Below, piece after piece: positions 1-48,045 of a stretch of 48,045 nucleotides of DNA; position 1 is the stretch's first letter; each line of letters begins with the position of its first letter. Both the position numbers and the translations under genes were made by a program. The stretch comes from Magnetococcales bacterium HCHbin5 (GTDB lineage: Bacteria; Pseudomonadota; Magnetococcia; Magnetococcales; Magnetaquicoccaceae). The stretch lies in the NCBI GenBank assembly GCA_002753505.1, contig PEAG01000021.1, positions 1-48,045 on the forward strand, in the 5' to 3' direction. A model generated the notes under the pieces. That model searched no databases. It was not told the DNA's origin and worked only from the letters and a program-made list of their open reading frames with translations.

Positions 1-229
1 ATATTTTCCACGACATAACCGTGCGCGTCGGGCTGCCGCCCTCCAGGAGTCTGCCCCTGCGGGGCAGGTTTTGTGCGCGTTGCGCAAATTTTCTGCGAAA
101 ATTTGCTTTGGGAAAACGCGCCACTCAGCAGGGGCTTTGCCCCTGCACCCCACCGGGGACCGTGACGGTCCCCGGACCCCTGCAATTGTTTAGGGAAAGA
201 CCGCAACCATGTCAGCGCATATGGGGCTC
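1..229 (-). repeat. Foldback repeat, right arm only (element E1)
   Basis: This is the truncated right half of a repeat family seen in full at 8263-8734, 27537-27994 and 44768-45265. Read on the minus strand it contains the hairpin GGGGACCGTCACGGTCCCC, the hairpin GCAGGGGCAAAGCCCCTGC, a dyad around GCAAATTTTCNGCGAAAATTTGC, and the segment GGGCGGCAGCCCGAC. Its outer end is the family border, cccctgcaattgttta at about 178-193, followed by a conserved extension ending in gcatatggggct. The other arm should lie left of the window. It abuts the 3' end of panD and probably serves as its transcription end. The open frames running through it are not genes. Confidence 0.85.
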
Positions 230-234
230 CGCAC

Positions 235-615
235 CTAGTGCGACGGACTGGCCAACACCCGGCCAACAGTGTTGATCTGGTTCTTGTCATTGACATACAC
301 CAGATAGGGTTGGAAAGTTTCCGCCTCCTGATCGGTCATCTGCGCAAACGCCGCAATGATGACAATATCCCCCGTATTGGCCTTGTGCGCCGCCGAACCA
401 TTGACCGAAATCATGCCACTGTCCCGCTTGCCCCGGATGGCATAGGTCGTCAACCGCTCCCCATTGGTCACATTCCAGATATGGATCTGCTCAAACTCCC
501 GCAGCCCGGCTGCGGCCATCAATGTTTCGTCAATGGCACAAGATCCCTCATAATCCACATGGGTCTCCGTCACGGTGGCCCGGTGAATCTTGCACTTTAA
601 CAAAGAAAGCTCCAT
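235..615 (-). CDS. panD: Aspartate 1-decarboxylase PanD
   Basis: Decarboxylates L-aspartate to beta-alanine for pantothenate synthesis, in the cytoplasm. The protein has the KIHRATVT start region, YEGSC (self-cleavage between Gly24 and Ser25, giving the pyruvoyl group), and the conserved NGAA-like stretch [16 protein letters not shown]. An ATG two codons upstream exists, but AAGGA lies 7 nt before the chosen ATG, and this start gives 126 aa and places the cleavage pair exactly at residues 24/25 as in the E. coli enzyme. It is the last gene of the folK-panB-panC-panD run; the short gap of 23 nt after panC indicates co-transcription. Confidence 0.96.
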
Positions 616-638
616 CCCCATTTCCTTCTCTATTGTTC

Positions 639-1487
639 TCAGGAAAGAACCCGATTATCAATCAGACGGGCCGAACCCACCCGTGCCGCAATCAACAAGA
701 CAGGACGCTGCCCCACACTCTGCTGCTCCTGTGCAAGCAACGGCTCCAACGTCTCGGCATCCCGCAACTCCACATAATCAATATCCCGAATCTCAAACGA
801 CGCCAACACCTGCCGCGCCGAGGCCAACAACACCTCCAACCGCCTCTCACCACCCTGCCAACTGCACTGCACCGACTCCAACGCCCGACAAATCCCCACC
901 GCCTGCTGCCGGTCCGCCGGAGTCAGATAACGGTTGCGACTGGAAAGGGCCAAACCATCCGCCTCCCGAACCGTCGGAACCCCCACAACCTCCACCGGCA
1001 AGGCCAGATCACGCACCAGCTTGCGCAACAAAATTACCTGTTGATAATCCTTCCAGCCCAGGAACATCTGATCGGGACGAACCAGATTGAGCAAAATCGC
1101 CACCACCAACGCCACACCCTGAAAATGGGTCGGACGAAACCGGCCACACAAATCACTGCCCAAGGGCTCCACCCGCAGGGTCGTCTGACAGCCATCCCCA
1201 TAAATTTCCGCAACCGACGGACAAAACAGGGCTCCACAACCCGCCTGTTCCAGCAGTACCTGATCCTGTTCCAAGGTGCGCGGATAGCGACTGAAATCTT
1301 CGTTGGGGGCAAACTGGGACGGATTGACAAAAATGGAGGCAATCACATGATCGGCATGCTGCCGGGCCGCCGCCACCAGAGCCAGATGACCCGCATGCAG
1401 GGCACCCATGGTAGGAACAAACGCAACCCGCCCACCACAACCCATGCGCCAACGCCGCAAGGCCTGTCGATCCATCAACCGTTCCAT
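639..1487 (-). CDS. panC: Pantothenate synthetase PanC
   Basis: ATP-dependent condensation of pantoate with beta-alanine to pantothenate. The HIGH-type nucleotide-binding signature appears as [10 protein letters not shown] near the N-terminus, followed by SIFVNPSQF and the late LSSRNRYL (KMSKS-like) segment. Length is about 282 aa, normal for the family. A GTG 13 codons upstream would give a longer, low-complexity N-terminus, but the sequence GGAGGGG lies just before the ATG at 1487, which decides this start. One oddity: the usual G-E/Q-KDxQQ segment reads GWKDYQQ, a Trp at a normally polar position. It sits between panB and panD in one biosynthetic operon. Confidence 0.95.
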
Positions 1488-1538
1488 CACCACCCCTCCC
1501 CCCGGACCGGGCTGCCATGGTAACACGATGGATTAATG

Positions 1539-2396
1539 CTATTCGGAAAAGGCATGCTCATCCCCCGGAAACACCCCGCCACGCACCTCCTCGACAAAAC
1601 GGCCCACCGCCTGGACCACCGTATTTTCGGGCAAATAACGCTTGACAAAACGGGGCACAACCTCCTCGTAGAGACCCAACATGTCGTGCATCACCAACAC
1701 CTGACCATCGCACTGCCGACCCGCCCCGATACCAATGGTCGGGATCTCCAACTGTTCAGTGATACGCTGCGCCAAGGGAGCCGGTATCCCCTCCAGCACC
1801 ACAGCAAACGCACCCGCCGCCGCCACCGCCAACGCATCCTCCACGATACGCTCCGCATCCCCGCCCCGCCCCTGCACCTTGAAACCACCAAAGGCATGCA
1901 CGGATTGAGGGGTCAGCCCCACATGACCCAGGACCGGGATCTGATGGGTGGACAAAAAGCGAATGGTCTCCGCCATCCGCACCCCACCCTCCAACTTGAC
2001 CCCCTGGCAACCGCTCTCTTTCAAAACCCGGACAGCCGCATCCATGACCGCCACCCCACCCCCATGGCAGACACCAAACGGCAAATCGCACACCACCATG
2101 GCGCGGCGTGCCCCCCGCACCACCGCCGCCGTGTGATAGATCATCTGTTCCAGGGTAACCGGCAAGGTTGTACTGTGACCCTGGATCACCATACCCAGGG
2201 AGTCCCCCACCAACAACAGATCCACCCCCGCCCTGTCCAGCAGCCGGGCGAAGGAAAAATCATAGGCGGTGACAGAAACAATCCGCTCCCCGGCCCGCTT
2301 CATCCGGTGCAGCTCGGGCACCGTCACCGGCACCACCGCAACCGAGGGGGCAACGGGAAAACCATCCACCGAATTGGACAACGTGACAGGCTTCAT
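1539..2396 (-). CDS. panB: 3-methyl-2-oxobutanoate hydroxymethyltransferase PanB
   Basis: First committed step of pantothenate synthesis: transfers the hydroxymethyl group of 5,10-methylene-THF to alpha-ketoisovalerate. Recognised from TAYDFSFARLLDRAG, LLVGDSLGMVIQGH, KLEGG, GHVGLTPQS and TIGIGAG; metal-binding Asp and the catalytic Glu region are present. 285 aa, slightly long because of an N-terminal extension of about 20 residues. A gap of 188 bp separates it from folK upstream, the largest gap in this operon, so an internal promoter is possible. The gap to panC is 51 nt. The usual MPFGSY reads LPFGVC. Confidence 0.95.
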   Translation of the reverse strand: MKPVTLSNSVDGFPVAPSVAVVPVTVPELHRMKRAGERIVSVTAYDFSFARLLDRAGVDLLLVGDSLGMVIQGHSTTLPVTLEQMIYHTAAVVRGARRAMVVCDLPFGVCHGGGVAVMDAAVRVLKESGCQGVKLEGGVRMAETIRFLSTHQIPVLGHVGLTPQSVHAFGGFKVQGRGGDAERIVEDALAVAAAGAFAVVLEGIPAPLAQRITEQLEIPTIGIGAGRQCDGQVLVMHDMLGLYEEVVPRFVKRYLPENTVVQAVGRFVEEVRGGVFPGDEHAFSE

Positions 2397-2584
2397 CCTT
2401 TGTTTTGTCCCGGTCTACCGATCAGGGGTTGATCCAGGCAATCTTGCGGCGTCAAAGCGACAGCGCGAACCGGGAACAGGAGATCCCCCTCTTTCGCACC
2501 ACCACCTCCTGCGCAACAACAATGCAGGCAAAAATCCGGCAGAACCAACCGCATCGTCACGGCAAAGAAGAGGCACCCCACTGG

Positions 2585-3145
2585 TCACCGCATGTACTGC
2601 TCACAGTCGGTGCCGAGGCGCGACAACGGCTCCACCCGGCTGCCATCATCCACATCTCGCAGCATATTGTCAACGGTTTTACCCACAATGGGATGGATCA
2701 GATCAGGGGCCAGGTCGGCCAAGGGGCGTAAAACAAAACGACGTTGATGCAGACGAGGGTGGGGCAGATGGAGCGCAGGCGTGTGTACGACCCGGTTGCC
2801 ATGAAAGAGCAGGTCCAGATCCAGGCGGCGCGGCCCCCAGCGTTTTTCCCGCCGACGACAACGCCCGAACCCGGCTTCCGTCCGTTGCAAAAGCCGCAGC
2901 AACGCCTGCGGACCCATGGTACTTTTGATGCCAACAACGCCGTTGACATACCAAGGCTGGCGCACCGGCCCGACCGGCTCCGTGCGATAAAAAGGGGACT
3001 GAAGCAGTTGGCGAACACGAGGGTGTCCACGCAGAAGGGCCACCGCCCGCCGACAGATTCTTAAGGAATTTCCCTGGTTGGACCCCACCCCAACCCAGGC
3101 AAAACCCGCCAGAGCGCGAGCAGCCACAGCCTGCCGATCAGACAT
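2585..3145 (-). CDS. folK: 2-amino-4-hydroxy-6-hydroxymethyldihydropteridine pyrophosphokinase FolK
   Basis: Pyrophosphorylates the pterin alcohol in folate synthesis. Family signatures visible: VGVGSNQGN near the N-terminus, SPFYRTEPVGPVRQPWYVNGV, and RRREKRWGPRRLDLDLLFHG (the HPPK signature with the metal-binding Asp pair), then LPHPRLHQRRFVLRPLADLAP. The start chosen is the ATG at 3145, preceded by AAGGTGG; it overlaps the stop codon of the upstream peptidase gene by 8 nt, so the two are translationally coupled. Two Met codons upstream lie inside that gene. The grouping with panBCD is logical, since PanB uses a folate cofactor. Confidence 0.93.
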   Translation of the reverse strand: MSDRQAVAARALAGFAWVGVGSNQGNSLRICRRAVALLRGHPRVRQLLQSPFYRTEPVGPVRQPWYVNGVVGIKSTMGPQALLRLLQRTEAGFGRCRRREKRWGPRRLDLDLLFHGNRVVHTPALHLPHPRLHQRRFVLRPLADLAPDLIHPIVGKTVDNMLRDVDDGSRVEPLSRLGTDCEQYMR

Positions 3146-4055
3146 CCACCTTGACATGCCACGGCTCAAACCGTACCCCGAACAGGTTATCCCGTGGATA
3201 ACGCAAGCTCAAGTAACCCATGTCATGCAACTGCTTGAACACGTCGGACTCCACAAACTTTTCGGTAAAGTTGTGCTGTCCGTAGCCCACCTGACCGACA
3301 TCAAAATCACTGATGCCATGGTACGAATAACCCGGGGGAGCCAGGGAGCGGGAGGCGCGGGAAAGGTTGCCATTACCCTCATAAATCTTGCTCAAGAACA
3401 GCAAAAACTGTTTGACAACGCTCCGGACCCCTGAAGTCAGGATCAGGTCTTTTCCCACCTTGCGACGCAGCAGGGCATAGATCTCCATCGGTTTGCCCCG
3501 ATAGAGATGGTTGCCGCTGTTGGGAATCTTGACCACCTCGCCTTTGTCAATCTGGTCAGTCAAATTTTTTAACGGCTTCTCCCCGTAAAAGCCGTAGAGC
3601 ATCGCCCGCTCATAAAAAATTTGCTCCAGAAAATCCAGCTCTTCGGTGGTGAACGGACCGACCGCTGTATGCATCTGGGCGATCTGAACCGCCTCATCAA
3701 AGCTGAGCAGATAAAAATTGCCAAAGCCAACCGTCCGCTGCACACGGCTGATACGGGCCAGGGCCGACTTGAGCAGATCAAACCGCTTGGCATCGAGGAA
3801 AACGTCCCCCTCGTGACTGGCATTGAAGGTACGCACTTTATTCAGATAGAGGCTGATGTCGCCGCCCCGCATTTTGGGCATGGAGGCAGGCACCGGCAGG
3901 CTCCGATCTTCCGGGTCCAGCATCTCATTAATGTCCGGTGTGTTCGTCTGCAGCGCAGCCATTGCCGGAGAGGCCATGCCAACACCCAAAAGACACGCGG
4001 GAGCGGCACCGACGGCCAGCCTGGCAACTGAATGAATAAAGTCTCGTCTTTTCAT
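3138..4055 (-). CDS. Tat-exported M15B (VanY-like) D-alanyl-D-alanine carboxypeptidase
   Basis: Predicted periplasmic zinc peptidase acting on peptidoglycan peptides. The N-terminus KRRDFIHSVARLAVG is a twin-arginine signal, followed by a hydrophobic stretch and the likely cleavage site AMA-A. The catalytic part has SGVRS, then PPGYSYHGISDFDVG (SxHxxxxxxD zinc ligands) and FEPWHVKV (the ExxWH motif with catalytic Glu and third ligand). The central 150 residues are not typical of VanY and may be a recognition domain. The ATG at 4055 is chosen because the Tat motif follows directly; an ATG seven codons upstream is also open. Its stop overlaps folK, so it heads the folK-pan operon. Confidence 0.85.
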   Translation of the reverse strand: MKRRDFIHSVARLAVGAAPACLLGVGMASPAMAALQTNTPDINEMLDPEDRSLPVPASMPKMRGGDISLYLNKVRTFNASHEGDVFLDAKRFDLLKSALARISRVQRTVGFGNFYLLSFDEAVQIAQMHTAVGPFTTEELDFLEQIFYERAMLYGFYGEKPLKNLTDQIDKGEVVKIPNSGNHLYRGKPMEIYALLRRKVGKDLILTSGVRSVVKQFLLFLSKIYEGNGNLSRASRSLAPPGYSYHGISDFDVGQVGYGQHNFTEKFVESDVFKQLHDMGYLSLRYPRDNLFGVRFEPWHVKVDV

Positions 4056-4350
4056 GCTGTTATAACCTGTTTTCAATGCGAAAAGACCCCAAAAAAAACC
4101 AGCTGTCCTGGTTCCTGCACCTGAATATACGGAACTAAAATCCGATGAGGAATTGACGTAGTTCCCCCAAGTGCAGTAAAAACTAAGGCCAAGTGTATCA
4201 CGTCAAGGAAAAAATGCCAACGCCATTCTATCCAGCGAAGCCGGAAACAGTCATCTTTCTTTCTTTAACGATGTTCAACGGAAACCTGAATCAAACTTTA
4301 TGTGTACTTTCACCGACATCAAGCTACCCTCCCATCAGGAAGCTGGAACC

Positions 4351-5556
4351 ATGCGCCGTTTGCTGATTGCCGTGCGCATCGTGCTGCTATGGGTTGGCTG
4401 GGCGGCCTGCGCACCAACCACTGCCGCAGAGGCTGCCCTCTCCTTCCAGGAAGAGGTACAGGAGCTGGTCAAAGAGGCGGCCAGTCAATCCACCGTCGTC
4501 CACGAATCCGTCAAGGGAGCGGACGAAAAAAAACGCACCCTCTCCCTCCAGGAGACATGCTTCAAGATTGGTGCCAAACTCAGCAGCATCCGTCGGGATG
4601 AGTGCCTGTCTGCCGGTCTGCAACCCACCGGCCACCAATCGGTAACAGGCATTCCCATTTTATTAAAGGAATTTATCCCAACACGCCAGCAGAATACTCC
4701 CCGTGATGGCAGCTCCCCGCAAAACGGCAAGGGGCAGGCCCGGGTGTTGCTGATTGGCGGCATGCACGGTGATGAATACTCTTCGATCAGTATTGTTTTT
4801 AAATGGATGAAATTTTTAGGAAAATTCAATACAGAACTGTTTGACTGGCACATTGTCCCGCTGGTCAACCCGGATGGTCTGTTGCAGGCAAAGTCCACCC
4901 GAACCAATGCCAATGGTGTTGATTTGAATCGCAATTTTCCAACCCGTGACTGGAAAGAGGATAGCGCGGATTATTGGGTGCGGCGCACGGGCAAGGATCC
5001 ACGCCGGTTTCCAGGCAAGTCCCCTTTGAGTGAACCGGAGACCAATTGGTTGTATGAGGAGATCAAAAACTTTCAGCCCAATGTCATTGTTTCGATACAT
5101 GCGCCATTTGGTCTGCTGGACTTTGACGGTCCTCCCACCACCCCGCCGGAGCGGTTGGGTAATATTTATCTCTCGCTGCTGGGCACCTATCCGGGTTCAC
5201 TGGGTCGCTATGCGGTCGAAAGCTTGAAAATTCCCATCATTACCATCGAGTTGCCTCACGCAGGCATCATGCCGTCCAACACGGAGATCGAGTCGATCTG
5301 GACCGATCTGATCGGCTGGATGCAAGGACACGTGTTTGACCGCAACCAGCAGACCGAAGGGGACAAACAGGTGACTGAACCGGCGTCGGTACAGATGTCG
5401 CCCTCTCCGCCTGCAACTGTTCAGCCTGCGGTCCAACCTGCGCCTGCGGTCCAACCTGCGCCTGCGGTCCAACCCAAGCAGAGCAACAAACCCAAGCGCA
5501 GCAATCGCCCTCGAAAAAAATCGGCTCCGTCACAACCAAAGGAGGTGCATCCATGA
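4351..5556 (+). CDS. Exported M14-family zinc peptidase (MpaA-like murein peptide amidase)
   Basis: Predicted zinc carboxypeptidase/amidase. Zinc ligands and catalytic residues: GGMHGDEYSS (HxxE), NANGVDLNRNFP (substrate-binding NxR), VSIHAPFG (third His) and TIELPHAG (catalytic Glu). These match murein tripeptide amidases such as MpaA, which release meso-diaminopimelate. The start at 4351 puts a hydrophobic signal peptide (LLIAVRIVLLWVGWAA) at the N-terminus, with AGGAAG upstream; the frame opens 17 codons earlier. The last 60 residues are a Pro/Gln/Lys-rich tail with an 18-bp tandem repeat (AVQPAP), perhaps a wall-binding linker. It overlaps dapC by ATGA, tying it to diaminopimelate metabolism. 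Exact substrate is inferred. Confidence 0.8.
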   Translation: MRRLLIAVRIVLLWVGWAACAPTTAAEAALSFQEEVQELVKEAASQSTVVHESVKGADEKKRTLSLQETCFKIGAKLSSIRRDECLSAGLQPTGHQSVTGIPILLKEFIPTRQQNTPRDGSSPQNGKGQARVLLIGGMHGDEYSSISIVFKWMKFLGKFNTELFDWHIVPLVNPDGLLQAKSTRTNANGVDLNRNFPTRDWKEDSADYWVRRTGKDPRRFPGKSPLSEPETNWLYEEIKNFQPNVIVSIHAPFGLLDFDGPPTTPPERLGNIYLSLLGTYPGSLGRYAVESLKIPIITIELPHAGIMPSNTEIESIWTDLIGWMQGHVFDRNQQTEGDKQVTEPASVQMSPSPPATVQPAVQPAPAVQPAPAVQPKQSNKPKRSNRPRKKSAPSQPKEVHP

Positions 5557-6791
5557 ACCCTTTATTGCAACAACTGCACCCTTATCCTTTTGAAAAATTG
5601 GCAAAGTTGCTGGAGCCGGCCGCCAAAGAGGGTGCGAATGGCGACTCCGTTCACCCTTACACAGCCATCAATCTTTCCATTGGCGAGCCCAAGCATCCGG
5701 TGCCGTCGTTTATCCGTCAGGCCATGCTGGAGGCTTTGGACGACATTGGTCTTTATCCGACCACGCGCGGGGAGGCTTCGCTGCGGTTGGCCATGGCCGA
5801 GTGGCTGACCCACCGCTTTCAATTGGCCGCCGGCACGGTGGACCCGGAGCGACATCTCTTGCCGGTCAATGGCACCCGTGAGGCCCTGTTTTCCATCGCC
5901 CAGGCTGTCATTGATCCCACGGGGCCAGAGCGGCCTTACGTGGTCATGCCCAATCCGTTTTATCAGATTTATGAGGGAGCGGCCTTGATGGCGGGGGCCC
6001 GGCCGCTTTATCTCTCCTGTACTGCTGCCAATGGCTTTATCCCGGACTATCACAGCCTGCCTCCTGCCGTGCTGGATCGTACGGCGTTGCTTTATCTCTG
6101 TTCGCCCGCCAATCCCACCGGGGCTGTCTTTTCGCTGGAGTCTTTGAAGCGTCTGATCGAGTTGGCGCATCGGCACCGTTTTGTCCTGGCGGCGGATGAG
6201 TGTTATTCGGAAATCTGGTATGAGCGGCCGCCGCCGGGGTTGTTGCAGGCGGCCCAGCAGATGGGGTTGGACCGGTTTGATCGGTGTCTGGTGTTTCACT
6301 CCCTGTCCAAGCGGTCCAACATGCCCGGGGCTCGCACCGGTTTTGTGGCGGGGGATGCGGCTCTGTTGGAAAGTTATTTTCGTCTTCGCACCTATACCGG
6401 TTGTGCCACCCCCCGTTTTGTCCAGCGGGCGGCCACCGCCGCCTGGAGAGACGAAAGCCATGTACAGGAAAATCGGGCCATTTATCAGCGCAAGCTGGCG
6501 GATGCCATCGCCCTGTTGTCGCCGGTGCTGGCCGTGGAGCAGCCCATGGCTGGTTTTTATTTATGGCTGCGGGTGCCCGGTGGGGGGGAGTTGTTTGCCC
6601 GCCATCTCTTTGAACACTATCGGGTGACCGTGCTGCCGGGGGCTTATTTGGGGCGTCCCGATGCGGAGGGGCGTAACCCGGGTGCCGATTATGTCCGTAT
6701 CGCCTTGGTCTCCGCACTGGAAGAAAACCACACCGCCATGCAACGCATTGCGCAATGCGCCGATGAATTGCAACATCTCCAACCAGCATAA
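5553..6791 (+). CDS. dapC: Succinyldiaminopimelate aminotransferase DapC
   Basis: PLP-dependent class I/II aminotransferase, 412 aa. The PLP lysine lies in [29 protein letters not shown] supplies the cofactor-binding Asp/Tyr; [11 protein letters not shown] and the late DYVRIALV (substrate-carboxylate Arg) complete the fold. The opening [16 protein letters not shown] with [12 protein letters not shown] is typical of the proteobacterial DapC group. The assignment is supported by dapD immediately downstream (11 nt), which makes the succinylated substrate precursor. Its ATG overlaps the stop of the M14 peptidase gene by 4 nt. Confidence 0.93.
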
Positions 6792-6802
6792 AGGATTTTG
6801 CC

Positions 6803-7675
6803 ATGTCTACCCCACTCCCGTCTGCCCTGCAAGCCACGCAAGCCATTATTGAACAGAGTTGGGAGGCCCGCAGTGAAATCGGTCCTCACAGTGATCCAGC
6901 CATTCATCAGGCGGTTGCCGCGGTGATCGATGCGTTGGATGCCGGCACGGTGCGGGTGGCCGAACCGGCTCCGGCTCATCCCGATGCGGTGCATGGCTGG
7001 CTGGTGCATCAATGGGTCAAGAAGGCGGTGTTGCTCTCTTTCCGACTGAGTGAGAACCGGATTATTGCGGGTGGGGAGATGCTCTGTTATGACAAGGTGC
7101 CCTTGAAATTTAGCGGTTGGGATGCGGCCCGTTTTCGTCAGGCGGGTATTCGTGTGGTACCGCCGGCCACGGCCCGCAAGGGGAGTTATATTGCCCCCGG
7201 GGCGGTTTTGATGCCCTCTTTTGTCAACATTGGTGGTTATGTGGGGGAAGGCAGTATGGTGGATGCCTGGGCGACGGTGGGTTCTTGTGCCCAGATTGGC
7301 AAAAATGTCCATCTTTCCGGTGGAGCGGGTATTGGGGGCGTTTTGGAGCCGTTGCAGGCCAATCCGGTCATTATCGAGGACAACTGTTTTATCGGGGCGC
7401 GGGCTGAGGTTGCCGAGGGGGTGGTGGTCGGTACCGGTTCGGTTCTCTCCATGGGGGTTTATCTGGGCGGTTCCACCCGTATTATTGATCGCAGCACGGG
7501 GGTGGTTTATCGGGGGTATGTTCCTCCCTATTCGGTGGTCGTCTCCGGCACACAGCCTGGCAAGCCGTTGCCGGACGGTTCACCGGGGCCCCATTTGTAT
7601 TGTGCGGTTATTGTCAAGACGGTGGATGCCCAGACCCGTTCCAAGACGGCCATCAATGAACTGTTGCGGGAGTAG
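6803..7675 (+). CDS. dapD: Tetrahydrodipicolinate N-succinyltransferase DapD
   Basis: Succinylates tetrahydrodipicolinate with succinyl-CoA in the lysine/diaminopimelate pathway. The N-terminal helical domain is followed by a left-handed beta-helix of hexapeptide repeats (for example [48 protein letters not shown]), with [14 protein letters not shown] and [11 protein letters not shown] typical of DapD. The C-terminus ends in a short strand and helix ([10 protein letters not shown]). AAAGGA lies 7 nt before the ATG. It forms an operon with dapC. Confidence 0.96.
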
Positions 7676-7696
7676 CACTCCCATTCTCCTTGCAAA

Positions 7697-7737
7697 TGAT
7701 TGCAGGGCGTGACGGTCCCGAACTCCTGCAACCGTTT
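7697..7737. repeat. Decayed remnant of the foldback repeat
   Basis: The stretch gattgcagggcgtgacggtcccg...ctcctgcaaccgttt retains both borders of the repeat family (attgcagg and ctgcaaccgttt) and half of the central hairpin. It appears to be a shortened, mutated copy between dapD and creA. Confidence 0.6.
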
Positions 7738-7797
7738 CAAGAGATGGACAAAACAGGAACGGAATCTCGTGTTGACCCTTGTACCCCCTGAGGCACC

Positions 7798-8259
7798 ATG
7801 AACCATAAAACATTATTGCTGCTGGTCGGTTTGTTGCTTTTTCCAACCCTGCTGCGCGCCGAAATTGTGAGCAGTGTCGACACCAATTTTCGCCTGCTCA
7901 GTCGCGACGATGATATTGTGATCGAGGCCTTTGATGATCCGAAGGTGGAGGGGGTCACCTGTCATCTGAGTCGAGCCAGGAAAGGAGGCGTCAAAGGGGC
8001 GTTGGGATTGGCAGAGGACACCTCAGACGCCTCCATCGCCTGCCGACAGATTGGACCTATCAAATTTGTCAATGATCCCAAGGACAAAGAGGCAGTCTTC
8101 ACCCAGAAAACCAGTCTGCTGTTTAAAACCATGCAGGTCATTCGTTTTTTTGACAAAAAACGCAATGTGCTTATCTATCTGGTATACAGTGATAAATTGA
8201 TTGACGGCAGCCCAAAGAACAGCATCAGCACGGTGCCGATCATGCCATGGAAGGAATAG
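7798..8259 (+). CDS. creA: CreA family periplasmic protein
   Basis: 153 aa with an N-terminal signal peptide (LLLLVGLLLFPTLLRA, cleaved near RA-E). The mature part matches CreA: VSSVDTNFRLLSRDDDIVIEAFDDPKVEGVTCHLSRARKGG and a second conserved half, CRQIGPIKF...KTSLLFKTMQVIRFFDKKRNVLIYLVYSDKLIDGSPKNSISTVPI. The family is widespread in proteobacteria and of unknown biochemical role. Two Cys residues (in VTCH and IACRQ) are positioned to form a disulfide. A 120-bp gap and a decayed repeat separate it from dapD, so it probably has its own promoter. Confidence 0.9.
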   Translation: MNHKTLLLLVGLLLFPTLLRAEIVSSVDTNFRLLSRDDDIVIEAFDDPKVEGVTCHLSRARKGGVKGALGLAEDTSDASIACRQIGPIKFVNDPKDKEAVFTQKTSLLFKTMQVIRFFDKKRNVLIYLVYSDKLIDGSPKNSISTVPIMPWKE

Positions 8260-8262
8260 CGT

Positions 8263-8734
8263 AAAACAATTGCAGGGGTCCGGGGACCGTCACGGTCCCC
8301 GGTGGGGTGCAGGGGCAAAGCCCCTGCATGTAACGGGCGCGCTTTCACAGAAGCCCATTTGCGCAGCAAATGGGCGCAGCGCGCCCAAAACGCCCCGCAG
8401 GGGCACTGCTGGAGGGCGGCAGCCCGACCGAAAGCTGGCCAAAGTTGGGATGGCTTGGGGAAAAAACATTCCTGGCCTTGTGTCAAACAAAAAGCGCAAT
8501 ACAATAAAAGTAATTTACAACCATTCTACTTTCTTATCCAAACATTTTCCGTAACATAACCGTGCGAGTCGGGCTGCCGCCCTCCCAAGGTCGCCCCTGC
8601 GGGGCGGTTTTGTGCGCGTTGCGCCCATTTTCTGCGAAAATGGGCTTTGGGAAAACGCGCAGTTCAGCAGGGGCTTTGCCCCTGCACCCCACCGGGGACC
8701 GTGACGGTCCCCGGACCCCTGCAATCGTTTAAAA
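8263..8734. repeat. Foldback element E2 (complete)
   Basis: Complete element of about 470 bp: left arm, spacer, and an inverted right arm. It begins aaaacaattgcagggg and ends cccctgcaatcgttta. Each arm contains in order the hairpins GGGGACCGTCACGGTCCCC and GCAGGGGCAAAGCCCCTGC, a dyad (GCCCATTTGC...GCAAATGGGC on the left, GCCCATTTTC...GAAAATGGGC on the right), then CGCCCCGCAGGGGC and GGGCGGCAGCCCGAC. Beyond GCCCGAC the two arms differ: one continues into gctggccaaa (side Y), the other into gcacggttatgtta (side X). The Y side is on the left here. It fills the gap between the convergent genes creA and the histidine kinase. No transposase is encoded. Confidence 0.85.
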
Positions 8735-8826
8735 GCAGACCGCAATCATGTTAACGCATATGGGGCTGGGGCTTAAGCCCCTGCACCCCACCGGGGACCG
8801 TGACGGTCCCCGGACCCCTGCAATCA
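8735..8826. repeat. Short unit of the foldback repeat
   Basis: Extra copy of the outer unit only: gaccgcaat...gcatatggggct, a GGGGCTTAAGCCCC hairpin, the GGGGACCGTGACGGTCCCC hairpin and the border cccctgcaatcactta. It is added directly to the right end of E2, as in the tandem array at 27256-27536. Confidence 0.8.
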
Positions 8827-8855
8827 CTTAAAAAAAGTATTTTAAACCCCAACAA

Positions 8856-11609
8856 CTACCCCCGCACCGGTGCCCGACTGATCGCCTGCCGCACAATTTT
8901 GCACAACTGCGTGCGCTGCATCGGACGATCCAAACAATAAACACCCGCCACCTGCTCCATCCGCTCCCGCTGCTCCGGAGGCAAATTGCTGAACAATACA
9001 ATGGGCAACTCCGCCCACTCCACCTCAGACCGAATCCGCGCAATCTCCTCCAAACCATTCACCCCCGGCCCGATACACTCCAAACAGACAAAATCCCACC
9101 CCTCCCCCCGACCCTTCTCCCGCAACTCGGTAGCCGTCTGACAATGACCCAGCTCACTGACCTCCAACCCCAAAGAGATCAATAATTTTTTCAAGATCAA
9201 CCGATTGACCGGATTTCTCCCCACCACCGCCGTCTTCAACCCGGCCGGCAACGGATTGCTGATATCCAACCCCGTCATCAACAAAGGCACACCAAACGGT
9301 ATGGTGACAGAAAAAACCGAACCTTCATTAACCCGACTCTTGAGATGAATACTACCTCCCATCAACTCAACCAACCGCTTGGCAATGGTCAACCCCAAAC
9401 CGGTCCCCTCATAACGACGACTGGAGGAAGTGTCCACCTGCATGAACAGATCAAAAATGGTCTGCTGCTTCTCCTCCGGAATACCAATCCCCGTATCCGT
9501 CACCGTAAAACAGATCAACCCCGGGGTATCACACAACTTGCTGTCACACGCAACATCCAGCGTAATCTTACCCTCCAAAGTAAACTTGATCGCATTGTGC
9601 AAAATGTGCATCAACAACTGCCGCAAACGAACCGGATCCCCCTTGACCCTGTCAGGAACCTCCGGATCAATATGACACGCAAAAACCAACCCCTTCTCCT
9701 CTACCTGCTCCGCCATCGTCATGCACAACCCATTGACCAACTCCGGCAGATCAAAATAACTGTTCTCCAAGGTAAACTGCTCACTGTTCACCTTGGAAAG
9801 ATCCAACAAGTCGGTAATCAACATGGCCAGACGATCCGCACTTTTTTGAATCGTCTGCAGATATCTGGTCTGGGTTTTGTTCAGAGTGCCAAACTCCATC
9901 TCCAACATCAAAGAGCTGCAACCGGCTATGGTGTTGAGTGGCGTACGCAATTCGTGAGAAATATTGGATAAAAAGTCATTCTTGAGCTGGTTGACCGTCT
10001 CGGCCGCCTGCTTGGCCTGCTGCAACGCCTTCTCCATGGCAATACGGGGCGAAATATCCTCCTTGATGGCCAGATAAAAAGTGTTCATCGCCGCCGACTC
10101 CGGCCCGGAACCATCCCCAGCCATCGACTGCTCCGGGGCATGGATATGAGAAATGGTATTGAGCTCCCAATACACACTGCCATCCTTGCGCCGATTGTGC
10201 AGCTCACCATGCCAAACCTTGCCACTGGAAATGGTTTTCCATAACTGCTGATAAGTGGCCGCCGAGGTCTCCCCGGACTGCAAAATGCGGGGATTTTTCC
10301 CGATAACCTCCGCCGCCGCATAGCCGGTCAGATGGGTGAATTGCTTGTTGACATACAAAATTTTGCCGGTCAAATCACAAATCATGACCCCCGCCGGACT
10401 CTGTTCAACCGCCTGGGAAAGCTTGCGCACCTCCATCTCGGCCCGCTTGCGCTCCGCCAACTCCGCATGCAACGAGTCCCGCGTCTGCACAATCTCCCGG
10501 GTCAATGAATGAAACCGCTCCCGCAACATAAACAACTCATCCCGATGACAACTCTCCATCGGCTGACTGCCCAGCACATTCCTGGAAAAATCCATGATTT
10601 CTCGGGTCATCTGCCGAATGGCATGCGTAACCCACAACAAAATAGCCAAACAGACCAGTATCAGCACCGACGCACCGATCAACCGCTGCTGCCGTTCCGC
10701 CTGCAGGATGGAATGGGTCAGAGAGTCAAAAGATTCCGAAGAGACCAACGTGATCATCTGCAACAGCAGATCAGAGGCTCCATAGTCAAAAAATGATTGC
10801 CCAGCCACCAGATAAGAGCCCAACAACTGCTCCAGGGGCGCGCCGGGAGGCGCAATCTGGGGTTTGTTGCTGGCTATGATACGCTGCTGACTCCCCTCCA
10901 ACAACGCAACAATACCCGCATACTGTCCACCCAACCCCTGGGAATTGGCCAGGAAAACACTGTCCAACGGATTGGCCAGCATGAGCAACGCTTTGGGCTG
11001 CCCCTCCCGTCCCAGAACACTCTCCGAGGTAAGCAAAAACAGCGTCCCATCCACCGAGGTAATGAACGGCTGACCATGGCTCAGTTGACTCAACAAAGAG
11101 GTCGGATCCAACAGAGCCGGCGGCGGCGGCTCCAGCTGACCCCGGAACACCTCCCGCACCCGACCATCCAGATCCATCAACAAAACATAACGCAGGGGAA
11201 TCATCCCCCGCAATACCGACGCCTTGGGCAACCAGGGGGGGGGATCGTTATGAAAAATGATTTGGGTGTATGCTTGCGCCGACGACGACCGAACAGGCTC
11301 AGTCGCCTGAAGCACCTCTCCCGGTGGGGCAGCGGAGTGGCTCTGTTTGACACCACCCCGCTGTTCCAGATAATCCAGCAGGTTTCTCTGAGCGGCCAAC
11401 AAATTGACAGCCTGATAATGCATTTTGACGTGTTGATCAAAAACAACCCGGTTGATCTCCGTCTTTTCCCCCACCAACTCCTTGACCCGTTCCTGGAAAA
11501 TGGCCTGCAAATGGTTGGTCTGCCAATGGTCCAACACCACCCAGGAGGTCATGCCCACCAGGAGAGTGGCCAGAAGAGCCTTCAGAGTGATGGGAAATCG
11601 CTGCAACAT
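8856..11609 (-). CDS. Membrane hybrid-type sensor histidine kinase with PAS and degenerate receiver domain
   Basis: About 917 aa from the ATG at 11609. Order: membrane segment (about 9-25), a periplasmic sensor region of about 290 residues, second membrane segment (ASVLILVCLAILLWVTH), a linker with coiled coil, a PAS domain (AVEQSPAGVMICDLTGKILYVNKQF...GKNPRILQSG), HisKA with the phospho-His in FLSNISHELRTPLN, and a HATPase with N box (HNAIKFT), G1 (DTGIGIP), F box and G2 (GTGLGL). The C-terminal receiver-like domain (last 115 residues) lacks the acceptor Asp: the expected D reads Glu in FVCLECIGPGVNG, and the KP lysine reads Arg in DRPM. It may act as a fixed-state or protein-interaction domain. 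The frame opens upstream at a TTG (11675); neither start has a good ribosome site. Its signal is unknown. Confidence 0.88.
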   Translation of the reverse strand: MLQRFPITLKALLATLLVGMTSWVVLDHWQTNHLQAIFQERVKELVGEKTEINRVVFDQHVKMHYQAVNLLAAQRNLLDYLEQRGGVKQSHSAAPPGEVLQATEPVRSSSAQAYTQIIFHNDPPPWLPKASVLRGMIPLRYVLLMDLDGRVREVFRGQLEPPPPALLDPTSLLSQLSHGQPFITSVDGTLFLLTSESVLGREGQPKALLMLANPLDSVFLANSQGLGGQYAGIVALLEGSQQRIIASNKPQIAPPGAPLEQLLGSYLVAGQSFFDYGASDLLLQMITLVSSESFDSLTHSILQAERQQRLIGASVLILVCLAILLWVTHAIRQMTREIMDFSRNVLGSQPMESCHRDELFMLRERFHSLTREIVQTRDSLHAELAERKRAEMEVRKLSQAVEQSPAGVMICDLTGKILYVNKQFTHLTGYAAAEVIGKNPRILQSGETSAATYQQLWKTISSGKVWHGELHNRRKDGSVYWELNTISHIHAPEQSMAGDGSGPESAAMNTFYLAIKEDISPRIAMEKALQQAKQAAETVNQLKNDFLSNISHELRTPLNTIAGCSSLMLEMEFGTLNKTQTRYLQTIQKSADRLAMLITDLLDLSKVNSEQFTLENSYFDLPELVNGLCMTMAEQVEEKGLVFACHIDPEVPDRVKGDPVRLRQLLMHILHNAIKFTLEGKITLDVACDSKLCDTPGLICFTVTDTGIGIPEEKQQTIFDLFMQVDTSSSRRYEGTGLGLTIAKRLVELMGGSIHLKSRVNEGSVFSVTIPFGVPLLMTGLDISNPLPAGLKTAVVGRNPVNRLILKKLLISLGLEVSELGHCQTATELREKGRGEGWDFVCLECIGPGVNGLEEIARIRSEVEWAELPIVLFSNLPPEQRERMEQVAGVYCLDRPMQRTQLCKIVRQAISRAPVRG

Positions 11610-11715
11610 GCCGCCCGTAGTCTCAAAACAGAATACACCCGCCCCGAATAAAAAGCCGCCTGACGCGCTTTTCAACTATTTGCTCTGGTTTTGATGTTTA
11701 CAGCAGCTGGGACCG

Positions 11716-11751
11716 GGCGTGTGGGAAGCAGAAAACAACTCCCCACACGCC
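11716..11751. other. 10-bp perfect stem-loop
   Basis: GGCGTGTGGG at 11716-11725 pairs with CCCACACGCC at 11742-11751 across a 16-nt loop. It lies between the stop of the dynamin-like gene and the start of the histidine kinase gene, both minus strand. There is no T tract, so it may be an mRNA-stabilising or processing structure rather than an intrinsic terminator. Confidence 0.5.
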
Positions 11752-11768
11752 AAACCAAACTCAAATCC

Positions 11769-13253
11769 CTAGTGGGTATCCAACAACACTTTTGGATTGG
11801 GCAAATCACCACGCCCAGAGGGATTGGTAAACTGATCGTTCAGATTTTGTACATAAATATCCGAATTTTTCAAAACCCGTTGCAACTTCATCTGAGCCAA
11901 CCGACCCCAACCAGCCGGCCGACTGTGAAAAACAGAATACAGAGGATTGGTATTGCGTTCCAAACCTTTTTTCAGATAATCGCGCAGATCGGGTTGTTTA
12001 GTGTTTTTGACAATCTGTTTGCCCAATATGCGGGCCGCGACTCTGCGAATCAGCAAATGCAACGAGACCAGGGCAATCAGCGACATTCCGCCCAACAGAT
12101 CCACCAGAACCGATTGCCACGGGGTACCCGCCTTCCACAACCCCATATCCAACCACGCTGCCAACGGCGGATTATGCAACAAAACAAGGGTGGTTATACC
12201 CACAGCCAATGCACCAAACAGAACGCCATCGGCAATCAATACCATCTTGCGCCAACGCGCAATCCAATCCCTCAACTGCGGCGCGCACTCATTCTGAATC
12301 AGTTTGGCTGTATACTCCAACACCCCGATAATCCGATAAGCCCGCTCCACCTCCACCCGATGGATGCGCTCCTCCACCTCTCGCATATCTTCTGCCAACT
12401 TGCTCTCGTAACGGTTTCGGAGTGCCTCATTTTCAATGGGACTGGCAGCGGCCGTGTTATAAATCTGGTAAAAATGGCCCGCCGTCAGACCCGACTGGGC
12501 CAGGGCGCGCTGCCAGGCAGCGACCACATCTTCCAGGTTGTCCTCCCGCACGGTACAGTCCACCTGGTTGAGAACAAAGAGAAACTTGTTGGAATCCGAA
12601 CGGTGTATGGTGTTCCTGACCAGATGATCCAGGGTGTCTTTCATCGCCCCCGGCTCGGGATGGCGGGCGTCAAAAAAGACCAGCACCAGATCGGACAGAT
12701 CCATGATATGATCACTGATGCGCAGGGTGGCGTTCCGCTGGGCATCCGCATCAAAACCAGGAGAGTCGATCAATATCTTGCCCCGCAACTTTTCCGTCAG
12801 ACAGGTTTTCAGTTGCAAATAGGCATCAATCCGTCGCCCCTCCCCTGCGCTGACATGTTCCAACTCCCGGCTGATCTGATAAAAAGGAAAACGGGGATCC
12901 GCATCCAGGGCCAAACCGGGCAGGGTCCGAACATTCTCCTCTTTGCTGAAACAGATGACGGTAAACTTGTCGTCCACCGCCTGATTGCCGGTACGCTGAA
13001 TTTTCTGGCCCAGATAGTGGTTGATAAAGGTCGATTTTCCAGAGGAAAAAGTCCCCAATATCGAGATCATCGGCCACCAGGGAACCCGGGTGGCAAACGA
13101 CTCCGTCCGGTCCAGGATACCCATCCGATAGGCAATGGAATCCAGATCTCGAAAACTCTGTACCACCTGCAACAAAACAGGATTCTCCTGTTTCAGGTGT
13201 TTTTCTAGGCCATTAAGGCGTCTCTCAACGTGGCTGCTCGGGCTATCAAACAT
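11769..13253 (-). CDS. Dynamin-like GTPase with two C-terminal membrane segments
   Basis: 494 aa. GTPase motifs: P-loop GTFSSGKST (residues 67-75), a G3 region DSPGF, and NQVD as the G4 motif. Two hydrophobic segments (VLFGALAVGITTLVLLH and VLVDLLGGMSLIALVSLHLLI) follow a long helical region, an arrangement like bacterial dynamin-like proteins that remodel or protect membranes. The start at 13253 has GGAG 8 nt upstream; a second Met 17 codons earlier begins with the same residues (MFDSP), probably by chance or a small duplication. It lies upstream of the histidine kinase on the same strand and divergent from gltA. Exact role unknown. Confidence 0.8.
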   Translation of the reverse strand: MFDSPSSHVERRLNGLEKHLKQENPVLLQVVQSFRDLDSIAYRMGILDRTESFATRVPWWPMISILGTFSSGKSTFINHYLGQKIQRTGNQAVDDKFTVICFSKEENVRTLPGLALDADPRFPFYQISRELEHVSAGEGRRIDAYLQLKTCLTEKLRGKILIDSPGFDADAQRNATLRISDHIMDLSDLVLVFFDARHPEPGAMKDTLDHLVRNTIHRSDSNKFLFVLNQVDCTVREDNLEDVVAAWQRALAQSGLTAGHFYQIYNTAAASPIENEALRNRYESKLAEDMREVEERIHRVEVERAYRIIGVLEYTAKLIQNECAPQLRDWIARWRKMVLIADGVLFGALAVGITTLVLLHNPPLAAWLDMGLWKAGTPWQSVLVDLLGGMSLIALVSLHLLIRRVAARILGKQIVKNTKQPDLRDYLKKGLERNTNPLYSVFHSRPAGWGRLAQMKLQRVLKNSDIYVQNLNDQFTNPSGRGDLPNPKVLLDTH

Positions 13254-13399
13254 GAGAACACTCCAAAAAAATCGGGAACAGTTGTACACAGGGGAATCAA
13301 ACATTAATATGGTTGCAGGTTTTCGTTCGACTTGAACAAACCCGGCAGTGTATGCTTCTCGTATTCATTCCTTTTTAGAACAAATAACGGGGTAAAGCC

Positions 13400-14692
13400 A
13401 TGGCTGAAGATACAGTGACCATCTGCGATAATCGTACCGGCAAAACAGTCAAACTGCCCATCATCCACGGAACCGAGGGGGTCCCCGTGGTGGACGTCTC
13501 AACCTTTTATAAAGAGTTCGGCATGTTTACCCTGGACCCTGGCTTCCGGTCCACTGCAGCATGCAACAGCAAAATCACCTTCACCGACGGCGACCAGGGC
13601 ATTCTACTCTACCGAGGATACCCCATAGACCAACTGGCACGCCAGAGTACATTTTTGGAAGTTTGCTATCTGTTGATGGAAGGGGATCTCCCCTCGCCAA
13701 CCCAGTATACCCAGTTTAAAGAAATTATCACCCATCACACCATGGTCCACGAACAATTGCTCAATTTTTATAAGGGCTATCGCCGGGACGCCCATCCCAT
13801 GGCCATCATGGTGGGTGTGGTCGGGGCTCTGTCCGCCTTTTTCCACGACTCACTGGATGTGTTCAACCCCAGGCACCGGGAAATTTCCGCCCATCGACTC
13901 ATTGCCAAAATTCCCACCATCGCCGCAGCCTCCTATAAATACTCGGTGGGGCAGCCTTTTGTCTACCCGGACAACACCCTGAGCTATACCGAAAATTTTC
14001 TGAACATGCTCTTCAGCGTACCTTGCGAAAAAATGCGCCTCTCCCCCGTGCTGGTGCGGGCCATGGATCAAATTTTAATCCTCCACGCCGACCATGAACA
14101 AAATGCCTCCACCTCCACCGTGCGGTTGGCGGGATCCTCGGAAGCCAACCCCTTTGCCGCCGTCTCCGCCGGTATCGGTGCCCTGTGGGGCCCCGCCCAT
14201 GGGGGGGCCAATGAGGCGGTACTCACCATGCTGCACCAGATTGGCTCCGTGGACAATGTCGATGTCTTTATCAAACGCGCCAAAGATCCCGACGATCCGT
14301 TCCGCTTGATGGGCTTTGGCCATCGGGTCTACAAAAATTATGACCCCCGCGCCCGCATATTGAAAGAGTCGGCCCACGCCGTCCTGGCAGATGTGGGACG
14401 CGCCGACGATCCCCTCTTCCGTCTGGCCCTGGAACTGGAGCGGATCGCCCAGGAAGATGAATATTTTATCAAGAGAAAACTCTACCCCAACGTCGACTTT
14501 TACTCCGGCATCATCCAGTCGGCCATCGGCATTCCCACCAACATGTTTACCGTCATCTTCGCAGTCGCCCGGACGGTGGGTTGGATCACTCAGTGGATGG
14601 AGATGATGACGGAAGGGCCCAGCATCAGTCGACCCCGGCAACTCTATATTGGGCATCCCCGGCGCGACTATGTGCCCATGGATGCCCGGTAA
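13400..14692 (+). CDS. gltA: Citrate synthase (type II)
   Basis: Condenses acetyl-CoA and oxaloacetate to citrate, TCA cycle entry. 430 aa, hexameric type II. Catalytic residues are visible in [19 protein letters not shown] (His), [14 protein letters not shown] (His and Arg) and NVDFYSGI (Asp). The N-terminal beta domain ([15 protein letters not shown]) and [34 protein letters not shown] are typical of Gram-negative enzymes. A gap of 146 bp separates it from the divergent dynamin-like gene. Oxaloacetate is also the substrate of the OadGAB complex encoded at 18850-22167. Confidence 0.97.
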
Positions 14693-14763
14693 TGAAACCG
14701 GCAGCAGAATCCCATCGGTAAAATCATGCTCAACAGTGCAAAAGGGTGACAGGGTGCATCAGG

Positions 14764-15975
14764 ATGACAACACAAACCGCCCCTTTTTTTCAGTCGATCG
14801 GGGTTGTCAAAACCCAATTTGTCGAATTGTTTACAGAAGGTCGCCTGCAACTGGATTGCGGTGCCACGTTGGGACCGGTACAGGTGGCCTATGAAACCTA
14901 TGGTACCCTCAACCCGGATCGCTCCAACGCGGTGCTGCTCTGCCATGCCCTCTCCGGCACCGCCCACGCCGCCGGACGTCACGACCCGGACGATCCCAAA
15001 ACAACCGGTTGGTGGGATCTCTACGTGGGACCAGGAAAACCCTTCGACACCGATCGCTTTTTTGTCATATGCAGCAACAATCTGGGGGGGTGCGATGGCA
15101 CCACGGGCCCCTCCAGCCTGGACCCTGCCACCCAAAAGCCCTTCGGCTTGACCTTCCCCATGATCACCATCGCCGACATGGCCCGGTTGCAAAAGGCGTT
15201 GGTGGATCACCTGGGCATTGACCGCCTGCTGGCAGTGGCCGGCGGTTCCATGGGCGGCATGATCGCCCTGCAATGGGCTCTGGACTACCCGGACAGCCTG
15301 GAAGCCGCTGTGGTCATCGCCTCCACCCCTCGACTCTCTGCCCAGAATATCGCCTTTAATGCCGTCGCCCGTCAGGCCATCATGGTGGACCCCCACTTTA
15401 ACGGCGGCAACTATTACGACAGGGAACGCCCCCGCAAAGGGCTGGCATTGGCACGCATGATGGCCCATATCACCTATCTTTCCGAGAAAGGGCTGCACGA
15501 TAAATTTGGCCGCCGACTCCAGGACCGGGAAAAGCTTTCCTTCGGTTTTGAAAATGATTTTGCCGTCGAAAGCTACCTGCACTATCAGGGATCCTCCTTC
15601 GTTAAAAAATTTGATGCCAATACCTACCTGTACATTACCAAAGCAATGGACTATTTTGATCCGTTCCCCGACGCTCAAACGACGGCAAAACGGTTGGCAC
15701 CGGTAACAGCCAAAATATTGGTCATGAGCTTTGACACGGACTGGCGTTTTGATACCTCCCGCTCCAAGGAGTTGGTCAAGATACTCAATTGGCACGCTAA
15801 ACAGGTGACATTTGAAGTTTTTTCCTCCCCCTATGGTCACGACGCCTTTTTGCTGTATCAGGCCTCCTATCAACAGTCATTGGCCTCTTTTTTGAACCGC
15901 CTGTACCTGGAACACAGCAACGCCACCGCAGGCGCGCCAACAGGGTTGGAGGATGGGGTAGACGACATTGTCTAG
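14764..15975 (+). CDS. metX: Homoserine O-acyltransferase MetX
   Basis: Alpha/beta hydrolase-fold enzyme that acylates homoserine in methionine synthesis. The nucleophile Ser is in GGSMGGM, with Asp in MSFDTDWRF and His in SPYGHDAFL; the oxyanion region CHALSGTAHAAG is also present. The substrate is annotated as acetyl-CoA for most family members, but some MetX enzymes use succinyl-CoA and this cannot be settled by eye. The ATG at 14764 (AGGG 9 nt upstream) is preferred to a GTG six codons earlier. Its stop overlaps metW, its usual partner. Confidence 0.93.
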   Translation: MTTQTAPFFQSIGVVKTQFVELFTEGRLQLDCGATLGPVQVAYETYGTLNPDRSNAVLLCHALSGTAHAAGRHDPDDPKTTGWWDLYVGPGKPFDTDRFFVICSNNLGGCDGTTGPSSLDPATQKPFGLTFPMITIADMARLQKALVDHLGIDRLLAVAGGSMGGMIALQWALDYPDSLEAAVVIASTPRLSAQNIAFNAVARQAIMVDPHFNGGNYYDRERPRKGLALARMMAHITYLSEKGLHDKFGRRLQDREKLSFGFENDFAVESYLHYQGSSFVKKFDANTYLYITKAMDYFDPFPDAQTTAKRLAPVTAKILVMSFDTDWRFDTSRSKELVKILNWHAKQVTFEVFSSPYGHDAFLLYQASYQQSLASFLNRLYLEHSNATAGAPTGLEDGVDDIV

Positions 15976-16609
15976 GTTACGTATTGATCAGGCGGTTATC
16001 GCCGAACTGGTGGATGAAAAATCCCGCGTCCTGGATCTGGGGTGCGGCGATGGCCTGTTGTTGGAGTATCTGTTTCACAACAAACAGGTGCGAGGGTTCG
16101 GGGTGGAAATATCCCACGAGGGGGTACACGCCTGTATCGCCCGGGGCTTGCCTGTTTACCATGGCGATATCGATCAGGGTCTGTCAGATCATCAGGATGA
16201 TGCGTTTGACTACGTGATCCTCTCTCTGACCCTGCAGGCGGTACGGCGACCAGAGTTTGTATTGCGGGAAATGTTGCGGGTGGGCAAACGGCTGATCGTC
16301 TCCTTTCCCAATTTTGGCCATTGGCGCATTCGTGCCCACTTGGCCTTTGGCGGTCGAATGCCCCGCACCCGGCTGCTGCCCGCCTCCTGGCATGAGACAC
16401 CCAATGCCCATTTGTGTACCATCCTGGATTTTCAGGATCTCTGCCATCAGATGGATATTCGTATTTTGCGCCAGATTCCACTGGCAGCCGGGGGGGGATT
16501 GCCCACCGGTTTGATTCGGAGCGGTCTCTCCAAATGGTTGATCCCCCTCTCGGCGGCCAACCTGTTGGCACCCGTTGCCGTCTTTTTGCTGGAAAGGGGA
16601 ACACCATGA
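15968..16609 (+). CDS. metW: Methionine biosynthesis protein MetW
   Basis: 213-aa SAM-methyltransferase-fold protein. Motif I is RVLDLGCGDGLLLEYL, and FDYVILSLTLQAVRRPEFVLREMLRVGKRLIVSFPNFGHWRIR plus WHETPNAHLCTILDFQDLC are characteristic of MetW, which works with MetX. The start is a TTG at 15968 overlapping the metX stop by 8 nt; no in-frame ATG precedes the domain (an upstream ATG in this frame meets a stop after two codons), so coupled translation from metX is likely. It overlaps hpt by ATGA. Confidence 0.93.
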   Translation: MSRLRIDQAVIAELVDEKSRVLDLGCGDGLLLEYLFHNKQVRGFGVEISHEGVHACIARGLPVYHGDIDQGLSDHQDDAFDYVILSLTLQAVRRPEFVLREMLRVGKRLIVSFPNFGHWRIRAHLAFGGRMPRTRLLPASWHETPNAHLCTILDFQDLCHQMDIRILRQIPLAAGGGLPTGLIRSGLSKWLIPLSAANLLAPVAVFLLERGTP

Positions 16610-17133
16610 CCACCTCCATCGAACCGCTCATTTCCGAGACAGAGATCCGCGCACGGGTGGTTGCCCTGGCCGCTGAGATCGCCCCCCGCCTGCAACCGGG
16701 AACCGTCATCGTTGCCCTGTTGAAAGGGGCATTTGTCTTTGCGGCTGACCTGCTGCGCGAGCTGGCACGTCACGACCTGGACATCAATCTGGATTTCATG
16801 GTCCTCTCCTCCTATGGCAACGACACCCGCAGCAGTGGCCGGGTTTTGATCAATCTGGACTGCCAAAAGTTGGTGGAAAACCGGGATGTGCTGCTGCTGG
16901 ATGACATTCTGGACAGCGGCAACACCCTGACCTTTGCCGTGAAACATATGCGTTTCAAGGGGGCCGGACACATTTTGACCTGCGTGTTGCTGGACAAACC
17001 TTCCCGCCGCCAAACCGACCTGCAGGCCGACTTTGTCGGTTTTACCATTCCCGACCTGTTCGTGGTCGGATACGGTATCGACTATGCCGAACGGTTCCGG
17101 GAGTTGCCCTTTATCGGCCATCTGAAAGAGTAG
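16606..17133 (+). CDS. hpt: Hypoxanthine phosphoribosyltransferase
   Basis: Purine salvage: converts hypoxanthine or guanine plus PRPP to IMP or GMP. 175 aa. The PRPP-binding motif is VLLLDDILDSGNTL; VALLKGAFVFAADLLREL and DFMVLSSYGNDTRSSG are also typical of HPRT; the late FVVGYGIDYAERFRELPFIGHL closes the base pocket. The start ATG overlaps the metW stop (ATGA) and has GGAAAGGGG upstream. The open frame extends far upstream inside metW, but that part is not coding. Confidence 0.95.
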   Translation: MTTSIEPLISETEIRARVVALAAEIAPRLQPGTVIVALLKGAFVFAADLLRELARHDLDINLDFMVLSSYGNDTRSSGRVLINLDCQKLVENRDVLLLDDILDSGNTLTFAVKHMRFKGAGHILTCVLLDKPSRRQTDLQADFVGFTIPDLFVVGYGIDYAERFRELPFIGHLKE

Positions 17134-17139
17134 GAGGCC

Positions 17140-17844
17140 ATGTCCGTGTCGTTTGCCGTTCGAGCCATCCTCTTCGACCTGGATGGCACCCTGGTAGATT
17201 CCGCCCCGGATCTGTGCGGTGCCATGAACTATCTGCTGGCCATGCGGGGCCACCCTGTGCTGGCATTGGAGCAGGTGCGGGATCTGGTGGGCCAGGGGGG
17301 CCGCGCCTTGCTGGCTCGGGGCTTGTGGGGCGAAGGGGCCATACCGCCACAGAATGACCCCCACTTCGAAGAGGCCGTTGCCGTGTTTCTCAGCTACTAT
17401 GGCAACCACCTGACGGACCACTCCACCCCCTACCCGGGCGTGCTGCCCATGTTGCAGTGGTTCCAACAGCAGGGAGTACCCATGGCGGTGGTCACCAACA
17501 AGCCCGAAGCACTGGCGCAACGCATGCTGGAACAGTTGCAGCTGGACCGCTTTTTTGTCCACGTCGTGGGTGGCGACACCCTGACAACCTGCAAGCCGGA
17601 CGCGGAACCGCTGCTGTACGTGCTGAACCAGCTGCACATACCACCGCATCAGGCCCTGATGGTGGGGGATTCGGAAATAGATGTGGTCGCAGCACGCCAG
17701 GCCGGTTGTCCGGTGGTGTTGATGAGCCATGGCTACCGTCACGGTATGACGGCCCAACAATTGTCACCCGATGGGGTGCTGGACCATTTTGACCAATTGC
17801 GCACCCTGTGCGCCGTGCTTGCTGACAAGAAGGAACCATCATGA
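17140..17844 (+). CDS. gph: Phosphoglycolate phosphatase (HAD family)
   Basis: HAD hydrolase of subfamily IA, 234 aa. Motif I FDLDGTLVDSAPDL (nucleophile Asp), motif II VVTNKPE, motif III Lys in TCKPDAEP, and motif IV MVGDSEIDVVAARQAG are all intact. The cap region after PDLCGAMNYLLAMRG fits Gph. Function is to clear 2-phosphoglycolate; related sugar-phosphate substrates are possible. AGGAGG lies 4 nt before the ATG, and its end overlaps hisG by ATGA, so it is part of the metX-metW-hpt-gph-hisG operon. Confidence 0.9.
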   Translation: MSVSFAVRAILFDLDGTLVDSAPDLCGAMNYLLAMRGHPVLALEQVRDLVGQGGRALLARGLWGEGAIPPQNDPHFEEAVAVFLSYYGNHLTDHSTPYPGVLPMLQWFQQQGVPMAVVTNKPEALAQRMLEQLQLDRFFVHVVGGDTLTTCKPDAEPLLYVLNQLHIPPHQALMVGDSEIDVVAARQAGCPVVLMSHGYRHGMTAQQLSPDGVLDHFDQLRTLCAVLADKKEPS

Positions 17845-18719
17845 CACCACTCAAATTGGGTATTCCCAAGGGCAGTCTGGAACAGGCCACCCTGGAGTTG
17901 TTTGCCCAGGCCGGTTGGCATATCACACCGTTTTCCCGCAACTATTTTCCCGCCATTGATGATCCGGAGCTGACCTGCTCTCTGGTGCGTCCGCAGGAGA
18001 TGGCCGTCTATGTGGCCGACGGAACCCTGGACCTGGGACTGACCGGTCTGGATTGGATTCTGGAGCGGGAGTGCGAAGAGAAGGTGATCTCCATCGCCAC
18101 CCTGGACTATTCCAAAAGCTCCAATCAACCCTGCCGTTGGGTGCTGGTGGTACGCAAGGATGCGCCTGTCCACGCCCTGGCCGATTTGCAGGGCAAGCGC
18201 ATCGCCACCGAACTGGAACATGTCACCCGCAAATATCTACAAAAAAATGGGGTGGAGGCAGAGGTTCTCTTTTCCTGGGGAGCCACCGAGGCCAAGGCGG
18301 TGGAAGGGTTGGTGGATGCCGTGGTTGAGATCACCGAAACCGGTTCCACCATCCATGCCCATGGCCTGCGCATTGTGGAAGAGGTGATGCAGACCAGTAC
18401 CCGCCTGATCGCCAACCCGGCTGCCTGCGCAGATCCCTGGAAAAAAGCCAAAATTGAACAGATCTCCCTGTTGCTTTCGGCGGCCCTGGCAGCACGCCAC
18501 AAAGTGATTTTGAAGATGAATATACCCACCGACCGACTGGCAGATCTCACCGCTTTCCTGCCCAGCCTGCAGTCGCCCACCATCAGCCACCTGACCGACC
18601 CCGCCTGGCTGGCCGTGGAGTCGGTCGTCGATCGCAAACAGGTTCGGGAGTTGATCCCTCGCCTAAAAGCGGCGGGTGCTGTAGGTATCCTGGAATATGA
18701 CCTGAAAAAAGTGGTATGA
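17841..18719 (+). CDS. hisG: ATP phosphoribosyltransferase, long form HisG
   Basis: First step of histidine synthesis (ATP plus PRPP). 292 aa, with the C-terminal regulatory ACT-like domain (LKMNIPTDRLADLTAFLPSLQSPTISHLTDPAWLAVESVV), so it is the long, HisZ-independent, histidine-feedback-inhibited form. The catalytic part has IPKGSLEQATLELF, GLTGLDWI, and the PRPP motif in AVVEITETGSTIHAHGL. It is the last gene of the overlapping operon. No other his gene is nearby. Confidence 0.95.
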   Translation: MTPLKLGIPKGSLEQATLELFAQAGWHITPFSRNYFPAIDDPELTCSLVRPQEMAVYVADGTLDLGLTGLDWILERECEEKVISIATLDYSKSSNQPCRWVLVVRKDAPVHALADLQGKRIATELEHVTRKYLQKNGVEAEVLFSWGATEAKAVEGLVDAVVEITETGSTIHAHGLRIVEEVMQTSTRLIANPAACADPWKKAKIEQISLLLSAALAARHKVILKMNIPTDRLADLTAFLPSLQSPTISHLTDPAWLAVESVVDRKQVRELIPRLKAAGAVGILEYDLKKVV

Positions 18720-18849
18720 TGGTGCTGTTGGGCTGTGGTCGCCTTGCTGCTCTTACTGCCTCCCTTCCCCGCCGTGACGGAAGGGTGCGGCAACAAAACA
18801 GGGTAACTATTATACTTTGTTAGAAGGATACCAATGGAGACAACCCGCC

Positions 18850-19113
18850 ATGCCACTCTCTGAGCTGCTCATTCAAGGGTTGGAACTGTTGCTCTTGGGC
18901 GTGGTCGTGTTGTTTGGCTTCATGGCCTTTCTGCATGTTCTGGTTGGGCGAATGACCCAATTTTGTGTGCGGCATGAGCCTTGCCAAGCCTTTCCCATTG
19001 CCCGACCCGTTCACCGACCGGAGGCAGAACAGGAGCGAGTGGCTGCCATTGCCGTCGCCATTCACCTGTACCGCAATCGGTCACGCCGGCGCGCTCTACA
19101 GCAGGCCGACTGA
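18850..19113 (+). CDS. oadG: Oxaloacetate decarboxylase gamma subunit OadG
   Basis: 87-aa single-span membrane protein: one hydrophobic segment (LLIQGLELLLLGVVVLFGFMAFLHVLV) then a charged cytoplasmic tail ending AAIAVAIHLYRNRSRRR, the usual pattern of OadG, which anchors OadA to OadB. The ATG at 18850, with GGAG 10 nt upstream, is chosen over a TTG 11 codons earlier. It precedes oadA by 40 nt in the common G-A-B order. Assignment rests on topology and position more than on sequence, because gamma subunits vary. Confidence 0.8.
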   Translation: MPLSELLIQGLELLLLGVVVLFGFMAFLHVLVGRMTQFCVRHEPCQAFPIARPVHRPEAEQERVAAIAVAIHLYRNRSRRRALQQAD

Positions 19114-19153
19114 GTTTGAACACGTATAGCGGGAGTACGAGGAGTTTTGCCGG

Positions 19154-20986
19154 ATGAATAAAAGACCCCTTGGGATTACAGAGCTGGTGTTGCGTGATGC
19201 GCATCAATCGCTGCTGGCGACACGTATGCGCATCGACGACATGCTGCCCATTGCGGCCCAATTGGATCAGGTTGGCTATTGGTCCCTGGAGATGTGGGGT
19301 GGCGCAACCTTTGATGCCTGCATCCGCTTTTTGGGAGAAGATCCCTGGGAGCGGTTGCGCCTGTTGAAGGCCGCGATGCCCAACACCCGCATGCAAATGT
19401 TGTTTCGCGGGCAAAATATTCTGGGCTATCGGCACTATGCCGACGATGTGGTCGAAAAGTTTGTCGAACGTGCCGCCGTCAACGGCATGGATGTGTTCCG
19501 CATTTTTGACGCCATGAATGATGTGCGCAATCTGGAAACGGCCATCCGGGCCACCTTGAAAGTGGGCAAACATGCCCAGGGCACCCTCTCCTATACCATC
19601 AGCCCGGTCCATCATGTGGACCATTGGGTGGATATGGGCAAGCGGCTGGAGGATATGGGGTGCCACTCCATCTGCATCAAGGATATGGCGGGGTTGTTGA
19701 AACCGTTTGTGGCCCATGAGCTGGTGACCCGCCTGAAGGAGACGGTTGCGCTCCCCATCTCCCTGCACAGCCACGCCACCACCGGCCTTTCGACGGCGGC
19801 CATTGTCAAGGCGGTAGAGGCGGGCCTGGATATGGTGGACACCTCCATCTCTTCCATGAGCATGACCACTGGCCACTCTGCGACAGAGTCGGTTGTGGCC
19901 ATTTTTCAGGCAACGGAACGGGATACCGGGTTGGATCTGCAACGACTGGAAGAGATTGCTGCCTATTTCCGACCGATACGCAAGCAATATCTCCCCTTTG
20001 AGGGTGGACTGCGGGGGGTGGATTCCCGCATTCTGTTGGCTCAGGTTCCGGGTGGCATGTTGTCCAACATGGAGAGCCAGCTCAAAGAGCAGGGGGTGTT
20101 GCACAAGTTGGATGCAGTGCTGGCAGAGATCCCGACTGTGCGCGAAGATTTGGGGTTTTTGCCGCTGGTAACCCCCACCTCGCAGATTGTGGGTACCCAG
20201 GCGGTCTTGAACGTGGTGCTGGGGGAACGCTACAAAACCATCGCCAAGGAGACCCAGGCTATTTTGCGGGGCGAATATGGTGCCACCCCTGCTCCGGTCA
20301 ACAAGGAGCTGCAGGCACGGGTGTTGAAAGAGGGGGAACAACCCATCACCTGCCGTCCGGCTGACCTGTTGCCGGCAGAGATGGAGCGGTTGACCAGCGA
20401 ATTGCAGCAGAGTGCGGCAACCAAATCCATCCGGTTGGCAGAACCGATCATCGAAGATGTCTTGACCTACGCCCTTTTTGCCCAGGTTGGGTTAAAGTTT
20501 CTTGAGAACAGGGGCCATGCGGACCGCTTTGAGCCCAAGCCCAGCGCGAAGCCTGCCACCACCCCCCCTGCCCCGGCGGCAGCCAAGCCGACTGCACCAC
20601 TTCCGGTTGCCAGCGAGGAGACAGCGTTTTATCGTGTGGTTGTCAATGGCCATGTGTATGAGGTGGAGGTGGGACCAGAGGGGGGCTTGGCGGCCACCCC
20701 GGTCGCCGATAAACCCGCCACCCCGCCACCGCCCGCCGCCCACCGTTCGCCTGCGCCGGAGAGTCGGGTCAAGGCGGAGGAGATTCCGGCTCCGATGACC
20801 GGTACGATCACCAAAATACTGGCCCGCCCCAACGACACGGTGCCGTCGGAGGGGGTTGTACTCTTGCTGGAGGCGATGAAAATGGAGACAGAGATCCGTG
20901 CCCCCCATGCTGGCCGCATTGTTGCGATTCCGGTGCAGGTGGGAGACACCGTCCAGGCTGGTGACATCTTGTTTTCGTTGGCGTGA
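19154..20986 (+). CDS. oadA: Oxaloacetate decarboxylase alpha subunit OadA (biotin carboxyltransferase)
   Basis: 610 aa. The carboxyltransferase domain shows [13 protein letters not shown] (metal Asp), CIKDMAGLL (catalytic Lys) and [10 protein letters not shown] (metal His pair), giving a complete active site. A Pro/Ala-rich linker (about 460-530) leads to the biotinyl domain, with the biotinylated Lys in [11 protein letters not shown]. It transfers CO2 from oxaloacetate to biotin, which the membrane OadB then decarboxylates. GAGGAG precedes the ATG. Pyruvate carboxylase B subunits look similar, but flanking oadG and oadB decide the call. Confidence 0.95.
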
Positions 20987-21000
20987 CCCACTGGCCACCC

Positions 21001-22167
21001 ATGGAATCATTGACTCACTTCTGGCTCACCACCGGGCTCACCCATATCACCTGGGAAGCCATCGCCATGATGGGCGTTGGTGGCGTGTTGCTTTACATGG
21101 CCATTGCGCGGGAATTTGAACCCATTTTCTTGTTTTCTCTTGGGTTTTCTGCTATCCTGTCCCACATGCCCGGTTCTACCATGGCGCAACCGGGCGGCCT
21201 GCTCTATCTGTTGTATGAGGTTGGCGTGGAGAGTGGGCTGTTTCCTGCCCTTATTTTTTTGGGATTGGGCATGTTGGCTGATTTTGGCCCGTTGATTGCC
21301 ATGCCTTCCCTGTTGTTTGTAGGGGCAGCCGCCCAGACAGGTATCTTTGTCACTTTACTGATCGCTTTGGTTGTCAGTGGCTGGTTGGGTTCCCCGTTGG
21401 ATTTGGCGAGTGCGGCAGTGGTGGGTATGATCGGAGGGGCCAATCCACCCAATATGATTTTTTGTGCAGACCGGTTGGCACCTGACCTGCTGGGTACGAT
21501 TGTGGTGGCACTGTACGCCAGTATGGCTCTGTTGCACCTGTTCCAACCCCCTGTCATGCGCCTGTTGACGACCGAGCAGGAGCGTCGGGTGGTGATGGAG
21601 CCGATGCGTGCGCTCTCCCGCTGGGAAAGGGTGCTGTTTCCGTTGGTGTTGCTGCTGCCCTGTCTGTTGCTGTTACCCGCCATCGCGCCTCTGTTGGGTC
21701 TGTTGGCCTTTGGCAATCTGCTCAGGGAGTCCGGGGTGTTGGAACGCATCATGATCGGGCTGAGTTCAACAGCGCAGACCAGACTGTTGCCCATCATTAC
21801 CCTGTTGTTTGGCTTGGCGGTGGGGGGAAAGCTGTCGGCGGATCGGTTTTTTTCGCTGGAATCTGTAGCCATTTTTTTGGCAGGTGTGGTCGCATTGAGT
21901 CTGGGTAGTGTCGGGGGGATTTTGATGGCCAAATGGCTCTACCATAATGGCAACGGTAAGGTCAATCCTCTCATCGGTGCGGCCGGTGTGGCTGTTGTGC
22001 CTTTGGCCGCTCGGATAGCCAACAAACTGGCGGCTGAGGCCTCTTTTGGTGGCAAAGAGACGCCCAACATTTTTTTGCTCGGCCATGCCATGGGTGCAAA
22101 TGTGGCAGGTGTCATCGGCTCCATGGTTGCGGCCGGTATCCTGTTGACGGTACTTGATGGCAGGTAG
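21001..22167 (+). CDS. oadB: Oxaloacetate decarboxylase beta subunit OadB, with altered GGADGP motif
   Basis: Integral membrane carboxybiotin decarboxylase subunit, about 388 aa with about ten membrane segments. Family marks: PGGLLYLLYEVGVESGLFPALIFLGLGMLADFGPL, QPPVMRLLTTEQER, LLAFGNLLRESGV, NPLIGAAGVAVVPLAAR and HAMGANVAGVIGSM (the region VIII Asn, Gly and Ser kept). However, the near-invariant GGADGPT, whose Asp (Asp203 in Klebsiella) is essential for Na+ and proton handling, reads GGANPPN here. This could mean changed or lost ion coupling. An in-frame GTG at 20983 overlaps the oadA stop; the ATG is preferred because family members begin MESL. Confidence 0.9.
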   Translation: MESLTHFWLTTGLTHITWEAIAMMGVGGVLLYMAIAREFEPIFLFSLGFSAILSHMPGSTMAQPGGLLYLLYEVGVESGLFPALIFLGLGMLADFGPLIAMPSLLFVGAAAQTGIFVTLLIALVVSGWLGSPLDLASAAVVGMIGGANPPNMIFCADRLAPDLLGTIVVALYASMALLHLFQPPVMRLLTTEQERRVVMEPMRALSRWERVLFPLVLLLPCLLLLPAIAPLLGLLAFGNLLRESGVLERIMIGLSSTAQTRLLPIITLLFGLAVGGKLSADRFFSLESVAIFLAGVVALSLGSVGGILMAKWLYHNGNGKVNPLIGAAGVAVVPLAARIANKLAAEASFGGKETPNIFLLGHAMGANVAGVIGSMVAAGILLTVLDGR

Positions 22168-22400
22168 CATCCTTGTCCATGTTGGATGTGGCGCAACCGA
22201 TCACAACAGGAAGGGATCGAAAAATCAGGGCATTTGCACTGTTTTTTCGTCTTGGAATCTGTCCCGCCCCTCTTTTTTTTCGTTGGGTGGGATGTTATTC
22301 CAGAAAGAAGGAAACTGTTAGACATCATAACCACTCTGAAGGCTCATACGAACGGCTTCGAGTGCGGGTGTCCCTCATAACGTTTTGAGCGAGGTCCATA

Positions 22401-22709
22401 ATGGAAATAAAGTTGGAAGGTCGCCACGTAGAGTTGGGTGACGAGTTGTGTGATCGTATTCGCAGTCGCATGGAAAATCTGGATCAACGATTTGGTCCCA
22501 TCACCCATGCCCGGATGAGTGTGGAGCGCAGCGTGCGCAAAATTGAGCAACGGGCCAAGGTGACCGCCGTGGTGCATGTGTCGGGAACCACTTTGACGGT
22601 TACCAAAGAGACGCCTACCGTGGTGGCTGCCGTCAACGAAGCCCTCGAGACGCTCAGCCTCGAGCTGGCGGAGCATGTGGAAAAAACCAAAAAAAATCAC
22701 CGTTCGTAG
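22401..22709 (+). CDS. hpf: Ribosome hibernation promoting factor (short HPF/YfiA type)
   Basis: 102 aa, sigma-54 modulation/S30AE family. It shows the beta-alpha-beta-beta-beta-alpha pattern with MEIKLEGRHVELGDELCDRIRSRMENLDQRFGPI and the late VVAAVNEALETLSLELAEHVEKTKK. The short length matches the form that promotes 100S dimers or stalls 70S ribosomes in stationary phase. It sits alone after oadB, 233 bp downstream, without the rpoN-ptsN neighbours common in other proteobacteria, and is followed by a strong stem-loop. Confidence 0.9.
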   Translation: MEIKLEGRHVELGDELCDRIRSRMENLDQRFGPITHARMSVERSVRKIEQRAKVTAVVHVSGTTLTVTKETPTVVAAVNEALETLSLELAEHVEKTKKNHRS

Positions 22710-22786
22710 CGGGCTGCTTGTGCCGGTGCCATCAGACGGCGAGCAGGACGGTGAGTTGCGGATTGAATCGGACGCCGCATCACTGA

Positions 22787-22818
22787 GGGGGGGCAAAAAA
22801 TTGCCCCCCCTTGGCTTT
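22787..22818 (+). terminator. Stem-loop after hpf
   Basis: Ten G/C-rich pairs, GGGGGGGCAA with TTGCCCCCCC, loop AAAA, followed by ttggctttt. The T tract is imperfect, but stem strength and position 77 nt after hpf support a terminator. It may also end the convergent gene on the minus strand. Confidence 0.65.
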
Positions 22819-22863
22819 TCCGAGCCATTTCCCGACTGGTCAGGCAAAGGGGGAGATGGCGGG

Positions 22864-22885
22864 CGCGGACATCTCCATGTCCGCG
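22864..22885. other. 9-bp perfect hairpin
   Basis: CGCGGACAT and ATGTCCGCG pair across the loop ctcc. It lies between hpf (plus) and the TAXI protein gene (minus), which converge, and has no T tract on either side. Confidence 0.5.
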
Positions 22886-22952
22886 TGTCCCACAAGCCTC
22901 AACGGGCTGCCATTGCTGCTTTTTCAGATCACCGCAACTGCTTGCGAGCGGG

Positions 22953-23927
22953 TTACGGGTGGGGCGTTGTTGCCTTGAACCAGCCCTTTTCTTGAAAATA
23001 TTTCAGCGCACCCGGATGATAGGGCACCGCACCATCTTTGAGCATTGTGCGCGGCGAGAGATGGTACAAGAGAGGGGTGGCGGAGCGCAATTTCTGCAAG
23101 TCTTCAAAGACCTTTTTCACAATCTGGTAAGCCACTCCATCATTCAACTCGCTGCTGGTCACCAGCCAGGTTTTCACCCCGACGGTGGGAACATCCTGGT
23201 CTACGCCATGATATATCTTGCCCGCAATGGTGGTTTTCTCAAAGAGGGTGTTGGACCGGATCAAACCGGCGACACAATCCCCTTCAATCGGCACAATGGT
23301 CAGTGGCGTCTTGAGAGCCAGACGGGCCAGGGCCAGGTTGGGATGGCTCATGAATTCAAAATAACCGTCCAGGGTACGGGCTTGCATGGCGTGGGCAAGT
23401 TCGGAAGCTTCCAAACCTGCTCGGGCGATCTCCCGCATTTCATTTCTGCACGCAGCCGACAGTTCTGCCAATACTGCTCCATTGCTGCCGGATTCCGCCC
23501 CCATATTCATACGTTTTCCAGCCAACTTCTGGAACGAAGAGATACCGGCCCCCTCCCGAACCACCAGGGTTATCGCCTCTTCATTCAGTGAAAAGAGAAC
23601 CCGCAAATTGCTGAGTCTCCCCTTGAAGGGTGATTTGCCCGTCCAGGCCAGATCAAGAGAGCTGGCCTGGGCAATGCCGAGTTGCAGTTGTCCGTTGGCG
23701 ACACTTTCCAGGTTGAGAACAGCATCGCTGGGTACCGATACCTTGCAGGGCATGGTGGGATCATCCAGCAGCTCACAGAGGGCTTTGCCCACAGGGAAGT
23801 GGGCCTCAAATTGGCTGCTTGCACCCATATTGACTGGGAAGTACGCCTTTTTTCCCGTTTCATCCCTGGATGAACAGGCGGTCAGGAGCAGCAGGCCAAA
23901 AAGAGCCCGAATGGGCCACTTGATCAT
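22953..23927 (-). CDS. TAXI-family TRAP-type solute-binding lipoprotein
   Basis: About 324 aa. The lipoprotein signal is MIKWPIRALFGLLLLTACSS, with Cys in a good lipobox (LTAC). The mature part resembles TAXI (TRAP-associated extracytoplasmic) binding proteins: YFPVNMGASS, GKALCELLDD, NGQLQLGIAQASSLDLAWTG, LRVLFSLNEEAITLVVREGAGISSFQKLAGKRMNMG, and the late YHPGALKYFQEKGW. No TRAP permease gene is adjacent, so it is an orphan receptor; the ligand is unknown (glutamate-like acids are common in the family). The ATG at 23927 has AGGAACC upstream and beats one nine codons earlier. Confidence 0.85.
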   Translation of the reverse strand: MIKWPIRALFGLLLLTACSSRDETGKKAYFPVNMGASSQFEAHFPVGKALCELLDDPTMPCKVSVPSDAVLNLESVANGQLQLGIAQASSLDLAWTGKSPFKGRLSNLRVLFSLNEEAITLVVREGAGISSFQKLAGKRMNMGAESGSNGAVLAELSAACRNEMREIARAGLEASELAHAMQARTLDGYFEFMSHPNLALARLALKTPLTIVPIEGDCVAGLIRSNTLFEKTTIAGKIYHGVDQDVPTVGVKTWLVTSSELNDGVAYQIVKKVFEDLQKLRSATPLLYHLSPRTMLKDGAVPYHPGALKYFQEKGWFKATTPHP

Positions 23928-23965
23928 GAGCAGGTTCCTTTTATTGAACGACATTTATCGTTTGT

Positions 23966-24589
23966 TCACCAATCCAGATGTCTGAGATTGTGTTCCCGCC
24001 AATAGCCGCGATGCCCATAATAGCGGCCTTGATGCCTGCCCTTTGGGGGTGCAAGCATGACAACGTGTGGCTCGCTCTGGGTCGTGTGCGGTACAGGATA
24101 GGGAGTAACCACCGGGGCGGGTTCGACAATAATGGTTTGGGGTTGCTGATAGATGACCGTGCGGGAGGCGATACGGGGCATCTCCTGGTATTGCCAGATA
24201 CCGCCTTCGGTGCGGCAAGCCGTTCCCACCAGGGTCTCTTGTCGACCGTTGACAAACCCCTGGGTCTCCATCTGGCGACACTCCAGGTCAGGCATCGTAT
24301 AGCGTGGCATGGGTTGCTTGGGATAGGGGTGCGGGCTCGGGCTGGGTTGCTCGTCAACGGGGGCGGTACTCAGGTGGGTGAGAGCACCACCGGCCACTGC
24401 CCCGATCAGGGCGTTTTGACCTCTGTTTTTCGCAGGACCGACCAGAGACCCTACCAACGCCCCCCCCAGCAGGCCAACAGCCAATGCGGCATCCGCCAGG
24501 AGAGGTGCGGGCCAAAGCCAGACGGTCAACAGCAGCAGTAACAGCGTTGAACGCATCCATTTCACATAAAAGAAAGTCCCTGTTTTCAT
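23966..24589 (-). CDS. Hypothetical exported glycine-zipper protein
   Basis: 207 aa, not a named family. After a signal sequence (STLLLLLLTVWLWPAPLLADA) comes a glycine-zipper stretch, ALAVGLLGGALVGSLVG...NALIGAVAGGALTHL, like those in small outer-membrane or pore-associated proteins. A Pro-rich segment and two Cys (DLECRQME, GTACRTEGG) follow, then a His/Arg/Tyr-rich tail. Start at 24589 is set by the signal peptide and AGGA 9 nt upstream; the open frame continues 60 codons further but looks non-coding. It lies 38 nt upstream of the TAXI lipoprotein gene on the same strand, so the two may be co-transcribed. Confidence 0.7.
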   Translation of the reverse strand: MKTGTFFYVKWMRSTLLLLLLTVWLWPAPLLADAALAVGLLGGALVGSLVGPAKNRGQNALIGAVAGGALTHLSTAPVDEQPSPSPHPYPKQPMPRYTMPDLECRQMETQGFVNGRQETLVGTACRTEGGIWQYQEMPRIASRTVIYQQPQTIIVEPAPVVTPYPVPHTTQSEPHVVMLAPPKGRHQGRYYGHRGYWREHNLRHLDW

Positions 24590-24952
24590 GAGTATATTCC
24601 TTTTTACACCGTATGGGATCGGGCGTTTTCTTTTGAGTCGTTTGCCGGCGATTGTGGAAGGACTGGGGCTGTCAGCCTTTTCACTGACGAGACAGTCGCG
24701 CCTGCCGTTGGCAGTATAATAAACATACCCGTTTTTATCACGATATTTTTTATCTGCCGGTTCGGACAAGCCGGTTTACACATGTGGAGCTTTGCCCCTG
24801 CACCCTGCACTTATGGGACTTCACTCCTGAAACCCGAAGGGTTCCGGTCTAATATTTTGCTTTTTCGGACAAAACGGATGTAGAATGCATGCTGCGGGCT
24901 GGTCAAATTTGATTCGTCCATCGGAACCACACTGTTTGCAGAGATGATCCCC
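24590..24952. other. Intergenic region, no gene seen
   Basis: Divergent gap of 363 bp between the glycine-zipper gene and the DAC-like gene. It should contain both promoters, but no convincing -35/-10 pair stands out. A short piece of the foldback repeat (gctttgcccctgcacc at about 24789) is present. Confidence 0.5.
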
Positions 24953-26281
24953 ATGAGTGAATACATCGAGTTTGCCGATACGCCATTTGTCGGCCACTTT
25001 GCAGACAAACACGGTCAGACCACCAAAAAATTCCTGGAATCATTTTTGCAGTGCAAAGTCTCCATTGTCTTCTCGCCGGCGGAAGAGTTTGAAAGCCAGT
25101 ACGATGCCGATATTTTTGAAACCCCCGAAAATGCCGTTTATGAAGTGAATGCAACCACTTTATTAATCGCTGTTCATCCGCCCGCATACTATGACAAGAG
25201 GGTTTCATTGGGGCTGGTCTTGAATGAACCCCTCATTGCGCTGCCACCCCTCACATTGGCAGAGATCATTGCCAATCAAATGCTTAAACGACTCAAACAC
25301 GCCATGCTGTACAACTTTGACGTCGATCTGCAATTTTTTGGCAAGCAATTGATATTGGACACCATTGTGGAATATATTTCCAGGGGGGGCTTTAACAAAC
25401 ATAACATAAAATTTGCGATCGATCTGTTCACCAGCTTGCGCACCATGACCTTTGAAAACCGTCTGTTCAACACCGGTCTGATCATCACCAAATCACACCG
25501 CACCTACCGGACAGAATCGAGAAAGTGCCGGTTGATCCCCCTGACGGATCCCATTTTCCTGATGCCCAACTTGCGGTATGAAAACAGATTCTGGTACCTG
25601 GCAGACGGATCCTCCTGTTTTTATGTGTGCGACAGAAATTTAAAAATAAACAGCATGTTTTTCTTTGATGAGCCCCCCTCGTCCATCACCTCCATCTCTA
25701 CCAATTTCTTGAAAAAATCCTTGCATGAACAGGATATCGCCTTTCGTACCATCAATGGCAGGGAGATGGTCATCGTCGAGGCGACCGGGGAGGAGTTTAC
25801 CTACTCCGTCGGTCAGTGGCATTTTCGCGACTACAACCTGATCAAAAAGGCGATGCGCACACTGTTGCCCGCCTTTACCCAGGCGGCGATCGATGCCCTG
25901 CTGGAGTTGACATGGTCGTTGATGGCCAGTCGCCACGGCTCCCTGATCTGGATTCCTGAACGGGAAGAGGATATTGACCAGATGACCCTGCGCTCCACCC
26001 GGCTCTGGGAGCAGGATGTCTCGATTGACGATGAAAGATACCACGGTTTGATCCATCGTTTGGCCTCCAGTGACGGGGCTTTGATCCTTTCACAGGACTC
26101 GCGCATCCACCGTTTTGGTGGCATTGCCAATCTCTCCACCCTCGTGCAGGGGGATACCCAAATTACCGGCTCCGGTGAATTGGCGGCCCAATTTTTATCC
26201 CATTCGGGGGTTGTGATTAAAATATCGCAAGATGGCAGCGGCAGCGTCTATGCCAACCATAAAATGCGATGGAAACTGTGA
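24953..26281 (+). CDS. Protein with C-terminal diadenylate-cyclase-like (DisA_N/DAC-related) domain
   Basis: 442 aa. The N-terminal 310 residues match nothing I recognise. The last 120 resemble a DAC domain: ASRHGSLIWIPE corresponds to the first core strand, LASSDGALILSQDSRIHRFGGIA carries the DGA motif and following strand, and SHSGVVIKISQDGSGSVYA matches the closing segment. The second catalytic motif, GTRHR in true cyclases, reads GSGEL, so c-di-AMP synthesis is doubtful; it may instead bind a nucleotide or act as a sensor, as proposed for DAC-related families of unknown function. No signal peptide or membrane span. An alternative ATG lies three codons upstream. It is followed by a secreted hydrolase gene 99 nt downstream. 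Confidence 0.65.
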   Translation: MSEYIEFADTPFVGHFADKHGQTTKKFLESFLQCKVSIVFSPAEEFESQYDADIFETPENAVYEVNATTLLIAVHPPAYYDKRVSLGLVLNEPLIALPPLTLAEIIANQMLKRLKHAMLYNFDVDLQFFGKQLILDTIVEYISRGGFNKHNIKFAIDLFTSLRTMTFENRLFNTGLIITKSHRTYRTESRKCRLIPLTDPIFLMPNLRYENRFWYLADGSSCFYVCDRNLKINSMFFFDEPPSSITSISTNFLKKSLHEQDIAFRTINGREMVIVEATGEEFTYSVGQWHFRDYNLIKKAMRTLLPAFTQAAIDALLELTWSLMASRHGSLIWIPEREEDIDQMTLRSTRLWEQDVSIDDERYHGLIHRLASSDGALILSQDSRIHRFGGIANLSTLVQGDTQITGSGELAAQFLSHSGVVIKISQDGSGSVYANHKMRWKL

Positions 26282-26380
26282 AAACAGGCTTGACTCTCCC
26301 TGAATCGTCGATATGATCAACCGGGAAAGGTGTGCGCAATCTGGCATCCGGTCTATGGGACAACAGAGGAGAGAAATGAG

Positions 26381-27205
26381 ATGAAAAAATGGATAAGGCT
26401 GTTGTTTGTACTTGGCTTTATGGGTGTTGTTCTGGAAGCTCAAGCCAATGTGCTGGTCTTGGCCCACGGCTATTTGAGTGATGCCAGTGCCTGGGAAGGC
26501 AGCGGTATCGCCGCTCAGTTGGAGCAAAACGGTTGGCACCGGGCTGGTATTCTGATTACCGGTCCTGCCGGGGTGCGGATGGTCCCGGGTGCCGGGCAGG
26601 CTGCCAACAACAAGGTCTATCTCGCCGAACTCCCTTCCACTGCCCCTTTGGGGATCCAGGCAGATCATCTGCAGGCCATGCTGCATTTCCTGACTCTCCG
26701 CCATCCAAAGGAAAAAATAGTCCTTGTGGGTCATTCGGTGGGCGGTGTGGTCGCCCGTTTGGTGTTGGTGCGCAGTCAGGTGCCCAATGTGGCTGCCCTG
26801 GTCACCATCGCCTCACCCCATCTGGGCACCCCGTTGGCGGAAGAGGCTCTGGATGCCACCTCCAGCATTTGGCCGGTTGAGGTGTTCAAGGATATTTTTG
26901 GTGGCAGTGGCTATCAAACCCTGAAATATTCCAGGGGGCTCTATATCGATATTGTCCGGCCCTGGCCCGGCTCTCTGCTCCACTGGTTGAACAGACAGCC
27001 TCATCCAGCGATCAAGTATATCTCCGTCGTGCGCAACCGGCCTTTTGTGCTCTGGGGTGATCTGCTGGTACCGGGTGCCAGTCAAGACATGAACAATGTC
27101 CCCCCCGTGGCTGGTCGATCCACCCTTTACACGACGGCCAGCGGTCATGTACTCAATCCGGGAGATGGCATGTTGTTGGTGCAAATTCTGAAAGAGTTTG
27201 GCTGA
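26381..27205 (+). CDS. Exported alpha/beta hydrolase (lipase/esterase-like)
   Basis: 274 aa. N-terminal signal peptide (RLLFVLGFMGVVLEAQA, cleaved before NVLVLAHG). The hydrolase core has HGYLSDASAW (oxyanion region), VLVGHSVGGVVARL (nucleophile Ser elbow GHSVG), TIASPHLGTPLAEEAL and a late His in TASGHVLNPGD, giving a plausible triad. This pattern resembles PGAP1/lipase-like esterases. Start at 26381 is fixed by the signal peptide and AGAGGAGA upstream. Substrate unknown. The region after it is filled with repeats. Confidence 0.8.
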   Translation: MKKWIRLLFVLGFMGVVLEAQANVLVLAHGYLSDASAWEGSGIAAQLEQNGWHRAGILITGPAGVRMVPGAGQAANNKVYLAELPSTAPLGIQADHLQAMLHFLTLRHPKEKIVLVGHSVGGVVARLVLVRSQVPNVAALVTIASPHLGTPLAEEALDATSSIWPVEVFKDIFGGSGYQTLKYSRGLYIDIVRPWPGSLLHWLNRQPHPAIKYISVVRNRPFVLWGDLLVPGASQDMNNVPPVAGRSTLYTTASGHVLNPGDGMLLVQILKEFG

Positions 27206-27255
27206 CAAGGCTGACGGGACAAAGGGGTTGCGTACACTCACTTGGTTGCGATCCC

Positions 27256-27536
27256 TTTAAACGATTGCAGGGGTCTGGGGACCGTCACGGTCCCCAGTGG
27301 GGTGCAGGGGCAAAGCCCCATATGCGCTAACAGGATTGCGGTCTTCCTTTAAACGATTGCAGGGGCCTGGGGACCGTCACGGTCCCCAGTGGGGTGCAGG
27401 GGCAAAGCCCCACATATGCGCTAACAGGATTGCGGTCTTCCTTTAAACGATTGCAGGGGCCTGGGGACCGTCACGGTCCCCAGTGGGGTGCAGGGGCAAA
27501 GCCCCATATGCGCTAACAGGATTGCGGTCTTCCTTT
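27256..27536. repeat. Three tandem copies of the short foldback unit
   Basis: Near-identical units start at 27256, 27348 and 27442 (periods 92, 94 and 92 bp), and a fourth repeats the start at 27534 as the left end of element E3. Each reads tttaaacgattgcagggg, the GGGGACCGTCACGGTCCCC hairpin, gtggggtgcaggggcaaagcccc, then atatgcgctaacaggattgcggtcttcc. Unit 2 has a 2-bp insertion (cacatatg). The near-identity suggests recent amplification. Confidence 0.9.
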
Positions 27537-27994
27537 AAACGATTGCAGGGGTCTGGGGACCGTCACGGTCCCCAGTGGGGTGCAGGGGCAAAGCCCCTGC
27601 ATGAACGGCGCGTTTTCCCAAAGCCAATTTTCGCAGAAAATTGGCGCAACGCGCCCAAAACCGCCCCGCAGGGGCGACCTTGGGAGGGCGGCAGCCCGAC
27701 CCGAACGGTTATGTTATGGAAAATATTTGGATAAAAAACCAGAACCTTCGGGTATTCAGCTTTTTGTTTAAACATGAGGCCAGGAACGGTTCCTTTTCCA
27801 AGCCATCCCATATTTTGCCCGCTCTCAGTCGGGCTGCCGCCCTCCAGCAGTGCCCCTGCGGGGCGTTTTGGGCGCGCTGCGCCCATTTGCTGCGCAAATG
27901 GGCTTCGTTGAAAGCGCGCCCGTTCATGCAGGGGCTTTGCCCCTGCACCCCACTGGGGACCGTGACGGTCCCCAGGCCCCTGCAATAGTTTTAA
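27537..27994. repeat. Foldback element E3 (complete)
   Basis: Complete element of about 458 bp in the opposite orientation to E2. The left arm continues into cgaacggttatgttatgg (side X); the right arm, read on the minus strand, into gagagcgggcaaaa (side Y). Both arms share the outer hairpins, the fold around GCCAATTTTC or GCCCATTTGC, and GGGCGGCAGCCCGAC. Borders are taaacgattgcagggg and cccctgcaatagtttta. It lies between the convergent hydrolase and dioxygenase genes. No protein is encoded. Confidence 0.85.
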
Positions 27995-28093
27995 AAGATT
28001 AGAAAAAGCATGGTACGGTAAAAAGGCCAATGCAATCGTTTTAAAAGATTAGAAAAAGCATGGGCGTGGTCGCGCGTATGGGGCTTTGCCCCT

Positions 28094-28132
28094 GCACCCC
28101 CCCAGGGAGCGTGACGCTCCCTGGGGGGGTGC
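28094..28132. repeat. Perfect 19-bp hairpin with 1-nt loop
   Basis: GCACCCCCCCAGGGAGCGT and ACGCTCCCTGGGGGGGTGC pair around a single G. The context (ggggctttgcccctgcacc before, gtgcaataattt after) shows it is a variant short unit of the repeat family in which both halves of the hairpin have changed together, so pairing was conserved. It probably also acts as a transcription stop between the convergent genes. Confidence 0.8.
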
Positions 28133-28166
28133 AATAATTTGAAAAGATTAGACCGCCAGAGTTGCG

Positions 28167-29054
28167 CTAAACCGTTGGCAAACGATCAAAAAACCGCGCC
28201 CGATACAACAGTCGAACAGCCCCATCCGGCAAATCCTGGAAAGCCTCCCGGGTGTGCAAAAGATTGTTGCTGATCAAACCCCACCCCGCCTCCAGACGAC
28301 CCTGGAAAAAACCGGCCGCCGGACGACTCAATACATCCCGTATGGCAGCAACCGCCCGCCGGGTCGCCTCATCCGCACGCCAGCGAATGCTCTTGGTTCG
28401 ATTGGTAAAACGCATATGCAGGTGACCCGCCTCCGTTACCAGAAAAACCGGCCCGGGACGTTCAGGACGAGCCACCAGACCCGCTGCATCCAAACGGGCC
28501 GGAATGGTCATCACATCCGTTACCATCAGATCGCGAATAATCTCCGGGTTCTGGTCCCGCAGAGAGATATACACCATCTCATGATCCCACAGCGCGTTCT
28601 CCCCCCCGGTATGGGCAGGCCGTTCACAATAGAGGCACAAGCTCTGTACCGGTTTATGGAATGGATTATAATACCCATCCGTGTGCCAACCGATGGCGGC
28701 AGCCCGATAAGGAATATAATGGGCAAATGGGGCAAAAGCCGATCCCCCCGGCGTCAAGGCCGACAACCCCTCCTCCCCCGCTCCCAAATTGAGATCCAGA
28801 TCGCGAATACCCAACTGGCTGGTGATGGCTGGCAGAGGGTTCTCCCGTACCCCCTGGGGGTCTGTCAACCGGAAAACAGCCATGTTCGCCTTGGTACAAC
28901 GGGATAAAATGGCCTCCTTCTCACCTGCGGTCAGAGCAAAAGGATCCTTGATCTCTACCAACAGCTCACCGAGCGTCGTCGGATAACCAGCCAGTTTGTT
29001 CTGCTTCCAGGTTTGATAAGCCGCCTCATTGTTCAAGTCGAATGGTGTGGTCAT
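28167..29054 (-). CDS. TauD/TfdA-like Fe(II)/2-oxoglutarate dioxygenase
   Basis: About 295 aa, cytoplasmic. The iron ligands are in GWHTDGYYNP (HxD) and the distal LLHTREAF (His), and the 2OG-binding Arg is likely in GAVRLLYRARFF. ENALWDHEMVYISLRDQNPE is typical of the family lid. The substrate is unknown; relatives act on taurine, gamma-butyrobetaine and other small acids. The start at 29054 (MTTPFDLNNEAAYQ) leaves a hydrophobic upstream extension untranslated. It follows dsrL on the same strand, but a strong terminator at 29161-29203 separates them, so it is probably not part of the dsr transcript. Confidence 0.85.
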   Translation of the reverse strand: MTTPFDLNNEAAYQTWKQNKLAGYPTTLGELLVEIKDPFALTAGEKEAILSRCTKANMAVFRLTDPQGVRENPLPAITSQLGIRDLDLNLGAGEEGLSALTPGGSAFAPFAHYIPYRAAAIGWHTDGYYNPFHKPVQSLCLYCERPAHTGGENALWDHEMVYISLRDQNPEIIRDLMVTDVMTIPARLDAAGLVARPERPGPVFLVTEAGHLHMRFTNRTKSIRWRADEATRRAVAAIRDVLSRPAAGFFQGRLEAGWGLISNNLLHTREAFQDLPDGAVRLLYRARFFDRLPTV

Positions 29055-29160
29055 TGATGAAGTCCAATGTTGAAGTGAATAAGAAAAAAACAGAGAAAGG
29101 TAAAAGCAGATGGCCCGCCGATGAAAAACCACAACCCGTCAAATCAGCGACGAGCTGTTA

Positions 29161-29203
29161 AAAAAAAAAAAGGCAGGAGCGGGAAAATCCACACTCCTGC
29201 CCG
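29161..29203 (-). terminator. Intrinsic terminator after dsrL
   Basis: On the minus strand, GGCAGGAG (29201-29194) pairs with CTCCTGCC (29179-29172), followed by a run of at least eleven T. It lies 22 nt after dsrL and ends the dsrABL transcript. Confidence 0.9.
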
Positions 29204-29224
29204 TTACATCCACAACTCAACCCA

Positions 29225-31105
29225 CTACAGACCCATGCCCATCTGAATATACGCACACGGACAAGACTCCGCACAAACATGACAACCGTTACAACGGGTA
29301 TAGTCGGTAAACATGACCTGCCCCTGCGGCCGTTTCAAATCGCGATGAATGGTCTCTCTGGGACAGAAAATCCGACACTGATCACACGCAAAACAGAGCC
29401 CGCAACTCATGCAACGCGCAGCCTCCGCCTTGGCCTGCTCTGGAGTAATGGTGAAGGTGGTCTCCTTGAACCCTTCAATCGCCTCCCGTACATCCAACTG
29501 CTTCTCTTCGTTGCGCGGTGCCGGCTTGTAAAAATCCAACCGCATCTCCTCAACCCGCACCGACTTGGCCTTGGACGGCGGCTGATGGCGTCCACCTTTC
29601 AGGAAAGTGTGCATGGAACGGGCCGCCTGACGGCCCTCACCAACAGAACGGGTGGAAATACCCAACCCCAACACATCACCACCCGCAAAAACACCCGGCT
29701 GGCTGGTCTCATGCGAACTGTTGGCCGAAATCCAACCCCACTTGTTGGCCAGATCCGCCATCCCCTCTTCCAACTCAGGCACCTGCCCGATGCCCATGAT
29801 CACCGTATCACAGGGAACGGTAAACTCGGAACCCGGAATCGGCTCAGGCCGACGCCGACCCGACTTGTCCGGCGCACCCAACTGCATGCGAATACAACGC
29901 GCGGCAACCGCACGCCCACCCTCGGTGATCAACTCCACCGGGGCCGCCAGCAGCTCAAAATTGATCCCTTCATGCATCGCCTCATCCACATCCTTGGCGA
30001 TGGCCGGCATCTCATCCTTGGTACGCCGATAGAGAACAGTCACCTCAGCCTTGCTTGCCACACGCCGCACAATACGGGCTGAATCAAAGGCCGTCTTCTC
30101 GGCAGAAAGTACCACCTCTTCCCGCCGGGCCTCCTGGTCAATGGCCTCCCGCGCCGCATCATAACGGGCATCATCACCCGAAGCTTCCGCTGCCAACAAC
30201 TCCGCCTGCAAACGCAAAGAGACACGGGCCGCATCCATGGCACTGTCACCACCGCCGATGACAATCACCTGCCTGCCAATCTCCACCTTGGCCCCGGTAT
30301 TGACCCGATTCAGAAAACCCGCCGCCGTAAAAACATTGGCAGAATCCTCACCAGGAATACCCATGTTGCTGCCCTTGTGGGCACCCAACGCCAAATAGAC
30401 CGCCGCATACTCCTTGCGAATCTGCTCGAAAGAGATGTCGCGACCGACACGGGTGTTGCACTTCAACTCCACCCCCAGATCCAGAATATTCTGGATCTCT
30501 GCATCCAAAACGGCATCCGGCAACCGATACGACGGGATACCATACCGAAGCATGCCACCCGCCTTTTCGAAGGTCTCAAAAATGGTGACCGGATAACCCC
30601 GGCGCGCCATCTGGTAGGCACAGGAGAGCCCGGACGGACCGGAACCGATGACCGCAATTTTCTGCGTGCGCTGCACGTCGGTCAGCTTTTTCAACTTCAG
30701 CTGCCGCCGCAGGCCGTGATCGCCGATAAAACGCTCCATATTGTTGATGGCAACCGCGCCATCTTCCTTGTGCTGCCGATTGCACCCCGATTCACAGGGG
30801 TGAGGGCAGATCCGCCCGTGGGTGGCGGGCAGAGGATTTTTGTCTGTCAAAATTTCCCAGGCCTGATCCAACGCCTCATCCTGGGACTTCTTGTACTGCC
30901 CTGCCTGCGCAATGACAGTCAAATAACCGCGAATGTCCTCACTGCTGGGACAAGCATCCTTGCAGGGGGGCAAACGCTGGACATAGGTGGGACACTTCCA
31001 GCTGCTGCCATTCCGCACAACAACCTCTTCTGCGACAGCCTTGCGCAAACTCGGCTCAAGGTCTTGCCTGGTAAAATCCTTGGTCAGGATAGTTGGTACT
31101 AACAT
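29225..31105 (-). CDS. dsrL: DsrL, NAD(P)-linked flavoprotein partner of dissimilatory sulfite reductase
   Basis: 626 aa. An N-terminal Cys-rich iron-sulfur domain (CPTYVQRLPPCKDACP, GRICPHPCESGCNR), an FAD-binding Rossmann fold (VIGSGPSGLSCAYQMARRG), an NAD(P) fold (VIVIGGGDSAMDAARV) and the GVFAGGDV flavin segment are as in small-subunit glutamate synthase relatives. The C-terminus adds a ferredoxin-like domain (CMSCGLCFACDQCRIFCP and CNGCHVCAESCPCAYI), the DsrL hallmark. In sulfur oxidisers DsrL takes electrons from DsrAB to NAD(P). A helical Ala/Glu-rich insertion of about 50 residues follows SAMDAARV. It is the third gene of dsrA-dsrB-dsrL, 59 nt after dsrB. Confidence 0.95.
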   Translation of the reverse strand: MLVPTILTKDFTRQDLEPSLRKAVAEEVVVRNGSSWKCPTYVQRLPPCKDACPSSEDIRGYLTVIAQAGQYKKSQDEALDQAWEILTDKNPLPATHGRICPHPCESGCNRQHKEDGAVAINNMERFIGDHGLRRQLKLKKLTDVQRTQKIAVIGSGPSGLSCAYQMARRGYPVTIFETFEKAGGMLRYGIPSYRLPDAVLDAEIQNILDLGVELKCNTRVGRDISFEQIRKEYAAVYLALGAHKGSNMGIPGEDSANVFTAAGFLNRVNTGAKVEIGRQVIVIGGGDSAMDAARVSLRLQAELLAAEASGDDARYDAAREAIDQEARREEVVLSAEKTAFDSARIVRRVASKAEVTVLYRRTKDEMPAIAKDVDEAMHEGINFELLAAPVELITEGGRAVAARCIRMQLGAPDKSGRRRPEPIPGSEFTVPCDTVIMGIGQVPELEEGMADLANKWGWISANSSHETSQPGVFAGGDVLGLGISTRSVGEGRQAARSMHTFLKGGRHQPPSKAKSVRVEEMRLDFYKPAPRNEEKQLDVREAIEGFKETTFTITPEQAKAEAARCMSCGLCFACDQCRIFCPRETIHRDLKRPQGQVMFTDYTRCNGCHVCAESCPCAYIQMGMGL

Positions 31106-31164
31106 GGATGACTCCTTCTGCCCGATTGTCTCTCGCCCAAAAACGGCCTCGTCTGCAACCCCAA

Positions 31165-32238
31165 TTACAACCGGACCATCGCGGACCGATTCAAGTTGGA
31201 CAACGCTTCCGGACTGTCGTCAATGTGGTACTTGGTGAAGGGGAAACCCGTCTTTTCAAAAAACCGCTGCCAACCGATGCGCTCAATCCACTCGCCCAGC
31301 CGTTCCCAATCCTTGCCCCCCTCCTTGTAGGCCTTGAGAATGCGTTTGATCGCATCCGAAACCTCCGGCCAACGGGGCGGATTGTTGGGAAGACCCCAGA
31401 CCGCCAACTTCATGAAAGTGGGAGCAGAACGGGCATTGGACATCTTGCCGCCCACCCAGATGGAGAGGGTGTCGGTTTGGGCATCGCGAATCTCCATGCT
31501 GGGGCATTGACCATGGCAAGCCCCGCAGTACATGCACTTCTCCTGCACAATTTGCACACTCTCCTTGCCGTTGACCACCGCCGGACGGATGGCCGCCGCC
31601 GGGCAGATAGCCACCACCTTGGGCAGCTCGCAGATCTGCATGTTGTCGTGGTTGATTCTGGGAACATGGTGATGCTGGACAATAACGGAAATATCCCCAT
31701 GACTGGCACAGTTGATCTGGCAACAGGAGCTGGAAATGTGAACCCGGTTGGGAAACGACTCCGTCTTGAACTCCTCAATCAGATCATCCATCAGAGCCTT
31801 CACCGAACCCGCCGCATCGGAACCCGGCAGGTTGCAGTGCAACCAACCCTGGGTGTGAGAAATGTTGGAGACGGAAGGCCCGGTACCACCCACCGGCCAG
31901 CCCAGACCCTGCTCCACCTCCTGGATCAAGGCATCCAGCTTGGACTCGTCCCCCAACAAAAACTCAATGTTGGAACGGGTGGTAAAGCGGACAAAGCCTT
32001 GGCAAAATTTGTCCGCCACGTCACAAACCTTCCGAACGGTATCGGCACTCATGGTCCGGGGGGAACCCGCCCGCACGGTAAACAATTTATCGCCACTCTC
32101 TGCGACATGCACAAGCACGCCAGGACGCACCCGCTCGTGGTAATCCCATTGGCCATAGTTTTTGGCCATCAAGGGATGCAGGTATTTGGTATAGTCCGGC
32201 GCACCCTGATCTCTCGGTGCCATAGCATTGTTACTCAT
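31165..32238 (-). CDS. dsrB: Dissimilatory sulfite reductase beta subunit DsrB
   Basis: 357 aa. The siroheme-[4Fe-4S] domain shows HISSSCCQINCASHGDISV, and an inserted ferredoxin domain has CPAAAIRPA and CMYCGACHGQCPSMEI. The MRAG-like KLFTVRAGSPRTMS and FTTRSNIEFLL are typical. It forms the alpha2-beta2 enzyme with DsrA in the cytoplasm, which here most likely runs oxidatively (persulfide sulfur to sulfite), as judged from dsrL and dsrEFH. It follows dsrA by 56 nt. The direction of catalysis is inferred from context. Confidence 0.97.
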   Translation of the reverse strand: MSNNAMAPRDQGAPDYTKYLHPLMAKNYGQWDYHERVRPGVLVHVAESGDKLFTVRAGSPRTMSADTVRKVCDVADKFCQGFVRFTTRSNIEFLLGDESKLDALIQEVEQGLGWPVGGTGPSVSNISHTQGWLHCNLPGSDAAGSVKALMDDLIEEFKTESFPNRVHISSSCCQINCASHGDISVIVQHHHVPRINHDNMQICELPKVVAICPAAAIRPAVVNGKESVQIVQEKCMYCGACHGQCPSMEIRDAQTDTLSIWVGGKMSNARSAPTFMKLAVWGLPNNPPRWPEVSDAIKRILKAYKEGGKDWERLGEWIERIGWQRFFEKTGFPFTKYHIDDSPEALSNLNRSAMVRL

Positions 32239-32294
32239 CGTTGATTCTCTCCAAAAAATTTATCAAGGTGCCAAGGTTAAAGGGTTGCAACGAC

Positions 32295-33578
32295 TTAATC
32301 GGCGGTCTCGGCACCCTCGGGTTCCCGATTCCATACCTGCGGTTTGTGCGTCGTTTCGCCACCAAAACGGCTGGGAGCCAACTCTTCAAACTTGATGTAG
32401 GGCGAGGTGCGCGGCCGCGCAATCATGCGGGCATCCGCCTCCAGGCCAACCCCATCCAGGAAGGTAGCCATACCGACGCGGTGAATAAATTCGCCGATCC
32501 GCTCATGGTCCATGCCGTTGTCATTCCAGAACTCCCAAACTCTCTCGATAAACTCCTTGAGGTTTTCCAGATCCTCGTCGGTCTCCAACTTCATGAAGGG
32601 CACCAGCACGGAACTCATCGTATCACCAATCTTCAAGGTGCGATGGCCGCCGACCAGGATGGTGACGCCACGGTCCTTGCCCGGTTTCAACGCCTTGTGC
32701 ATGACATTGATGCAGTGCATGCAGTGTACACACTCCTCATCCTCCACCTTGAGCGTTTTGCCCTTGACGGAGATGCAGCGGGTGGGGCAGCGGGTGATGA
32801 CATTGTCAATCAGGTATTCCAACCCTTTCGCGTCAATAAACTCGGCCACCTTCTCCTGGTCGATCTGCATGGGGCCACGCCAGGTGCCGATGATCGGCAT
32901 GTCGGAACGGACGATGGAGTTGCTGCAATCGTTGCCGCACCCGGAAAGCTTGAACTTGAACTTGTAGACAAACTCCGGCCGATGCAAAAACTCGATAAAG
33001 CTGTCGGTGATAAATTTGGTGGCCTTCATGGTGTCATAGCAGGCCATCTCACACCGGGCCTGACCAACGCAGCACTGCAGGGTACGCATGGCCGCACCAG
33101 AGCCGCCAATATCCCAACCACTGCCCATCAAATCCTCGGCCACACTCATGGAGCCTGCATCATCAAAACCCAGCAGCAAAATATCGCCCGACATGCCATG
33201 GAACTGCAGAATGCCCGCACCATGCTGCTCGGCCGCATCCGCCAAGTCGCGCAGGGCCTCTGTGTTATAAACCCAACCCGGGGGCTCGATGATGCGAACC
33301 GTATGAAAGTTGGCCAGCAAAGGATACTGATCGGCCTTCTCCGAAACCCGGGCGATCACACCACCGCCATAACCGGGCACATTGATAATCTTGCCCAGCC
33401 AGTAGTTCCACTTGTTCTCGTAGGAGTCCTCCAACTGGTTGAGCAACTGCACGACCTGGGGCTTTTTCTTGGAGTACTCTTTCAAATCCTTTACAAAACT
33501 GGGCCATGGCCCCGACTCTAATTCATTCAGCATGGGCGTACGCAACGCCATCCCTTGGGAACCCATTTCGTTGCTCAT
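32295..33578 (-). CDS. dsrA: Dissimilatory sulfite reductase alpha subunit DsrA
   Basis: 427 aa catalytic subunit. Siroheme/[4Fe-4S] ligands lie in CCVGQARCEMAC and SGCGNDC; the ferredoxin insertion has CPTRCISV and CVHCMHCINVMHKAL. GGGVIARVSEKADQYP and FHTVRIIEPPGWVY match DsrA substrate-channel regions. AAGGAG stands 7 nt before the ATG. It heads dsrA-dsrB-dsrL. The 287 bp upstream (33579-33865) contain two dyads at 33688-33718 that could be control sites. Confidence 0.97.
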   Translation of the reverse strand: MSNEMGSQGMALRTPMLNELESGPWPSFVKDLKEYSKKKPQVVQLLNQLEDSYENKWNYWLGKIINVPGYGGGVIARVSEKADQYPLLANFHTVRIIEPPGWVYNTEALRDLADAAEQHGAGILQFHGMSGDILLLGFDDAGSMSVAEDLMGSGWDIGGSGAAMRTLQCCVGQARCEMACYDTMKATKFITDSFIEFLHRPEFVYKFKFKLSGCGNDCSNSIVRSDMPIIGTWRGPMQIDQEKVAEFIDAKGLEYLIDNVITRCPTRCISVKGKTLKVEDEECVHCMHCINVMHKALKPGKDRGVTILVGGHRTLKIGDTMSSVLVPFMKLETDEDLENLKEFIERVWEFWNDNGMDHERIGEFIHRVGMATFLDGVGLEADARMIARPRTSPYIKFEELAPSRFGGETTHKPQVWNREPEGAETAD

Positions 33579-33687
33579 ATGATACTCCTTGGAAAGTTTT
33601 TTAAGCCGAGAACAGAAAATCTGATGTATGTTATCAACAGATTTTGACAGCCCCAGCCGCCCACGGGCGATCGAGGGTCAAAACGGT

Positions 33688-33718
33688 CGGCACCACCGAC
33701 AGCGGTATTCTAATACCG
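33688..33718. promoter_or_regulatory. Two dyads upstream of dsrA
   Basis: CGGTATT-ct-AATACCG (33703-33718) is a 7-bp inverted repeat, and GTCGG-caCCA-CCGAC lies next to it (33687-33701). They are about 110-140 bp upstream of the dsrA start codon. Their position suggests a regulator-binding site, but no matching -35/-10 pair was convincing. Confidence 0.4.
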
Positions 33719-33895
33719 GGGAGGCGATGCGCACAACCCACAAAATCATGAAATGCTAATATTATTCAGAAAAATTTTTTTATACCCGGATTATTTGAAT
33801 TTGCGGACAGCTTTTCTGGTGCTGCAAGGGGCTCTTCATACGCGGATCTGAGGAAAATTGTCCCCCACGCGCCAGCAGAAACGCGGTGTTCTTTC

Positions 33896-33962
33896 AATCG
33901 ACCGCAGGGGTCTGGGGACCATGACGGTCCCCAGTGGGGTGCAGGGGCCAAAGCCCCTGCAT
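33896..33962. repeat. Short foldback unit upstream of dsrA
   Basis: A single unit: gcaggggtctgggg, the GGGGACC-atga-CGGTCCCC hairpin, gtggggtgcagggg and a one-base-longer GCAGGGGCcAAAGCCCCTGC hairpin. It lies between the flagellin stop and the dsrA promoter region, both minus-strand genes. Confidence 0.85.
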
Positions 33963-34008
33963 AAGACCGGGAGCAGCTTCGAGGCAGGTCGTCCTGAACA
34001 GCTGTCAC

Positions 34009-34848
34009 TCATGCATTATCGAGCAGTTTCAGCAGCGACTTCGATTGCATATTGGCCTGGGAAAGAATGGCCACCGCAGCCTGCTGCCGAATGGTATTGC
34101 GCGCCATGTCGGAAGACTCCTCCGCAACATCCGCATCCATGACCCGCGAGCGGGCTTCGGTGTAAGCCAGGGAAGAGCTGTCCAGAGAGTTGATGATACT
34201 CTCCAGCCGATTCTGCATGGCACCCACCGTGGCACGCAACAGGGCAACCGAGTTGAGGGCTGCATCCGCCACCGCAATGGCGGCACTGGCCGACCCGGCC
34301 GTACTGACATTCAACTTTGAACCACTCGTCCCCAAATCCAAATGTCCCAGACTGGTACCACCCAGGGCAACCGCCAGGACATGATTGGTCCCGACATTGG
34401 GGTCAATCAGGACGTTGGCATTCAAAGTGCCATCGAGCAACTTTTTGCTGAAAATTTCCGTGCCCGTGGCCAATCGATTGATCTCGGTAACCAATCCTGT
34501 CACTTCCGCCTTCAATGCCAGTCGATCATTGGAGCTCTTGGTATCCGTGTTGGCATTGACCGCCAAATCACGCACCTTCTGCAACGCGGTGGCCGTCTCG
34601 TTCAGGGCCGAATCCGCCACCTGCAACAAGGACAACGCATCGTTGGCATTTTTTTTCGCGGCCGTCGTGCCGCTGATCTGGCTGGCCATCCGCATGGCGA
34701 CAGCGACCGCACCGCCCCCGTCACTGGCCGAATTTATCTTCAAGCCGCTGGAGAGCCGCTGAAAATTTTTACTCAAAGCAGCACCCGACTTTTCCAACGA
34801 TTGCCGGGCCGCAAGCACCGTACTTGCATTGTTAATGGAGATGGTCAT
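34009..34848 (-). CDS. fliC: Flagellin (short type)
   Basis: 279 aa, made of the conserved D0/D1 regions with almost no variable centre. N-terminal part: NNASTVLAARQSLEKSGAALSKNFQRLSSGLKINSASD, then ALSLLQVADSALNETATALQKVRDLAVNANT. C-terminal part: LRATVGAMQNRLESIINSLDS...ARSRVMDADVAEESSDMARNTIRQQAAVAILSQANMQSKSLLKLL. It is secreted by the flagellar type III route without a signal peptide. AGGAG lies 9 nt before the ATG at 34848, which beats an upstream start. Standing alone, it is probably one of several flagellins. Confidence 0.95.
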   Translation of the reverse strand: MTISINNASTVLAARQSLEKSGAALSKNFQRLSSGLKINSASDGGGAVAVAMRMASQISGTTAAKKNANDALSLLQVADSALNETATALQKVRDLAVNANTDTKSSNDRLALKAEVTGLVTEINRLATGTEIFSKKLLDGTLNANVLIDPNVGTNHVLAVALGGTSLGHLDLGTSGSKLNVSTAGSASAAIAVADAALNSVALLRATVGAMQNRLESIINSLDSSSLAYTEARSRVMDADVAEESSDMARNTIRQQAAVAILSQANMQSKSLLKLLDNA

Positions 34849-34947
34849 GGCTTCGACTCCTGATGACATGTGAAAAAGTCAACCCGTCTTCACAGGGTAG
34901 TTGATTTTTACCGTCCACAATTGACCCCAACGTGGAACTTCACGGTC

Positions 34948-34977
34948 ATTTAAGTCGATCATCCACCAGAGTGTCAA
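34948..34977 (-). promoter_or_regulatory. Likely sigma-70-type promoter of the flagellin gene
   Basis: On the minus strand, TTGACA (34977-34972), an 18-nt spacer, then TTAAAT (34953-34948). The -35 is a perfect consensus and the -10 matches 4 of 6. It gives a leader of about 90 nt. No sigma-28 motif was found on this side. Confidence 0.45.
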
Positions 34978-35244
34978 GAAAAATATCTGTATTTACAGGC
35001 AATTTTTATTGTATTTTTTGATGTTTTTTTCAAGAGACGTTGATTTTTACTTGTGATAGTTGATTTTATCTTGTGTACAGGGACCGTTTACCAGGATTTT
35101 TGCCCCAAAAAATAATAAATTATTGACCATTTTGACCGGTGACGGCCCCTGGATGGCCATTTTTGATCCATGACAGCCCTTGCAGGGCAAAAAAATCCCT
35201 GTTTTGGAACCAAGCCACGGCTTTTTTTGACCATTTTTTTTTGC
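34978..35244. other. AT-rich intergenic region with direct repeats
   Basis: No gene is visible. Two imperfect 20-bp tandem copies occur at 35039-35058 and 35059-35078 (gttgatttttacttgtg and gttgattttatcttgtg), and a third partial copy at 34899 (agttgatttttacc). Several ttttgacc motifs follow up to 35235. These may be regulator sites for the flagellin or rhodanese gene. Confidence 0.45.
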
Positions 35245-35271
35245 TAATGCGGGGGAATTTTTGACCGATAA
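35245..35271 (+). promoter_or_regulatory. Sigma-28-like promoter before the rhodanese gene
   Basis: TAAT, a 15-nt spacer, then ACCGATAA. The flagellar sigma-28 consensus is TAAA-N15-GCCGATAA, so the -10 matches 7 of 8 with exact spacing. It points towards the rhodanese gene, giving a leader of about 70 nt. Confidence 0.45.
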
Positions 35272-35346
35272 AAGATTCAGGAGGGGTATGTCTGGTTGGG
35301 AGTTACCCTGAAATGCTCCCCCGTTGATTCAAAAGGAAATTTTTGC

Positions 35347-35775
35347 GTGTCAAGTCACTCCCTTTCCACTGAACGGATTCTGGAAAAGGCCCTGGAATCC
35401 GAAATGATCTCCGCCGAGCAGTTACACCTCTTGATACAAACCCCACCGCCCGACCTTCTTTGGCTGGATGTGCGTACGCCGTCGGAGCATCGACAGGGCG
35501 TCATCCCCGGTTCGGTTCTGTTTCCCTGTGATCACAACCTGCAAAATCTGGAGGACACCAGTGTTTTCATCAGCAGTTTTGGCAAAAAATTCAGACCTGA
35601 ACTGTTTGACAACGGCAAGAAATATGTTCTGATCTGCCGCACAGGGCCCAGAACAGCCATCGCTCTGGAGATGTTTCTGCGCCATGGTCTGGCCGCTTGC
35701 GAGTTGTTGGGGGGAATCACGGAGTGGCGTCGTCAAGGGCTGGCGGTAGAATCGCCAGGCTTGGGGGGTGGTTGA
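35347..35775 (+). CDS. Single-domain rhodanese-like sulfurtransferase
   Basis: 142 aa. The rhodanese fold shows LLWLDVRTPSEHRQGVIPGSVLFP and an active-site Cys loop, LICRTGPRTAIA (CxxxxR), then LGGITEWRRQGL. Cytoplasmic; it could load sulfane sulfur for the Dsr route or another thiolation path. GTG at 35347 is taken as the start because AGGA stands 9 nt upstream; the frame opens 17 codons earlier at a TTG without a ribosome site. It is divergent from the flagellin gene and has a sigma-28-like promoter, unusual for such an enzyme. Confidence 0.85.
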   Translation: MSSHSLSTERILEKALESEMISAEQLHLLIQTPPPDLLWLDVRTPSEHRQGVIPGSVLFPCDHNLQNLEDTSVFISSFGKKFRPELFDNGKKYVLICRTGPRTAIALEMFLRHGLAACELLGGITEWRRQGLAVESPGLGGG

Positions 35776-35807
35776 TTTTTGGTACGGGCAGGTGCCGATC
35801 ATTTTGT

Positions 35808-35892
35808 TGGTGCGGATGGCCGGATTTGAACCGGCACAGCGTTAGCTACTGCCCCCTCAAGACAGCGTGTCTACCAATTTCACCACATCCGC
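35808..35892 (-). tRNA. tRNA-Leu (anticodon GAG)
   Basis: 85 nt including an encoded CCA. Acceptor stem GCGGATG/CATCCGC, D arm GTGGTGAAATTGGTAGACAC, anticodon stem CTGTC/GGCAG around TTGAGGG (anticodon GAG, reading CTC/CTT codons), a long variable arm as in class II tRNAs, and a T arm GCCGGTTCAAATCCGGC. All stems pair, with one T-G in the anticodon stem. Confidence 0.95.
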
Positions 35893-35903
35893 ATCAGGGA
35901 AGG

Positions 35904-35933
35904 AGTCTAGCAAAGGGATTGGCTGCATTGCAA
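35904..35933 (-). promoter_or_regulatory. Promoter of tRNA-Leu
   Basis: On the minus strand TTGCAA, an 18-nt spacer, then TAGACT, ending about 11 nt before the mature tRNA 5' end. The position suits a short precursor leader. Confidence 0.55.
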
Positions 35934-36123
35934 TGGTTTTCATTGGGGGGGGCTCCATGCAGAGGGCCACTTGTTGCCCAACCCGTCACTTGATAGGGGC
36001 GGATGAGTGTGCAAATATAGGGAAGCAGTGGCCAATAGCAGGCAAGCATACAAAGGGGGGCCGGTTGGAGTGGTGGTGCAAACGAACAGAGCGGCTCTAT
36101 CGAAGGATTAAGGGGGTAACCTC

Positions 36124-36987
36124 ATGAAAAAAATACAGTGGCTGATTGATGTAGATCAGAGTTCTTTTGACCGGGATGTGCTGGAGCGTTCCAGTGATAT
36201 ACCTGTTCTGGTGGATTTCTGGGCACCCTGGTGTGCCCCTTGTCGCCTGCTGGGGCCCGTGTTGGAAAAGTTGCTCCGGGAGATGGAGGGGCGGTTTGTG
36301 TTGGCGAAGATTGATTCGGACAAAAACCCGGAGCTTTCGCGGGAGTATGGCGTTCGCACCATTCCCTCTGTCAAGCTTTTTGTGGATGGAGAGGTGGAGG
36401 ACGAGTTTTCCGGTGCGTTGTCGGAGAGTGCGGTGCGGCAATTTTTGGACCGGGCCATCCCCTCCCCGTTGGATCGCTTGGCGCAGCAGGCCGGTATTTT
36501 GGCGGACCAGGGAGCCTGGGCCAAGGCAGAGGAAATTTTTGCTCAGGTGCTGGAGCAAAATCCGACCCATGTATTGAGTCTGCTCGGCATGATTCGGGTG
36601 TTGCTCAACTCCAATCGGGCGGCGGATGCCCATCCTTTTTTTGCCCGGTTGCCGGTCGAAACAGCTGAGAGTACTGAGGGTAAGCTGTTGCGGGCCCGCA
36701 TAGCGTTTTCTGGTGGACCGGCGCGGGAAAATCTGGAGGAGCTGCAGGAAAAGGTGGTGATTGCACCGGCCAACCTGGCGGCGCGCATGGCGTTGGGGCA
36801 CAGTTTGATCCGAAGTGAGCGGCATGCGGAGGGGATGGATCAGTTTCTGGAGGTGGTACGTCGGGACCGGAATTTCCAGGACGGTGCGGCGCGCAAGGCG
36901 TTGTTGCAAGTTTTTGATCTGCTGGGTCCGAGCCATGGGTTGGTGGCGGAGTATCGGCCCAAGCTGTCAGCCATTTTGTTTGCATGA
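36124..36987 (+). CDS. Thioredoxin-domain protein with TPR-like C-terminus (CnoX/YbbN type)
   Basis: 287 aa. N-terminal thioredoxin fold: VLVDFWAPWCAPCRLLGPVLEKL with a WCAPC active site (both Cys kept) and the cis-Pro in TIPSVKLF. From about residue 115 on, helical TPR-like repeats follow (DRLAQQAGILADQGAWAKAEEIFAQVLEQNPTHVLSLLGMIRVLL), as in CnoX, a chaperone-linked holdase-reductase. No signal peptide, so cytoplasmic. A GGGGG tract 7 nt before the ATG serves as ribosome site. It is followed by a perfect hairpin, then a phage-type gene. Confidence 0.88.
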   Translation: MKKIQWLIDVDQSSFDRDVLERSSDIPVLVDFWAPWCAPCRLLGPVLEKLLREMEGRFVLAKIDSDKNPELSREYGVRTIPSVKLFVDGEVEDEFSGALSESAVRQFLDRAIPSPLDRLAQQAGILADQGAWAKAEEIFAQVLEQNPTHVLSLLGMIRVLLNSNRAADAHPFFARLPVETAESTEGKLLRARIAFSGGPARENLEELQEKVVIAPANLAARMALGHSLIRSERHAEGMDQFLEVVRRDRNFQDGAARKALLQVFDLLGPSHGLVAEYRPKLSAILFA

Positions 36988-37021
36988 CGGTAACCATACC
37001 TGTGTTTTTCTGATCTTTCCA

Positions 37022-37074
37022 AACGATTGCAGGGGTCTGGGGACCGCCACGGTCCCCAGACCCCTGCAATCGTT
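37022..37074. repeat. Minimal foldback unit: perfect 25-bp hairpin
   Basis: The two halves, AACGATTGCAGGGGTCTGGG continuing to GACCG and its exact complement, surround a 3-nt loop (cca). The ends are the border sequence of the larger repeat elements, so this looks like a foldback element reduced to its outermost palindrome. It sits between the thioredoxin and portal genes. Confidence 0.9.
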
Positions 37075-37226
37075 GAAAAGAAAAAAAAATGACGCGACAA
37101 GAAAAATAAGCTTGTCGTCGCCCATACCAGAATGAAGTCGTTCACCTTACCCATGCGGCTCTTCCTTCCGTAGACTTCCTGCCGAGACGCACAAGAAGTT
37201 TTCCCCCTGCTTGAAGGAGCCCGTCC

Positions 37227-38411
37227 ATGCCAGCCCCCAACGCACCCGGCACACCCCTGTTCCGCGAAGTGGCCTCCACAGATGATGGTCGCGACATTAC
37301 GAGAGAATATTGGTCCTCCATGGAGTTGCGCACCCCGCAGGACAGCGTCTTGCAGGACAAAGGTGGCGATTACACGGTATATGAAGAGGTATTGCGCGAT
37401 GATCAAGTGGCCTCGACGCTGCAACAACGGCGATTGGCAGTCACTTCAGCCGAATGGGGGGTGCGACCGGGTGGCAATGACCGCCAAAGCCTGAAAGCAG
37501 CAGACCATCTGCGACACACCCTGGAGAGCATCGGCTGGGACAGCATCACCGAAAAAATGTTGTATGGGGTGTTTTTTGGCTACGCCGTGGCCGAATGCCT
37601 GTGGGACCGGGCAGGTTCGGAGGTTGTCTTGAGTGGAATCAAGGTGCGCAAACAGAGACGCTTTGCCTTTGACGAAGAGGGCCAGCTGCGGTTGCTGCTG
37701 CGGGACAATCCCAAAGGGGAACCGTTGCCAGCACGCAAATTCTGGCACTTTTGTAGCGGTGCAGACAATGACGATGAGCCCTACGGGTTGGGGTTGGCCC
37801 ACTGGCTCTATTGGCCGGTCTATTTCAAGCGGAACGGCATCAAACTGTGGCTGATTTTTATGGATAAATTTGGCATGCCCACCGCCAAGGGGATCTATCC
37901 GGTCAATGCGTCGGAGGAAGAAAAACGCCGTCTGTTGTCAGCACTGCGGGCCATTCAGACCGACTCAGGCATTATCATCCCGGAAGGGATGCAGATTGAA
38001 CTGATCGAGGCCTCCCGGGGTGGACAGGTTCACTATGAAGAGTTTATCGATCGGATGAATGCGGCCATCTCCAAAGTGGTGCTGTCGCAAACGTTGACGA
38101 CAGATGCGGCGGGAGGGCGATACAAATCTGAGGTGCAAAAATCGGTGCGCAACGAGGTGGTACGGGCCGATGCGGATCTGGTTTGTGACAGTTTCAACCG
38201 CACGGTGGCACGCTGGTTGACCGAATGGAACCATCCCGGCGCGCAACCGCCCCATGTCTGGCGACTGGTGCGGGAAGAGAGCGATCTGTTGCCACGGGCG
38301 GAACGGGACAAAGTGCTGTTTTCCATGGGGTTCAAACCCACTCTGGCCTACGTGCAGGAGACATATGGCGGCCATTGGACGGAGGTTGCAACGGATTTGC
38401 CGAGCCGGTAA
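37227..38411 (+). CDS. Isolated Mu-type phage portal protein (DUF935 / gp29-like)
   Basis: 394 aa. Matches DUF935 portal proteins: DDQVASTLQQRRLAVTSAEW, YGVFFGYAVAECLW, FWHFCSGADNDDEPYGLGLAHWLYWPVYFKRNGIKLWLIFMDKFGMPTAKGIYP, and SQTLTTDAAGGRYKSEVQKSVRNEVVRADADLV. It forms the portal ring in Mu-like virions. Typical members exceed 450-500 aa, so the C-terminal region appears missing. No other phage gene (terminase, capsid, Mor) is within reach; it is flanked by a cnoX-like gene and hemH. It could be a prophage remnant or a captured part. The frame is open and undamaged. Confidence 0.85.
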   Translation: MPAPNAPGTPLFREVASTDDGRDITREYWSSMELRTPQDSVLQDKGGDYTVYEEVLRDDQVASTLQQRRLAVTSAEWGVRPGGNDRQSLKAADHLRHTLESIGWDSITEKMLYGVFFGYAVAECLWDRAGSEVVLSGIKVRKQRRFAFDEEGQLRLLLRDNPKGEPLPARKFWHFCSGADNDDEPYGLGLAHWLYWPVYFKRNGIKLWLIFMDKFGMPTAKGIYPVNASEEEKRRLLSALRAIQTDSGIIIPEGMQIELIEASRGGQVHYEEFIDRMNAAISKVVLSQTLTTDAAGGRYKSEVQKSVRNEVVRADADLVCDSFNRTVARWLTEWNHPGAQPPHVWRLVREESDLLPRAERDKVLFSMGFKPTLAYVQETYGGHWTEVATDLPSR

Positions 38412-38433
38412 AACATGAAATGCGCGTTCAAGC

Positions 38434-38480
38434 AATGGCAGGGGTCCGGGGGGCGTGACGCCCCCCATGCCTCTGCAATG
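38434..38480. repeat. Variant short foldback unit
   Basis: gcaggggtccgg, a GGGGGGCGT-g-ACGCCCCCC hairpin, then catgcctctgcaatg. The core hairpin differs in sequence from the family norm but pairs perfectly. It lies between the convergent portal and hemH genes. Confidence 0.75.
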
Positions 38481-38499
38481 ACTCTACAGTGTTAAACAT

Positions 38500-39489
38500 T
38501 CACAACCAACCACTCAACTCCTGACGGCTGATCTCCGCCAATGCGCTGAGCCAGGGGCCGCTTTCGTTCAGGCAAGGAACAGCGTGAAACTGCTCCCCAC
38601 CAGCCTGCATGAAGCACTCCCGCCCCCGGATGGCAATCTCCTCCAGGGTCTCCAGGCAGTCGCTGACAAATCCGGGACAGGCAACAACGAGCCGCTTTTT
38701 GCCCTGGGCAGGCAACTGCGCCAACCGTTGATCGGTCGCGGGCAACAACCAAGCCTCCCGACCAAAACGGGATTGAAAGGCAACAGACCACCGATCCGGC
38801 GGCAGCTGCAGCGCATCCGCCAACAACCGGGCCGTCTGTCGGCACTGCCTCTCATAGGGATCCCCCTCATCCACATGCCGCTGCGGTAAACCATGAAAGG
38901 AAAACAGCAAACAGTCCACCTGCTCCAGATTGGTGTGGCTGAGAATCTGCGCTTTCCACGCATCAATATAGGCGGAGTGGGCAAAAAATGGCTGCGCAAA
39001 CCGCAAAGTGGGCACCAACCGACGCTGCGCAAAAGCTCCCTGCACCGCATCCAGTACCGAAGCCGTTGTCGCTGCCGAATATTGGGGAAACAATGGAAAA
39101 ATCAACAACCGCTCCACCCCCCCATCCACCAGGGTATGCAGCAGCGTGGCCAGGGAAGGGTTTCCATACCGCATGGCATAATGAACCGCTATCCCCGCCG
39201 ACTGGAGAGCCAACGCTACCGCCCGCTGCTGACTTTGGCTATAATGCAGCAGAGGGGATACACCATCGGCGCGCCAAATATGCTGATACAAAATGGCTGA
39301 ACGTTGCGGTCGAGTGCGGAGGATGAGACCATGCAGCAACGGCAGCCAGATGGCCCGATGCAGATCCACCACCCGACGGTCTGCCAAAAACTCGGCCAGA
39401 TAACGCCGTACCCCAGCCGGGGTCGGGCTGTCGGGCGTCCCCAACTGCACAAACAAAAGAGCTGTCTTGGGAGTAAATACAGCAGACAT
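38500..39489 (-). CDS. hemH: Ferrochelatase HemH
   Basis: Inserts Fe2+ into protoporphyrin IX, the last step of protoheme synthesis. About 329 aa from the ATG at 39489, with AGGA 9 nt upstream. Signatures: ALLFVQLGTPDSPTPAGVRRYLAEFLADRRVVD, IFPLFPQYSAATTASVLDAV, SFHGLPQRHVDEGDPY (catalytic His) and VACPGFVSDCLETLEEI (catalytic Glu region). Upstream open frame is not coding. Its start codon overlaps that of divergent dsrN at CATG. Confidence 0.95.
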   Translation of the reverse strand: MSAVFTPKTALLFVQLGTPDSPTPAGVRRYLAEFLADRRVVDLHRAIWLPLLHGLILRTRPQRSAILYQHIWRADGVSPLLHYSQSQQRAVALALQSAGIAVHYAMRYGNPSLATLLHTLVDGGVERLLIFPLFPQYSAATTASVLDAVQGAFAQRRLVPTLRFAQPFFAHSAYIDAWKAQILSHTNLEQVDCLLFSFHGLPQRHVDEGDPYERQCRQTARLLADALQLPPDRWSVAFQSRFGREAWLLPATDQRLAQLPAQGKKRLVVACPGFVSDCLETLEEIAIRGRECFMQAGGEQFHAVPCLNESGPWLSALAEISRQELSGWL

Positions 39490-40855
39490 GTCTAATTTTC
39501 CTAGAATTTTTGTGGGGGCAACGCGCAAAAGCTCCGGCAAGACCCTGATCTCCATCGGTCTGATCGCCGCTTTTGTGCAACAGGGCCTGAAGGTCCACCC
39601 CTTTAAGAAGGGGCCGGATTATATTGATCCACGCTGGCTGGCCACCGCCGCCGGCCGTGACTGCCATAATCTGGATTTTTTCATGATGGGCCGGGAAAAA
39701 ATTCTAGCCAATTTTTCCTCTTATGCCCAGGGGGCTGATCTCTCCCTGATCGAAGGCAACATGGGGCTGTTCGACGGCCAGGATCTGCAGGGGGCCGACT
39801 GCGGAGCCGCCCTGGCCACCCTGTTGCAAACCCCTACCCTGCTGGTGGTGGATTGCCACGGCATGGCACGCGGCATCGCCCCATTGGTGCTTGGCCATCT
39901 CCACTTTCCCGGCGGAGAGTGGATAGGCGGCATCATTTTGAATAATGTCTCCTCGGCACGACAGGAAAAAAATCTCACCTCCGCACTGCGACACTACAGC
40001 TCCATCCCCGTTCTGGGCGTGCTGCCCAGGGATCGCCAAAGCATGATCGAAGAACGCCACCTGGGACTGGAACCCGCCGGAGAGCAGGAAGGAACCATGG
40101 AACGGATTGCCGAGATCGGTAAGTGGGTCAAGGAACATATCGATTTGGAACAGGTTTTTCAATTGGCCCGCCAGGCCCCCTCCCTCTCTCCACCCCCCAC
40201 TCCGGCCCCAACGGTCCGAATGGTGGCAGCCCGCAAACGGGTCGCCTATGTCACCGATCGGGCCTTCCACTTTTATTACCCGGAAAATTTACAGGCATTG
40301 CGGGATGAAGGGGTGGAACTGGTCCCCGTCTCCCTGCTGTCCGATGAGTCCCTGCCCGACGTGACAGGACTCTACATCGGCGGCGGTTTCCCCGAGATGT
40401 TCATGGACTCCCTGGCAGACAATCAACGCATCATGCGCGACATTCGACAAAAAACAGCCGCTGGTCTCCCCGTCTATGCAGAGTGCGGCGGTCTGATGGT
40501 GCTGGCGGAAAAAATGCATTGGCAGGGCCATACCGCCGCCATGGCGGGCGCACTGCCCATCGAAGTCACCATGGGCAATCGCCCCCAGGGCTACGGCTAT
40601 ATGGAGCTGGAAGGCCAGAAACAGGGCATCTGGCCAGGAGTCGGGCAACGGGTGGCCTGCCACGAATTTCACTACTCGCGGGTAACAAAAATGGGCGAGG
40701 GTATCGATTTTGCCTACCAGGTCAAACGGGGCCATGGCATCGATGGCCAACAGGATGGCCTGCTCCACCACAACATATTGGCCTCCTACGCCCATATTCA
40801 CGCCGATGGAGCCCCCGGATGGGCCCATTTCCTGGCCGGCTTCTGGAAAGGATAG
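39488..40855 (+). CDS. dsrN: DsrN, cobyrinate a,c-diamide synthase-like siroheme amidase
   Basis: 455 aa. The N-terminal ATP-binding synthetase domain has GATRKSSGKTLISIGL (P-loop-like) and KKGPDYIDPRWL; the C-terminal class I glutamine amidotransferase has VYAECGGLMVLAEK (nucleophile Cys) and a late HIHADGAPGW (His). The family includes CobB/CbiA of cobalamin synthesis; next to dsrEFHJOP the role is amidation of siroheme for DsrAB. ATG at 39488 is the choice because relatives begin close to PRIFVGA; a TTG seven codons earlier is possible. A 186-bp gap precedes dsrE, with its own likely promoter. Confidence 0.92.
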   Translation: MSNFPRIFVGATRKSSGKTLISIGLIAAFVQQGLKVHPFKKGPDYIDPRWLATAAGRDCHNLDFFMMGREKILANFSSYAQGADLSLIEGNMGLFDGQDLQGADCGAALATLLQTPTLLVVDCHGMARGIAPLVLGHLHFPGGEWIGGIILNNVSSARQEKNLTSALRHYSSIPVLGVLPRDRQSMIEERHLGLEPAGEQEGTMERIAEIGKWVKEHIDLEQVFQLARQAPSLSPPPTPAPTVRMVAARKRVAYVTDRAFHFYYPENLQALRDEGVELVPVSLLSDESLPDVTGLYIGGGFPEMFMDSLADNQRIMRDIRQKTAAGLPVYAECGGLMVLAEKMHWQGHTAAMAGALPIEVTMGNRPQGYGYMELEGQKQGIWPGVGQRVACHEFHYSRVTKMGEGIDFAYQVKRGHGIDGQQDGLLHHNILASYAHIHADGAPGWAHFLAGFWKG

Positions 40856-40871
40856 CCGGAGCCGTTTTTTT

Positions 40872-40904
40872 ACTTGCCAGAATATCAGCAAGTCATGATA
40901 TACT
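40872..40904 (+). promoter_or_regulatory. Candidate dsrE promoter with overlapping dyad
   Basis: TTGCCA (40874-40879) and TATACT (40899-40904) are good hexamers separated by 19 nt. The -35 lies inside an inverted repeat, ACTTGC...GCAAGT (40872-40893), which could be an operator. It gives a leader of about 130 nt to dsrE. Confidence 0.4.
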
Positions 40905-41041
40905 GCCCGCCGATTTTGAATGTGCCGGACAACGGGCAACAGCGCGCTGTGCCGGTCTCTTTGGTCGCTCTACCCTCCCCTCCCGCACGCAGAAGCGGCC
41001 ACGGGAAGTTGGAGCTTGATGGAGACGGAGGATAGCTACGT

Positions 41042-41398
41042 ATGAAAATAGCGGTCTGCATCTACGAAGGGCCTTACAACCACGAGGCCTCCGATAGTGC
41101 CTACAATTTTATCAAGGCGGCCATCGACAAGGGTCATGAGATCCAGGGTATCTTTTTTTACCACGATGGCGTCTACAACGTGACCAAATTGATGGAACCG
41201 CCACAGGATGACCGCCATATTGCCAACCGCTGGTCTGCCCTGGGTGCAACAGGCATCGATATTGTCGTCTGCATAGCCGCCGCCAAGCGGCGCGGCATCG
41301 TGGACGATGTGTTGGTACCCAATGTACGGATTTCCGGATTGGGGCAATTGACCATGATGACAATCCAGGCCGATCGTATGGTTGTTTTTGGCGACTGA
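41042..41398 (+). CDS. dsrE: DsrE, sulfur-relay subunit
   Basis: 118 aa, DsrE/TusD family. FFYHDGVYNVTKLMEPPQDDRHIANRW and the conserved Cys in VVCIAAAKRRGIVDD (the persulfide-carrying Cys of DsrE), then VRISGLGQLTMMTIQADRMVVFGD, are typical. With DsrF and DsrH it forms the cytoplasmic hexamer that passes sulfane sulfur to DsrC. No dsrC is within the window. Tight spacing (20 nt) to dsrF. Confidence 0.95.
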   Translation: MKIAVCIYEGPYNHEASDSAYNFIKAAIDKGHEIQGIFFYHDGVYNVTKLMEPPQDDRHIANRWSALGATGIDIVVCIAAAKRRGIVDDVLVPNVRISGLGQLTMMTIQADRMVVFGD

Positions 41399-41418
41399 CA
41401 ACAGGGAGCATACTTTAA

Positions 41419-41820
41419 ATGGCGGAAGAAATTAAAAAAATTATGTTCACCGTGCGCAAGCCTCCTCATGGCTCCATCTATGTTTACGAGGGGCTGGAGG
41501 TCAAATTGATCATGGCGGCCTACGATGCGGACATTTCGGTGGTCTTCATGGACGACGGGGTCTATGCCCTCAAACAGGGACAGGATACCAAGGAGTTGGG
41601 TATCAAGGGCTTTGCGGCAACCTATGGCGCATTGATGGATTATGAAATTCAAAAGGTCTATGTCGATCGGCATTCCATGGAGATTCGTGGCATGACCGAG
41701 GACGACCTGCTGATCATTGGCGAGGATGAAGAGACCGAAGAGCCTGTCAAACCCCAGGTGATCGACTCCCAGGCCATTGCAGCCATGATGGCTGAACAAC
41801 ATAATATTCTCAGTTTCTAG
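41419..41820 (+). CDS. dsrF: DsrF, sulfur-relay subunit
   Basis: 133 aa, DsrF/TusC family. KIMFTVRKPPHGSIYVYEGLEVKLIMAAYDADISVVFMDDGVYALKQGQDTKELGIKGF shows the conserved core; an acidic linker (GEDEETEEP) precedes a C-terminal helix (SQAIAAMMAEQHNILSF). It has no Cys, consistent with a structural role in DsrEFH. Between dsrE and dsrH, each gap 20 nt. Confidence 0.95.
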   Translation: MAEEIKKIMFTVRKPPHGSIYVYEGLEVKLIMAAYDADISVVFMDDGVYALKQGQDTKELGIKGFAATYGALMDYEIQKVYVDRHSMEIRGMTEDDLLIIGEDEETEEPVKPQVIDSQAIAAMMAEQHNILSF

Positions 41821-41840
41821 TGCAAAGGAGTTGATTCGCA

Positions 41841-42134
41841 ATGCTCCATACTGTCAATAAATCACCCTTCCAGAACACCACCCTGATGGATGCCGCCCGC
41901 TTTTTTCAGTCCGGTGATGTCTTGCTGCTGTTGGAGGATGGTGTCTTCGCATGCCAGACCGGCACCATACATGCGGCGTTTGTGGAAAATCTGCTGAAAA
42001 ATGTCAAAGTTTACGCCATGCGTGCAGACCTGAAAGCCCGGGCCATCACCCAGTTGATTCCCGGTATCGAGATTACTGATTATTCAGGTTTTGTGGAGCT
42101 GGTGGAAAAAAACAAGGTTCACTCCTGGCTGTAA
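41841..42134 (+). CDS. dsrH: DsrH, sulfur-relay subunit
   Basis: 97 aa, DsrH/TusB family: MLHTVNKSPFQNTTLMDAARFF, VLLLLEDGVFA, VKVYAMRADLKARAI and a C-terminal VHSWL. At the place where some oxidiser DsrH proteins have a Cys (ESCL, from memory) this one reads MDAA; its only Cys is in VFACQTG. DsrE keeps its catalytic Cys, so sulfur transfer should still work. The stop is 2 nt before dsrJ. Confidence 0.95.
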   Translation: MLHTVNKSPFQNTTLMDAARFFQSGDVLLLLEDGVFACQTGTIHAAFVENLLKNVKVYAMRADLKARAITQLIPGIEITDYSGFVELVEKNKVHSWL

Positions 42135-42136
42135 CA

Positions 42137-42553
42137 ATGGCTGTAACAGTGGATCCCCTTGTACCTAGGAGACAGCGTGTGGTGTCGTATCCTTCCCTTT
42201 GTATCCGGTTTTTATTCTTTGTGCTGCCGATGGTGGCCGGGCTGTTGTGGGTAGTGCCTGATGTTGCGCGGGCCGGTGACCACGAACATGGTAACGGGGC
42301 GTCGCACCATCTCCAGTTGGAGTTGCCCAAAGGCAAGGCCTGCGTGCAACCCACCGAGTGGATGCGCCGCAACCATATGGATTTCCTGAAACATAACAGA
42401 GATCTGGCGGTGCGGGAAGGCATTCGGGTCAAGGATGACAGTCTGAAAAATTGTACCACCTGTCACACCAGTCGTGAAAAATTTTGTGATCGGTGCCATG
42501 CCTATGCGGGGATCGAGCCCAACTGTTTTGAGTGCCATCACTATCCTAAATGA
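42137..42553 (+). CDS. dsrJ: DsrJ, triheme c-type cytochrome
   Basis: 138 aa. An N-terminal signal or anchor (FLFFVLPMVAGLLWVVPDVARA) is followed by three heme-c motifs, CTTCH, CDRCH and CFECH. GKACVQPTEWMRRNHMDFLKHNRD carries the Cys, Met and His candidates for distal ligands, including the unusual Cys ligand of DsrJ. It is the periplasmic part of the DsrMKJOP transmembrane complex. Overlaps the ATG of the longest dsrO frame by ATGA. Confidence 0.95.
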   Translation: MAVTVDPLVPRRQRVVSYPSLCIRFLFFVLPMVAGLLWVVPDVARAGDHEHGNGASHHLQLELPKGKACVQPTEWMRRNHMDFLKHNRDLAVREGIRVKDDSLKNCTTCHTSREKFCDRCHAYAGIEPNCFECHHYPK

Positions 42554-42630
42554 TGGCCGGCAAGAGGCATGAATCAAGCTTGCAGCCTGTAGATGGGATA
42601 ATGCAGATAGAGAGACCGGGGATTAAAGCC

Positions 42631-43383
42631 ATGACCATGGCCACACTAGATAGAAGATCGGTTCTTGGATTGGGCGGTGCGGTAGCCGCAGGGGTGGTGC
42701 TTGCCCCCGGCGTGACGTTGCTGGCGGCACCGGCCGAGGAGACGCCTCCGGCGGGGGCGTCGAGCAGTCGCCGCTGGGCCATGTTGATTGACACCAACCA
42801 GTGCGCGGCGGATTGTACGGCTTGTCTGACTGCCTGCCGCCAGGAAAACAATGTACCTCTCTTTGGCGAGCCGGCGCGGGACATCCACTGGATTCGCAAG
42901 GTAGAGATCCGTGACAAGGACCGGCGGCGGCCGTCGGTCTCTGTGCCGGTCTTGTGCAACCATTGTGAAGAGCCTCCCTGTGTGCATGTCTGTCCAACGG
43001 AGGCCTCCTTTGTGCGCAAGGATGGCATTGTGTTGGTGGATGAGCATCGCTGCATTGGTTGTCGCTATTGCATGATTGCCTGTCCCTACAAGGCGCGTTC
43101 CCTGGTCTACCATGAGACCAAGCGTGGACCGGAGAGCAATCCGAACGTACCCATTCGCAGCAAGGGTGTGGTGGAAAAGTGTACTTTTTGTGTGCATCGC
43201 CTGGACAACGGGCAGGGGCCCGCCTGTGTGGAGGCTTGCAGCAAGGAGGGCAAGACGGCCATGTTGTTTGGTGATCTGAATGATCCCAACTCGGAAATTG
43301 CCAAGCGAATTCGTACTGTGGCAACCCAGACCATCCGGCCCGATTTGGGGTTGAAACCCCATGTGCATTATCAGGGATTGTAA
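42631..43383 (+). CDS. dsrO: DsrO, periplasmic iron-sulfur subunit
   Basis: About 250 aa. Tat signal LDRRSVLGLGGAVAAGVVLAPG, then four [4Fe-4S] Cys clusters: CAADCTACLTACRQEN, CNHCEEPPCVHVCPTEA, CIGCRYCMIACPYKA and CTFCVHRL...CVEACSKEG. This is the electron-transfer subunit between DsrJ and the membrane DsrP. The frame is open from 42550, overlapping dsrJ by ATGA; that start would put the twin Arg at residue 34, so the ATG at 42631 (GGGGAT upstream) is preferred. Either is possible. 15 nt before dsrP. Confidence 0.92.
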   Translation: MTMATLDRRSVLGLGGAVAAGVVLAPGVTLLAAPAEETPPAGASSSRRWAMLIDTNQCAADCTACLTACRQENNVPLFGEPARDIHWIRKVEIRDKDRRRPSVSVPVLCNHCEEPPCVHVCPTEASFVRKDGIVLVDEHRCIGCRYCMIACPYKARSLVYHETKRGPESNPNVPIRSKGVVEKCTFCVHRLDNGQGPACVEACSKEGKTAMLFGDLNDPNSEIAKRIRTVATQTIRPDLGLKPHVHYQGL

Positions 43384-43398
43384 AAAGGGGCAAAGAGC

Positions 43399-44595
43399 AT
43401 GATTGACGAGTTTGCTACCATTGAGGGACGTTCCCCCGGTTATTTCAAGCTGTTGGCGTTCCTGGGCCTGCTTTTGTTGCTGGGCGCAGCCGCCTTCGTT
43501 TATGTCGAGGTGAACGGTCACGGTGTGACGGGCATGAGCAACACGGTGGTGTGGGGGTTGCCGCATATTTTCGCGATTTCGTTGTTGGTCATGGCGTCGG
43601 GCTCGTTGAATCTGGGCTCCATGTCCACCATTTTTGCCGTCAAGCATTTCAAGCAGTTCGGCCGTTTTTCTGCCTATTTGGCCATCGCTCTGTTGGCAGG
43701 TGGTTTGGCTGTTCTGGTTCTGGATCTGGGGCGACCGGATCGGATGCTGCTGGTGATGATGCACATGAATTTCCGTTCCATGTTTACCTGGAATGTGTTT
43801 CTTTATTCCGGTTTTGCGGTACTCTGTTTCCTGTACCTCTGGAGCATGTTCCAGTTTCCCCAGTTTACCAAGTTGGCCGGGTCGGCGGCTTTTGGTTGGC
43901 GGTTTGTTTTGACGACGGGCACCGGTTCCATTTTTGGGGTAATTCAGGCGCGTGAGGTGTTTCACTCTGCCATTACGGCTCCCACTTTTGTGGCCATCTC
44001 GCTGACCTCCGGGACGGCCTTGAGCATTTTGTTGTTGGTGACCTCTTTTCGCCTGACCGAGCGTGTGTTGGACAAAAAGCTGGTGTATGCGCTCCGCAAT
44101 GCCTTGATCTTTTTCCTGTTGTTGGTGCTTTACCTGCTGATTGTGGAAAAGTTTACCAAGCTTTATTCGCCGGCCTCTTATGATGTGGAAAAGTGGATTT
44201 TGACCGGTCCGTACGCGTGGCTCTATTGGGGTGGGGTGCTTTTCTTGGGGGTATTGGCTCCGTTGATGATTCTGTTCAACAGCCATTTTGGCAATCGGTT
44301 GAACGGCATCCTGTTGGCTTCCGCGTTGGTGGTGGTTGGGCTCTTTCTTTTTGTATCGTTTGTGTTGTTGGGGGGGCAGTCTTATCCTTTCAACATGTTC
44401 CCGGGTTATGAGATGTCCAGTGTGTTCCAGGACGGCATGGAGGGGAGTTATGCGCCGACTTTGGTCGAGCTTTTCCTGGGATTGGGGGGCATCGGAGTGA
44501 GTGGTTTGTTGTATCTGTTGGGGATTCGTTTTTTCCGTCTGTTGCCGCAGAAGGCGACTGCGCCTGAGGGTTGGGATGTGGCTTGGCATCCTTGA
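43399..44595 (+). CDS. dsrP: DsrP, NrfD/PsrC-type membrane subunit
   Basis: 398 aa, about ten membrane segments, for example LLAFLGLLLLLGAAAFVYV, HIFAISLLVMASGSLNLGS and LIFFLLLVLYLLIVEKF. Family marks: DLGRPDRMLLVMMHMNFRSMFTWNVFLYSGF and TGTGSIFGVIQAREVFHSA. It links the periplasmic DsrJO module to the quinone pool and, with DsrMK (not in this window), to the cytoplasm. Last gene of the plus-strand dsr run, followed by a strong terminator. Confidence 0.95.
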   Translation: MIDEFATIEGRSPGYFKLLAFLGLLLLLGAAAFVYVEVNGHGVTGMSNTVVWGLPHIFAISLLVMASGSLNLGSMSTIFAVKHFKQFGRFSAYLAIALLAGGLAVLVLDLGRPDRMLLVMMHMNFRSMFTWNVFLYSGFAVLCFLYLWSMFQFPQFTKLAGSAAFGWRFVLTTGTGSIFGVIQAREVFHSAITAPTFVAISLTSGTALSILLLVTSFRLTERVLDKKLVYALRNALIFFLLLVLYLLIVEKFTKLYSPASYDVEKWILTGPYAWLYWGGVLFLGVLAPLMILFNSHFGNRLNGILLASALVVVGLFLFVSFVLLGGQSYPFNMFPGYEMSSVFQDGMEGSYAPTLVELFLGLGGIGVSGLLYLLGIRFFRLLPQKATAPEGWDVAWHP

Positions 44596-44624
44596 GTCGG
44601 CGGAAAGGGCAGGCATGATTTTCG

Positions 44625-44656
44625 GGAGGGCGGTCTTATCGCCCTCCTTTTTTTTT
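44625..44656 (+). terminator. Intrinsic terminator after dsrP
   Basis: GGAGGGCG pairs with CGCCCTCC across a 7-nt loop, followed by nine T. It is 30 nt after the dsrP stop and ends the dsrEFHJOP transcript. Confidence 0.95.
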
Positions 44657-44660
44657 GTCT

Positions 44661-44775
44661 GTTAAATGATTGTTCGTTAAATGATTGTTCGTTAAATGAT
44701 TGTCCGTTAAATGATTGTCCGTTAAATGATTGTCCGTTAAATGATTGTCCGTTAAATGATTGTCCGTTAAATGAT
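44661..44775. repeat. 15-bp tandem repeat, eight units
   Basis: Units gttaaatgattgttc (first three) and gttaaatgattgtcc (next ones) start every 15 bp from 44661; the eighth starts at 44766 and runs into attgcagggg, the left border of element E4. The unit is therefore a copy of that element's end, apparently multiplied by slippage. The long open frame through it (repeated Gln-Ser-Phe-Asn-Gly) is an artefact. Confidence 0.9.
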
Positions 44776-45265
44776 TGCAGGGGTCTGGGGACCGTCACGG
44801 TCCCCAGCGGGGTGCAGGGGCAGAGCCCCTGCTGAAATGCGCGTTTTCCCAAAGCACATTTTCGCAGAAAATGTGCGCAACGCGCACAAAACCGCCCCGC
44901 AGGGGCGACCTTGGGAGGGCGGCAGCCCGACTCGCACGGTTATGTTATGGATAAGGCTTGGATAATAAACCAGAGTTTGCGGATAGTCGGATTTTTGATG
45001 GATACAAGGCCAGGAACGGTACTCTTTCCGAGCCAGAGCAAAATACAAGGCCAGGAACGGAACCCTTTCCAAGCCAGAGCAAATTTGGCCAGCTCTCGGT
45101 CGGGCTGCCGCCCTCCAGGAGTGCCCCTGCGGGGCGTTTTGGGCGCGCTGCGCCCATTTGCTGCGCAAATGGGCTTCTGTGAAAGCGCGCCCTTGCATGC
45201 AGGGGCTTTGCCCCTGCACCCCACCGGGGACCGTGACGGTCCCCGGACCCCTGCAATTGTTTTAA
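44768..45265. repeat. Foldback element E4 (complete)
   Basis: Complete element of about 498 bp, X side left as in E3. Borders taaatgattgcagggg and cccctgcaattgtttta. The dyad in the left arm reads GCACATTTTC...GAAAATGTGC and in the right arm GCCCATTTGC...GCAAATGGGC: different bases, same pairing. The spacer holds a 41-bp direct duplication (45003-45043 and 45044-45084, around aggccaggaacgg). It lies between convergent dsrP and V-ATPase D genes. Confidence 0.85.
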
Positions 45266-45304
45266 AAGATTTAGAAAAGAAGAGGCTTGTGCTGTGCGGT
45301 CGCT

Positions 45305-45916
45305 TCAAACCGCAAAACGCCCCAAACGAACACGAACCCCCTCTTCCTGATCCATCTCCTCCAACCGAATATCCATTTCGTGAATGGTCTCATCCAATTC
45401 AGGCAACAATACATCCTCCAAAGCACGCGCACGCCGCTCGGTCCGCTTGTATTCGGCCAGCAAACGGTGCAAATTGCCAGAAAGGGCCGCCAACTCGGCA
45501 CTGGCCACCAACAACGCGGTAAAAGCCTCCCGACAAACCACCGACTCCGGCGAACGCGCCAACTGCTCCGCCGGCAAAGGCTTGGCAGAACCCGGTTGCA
45601 GAGCAACCGCATCCAACAACACAACCCCAAAAAAACGCCGTGTTTTTTGCTCAATGCTAACCTGAGCATCAACCGCAGCCGGCTGCAACTGCAATCCCTG
45701 CAAACCGTGCCGAACCACCGCCTCCTGCAAGGCAACCACCGCCTGCTGCTGCTGCTGCAACCAACGCTCCCGCTCCTGCCGATACCGCTCCACCTGTTTG
45801 GCCATCTCGGCCGCCAGCAACAGACGCTTTTCGTCCAGAAAACGGAACCCCTCTCCCATCACCTGACGTTCTTCTCGTGCCCTCAACAAGGCACTGCGGG
45901 TGGGCGTACTCTCCAT
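45305..45916 (-). CDS. ntpD: V-type ATPase subunit D
   Basis: 203 aa, coiled-coil central-shaft subunit. It begins STPTRSALLRAREERQVMGEGFRFLDEKRLLLAAEM, as D subunits do, and ends YKRTERRARALEDVLLPELDETIHEMDIRLEEMDQEE, the paired C-terminal helix. The ATG at 45916 overlaps the stop of subunit B (TGATG). It couples rotation between the catalytic head and the membrane ring. No other V-ATPase gene follows; the E4 repeat begins 40 bp beyond its stop. Confidence 0.9.
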   Translation of the reverse strand: MESTPTRSALLRAREERQVMGEGFRFLDEKRLLLAAEMAKQVERYRQERERWLQQQQQAVVALQEAVVRHGLQGLQLQPAAVDAQVSIEQKTRRFFGVVLLDAVALQPGSAKPLPAEQLARSPESVVCREAFTALLVASAELAALSGNLHRLLAEYKRTERRARALEDVLLPELDETIHEMDIRLEEMDQEEGVRVRLGRFAV

Positions 45917-47331
45917 CAATCTGACTCAGCCTCGGCCTGGATATAGGTGGCAATCTGCGCATCACTCAACCGGGACAGCTCGGCCACGGGCAACATGCGC
46001 AACAACGCCCAACCCTCTGCCATGCTCTCATCCAGACTGCGCGCCCCCTCCGCCTGATGGATAAAACGACGCTCAAACTGCTGGCCAAAGGTGAGCATCA
46101 ACCGATCTTCCGGCGTCAAACCATCACTGCCCACCACATTGGCCAGCAAACGAACCTGGGTGGCACGGGCATAGGCGGCATAGAGTTGATTGGCCAGAGC
46201 CGGGTGGTCTGCATGGGTAAACCCCGCCCCAATACCATCCTTCATCAGACGCGAAAGACTGGGCAACACCCCCACCGGTGGATAGATCCCCTCCCGATCC
46301 AGACTTCTGTTCAGGGTGATCTGCCCCTCGGTGATATAACCGGTCAGGTCGGGAATGGGGTGGCTGATGTCGTCCGAGGGCATGGTGAGAATGGGCAACT
46401 GGGTCAAGGTACCGGTTTTACCCTGCAAACTGCCCGCCCGTTCATAGAGGGTGGCCAGATCGGAATACATGTAACCCGGATAGCCTTTGCGGCCCGGAAT
46501 CTCGCCATGGCTGGCGGAGACCTCCCGCAACGCCTCACAATAGTTGGTGAAATCGGTGATGATCACCAGGACGTGCCGCCCCTCGACAAAGGCCAGATAT
46601 TCGGCAGCGGTGAGGGCGAAACGGGGAGCCAACAGCCGTTGGGTGCTGGAGTCCGAGGCCAGATTGAGAAAAAGGGCCGTACGTCCCAAGGCACCGCTCT
46701 CCTCCAAGGTGCGGCGAAAAAATTCGGCGGTTTCAAACGGTACCCCAATCCCCGCGAAGACAATGGCAAAGGGGGCGGTTGCCGCCTGTTCCCCGCTGCT
46801 GTTGCGCAGGCGGGCATGCAGGGCAATCTCGATCGCCAGGCGGTTGTGTGGCAAGCCGCCACCGGAAAAGATGGGCAACTTTTGGCCCCGCACCAGACTG
46901 TTGAGCAGGTCTATGGTTGAGACGCCGGTTTCGATAAAATCTTCCGGTTTTTTACGGCGCATCGGATTGAGAATGGCACCGTCCACCGCCATGCGGGCAT
47001 GGGCCGGAATGGGGGGGCCGCCATCGATCACCCGGCCAACACCGTCAAAGACGCGGCCCAGGATACCCGGTCCCAGGGAGAAAGAGATGGGTTCGCCAAA
47101 AAACCGGATGCGGGTGCCGGAGAGTCCAAGGCCGGTGGTGGACTCCAGAATTTCCACTGTCATGTAGTTGTCGTCCAGGGCCGCGATGCGTCCCAGGCGC
47201 GGAACACCGTTGCTACCAACCACTTCAACCGCTTCGTTCAACCCGACGTCGACGCGGCGATGGGCAAACAGCAGGGGTCCATCGATGCGGGTGACGGCGT
47301 CGGTCAATGAAAGGTTTGTGTGTATCGTCAT
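45916..47331 (-). CDS. ntpB: V-type ATPase subunit B
   Basis: 471 aa, the regulatory, non-catalytic head subunit. Typical segments: RVFDGVGRVIDGGPPI, NPMRRKKPEDFIETGVSTIDLLNSLVRGQKLPIFSGGGLPHNRLA (no P-loop Lys, as expected for B), FAGIGVPFETAEFFRRTLEE, ITDFTNYCEALREVSASHGEIPGRKGYPGYMYSDLATLYERAG and TQLPILTMPSDDISHPIPDLTGYITEGQI. AAGG lies 9 nt before the ATG. Subunit A would be expected just upstream, but repeats and a group II intron stand there instead. Confidence 0.95.
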   Translation of the reverse strand: MTIHTNLSLTDAVTRIDGPLLFAHRRVDVGLNEAVEVVGSNGVPRLGRIAALDDNYMTVEILESTTGLGLSGTRIRFFGEPISFSLGPGILGRVFDGVGRVIDGGPPIPAHARMAVDGAILNPMRRKKPEDFIETGVSTIDLLNSLVRGQKLPIFSGGGLPHNRLAIEIALHARLRNSSGEQAATAPFAIVFAGIGVPFETAEFFRRTLEESGALGRTALFLNLASDSSTQRLLAPRFALTAAEYLAFVEGRHVLVIITDFTNYCEALREVSASHGEIPGRKGYPGYMYSDLATLYERAGSLQGKTGTLTQLPILTMPSDDISHPIPDLTGYITEGQITLNRSLDREGIYPPVGVLPSLSRLMKDGIGAGFTHADHPALANQLYAAYARATQVRLLANVVGSDGLTPEDRLMLTFGQQFERRFIHQAEGARSLDESMAEGWALLRMLPVAELSRLSDAQIATYIQAEAESD

Positions 47332-47345
47332 GCTTCACACCTTCT

Positions 47346-47382
47346 CAGTGGGGTGCAGGGGCAAAGCCCCATATGCGCTAAC
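47346..47382. repeat. Partial short foldback unit 5' of subunit B
   Basis: cagtggggtgcagggg, the GGGGCAAAGCCCC hairpin and atatgcgctaac, only about 15 bp before the subunit B start codon. In the mRNA it would be a hairpin in the leader, just 5' of the ribosome site. Confidence 0.75.
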
Positions 47383-47416
47383 ATGGTGACTATACCCATG
47401 CTTTTTTTTCAATCTT

Positions 47417-47925
47417 TTAAAACAATTGCAGGGGTCCGGGGACCGTCACGGTCCCCGGTGGGGTGCAGGGGCAAAGCCCCTGCATGTAACGGGCGCGCTT
47501 TCCCAAAAGCCCATTTGCGCAGCAAATGGGCGCAGCGCGCCCAAAACGCCCCGCAGGGGCACTCCTGGAGGGCGGCAGCCCGACCGAGAGCTGGCCAAAT
47601 GGGGCATGGCTTGGAGAAAAAACACTCCTGGCCTTGTGTCAGCCAAAAAGCCGAAAGCTCGAAAGCTCGAAAGCTCGAAAGCTCGAAAGCTCGAAAGCTC
47701 GAAAGCTCGAAAGCTCGAAAGCTCGAAAGCTCGAAAGCTCGAAAGCTCGAAAGCTCGAAAGCTCGAAAGCTCTGGTCTCTTATCCAAACATTTTCCATAA
47801 CATAAACGTGCGAGTCGGGCTGCCGCCCTCCCAAGGTCGCCCCTTCGGGGCGGTTTTGTGCGCGTTGCGCACATTTTCTGCGAAAATGTGCTTTGGGAAA
47901 ACGCGCAGTTCATGCAGGGGCTCCG
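47417..47925. repeat. Foldback element E5, interrupted by a group II intron
   Basis: Y side left as in E2. The left arm begins taaaacaattgcagggg and is intact. The right arm runs as far as catgcaggggctccg, where the GCAGGGG...CCCCTGC hairpin is broken by the intron. The spacer carries the 8-bp tandem array at 47653-47772. The outer end of the right arm should lie beyond the window, past the intron. Confidence 0.85.
47653..47772. repeat. 8-bp tandem repeat, fifteen perfect units
   Basis: Fifteen identical copies of gaaagctc, 120 bp. Because 8 is not a multiple of 3, every frame reads the same 24-bp period, giving long open frames (KARKLESS on plus, SSFRAFEL on minus) that are not genes. The unit derives from the side-Y sequence ccgaaagctgg seen in E2. 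Perfect identity suggests a recent, length-variable array. Confidence 0.95.
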
Positions 47926-48045
47926 GTAGAGTAGAGTGCAGGCGCGGTGGCTTTCGCCCCGTTTCCAGTACCCCCTCATCGAACCGTGCGTACGGTTTTC
48001 CCGTACACGGCTCTCCGACCATCTTCTTTCGTCAGCATGCGCACA
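47926..48045 (-). mobile_element. Group II intron, 3' end (domains V-VI)
   Basis: Read on the minus strand. Domain V is at 48013-47981: GAGCCGTG pairs with CACGGTTC, a CG bulge, TACGG pairs with CCGTA, loop GAAAA (33 nt in all). The 5' flank ggtcgga and the 3' flank gatgaggggg are typical of bacterial introns. A domain VI-like stem (GGGGCGAAAGCCACC) follows, and the intron ends CTCTAC at 47926. The reverse-transcriptase gene would be beyond the right edge. It is inserted in the hairpin of element E5. Confidence 0.85.

Follow-up and report, generated by a model that had tools for sequence, protein, structure and literature searches.

A Magnetococcales protein family with a diadenylate cyclase fold that keeps the DG motif and has lost RHR

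DAC domains are, to our knowledge, known almost solely as c-di-AMP synthases, and Galperin 2023 is said to treat DAC domain architectures. A gene in the window (the whole 48,045-nucleotide stretch analyzed here) raises the question of what a protein does that keeps the DAC core and the DGA motif at its C-terminus but has lost RHR. We examined whether the gene is real, what its domains resemble, how its pocket differs from that of known DACs, and which genes accompany it. The features are collected in Table 1.

The open reading frame is a real gene. Homologues are present at full length in eight Magnetococcales genomes with 49–100% identity, comprising six of the seven genomes of the window genus (82–86%), one of 11 other genomes of the family (58%), and one further genome elsewhere in the order (49%). 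“Ca. Magnetaquicoccus inordinatus” UR-1 is among the nearest named relatives of the window genome. A relative with 26% identity over its full length was found in G221, an Enterobacteriaceae-like genome of another class, giving a family of nine full-length sequences without internal stops. The start at the second ATG (24953) aligns with the starts of most relatives, whereas the first ATG would give 24944–26281; the translation start is most likely 24953. The dN/dS of the gene within the genus was 0.05–0.07 (dS near saturation), which indicates purifying selection. That the ORF is false, or a relic in decay, would agree with the lack of any Pfam match, but this reading is contradicted by the nine intact sequences and by this dN/dS and is hardly credible.

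The family is rare. No further members were found in 295 genomes of G221’s family or 219 of its class, and no relatives were found in IMG/VR contigs. Plasmid relatives of the window protein or the G221 relative were not found, nor were phage relatives of the G221 protein, and a search for the G221 gene in E. coli at the DNA level gave no match. BFVD yielded no viral structure match, and a PDB sequence search only chance matches.

Table 1 Features of the DAC-like gene and its downstream neighbor in the window.
Feature	Coordinates	Strand	Basis or remark
DAC-like protein gene, 442 aa	24953..26281	+	alternative in-frame ATG at 24944
N-terminal domain, residues 12–124, weakly GAF-like alpha/beta fold	24986..25324	+	VIA
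Central domain, residues ~131–293, divergent DACNH-like	25343..25831	+	hhalign; below Pfam detection
C-terminal DAC-fold domain, residues ~297–442	25841..26278	+	Foldseek, VIA, profile comparisons vs controls
DGA motif, D374-G375-A376 in SSDGAL, kept	26072..26080	+	
GSGEL at GTRHR position, G406-S-G-E-L410; G406 and G408 invariant	26168..26182	+	
SQDG (S425-Q-D-G428) at SEE(T/N)G position; invariant, common to DACNV-DAC	26225..26236	+	
PGAP1-like alpha/beta-hydrolase, apparent signal peptide	26381..27205	+	Pfam PF07819 1e-10

The C-terminal part was compared with known structures using two AlphaFold models. The first (AlphaFold2), built from the eight Magnetococcales rows alone and without templates, had a pLDDT of 55 and a pTM of 0.38; for its residues ~283–442, DACs were the only structural matches (Foldseek E 2.6e-5; VIA Z up to 14.4). 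With the G221 row added (nine rows), the second model reached pLDDT 80.9 and pTM 0.82, and its forty best VIA entries were all CdaA, CdaS, CdaM/DacM or DisA with Z 11.7–14.7, against 6.7 for the best unrelated row. Both models show a predicted DAC fold over residues ~297–442. The claim of an earlier note that the C-terminus follows the DAC core was thus borne out, with strong matches to DACs only, DisA and CdaA among them; a fold unrelated to DAC was not seen.

A Pfam scan of the whole protein returned nothing at E ≤ 10, so that there was no match to PF02457, DACNG or DACNH (PF21750). The only curated lead was NCBIfam NF053872 (DS2_3_antiphage; E 0.0043, residues 300–394), and its score of 15.4 bits is far below the cut-off of 630. 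Comparison of the family profile by hhalign gave scores of 46.8 with DACNG/H-DAC, 49.2 with DACNV-DAC and 41.2 with classical CdaA, against a maximum of 31.6 among 180 column-shuffled controls, indicating kinship with DACs beyond chance. The profile search that the earlier note had recommended therefore failed as a direct match to DAC-related Pfam families but succeeded as a comparison with DAC groups, all of which scored above every control; derivation from the fold of c-di-AMP synthases, also proposed there, agrees with these three scores and with the structure matches. The highest score was obtained with ten DACNH-DAC proteins drawn from plasmids, E. coli and viral contigs (85.6, E 1.3e-10, 267 columns, residues 138–433, colinear), and the C-terminal domain alone scored 64.6 with them (null maximum 23.5). 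In a tree of DAC domains, whose deeper branching is unsure, the nine sequences formed one group with full support (100/98), apart from DACNH, DACNV and CdaA. Profile comparison shows the family to be kin of the DACNH-DAC class.

The central domain aligned with the DACNH region with an hhalign score of 24.6, reached by none of 150 shuffles (maximum 20.5), and this alignment was colinear with that of the DAC domain. No other part of the protein is as constrained (dN/dS 0.02–0.05), and, as far as profiles can tell, the center is a divergent relative of Pfam’s DACNH domain; a DACNH-like center followed by a C-terminal DAC domain makes DACNH-DAC the nearest known class. A 310-residue N-terminus, said earlier to be unfamiliar, is so to Pfam, but its center is DACNH-like by profile comparison. 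The N-terminal domain matched GAF domains of phytochrome, PDE and PelD with VIA Z 6–6.7, values within the range of chance arrangements. It is the fastest-evolving part, with 32–35% identity to two more distant Magnetococcales relatives, against 57–71% for the center. Two other assignments were rejected. Homology of the N-terminal domain to DACNG was dropped because profile comparison with DACNG gave no signal. A tandem second DAC in the center (LADGSSCFYV...IVEATGEEF) gave only noise by hhalign against the C-terminal domain and against classical and other DACs; the strong structural matches, confined to the C-terminal domain, also speak against it, and DACNH was preferred.

The active-site motifs of the nine sequences were then compared. 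The DGA motif, described earlier as kept, lies at residues 374–376; DG is invariant in the family, with DGA in eight members and DGT in the ninth. The reading of GTRHR as GSGEL was likewise confirmed (G406–L410), and RHR is missing in all nine members, the variants being GSGEL, GSGGL and GTGEK. Within the DAC-fold domain, conservation peaks in the three pocket loops, where 12 of 18 positions are invariant; the remainder has 16 of 125 (Fisher p=3e-6), a contrast which indicates that the pocket is under selection. Loss of RHR combined with such conservation argues for re-tooling rather than decay. The first Arg of RHR is retained by every other DAC group examined and lost only here.

M. tuberculosis DisA with RHR changed to AAA neither binds ATP nor makes c-di-AMP (PMC3328451), and by analogy canonical c-di-AMP synthesis by the DAC-like protein is unlikely. 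That the protein might still be a canonical synthase, with the function of RHR supplied elsewhere, would fit the retained fold and DGA motif. It would also fit the window’s genome, in which this is the sole DAC-like protein found. The DisA result, the replacement of SEE by SQD and the absence of RHR from every member nevertheless make such a synthase very improbable. Alternatively, the DAC domain may bind no nucleotide and serve as a dimerization or partner-binding module regulating another enzyme, as the loss of catalytic residues and the strong constraint on the central domain would allow. Clustering of the conserved positions in three nucleotide-pocket loops is unexpected for a mere scaffold, and we regard such a module as rather unlikely. 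At slightly better than an even chance, we favor a pseudo-cyclase with a nucleotide-sensing or regulatory role over a c-di-AMP synthase. This choice rests on the predicted fold, the homology to three DAC groups, the absence of RHR with DG kept, the conserved but altered pocket, purifying selection and the effect of the RHR to AAA change in DisA. It also rests on the window’s genome, where PF02457 had no match at E ≤ 0.001 and an ordinary c-di-AMP synthase is thus not recognizable.

Compared with classical CdaA, DisA and CdaS (PF02457), the protein has the same predicted fold and DGA, but RHR and SEE are replaced, PF02457 fails to recognize it, and it has neither a transmembrane nor a DNA-binding part. 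DACNV-DAC proteins (PF21751 + PF02457), present in other Magnetococcales, share DGA and the SQDG loop in the DAC domain but keep GTRH and carry a DACNV N-domain, in some cases behind REC-PAS; outside the DAC domain, no similarity between them and the DAC-like family was detectable. Those observed (L020–L027) score under or close to the PF02457 cut-off and have GTRH and the conserved SQDG; no plasmid relatives of DACNV proteins were found. A third DAC type occurs in two Magnetococcales genomes (L018:844-1920, L019:778-1731), with DGCT for DGA, R-H-A kept, an SQDG loop and an N-terminus without Pfam match.

The closest architecture is that of DACNG-DACNH-DAC, the type of DS-2_3 (NF053872), which shows the same apparent order of a DACNH-like center and a C-terminal DAC, keeps DG and departs from RHR. 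DS-2_3-type proteins carry RG[AS]R[YF]N (RG[AS]R[YF/L]N in DACNH-DAC) where the DAC-like family has GSGEL or GTGEK. Unlike them, the DAC-like protein has an N-terminal domain unrelated by profile, and no CBASS genes adjoin the window gene. DS-2 is an anti-phage system consisting of CBASS plus a DAC, and its third protein, DS-2_3, requires its predicted catalytic residues for phage defense (PMC13092281). The earlier suggestion of a DAC-related family without a role stands as to kinship with DAC-related families but not as to the missing role, since the closest class includes this defense protein. Three further sequences were observed. On an IMG/VR contig that may be a prophage, a CD-NTase-like gene lies upstream of a DACNG-DACNH-DAC gene in a DS-2-like arrangement (L082:766-4076); another IMG/VR contig encodes an 865-aa protein with DACNH-like and DAC domains and a TPR-like C-terminus (L083:2182-4779); and in G079, a very fragmented genome, a DS2_3-like gene is frame-split into DACNG-DACNH and DAC pieces (L037:550-2267).

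In G221, a gene for a DS-2-type patatin phospholipase lies 94 bp downstream of the DAC-like gene. In PADLOC its product matches PDLC00755, a CBASS effector model, at 5e-158. This patatin is closest (67.5% identity) to that of a Citrobacter operon encoding patatin, nucleotidyltransferase and DACNG/H-DAC, an order that equals the DS-2 layout and is also present in E. coli. All the operons with related patatins inspected outside G221 had a nucleotidyltransferase adjoining the patatin. In G221, inspection of 16 kb showed no remnant of a CD-NTase, and two genome-wide searches revealed no CD-NTase, the protein search being without a positive control. Transposases flank the pair of genes, so that the CD-NTase may have been lost from the locus, which we consider possible.

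The main rival to a pseudo-cyclase is an enzyme of altered chemistry that is still active as a nucleotidyl cyclase or transferase. Its triphosphate and metal contacts would be made by the GSGE loop and SQDG, and its product would be a non-canonical signal that gates an effector, for instance a phospholipase of the CBASS type. Such an enzyme is compatible with the altered pocket being strongly conserved. DS-2_3 lacks RHR and yet needs its predicted catalytic residues, so that a changed motif need not mean loss of catalysis or of function, and a phospholipase neighbor without a detected CD-NTase in G221 would fit a signal producer; both points count against a pseudo-cyclase. An active enzyme is harder to reconcile with the loss of all three RHR residues, including the first Arg; moreover, the G221 locus is a single, transposase-flanked instance whose CD-NTase search lacked a positive control, and the window genus has no defense gene next to the DAC-like gene. 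We therefore hold an altered cyclase to be unlikely, though a serious contender. Panoptes OptS (mCpol), which supplies a cyclic dinucleotide and is paired with an effector that acts on membranes (PMC12657218), resembles this model only by analogy and differs in fold and family. A bolder proposal is a two-gene defense system in which a re-tooled, RHR-less DAC makes a non-canonical signal and alone controls a CBASS-type phospholipase without a CD-NTase, the Magnetococcales members being chromosomal, vertically inherited counterparts; we consider it improbable.

The locus is stable in the window genus, with genes for a Gly-zipper protein and an NMT1_3 protein upstream and divergent. The PGAP1-like hydrolase gene begins 99 bp past the DAC-like stop codon and is a neighbor, a candidate partner at most: it adjoins the DAC-like gene in the window, L033 and L035, lies four genes away in L032, and in two genus genomes an NMT1 protein and a hybrid kinase are encoded downstream instead. 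No defense genes adjoined the DAC-like gene in the window genus, where PADLOC gave no match for the hydrolase; a CD-NTase and effector are absent next to the window gene, whose neighbors encode the NMT1_3, Gly-zipper and PGAP1-like proteins. Na/H-exchanger-TrkA-type proteins include c-di-AMP targets. The homologue in G013 lies 144 bp downstream of an antiporter of this type and that in G037 about 3 kb from another, with a HicB-type antitoxin and a CARF-RelE protein nearby. Antiporter proximity in these two genomes is suggestive of a link to K+ transport, which was not adopted because other homologues have nothing similar nearby.

Other features of the window were also noted. Between the hydrolase gene and a TauD-like gene lies a cluster of palindromic repeats of ~64–75 bp in both orientations (27251–28162; e.g. 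CTGGGGACCGTCACGGTCCCCAG; arms 93–97% identical), possibly a miniature mobile element. Genes in 28167–32244 point to a putative reverse-Dsr cluster for sulfur oxidation: they encode a TauD-like dioxygenase, a DsrL-like protein resembling NADPH-dependent glutamate synthase, and a sulfite reductase subunit similar to DsrB. An Rfam group II intron match (RF00029) is located at the contig edge (47926–48015, minus strand).

As a nucleotide-sensing or regulatory pseudo-cyclase, the DAC-like protein would be a soluble three-domain signaling protein with a weakly GAF-like N-terminal domain, a DACNH-like center and a C-terminal DAC fold. It most likely senses or handles a nucleotide other than ATP. The C-terminal domain would no longer convert ATP into c-di-AMP in the canonical way but may bind a mono-, cyclic or di-nucleotide, for which gripping a triphosphate is unnecessary, and the conserved center would relay this binding to some output. 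The family retains the fold and DG while a different motif, itself conserved, stands in place of every RHR residue; this implies that the DAC pocket has a second use, either as a sensor or as an enzyme with other chemistry. Kinship with the DAC of DS-2 and the phospholipase neighbor in G221 make the family a place to test whether DAC-like proteins in defense make, read or block nucleotide signals.
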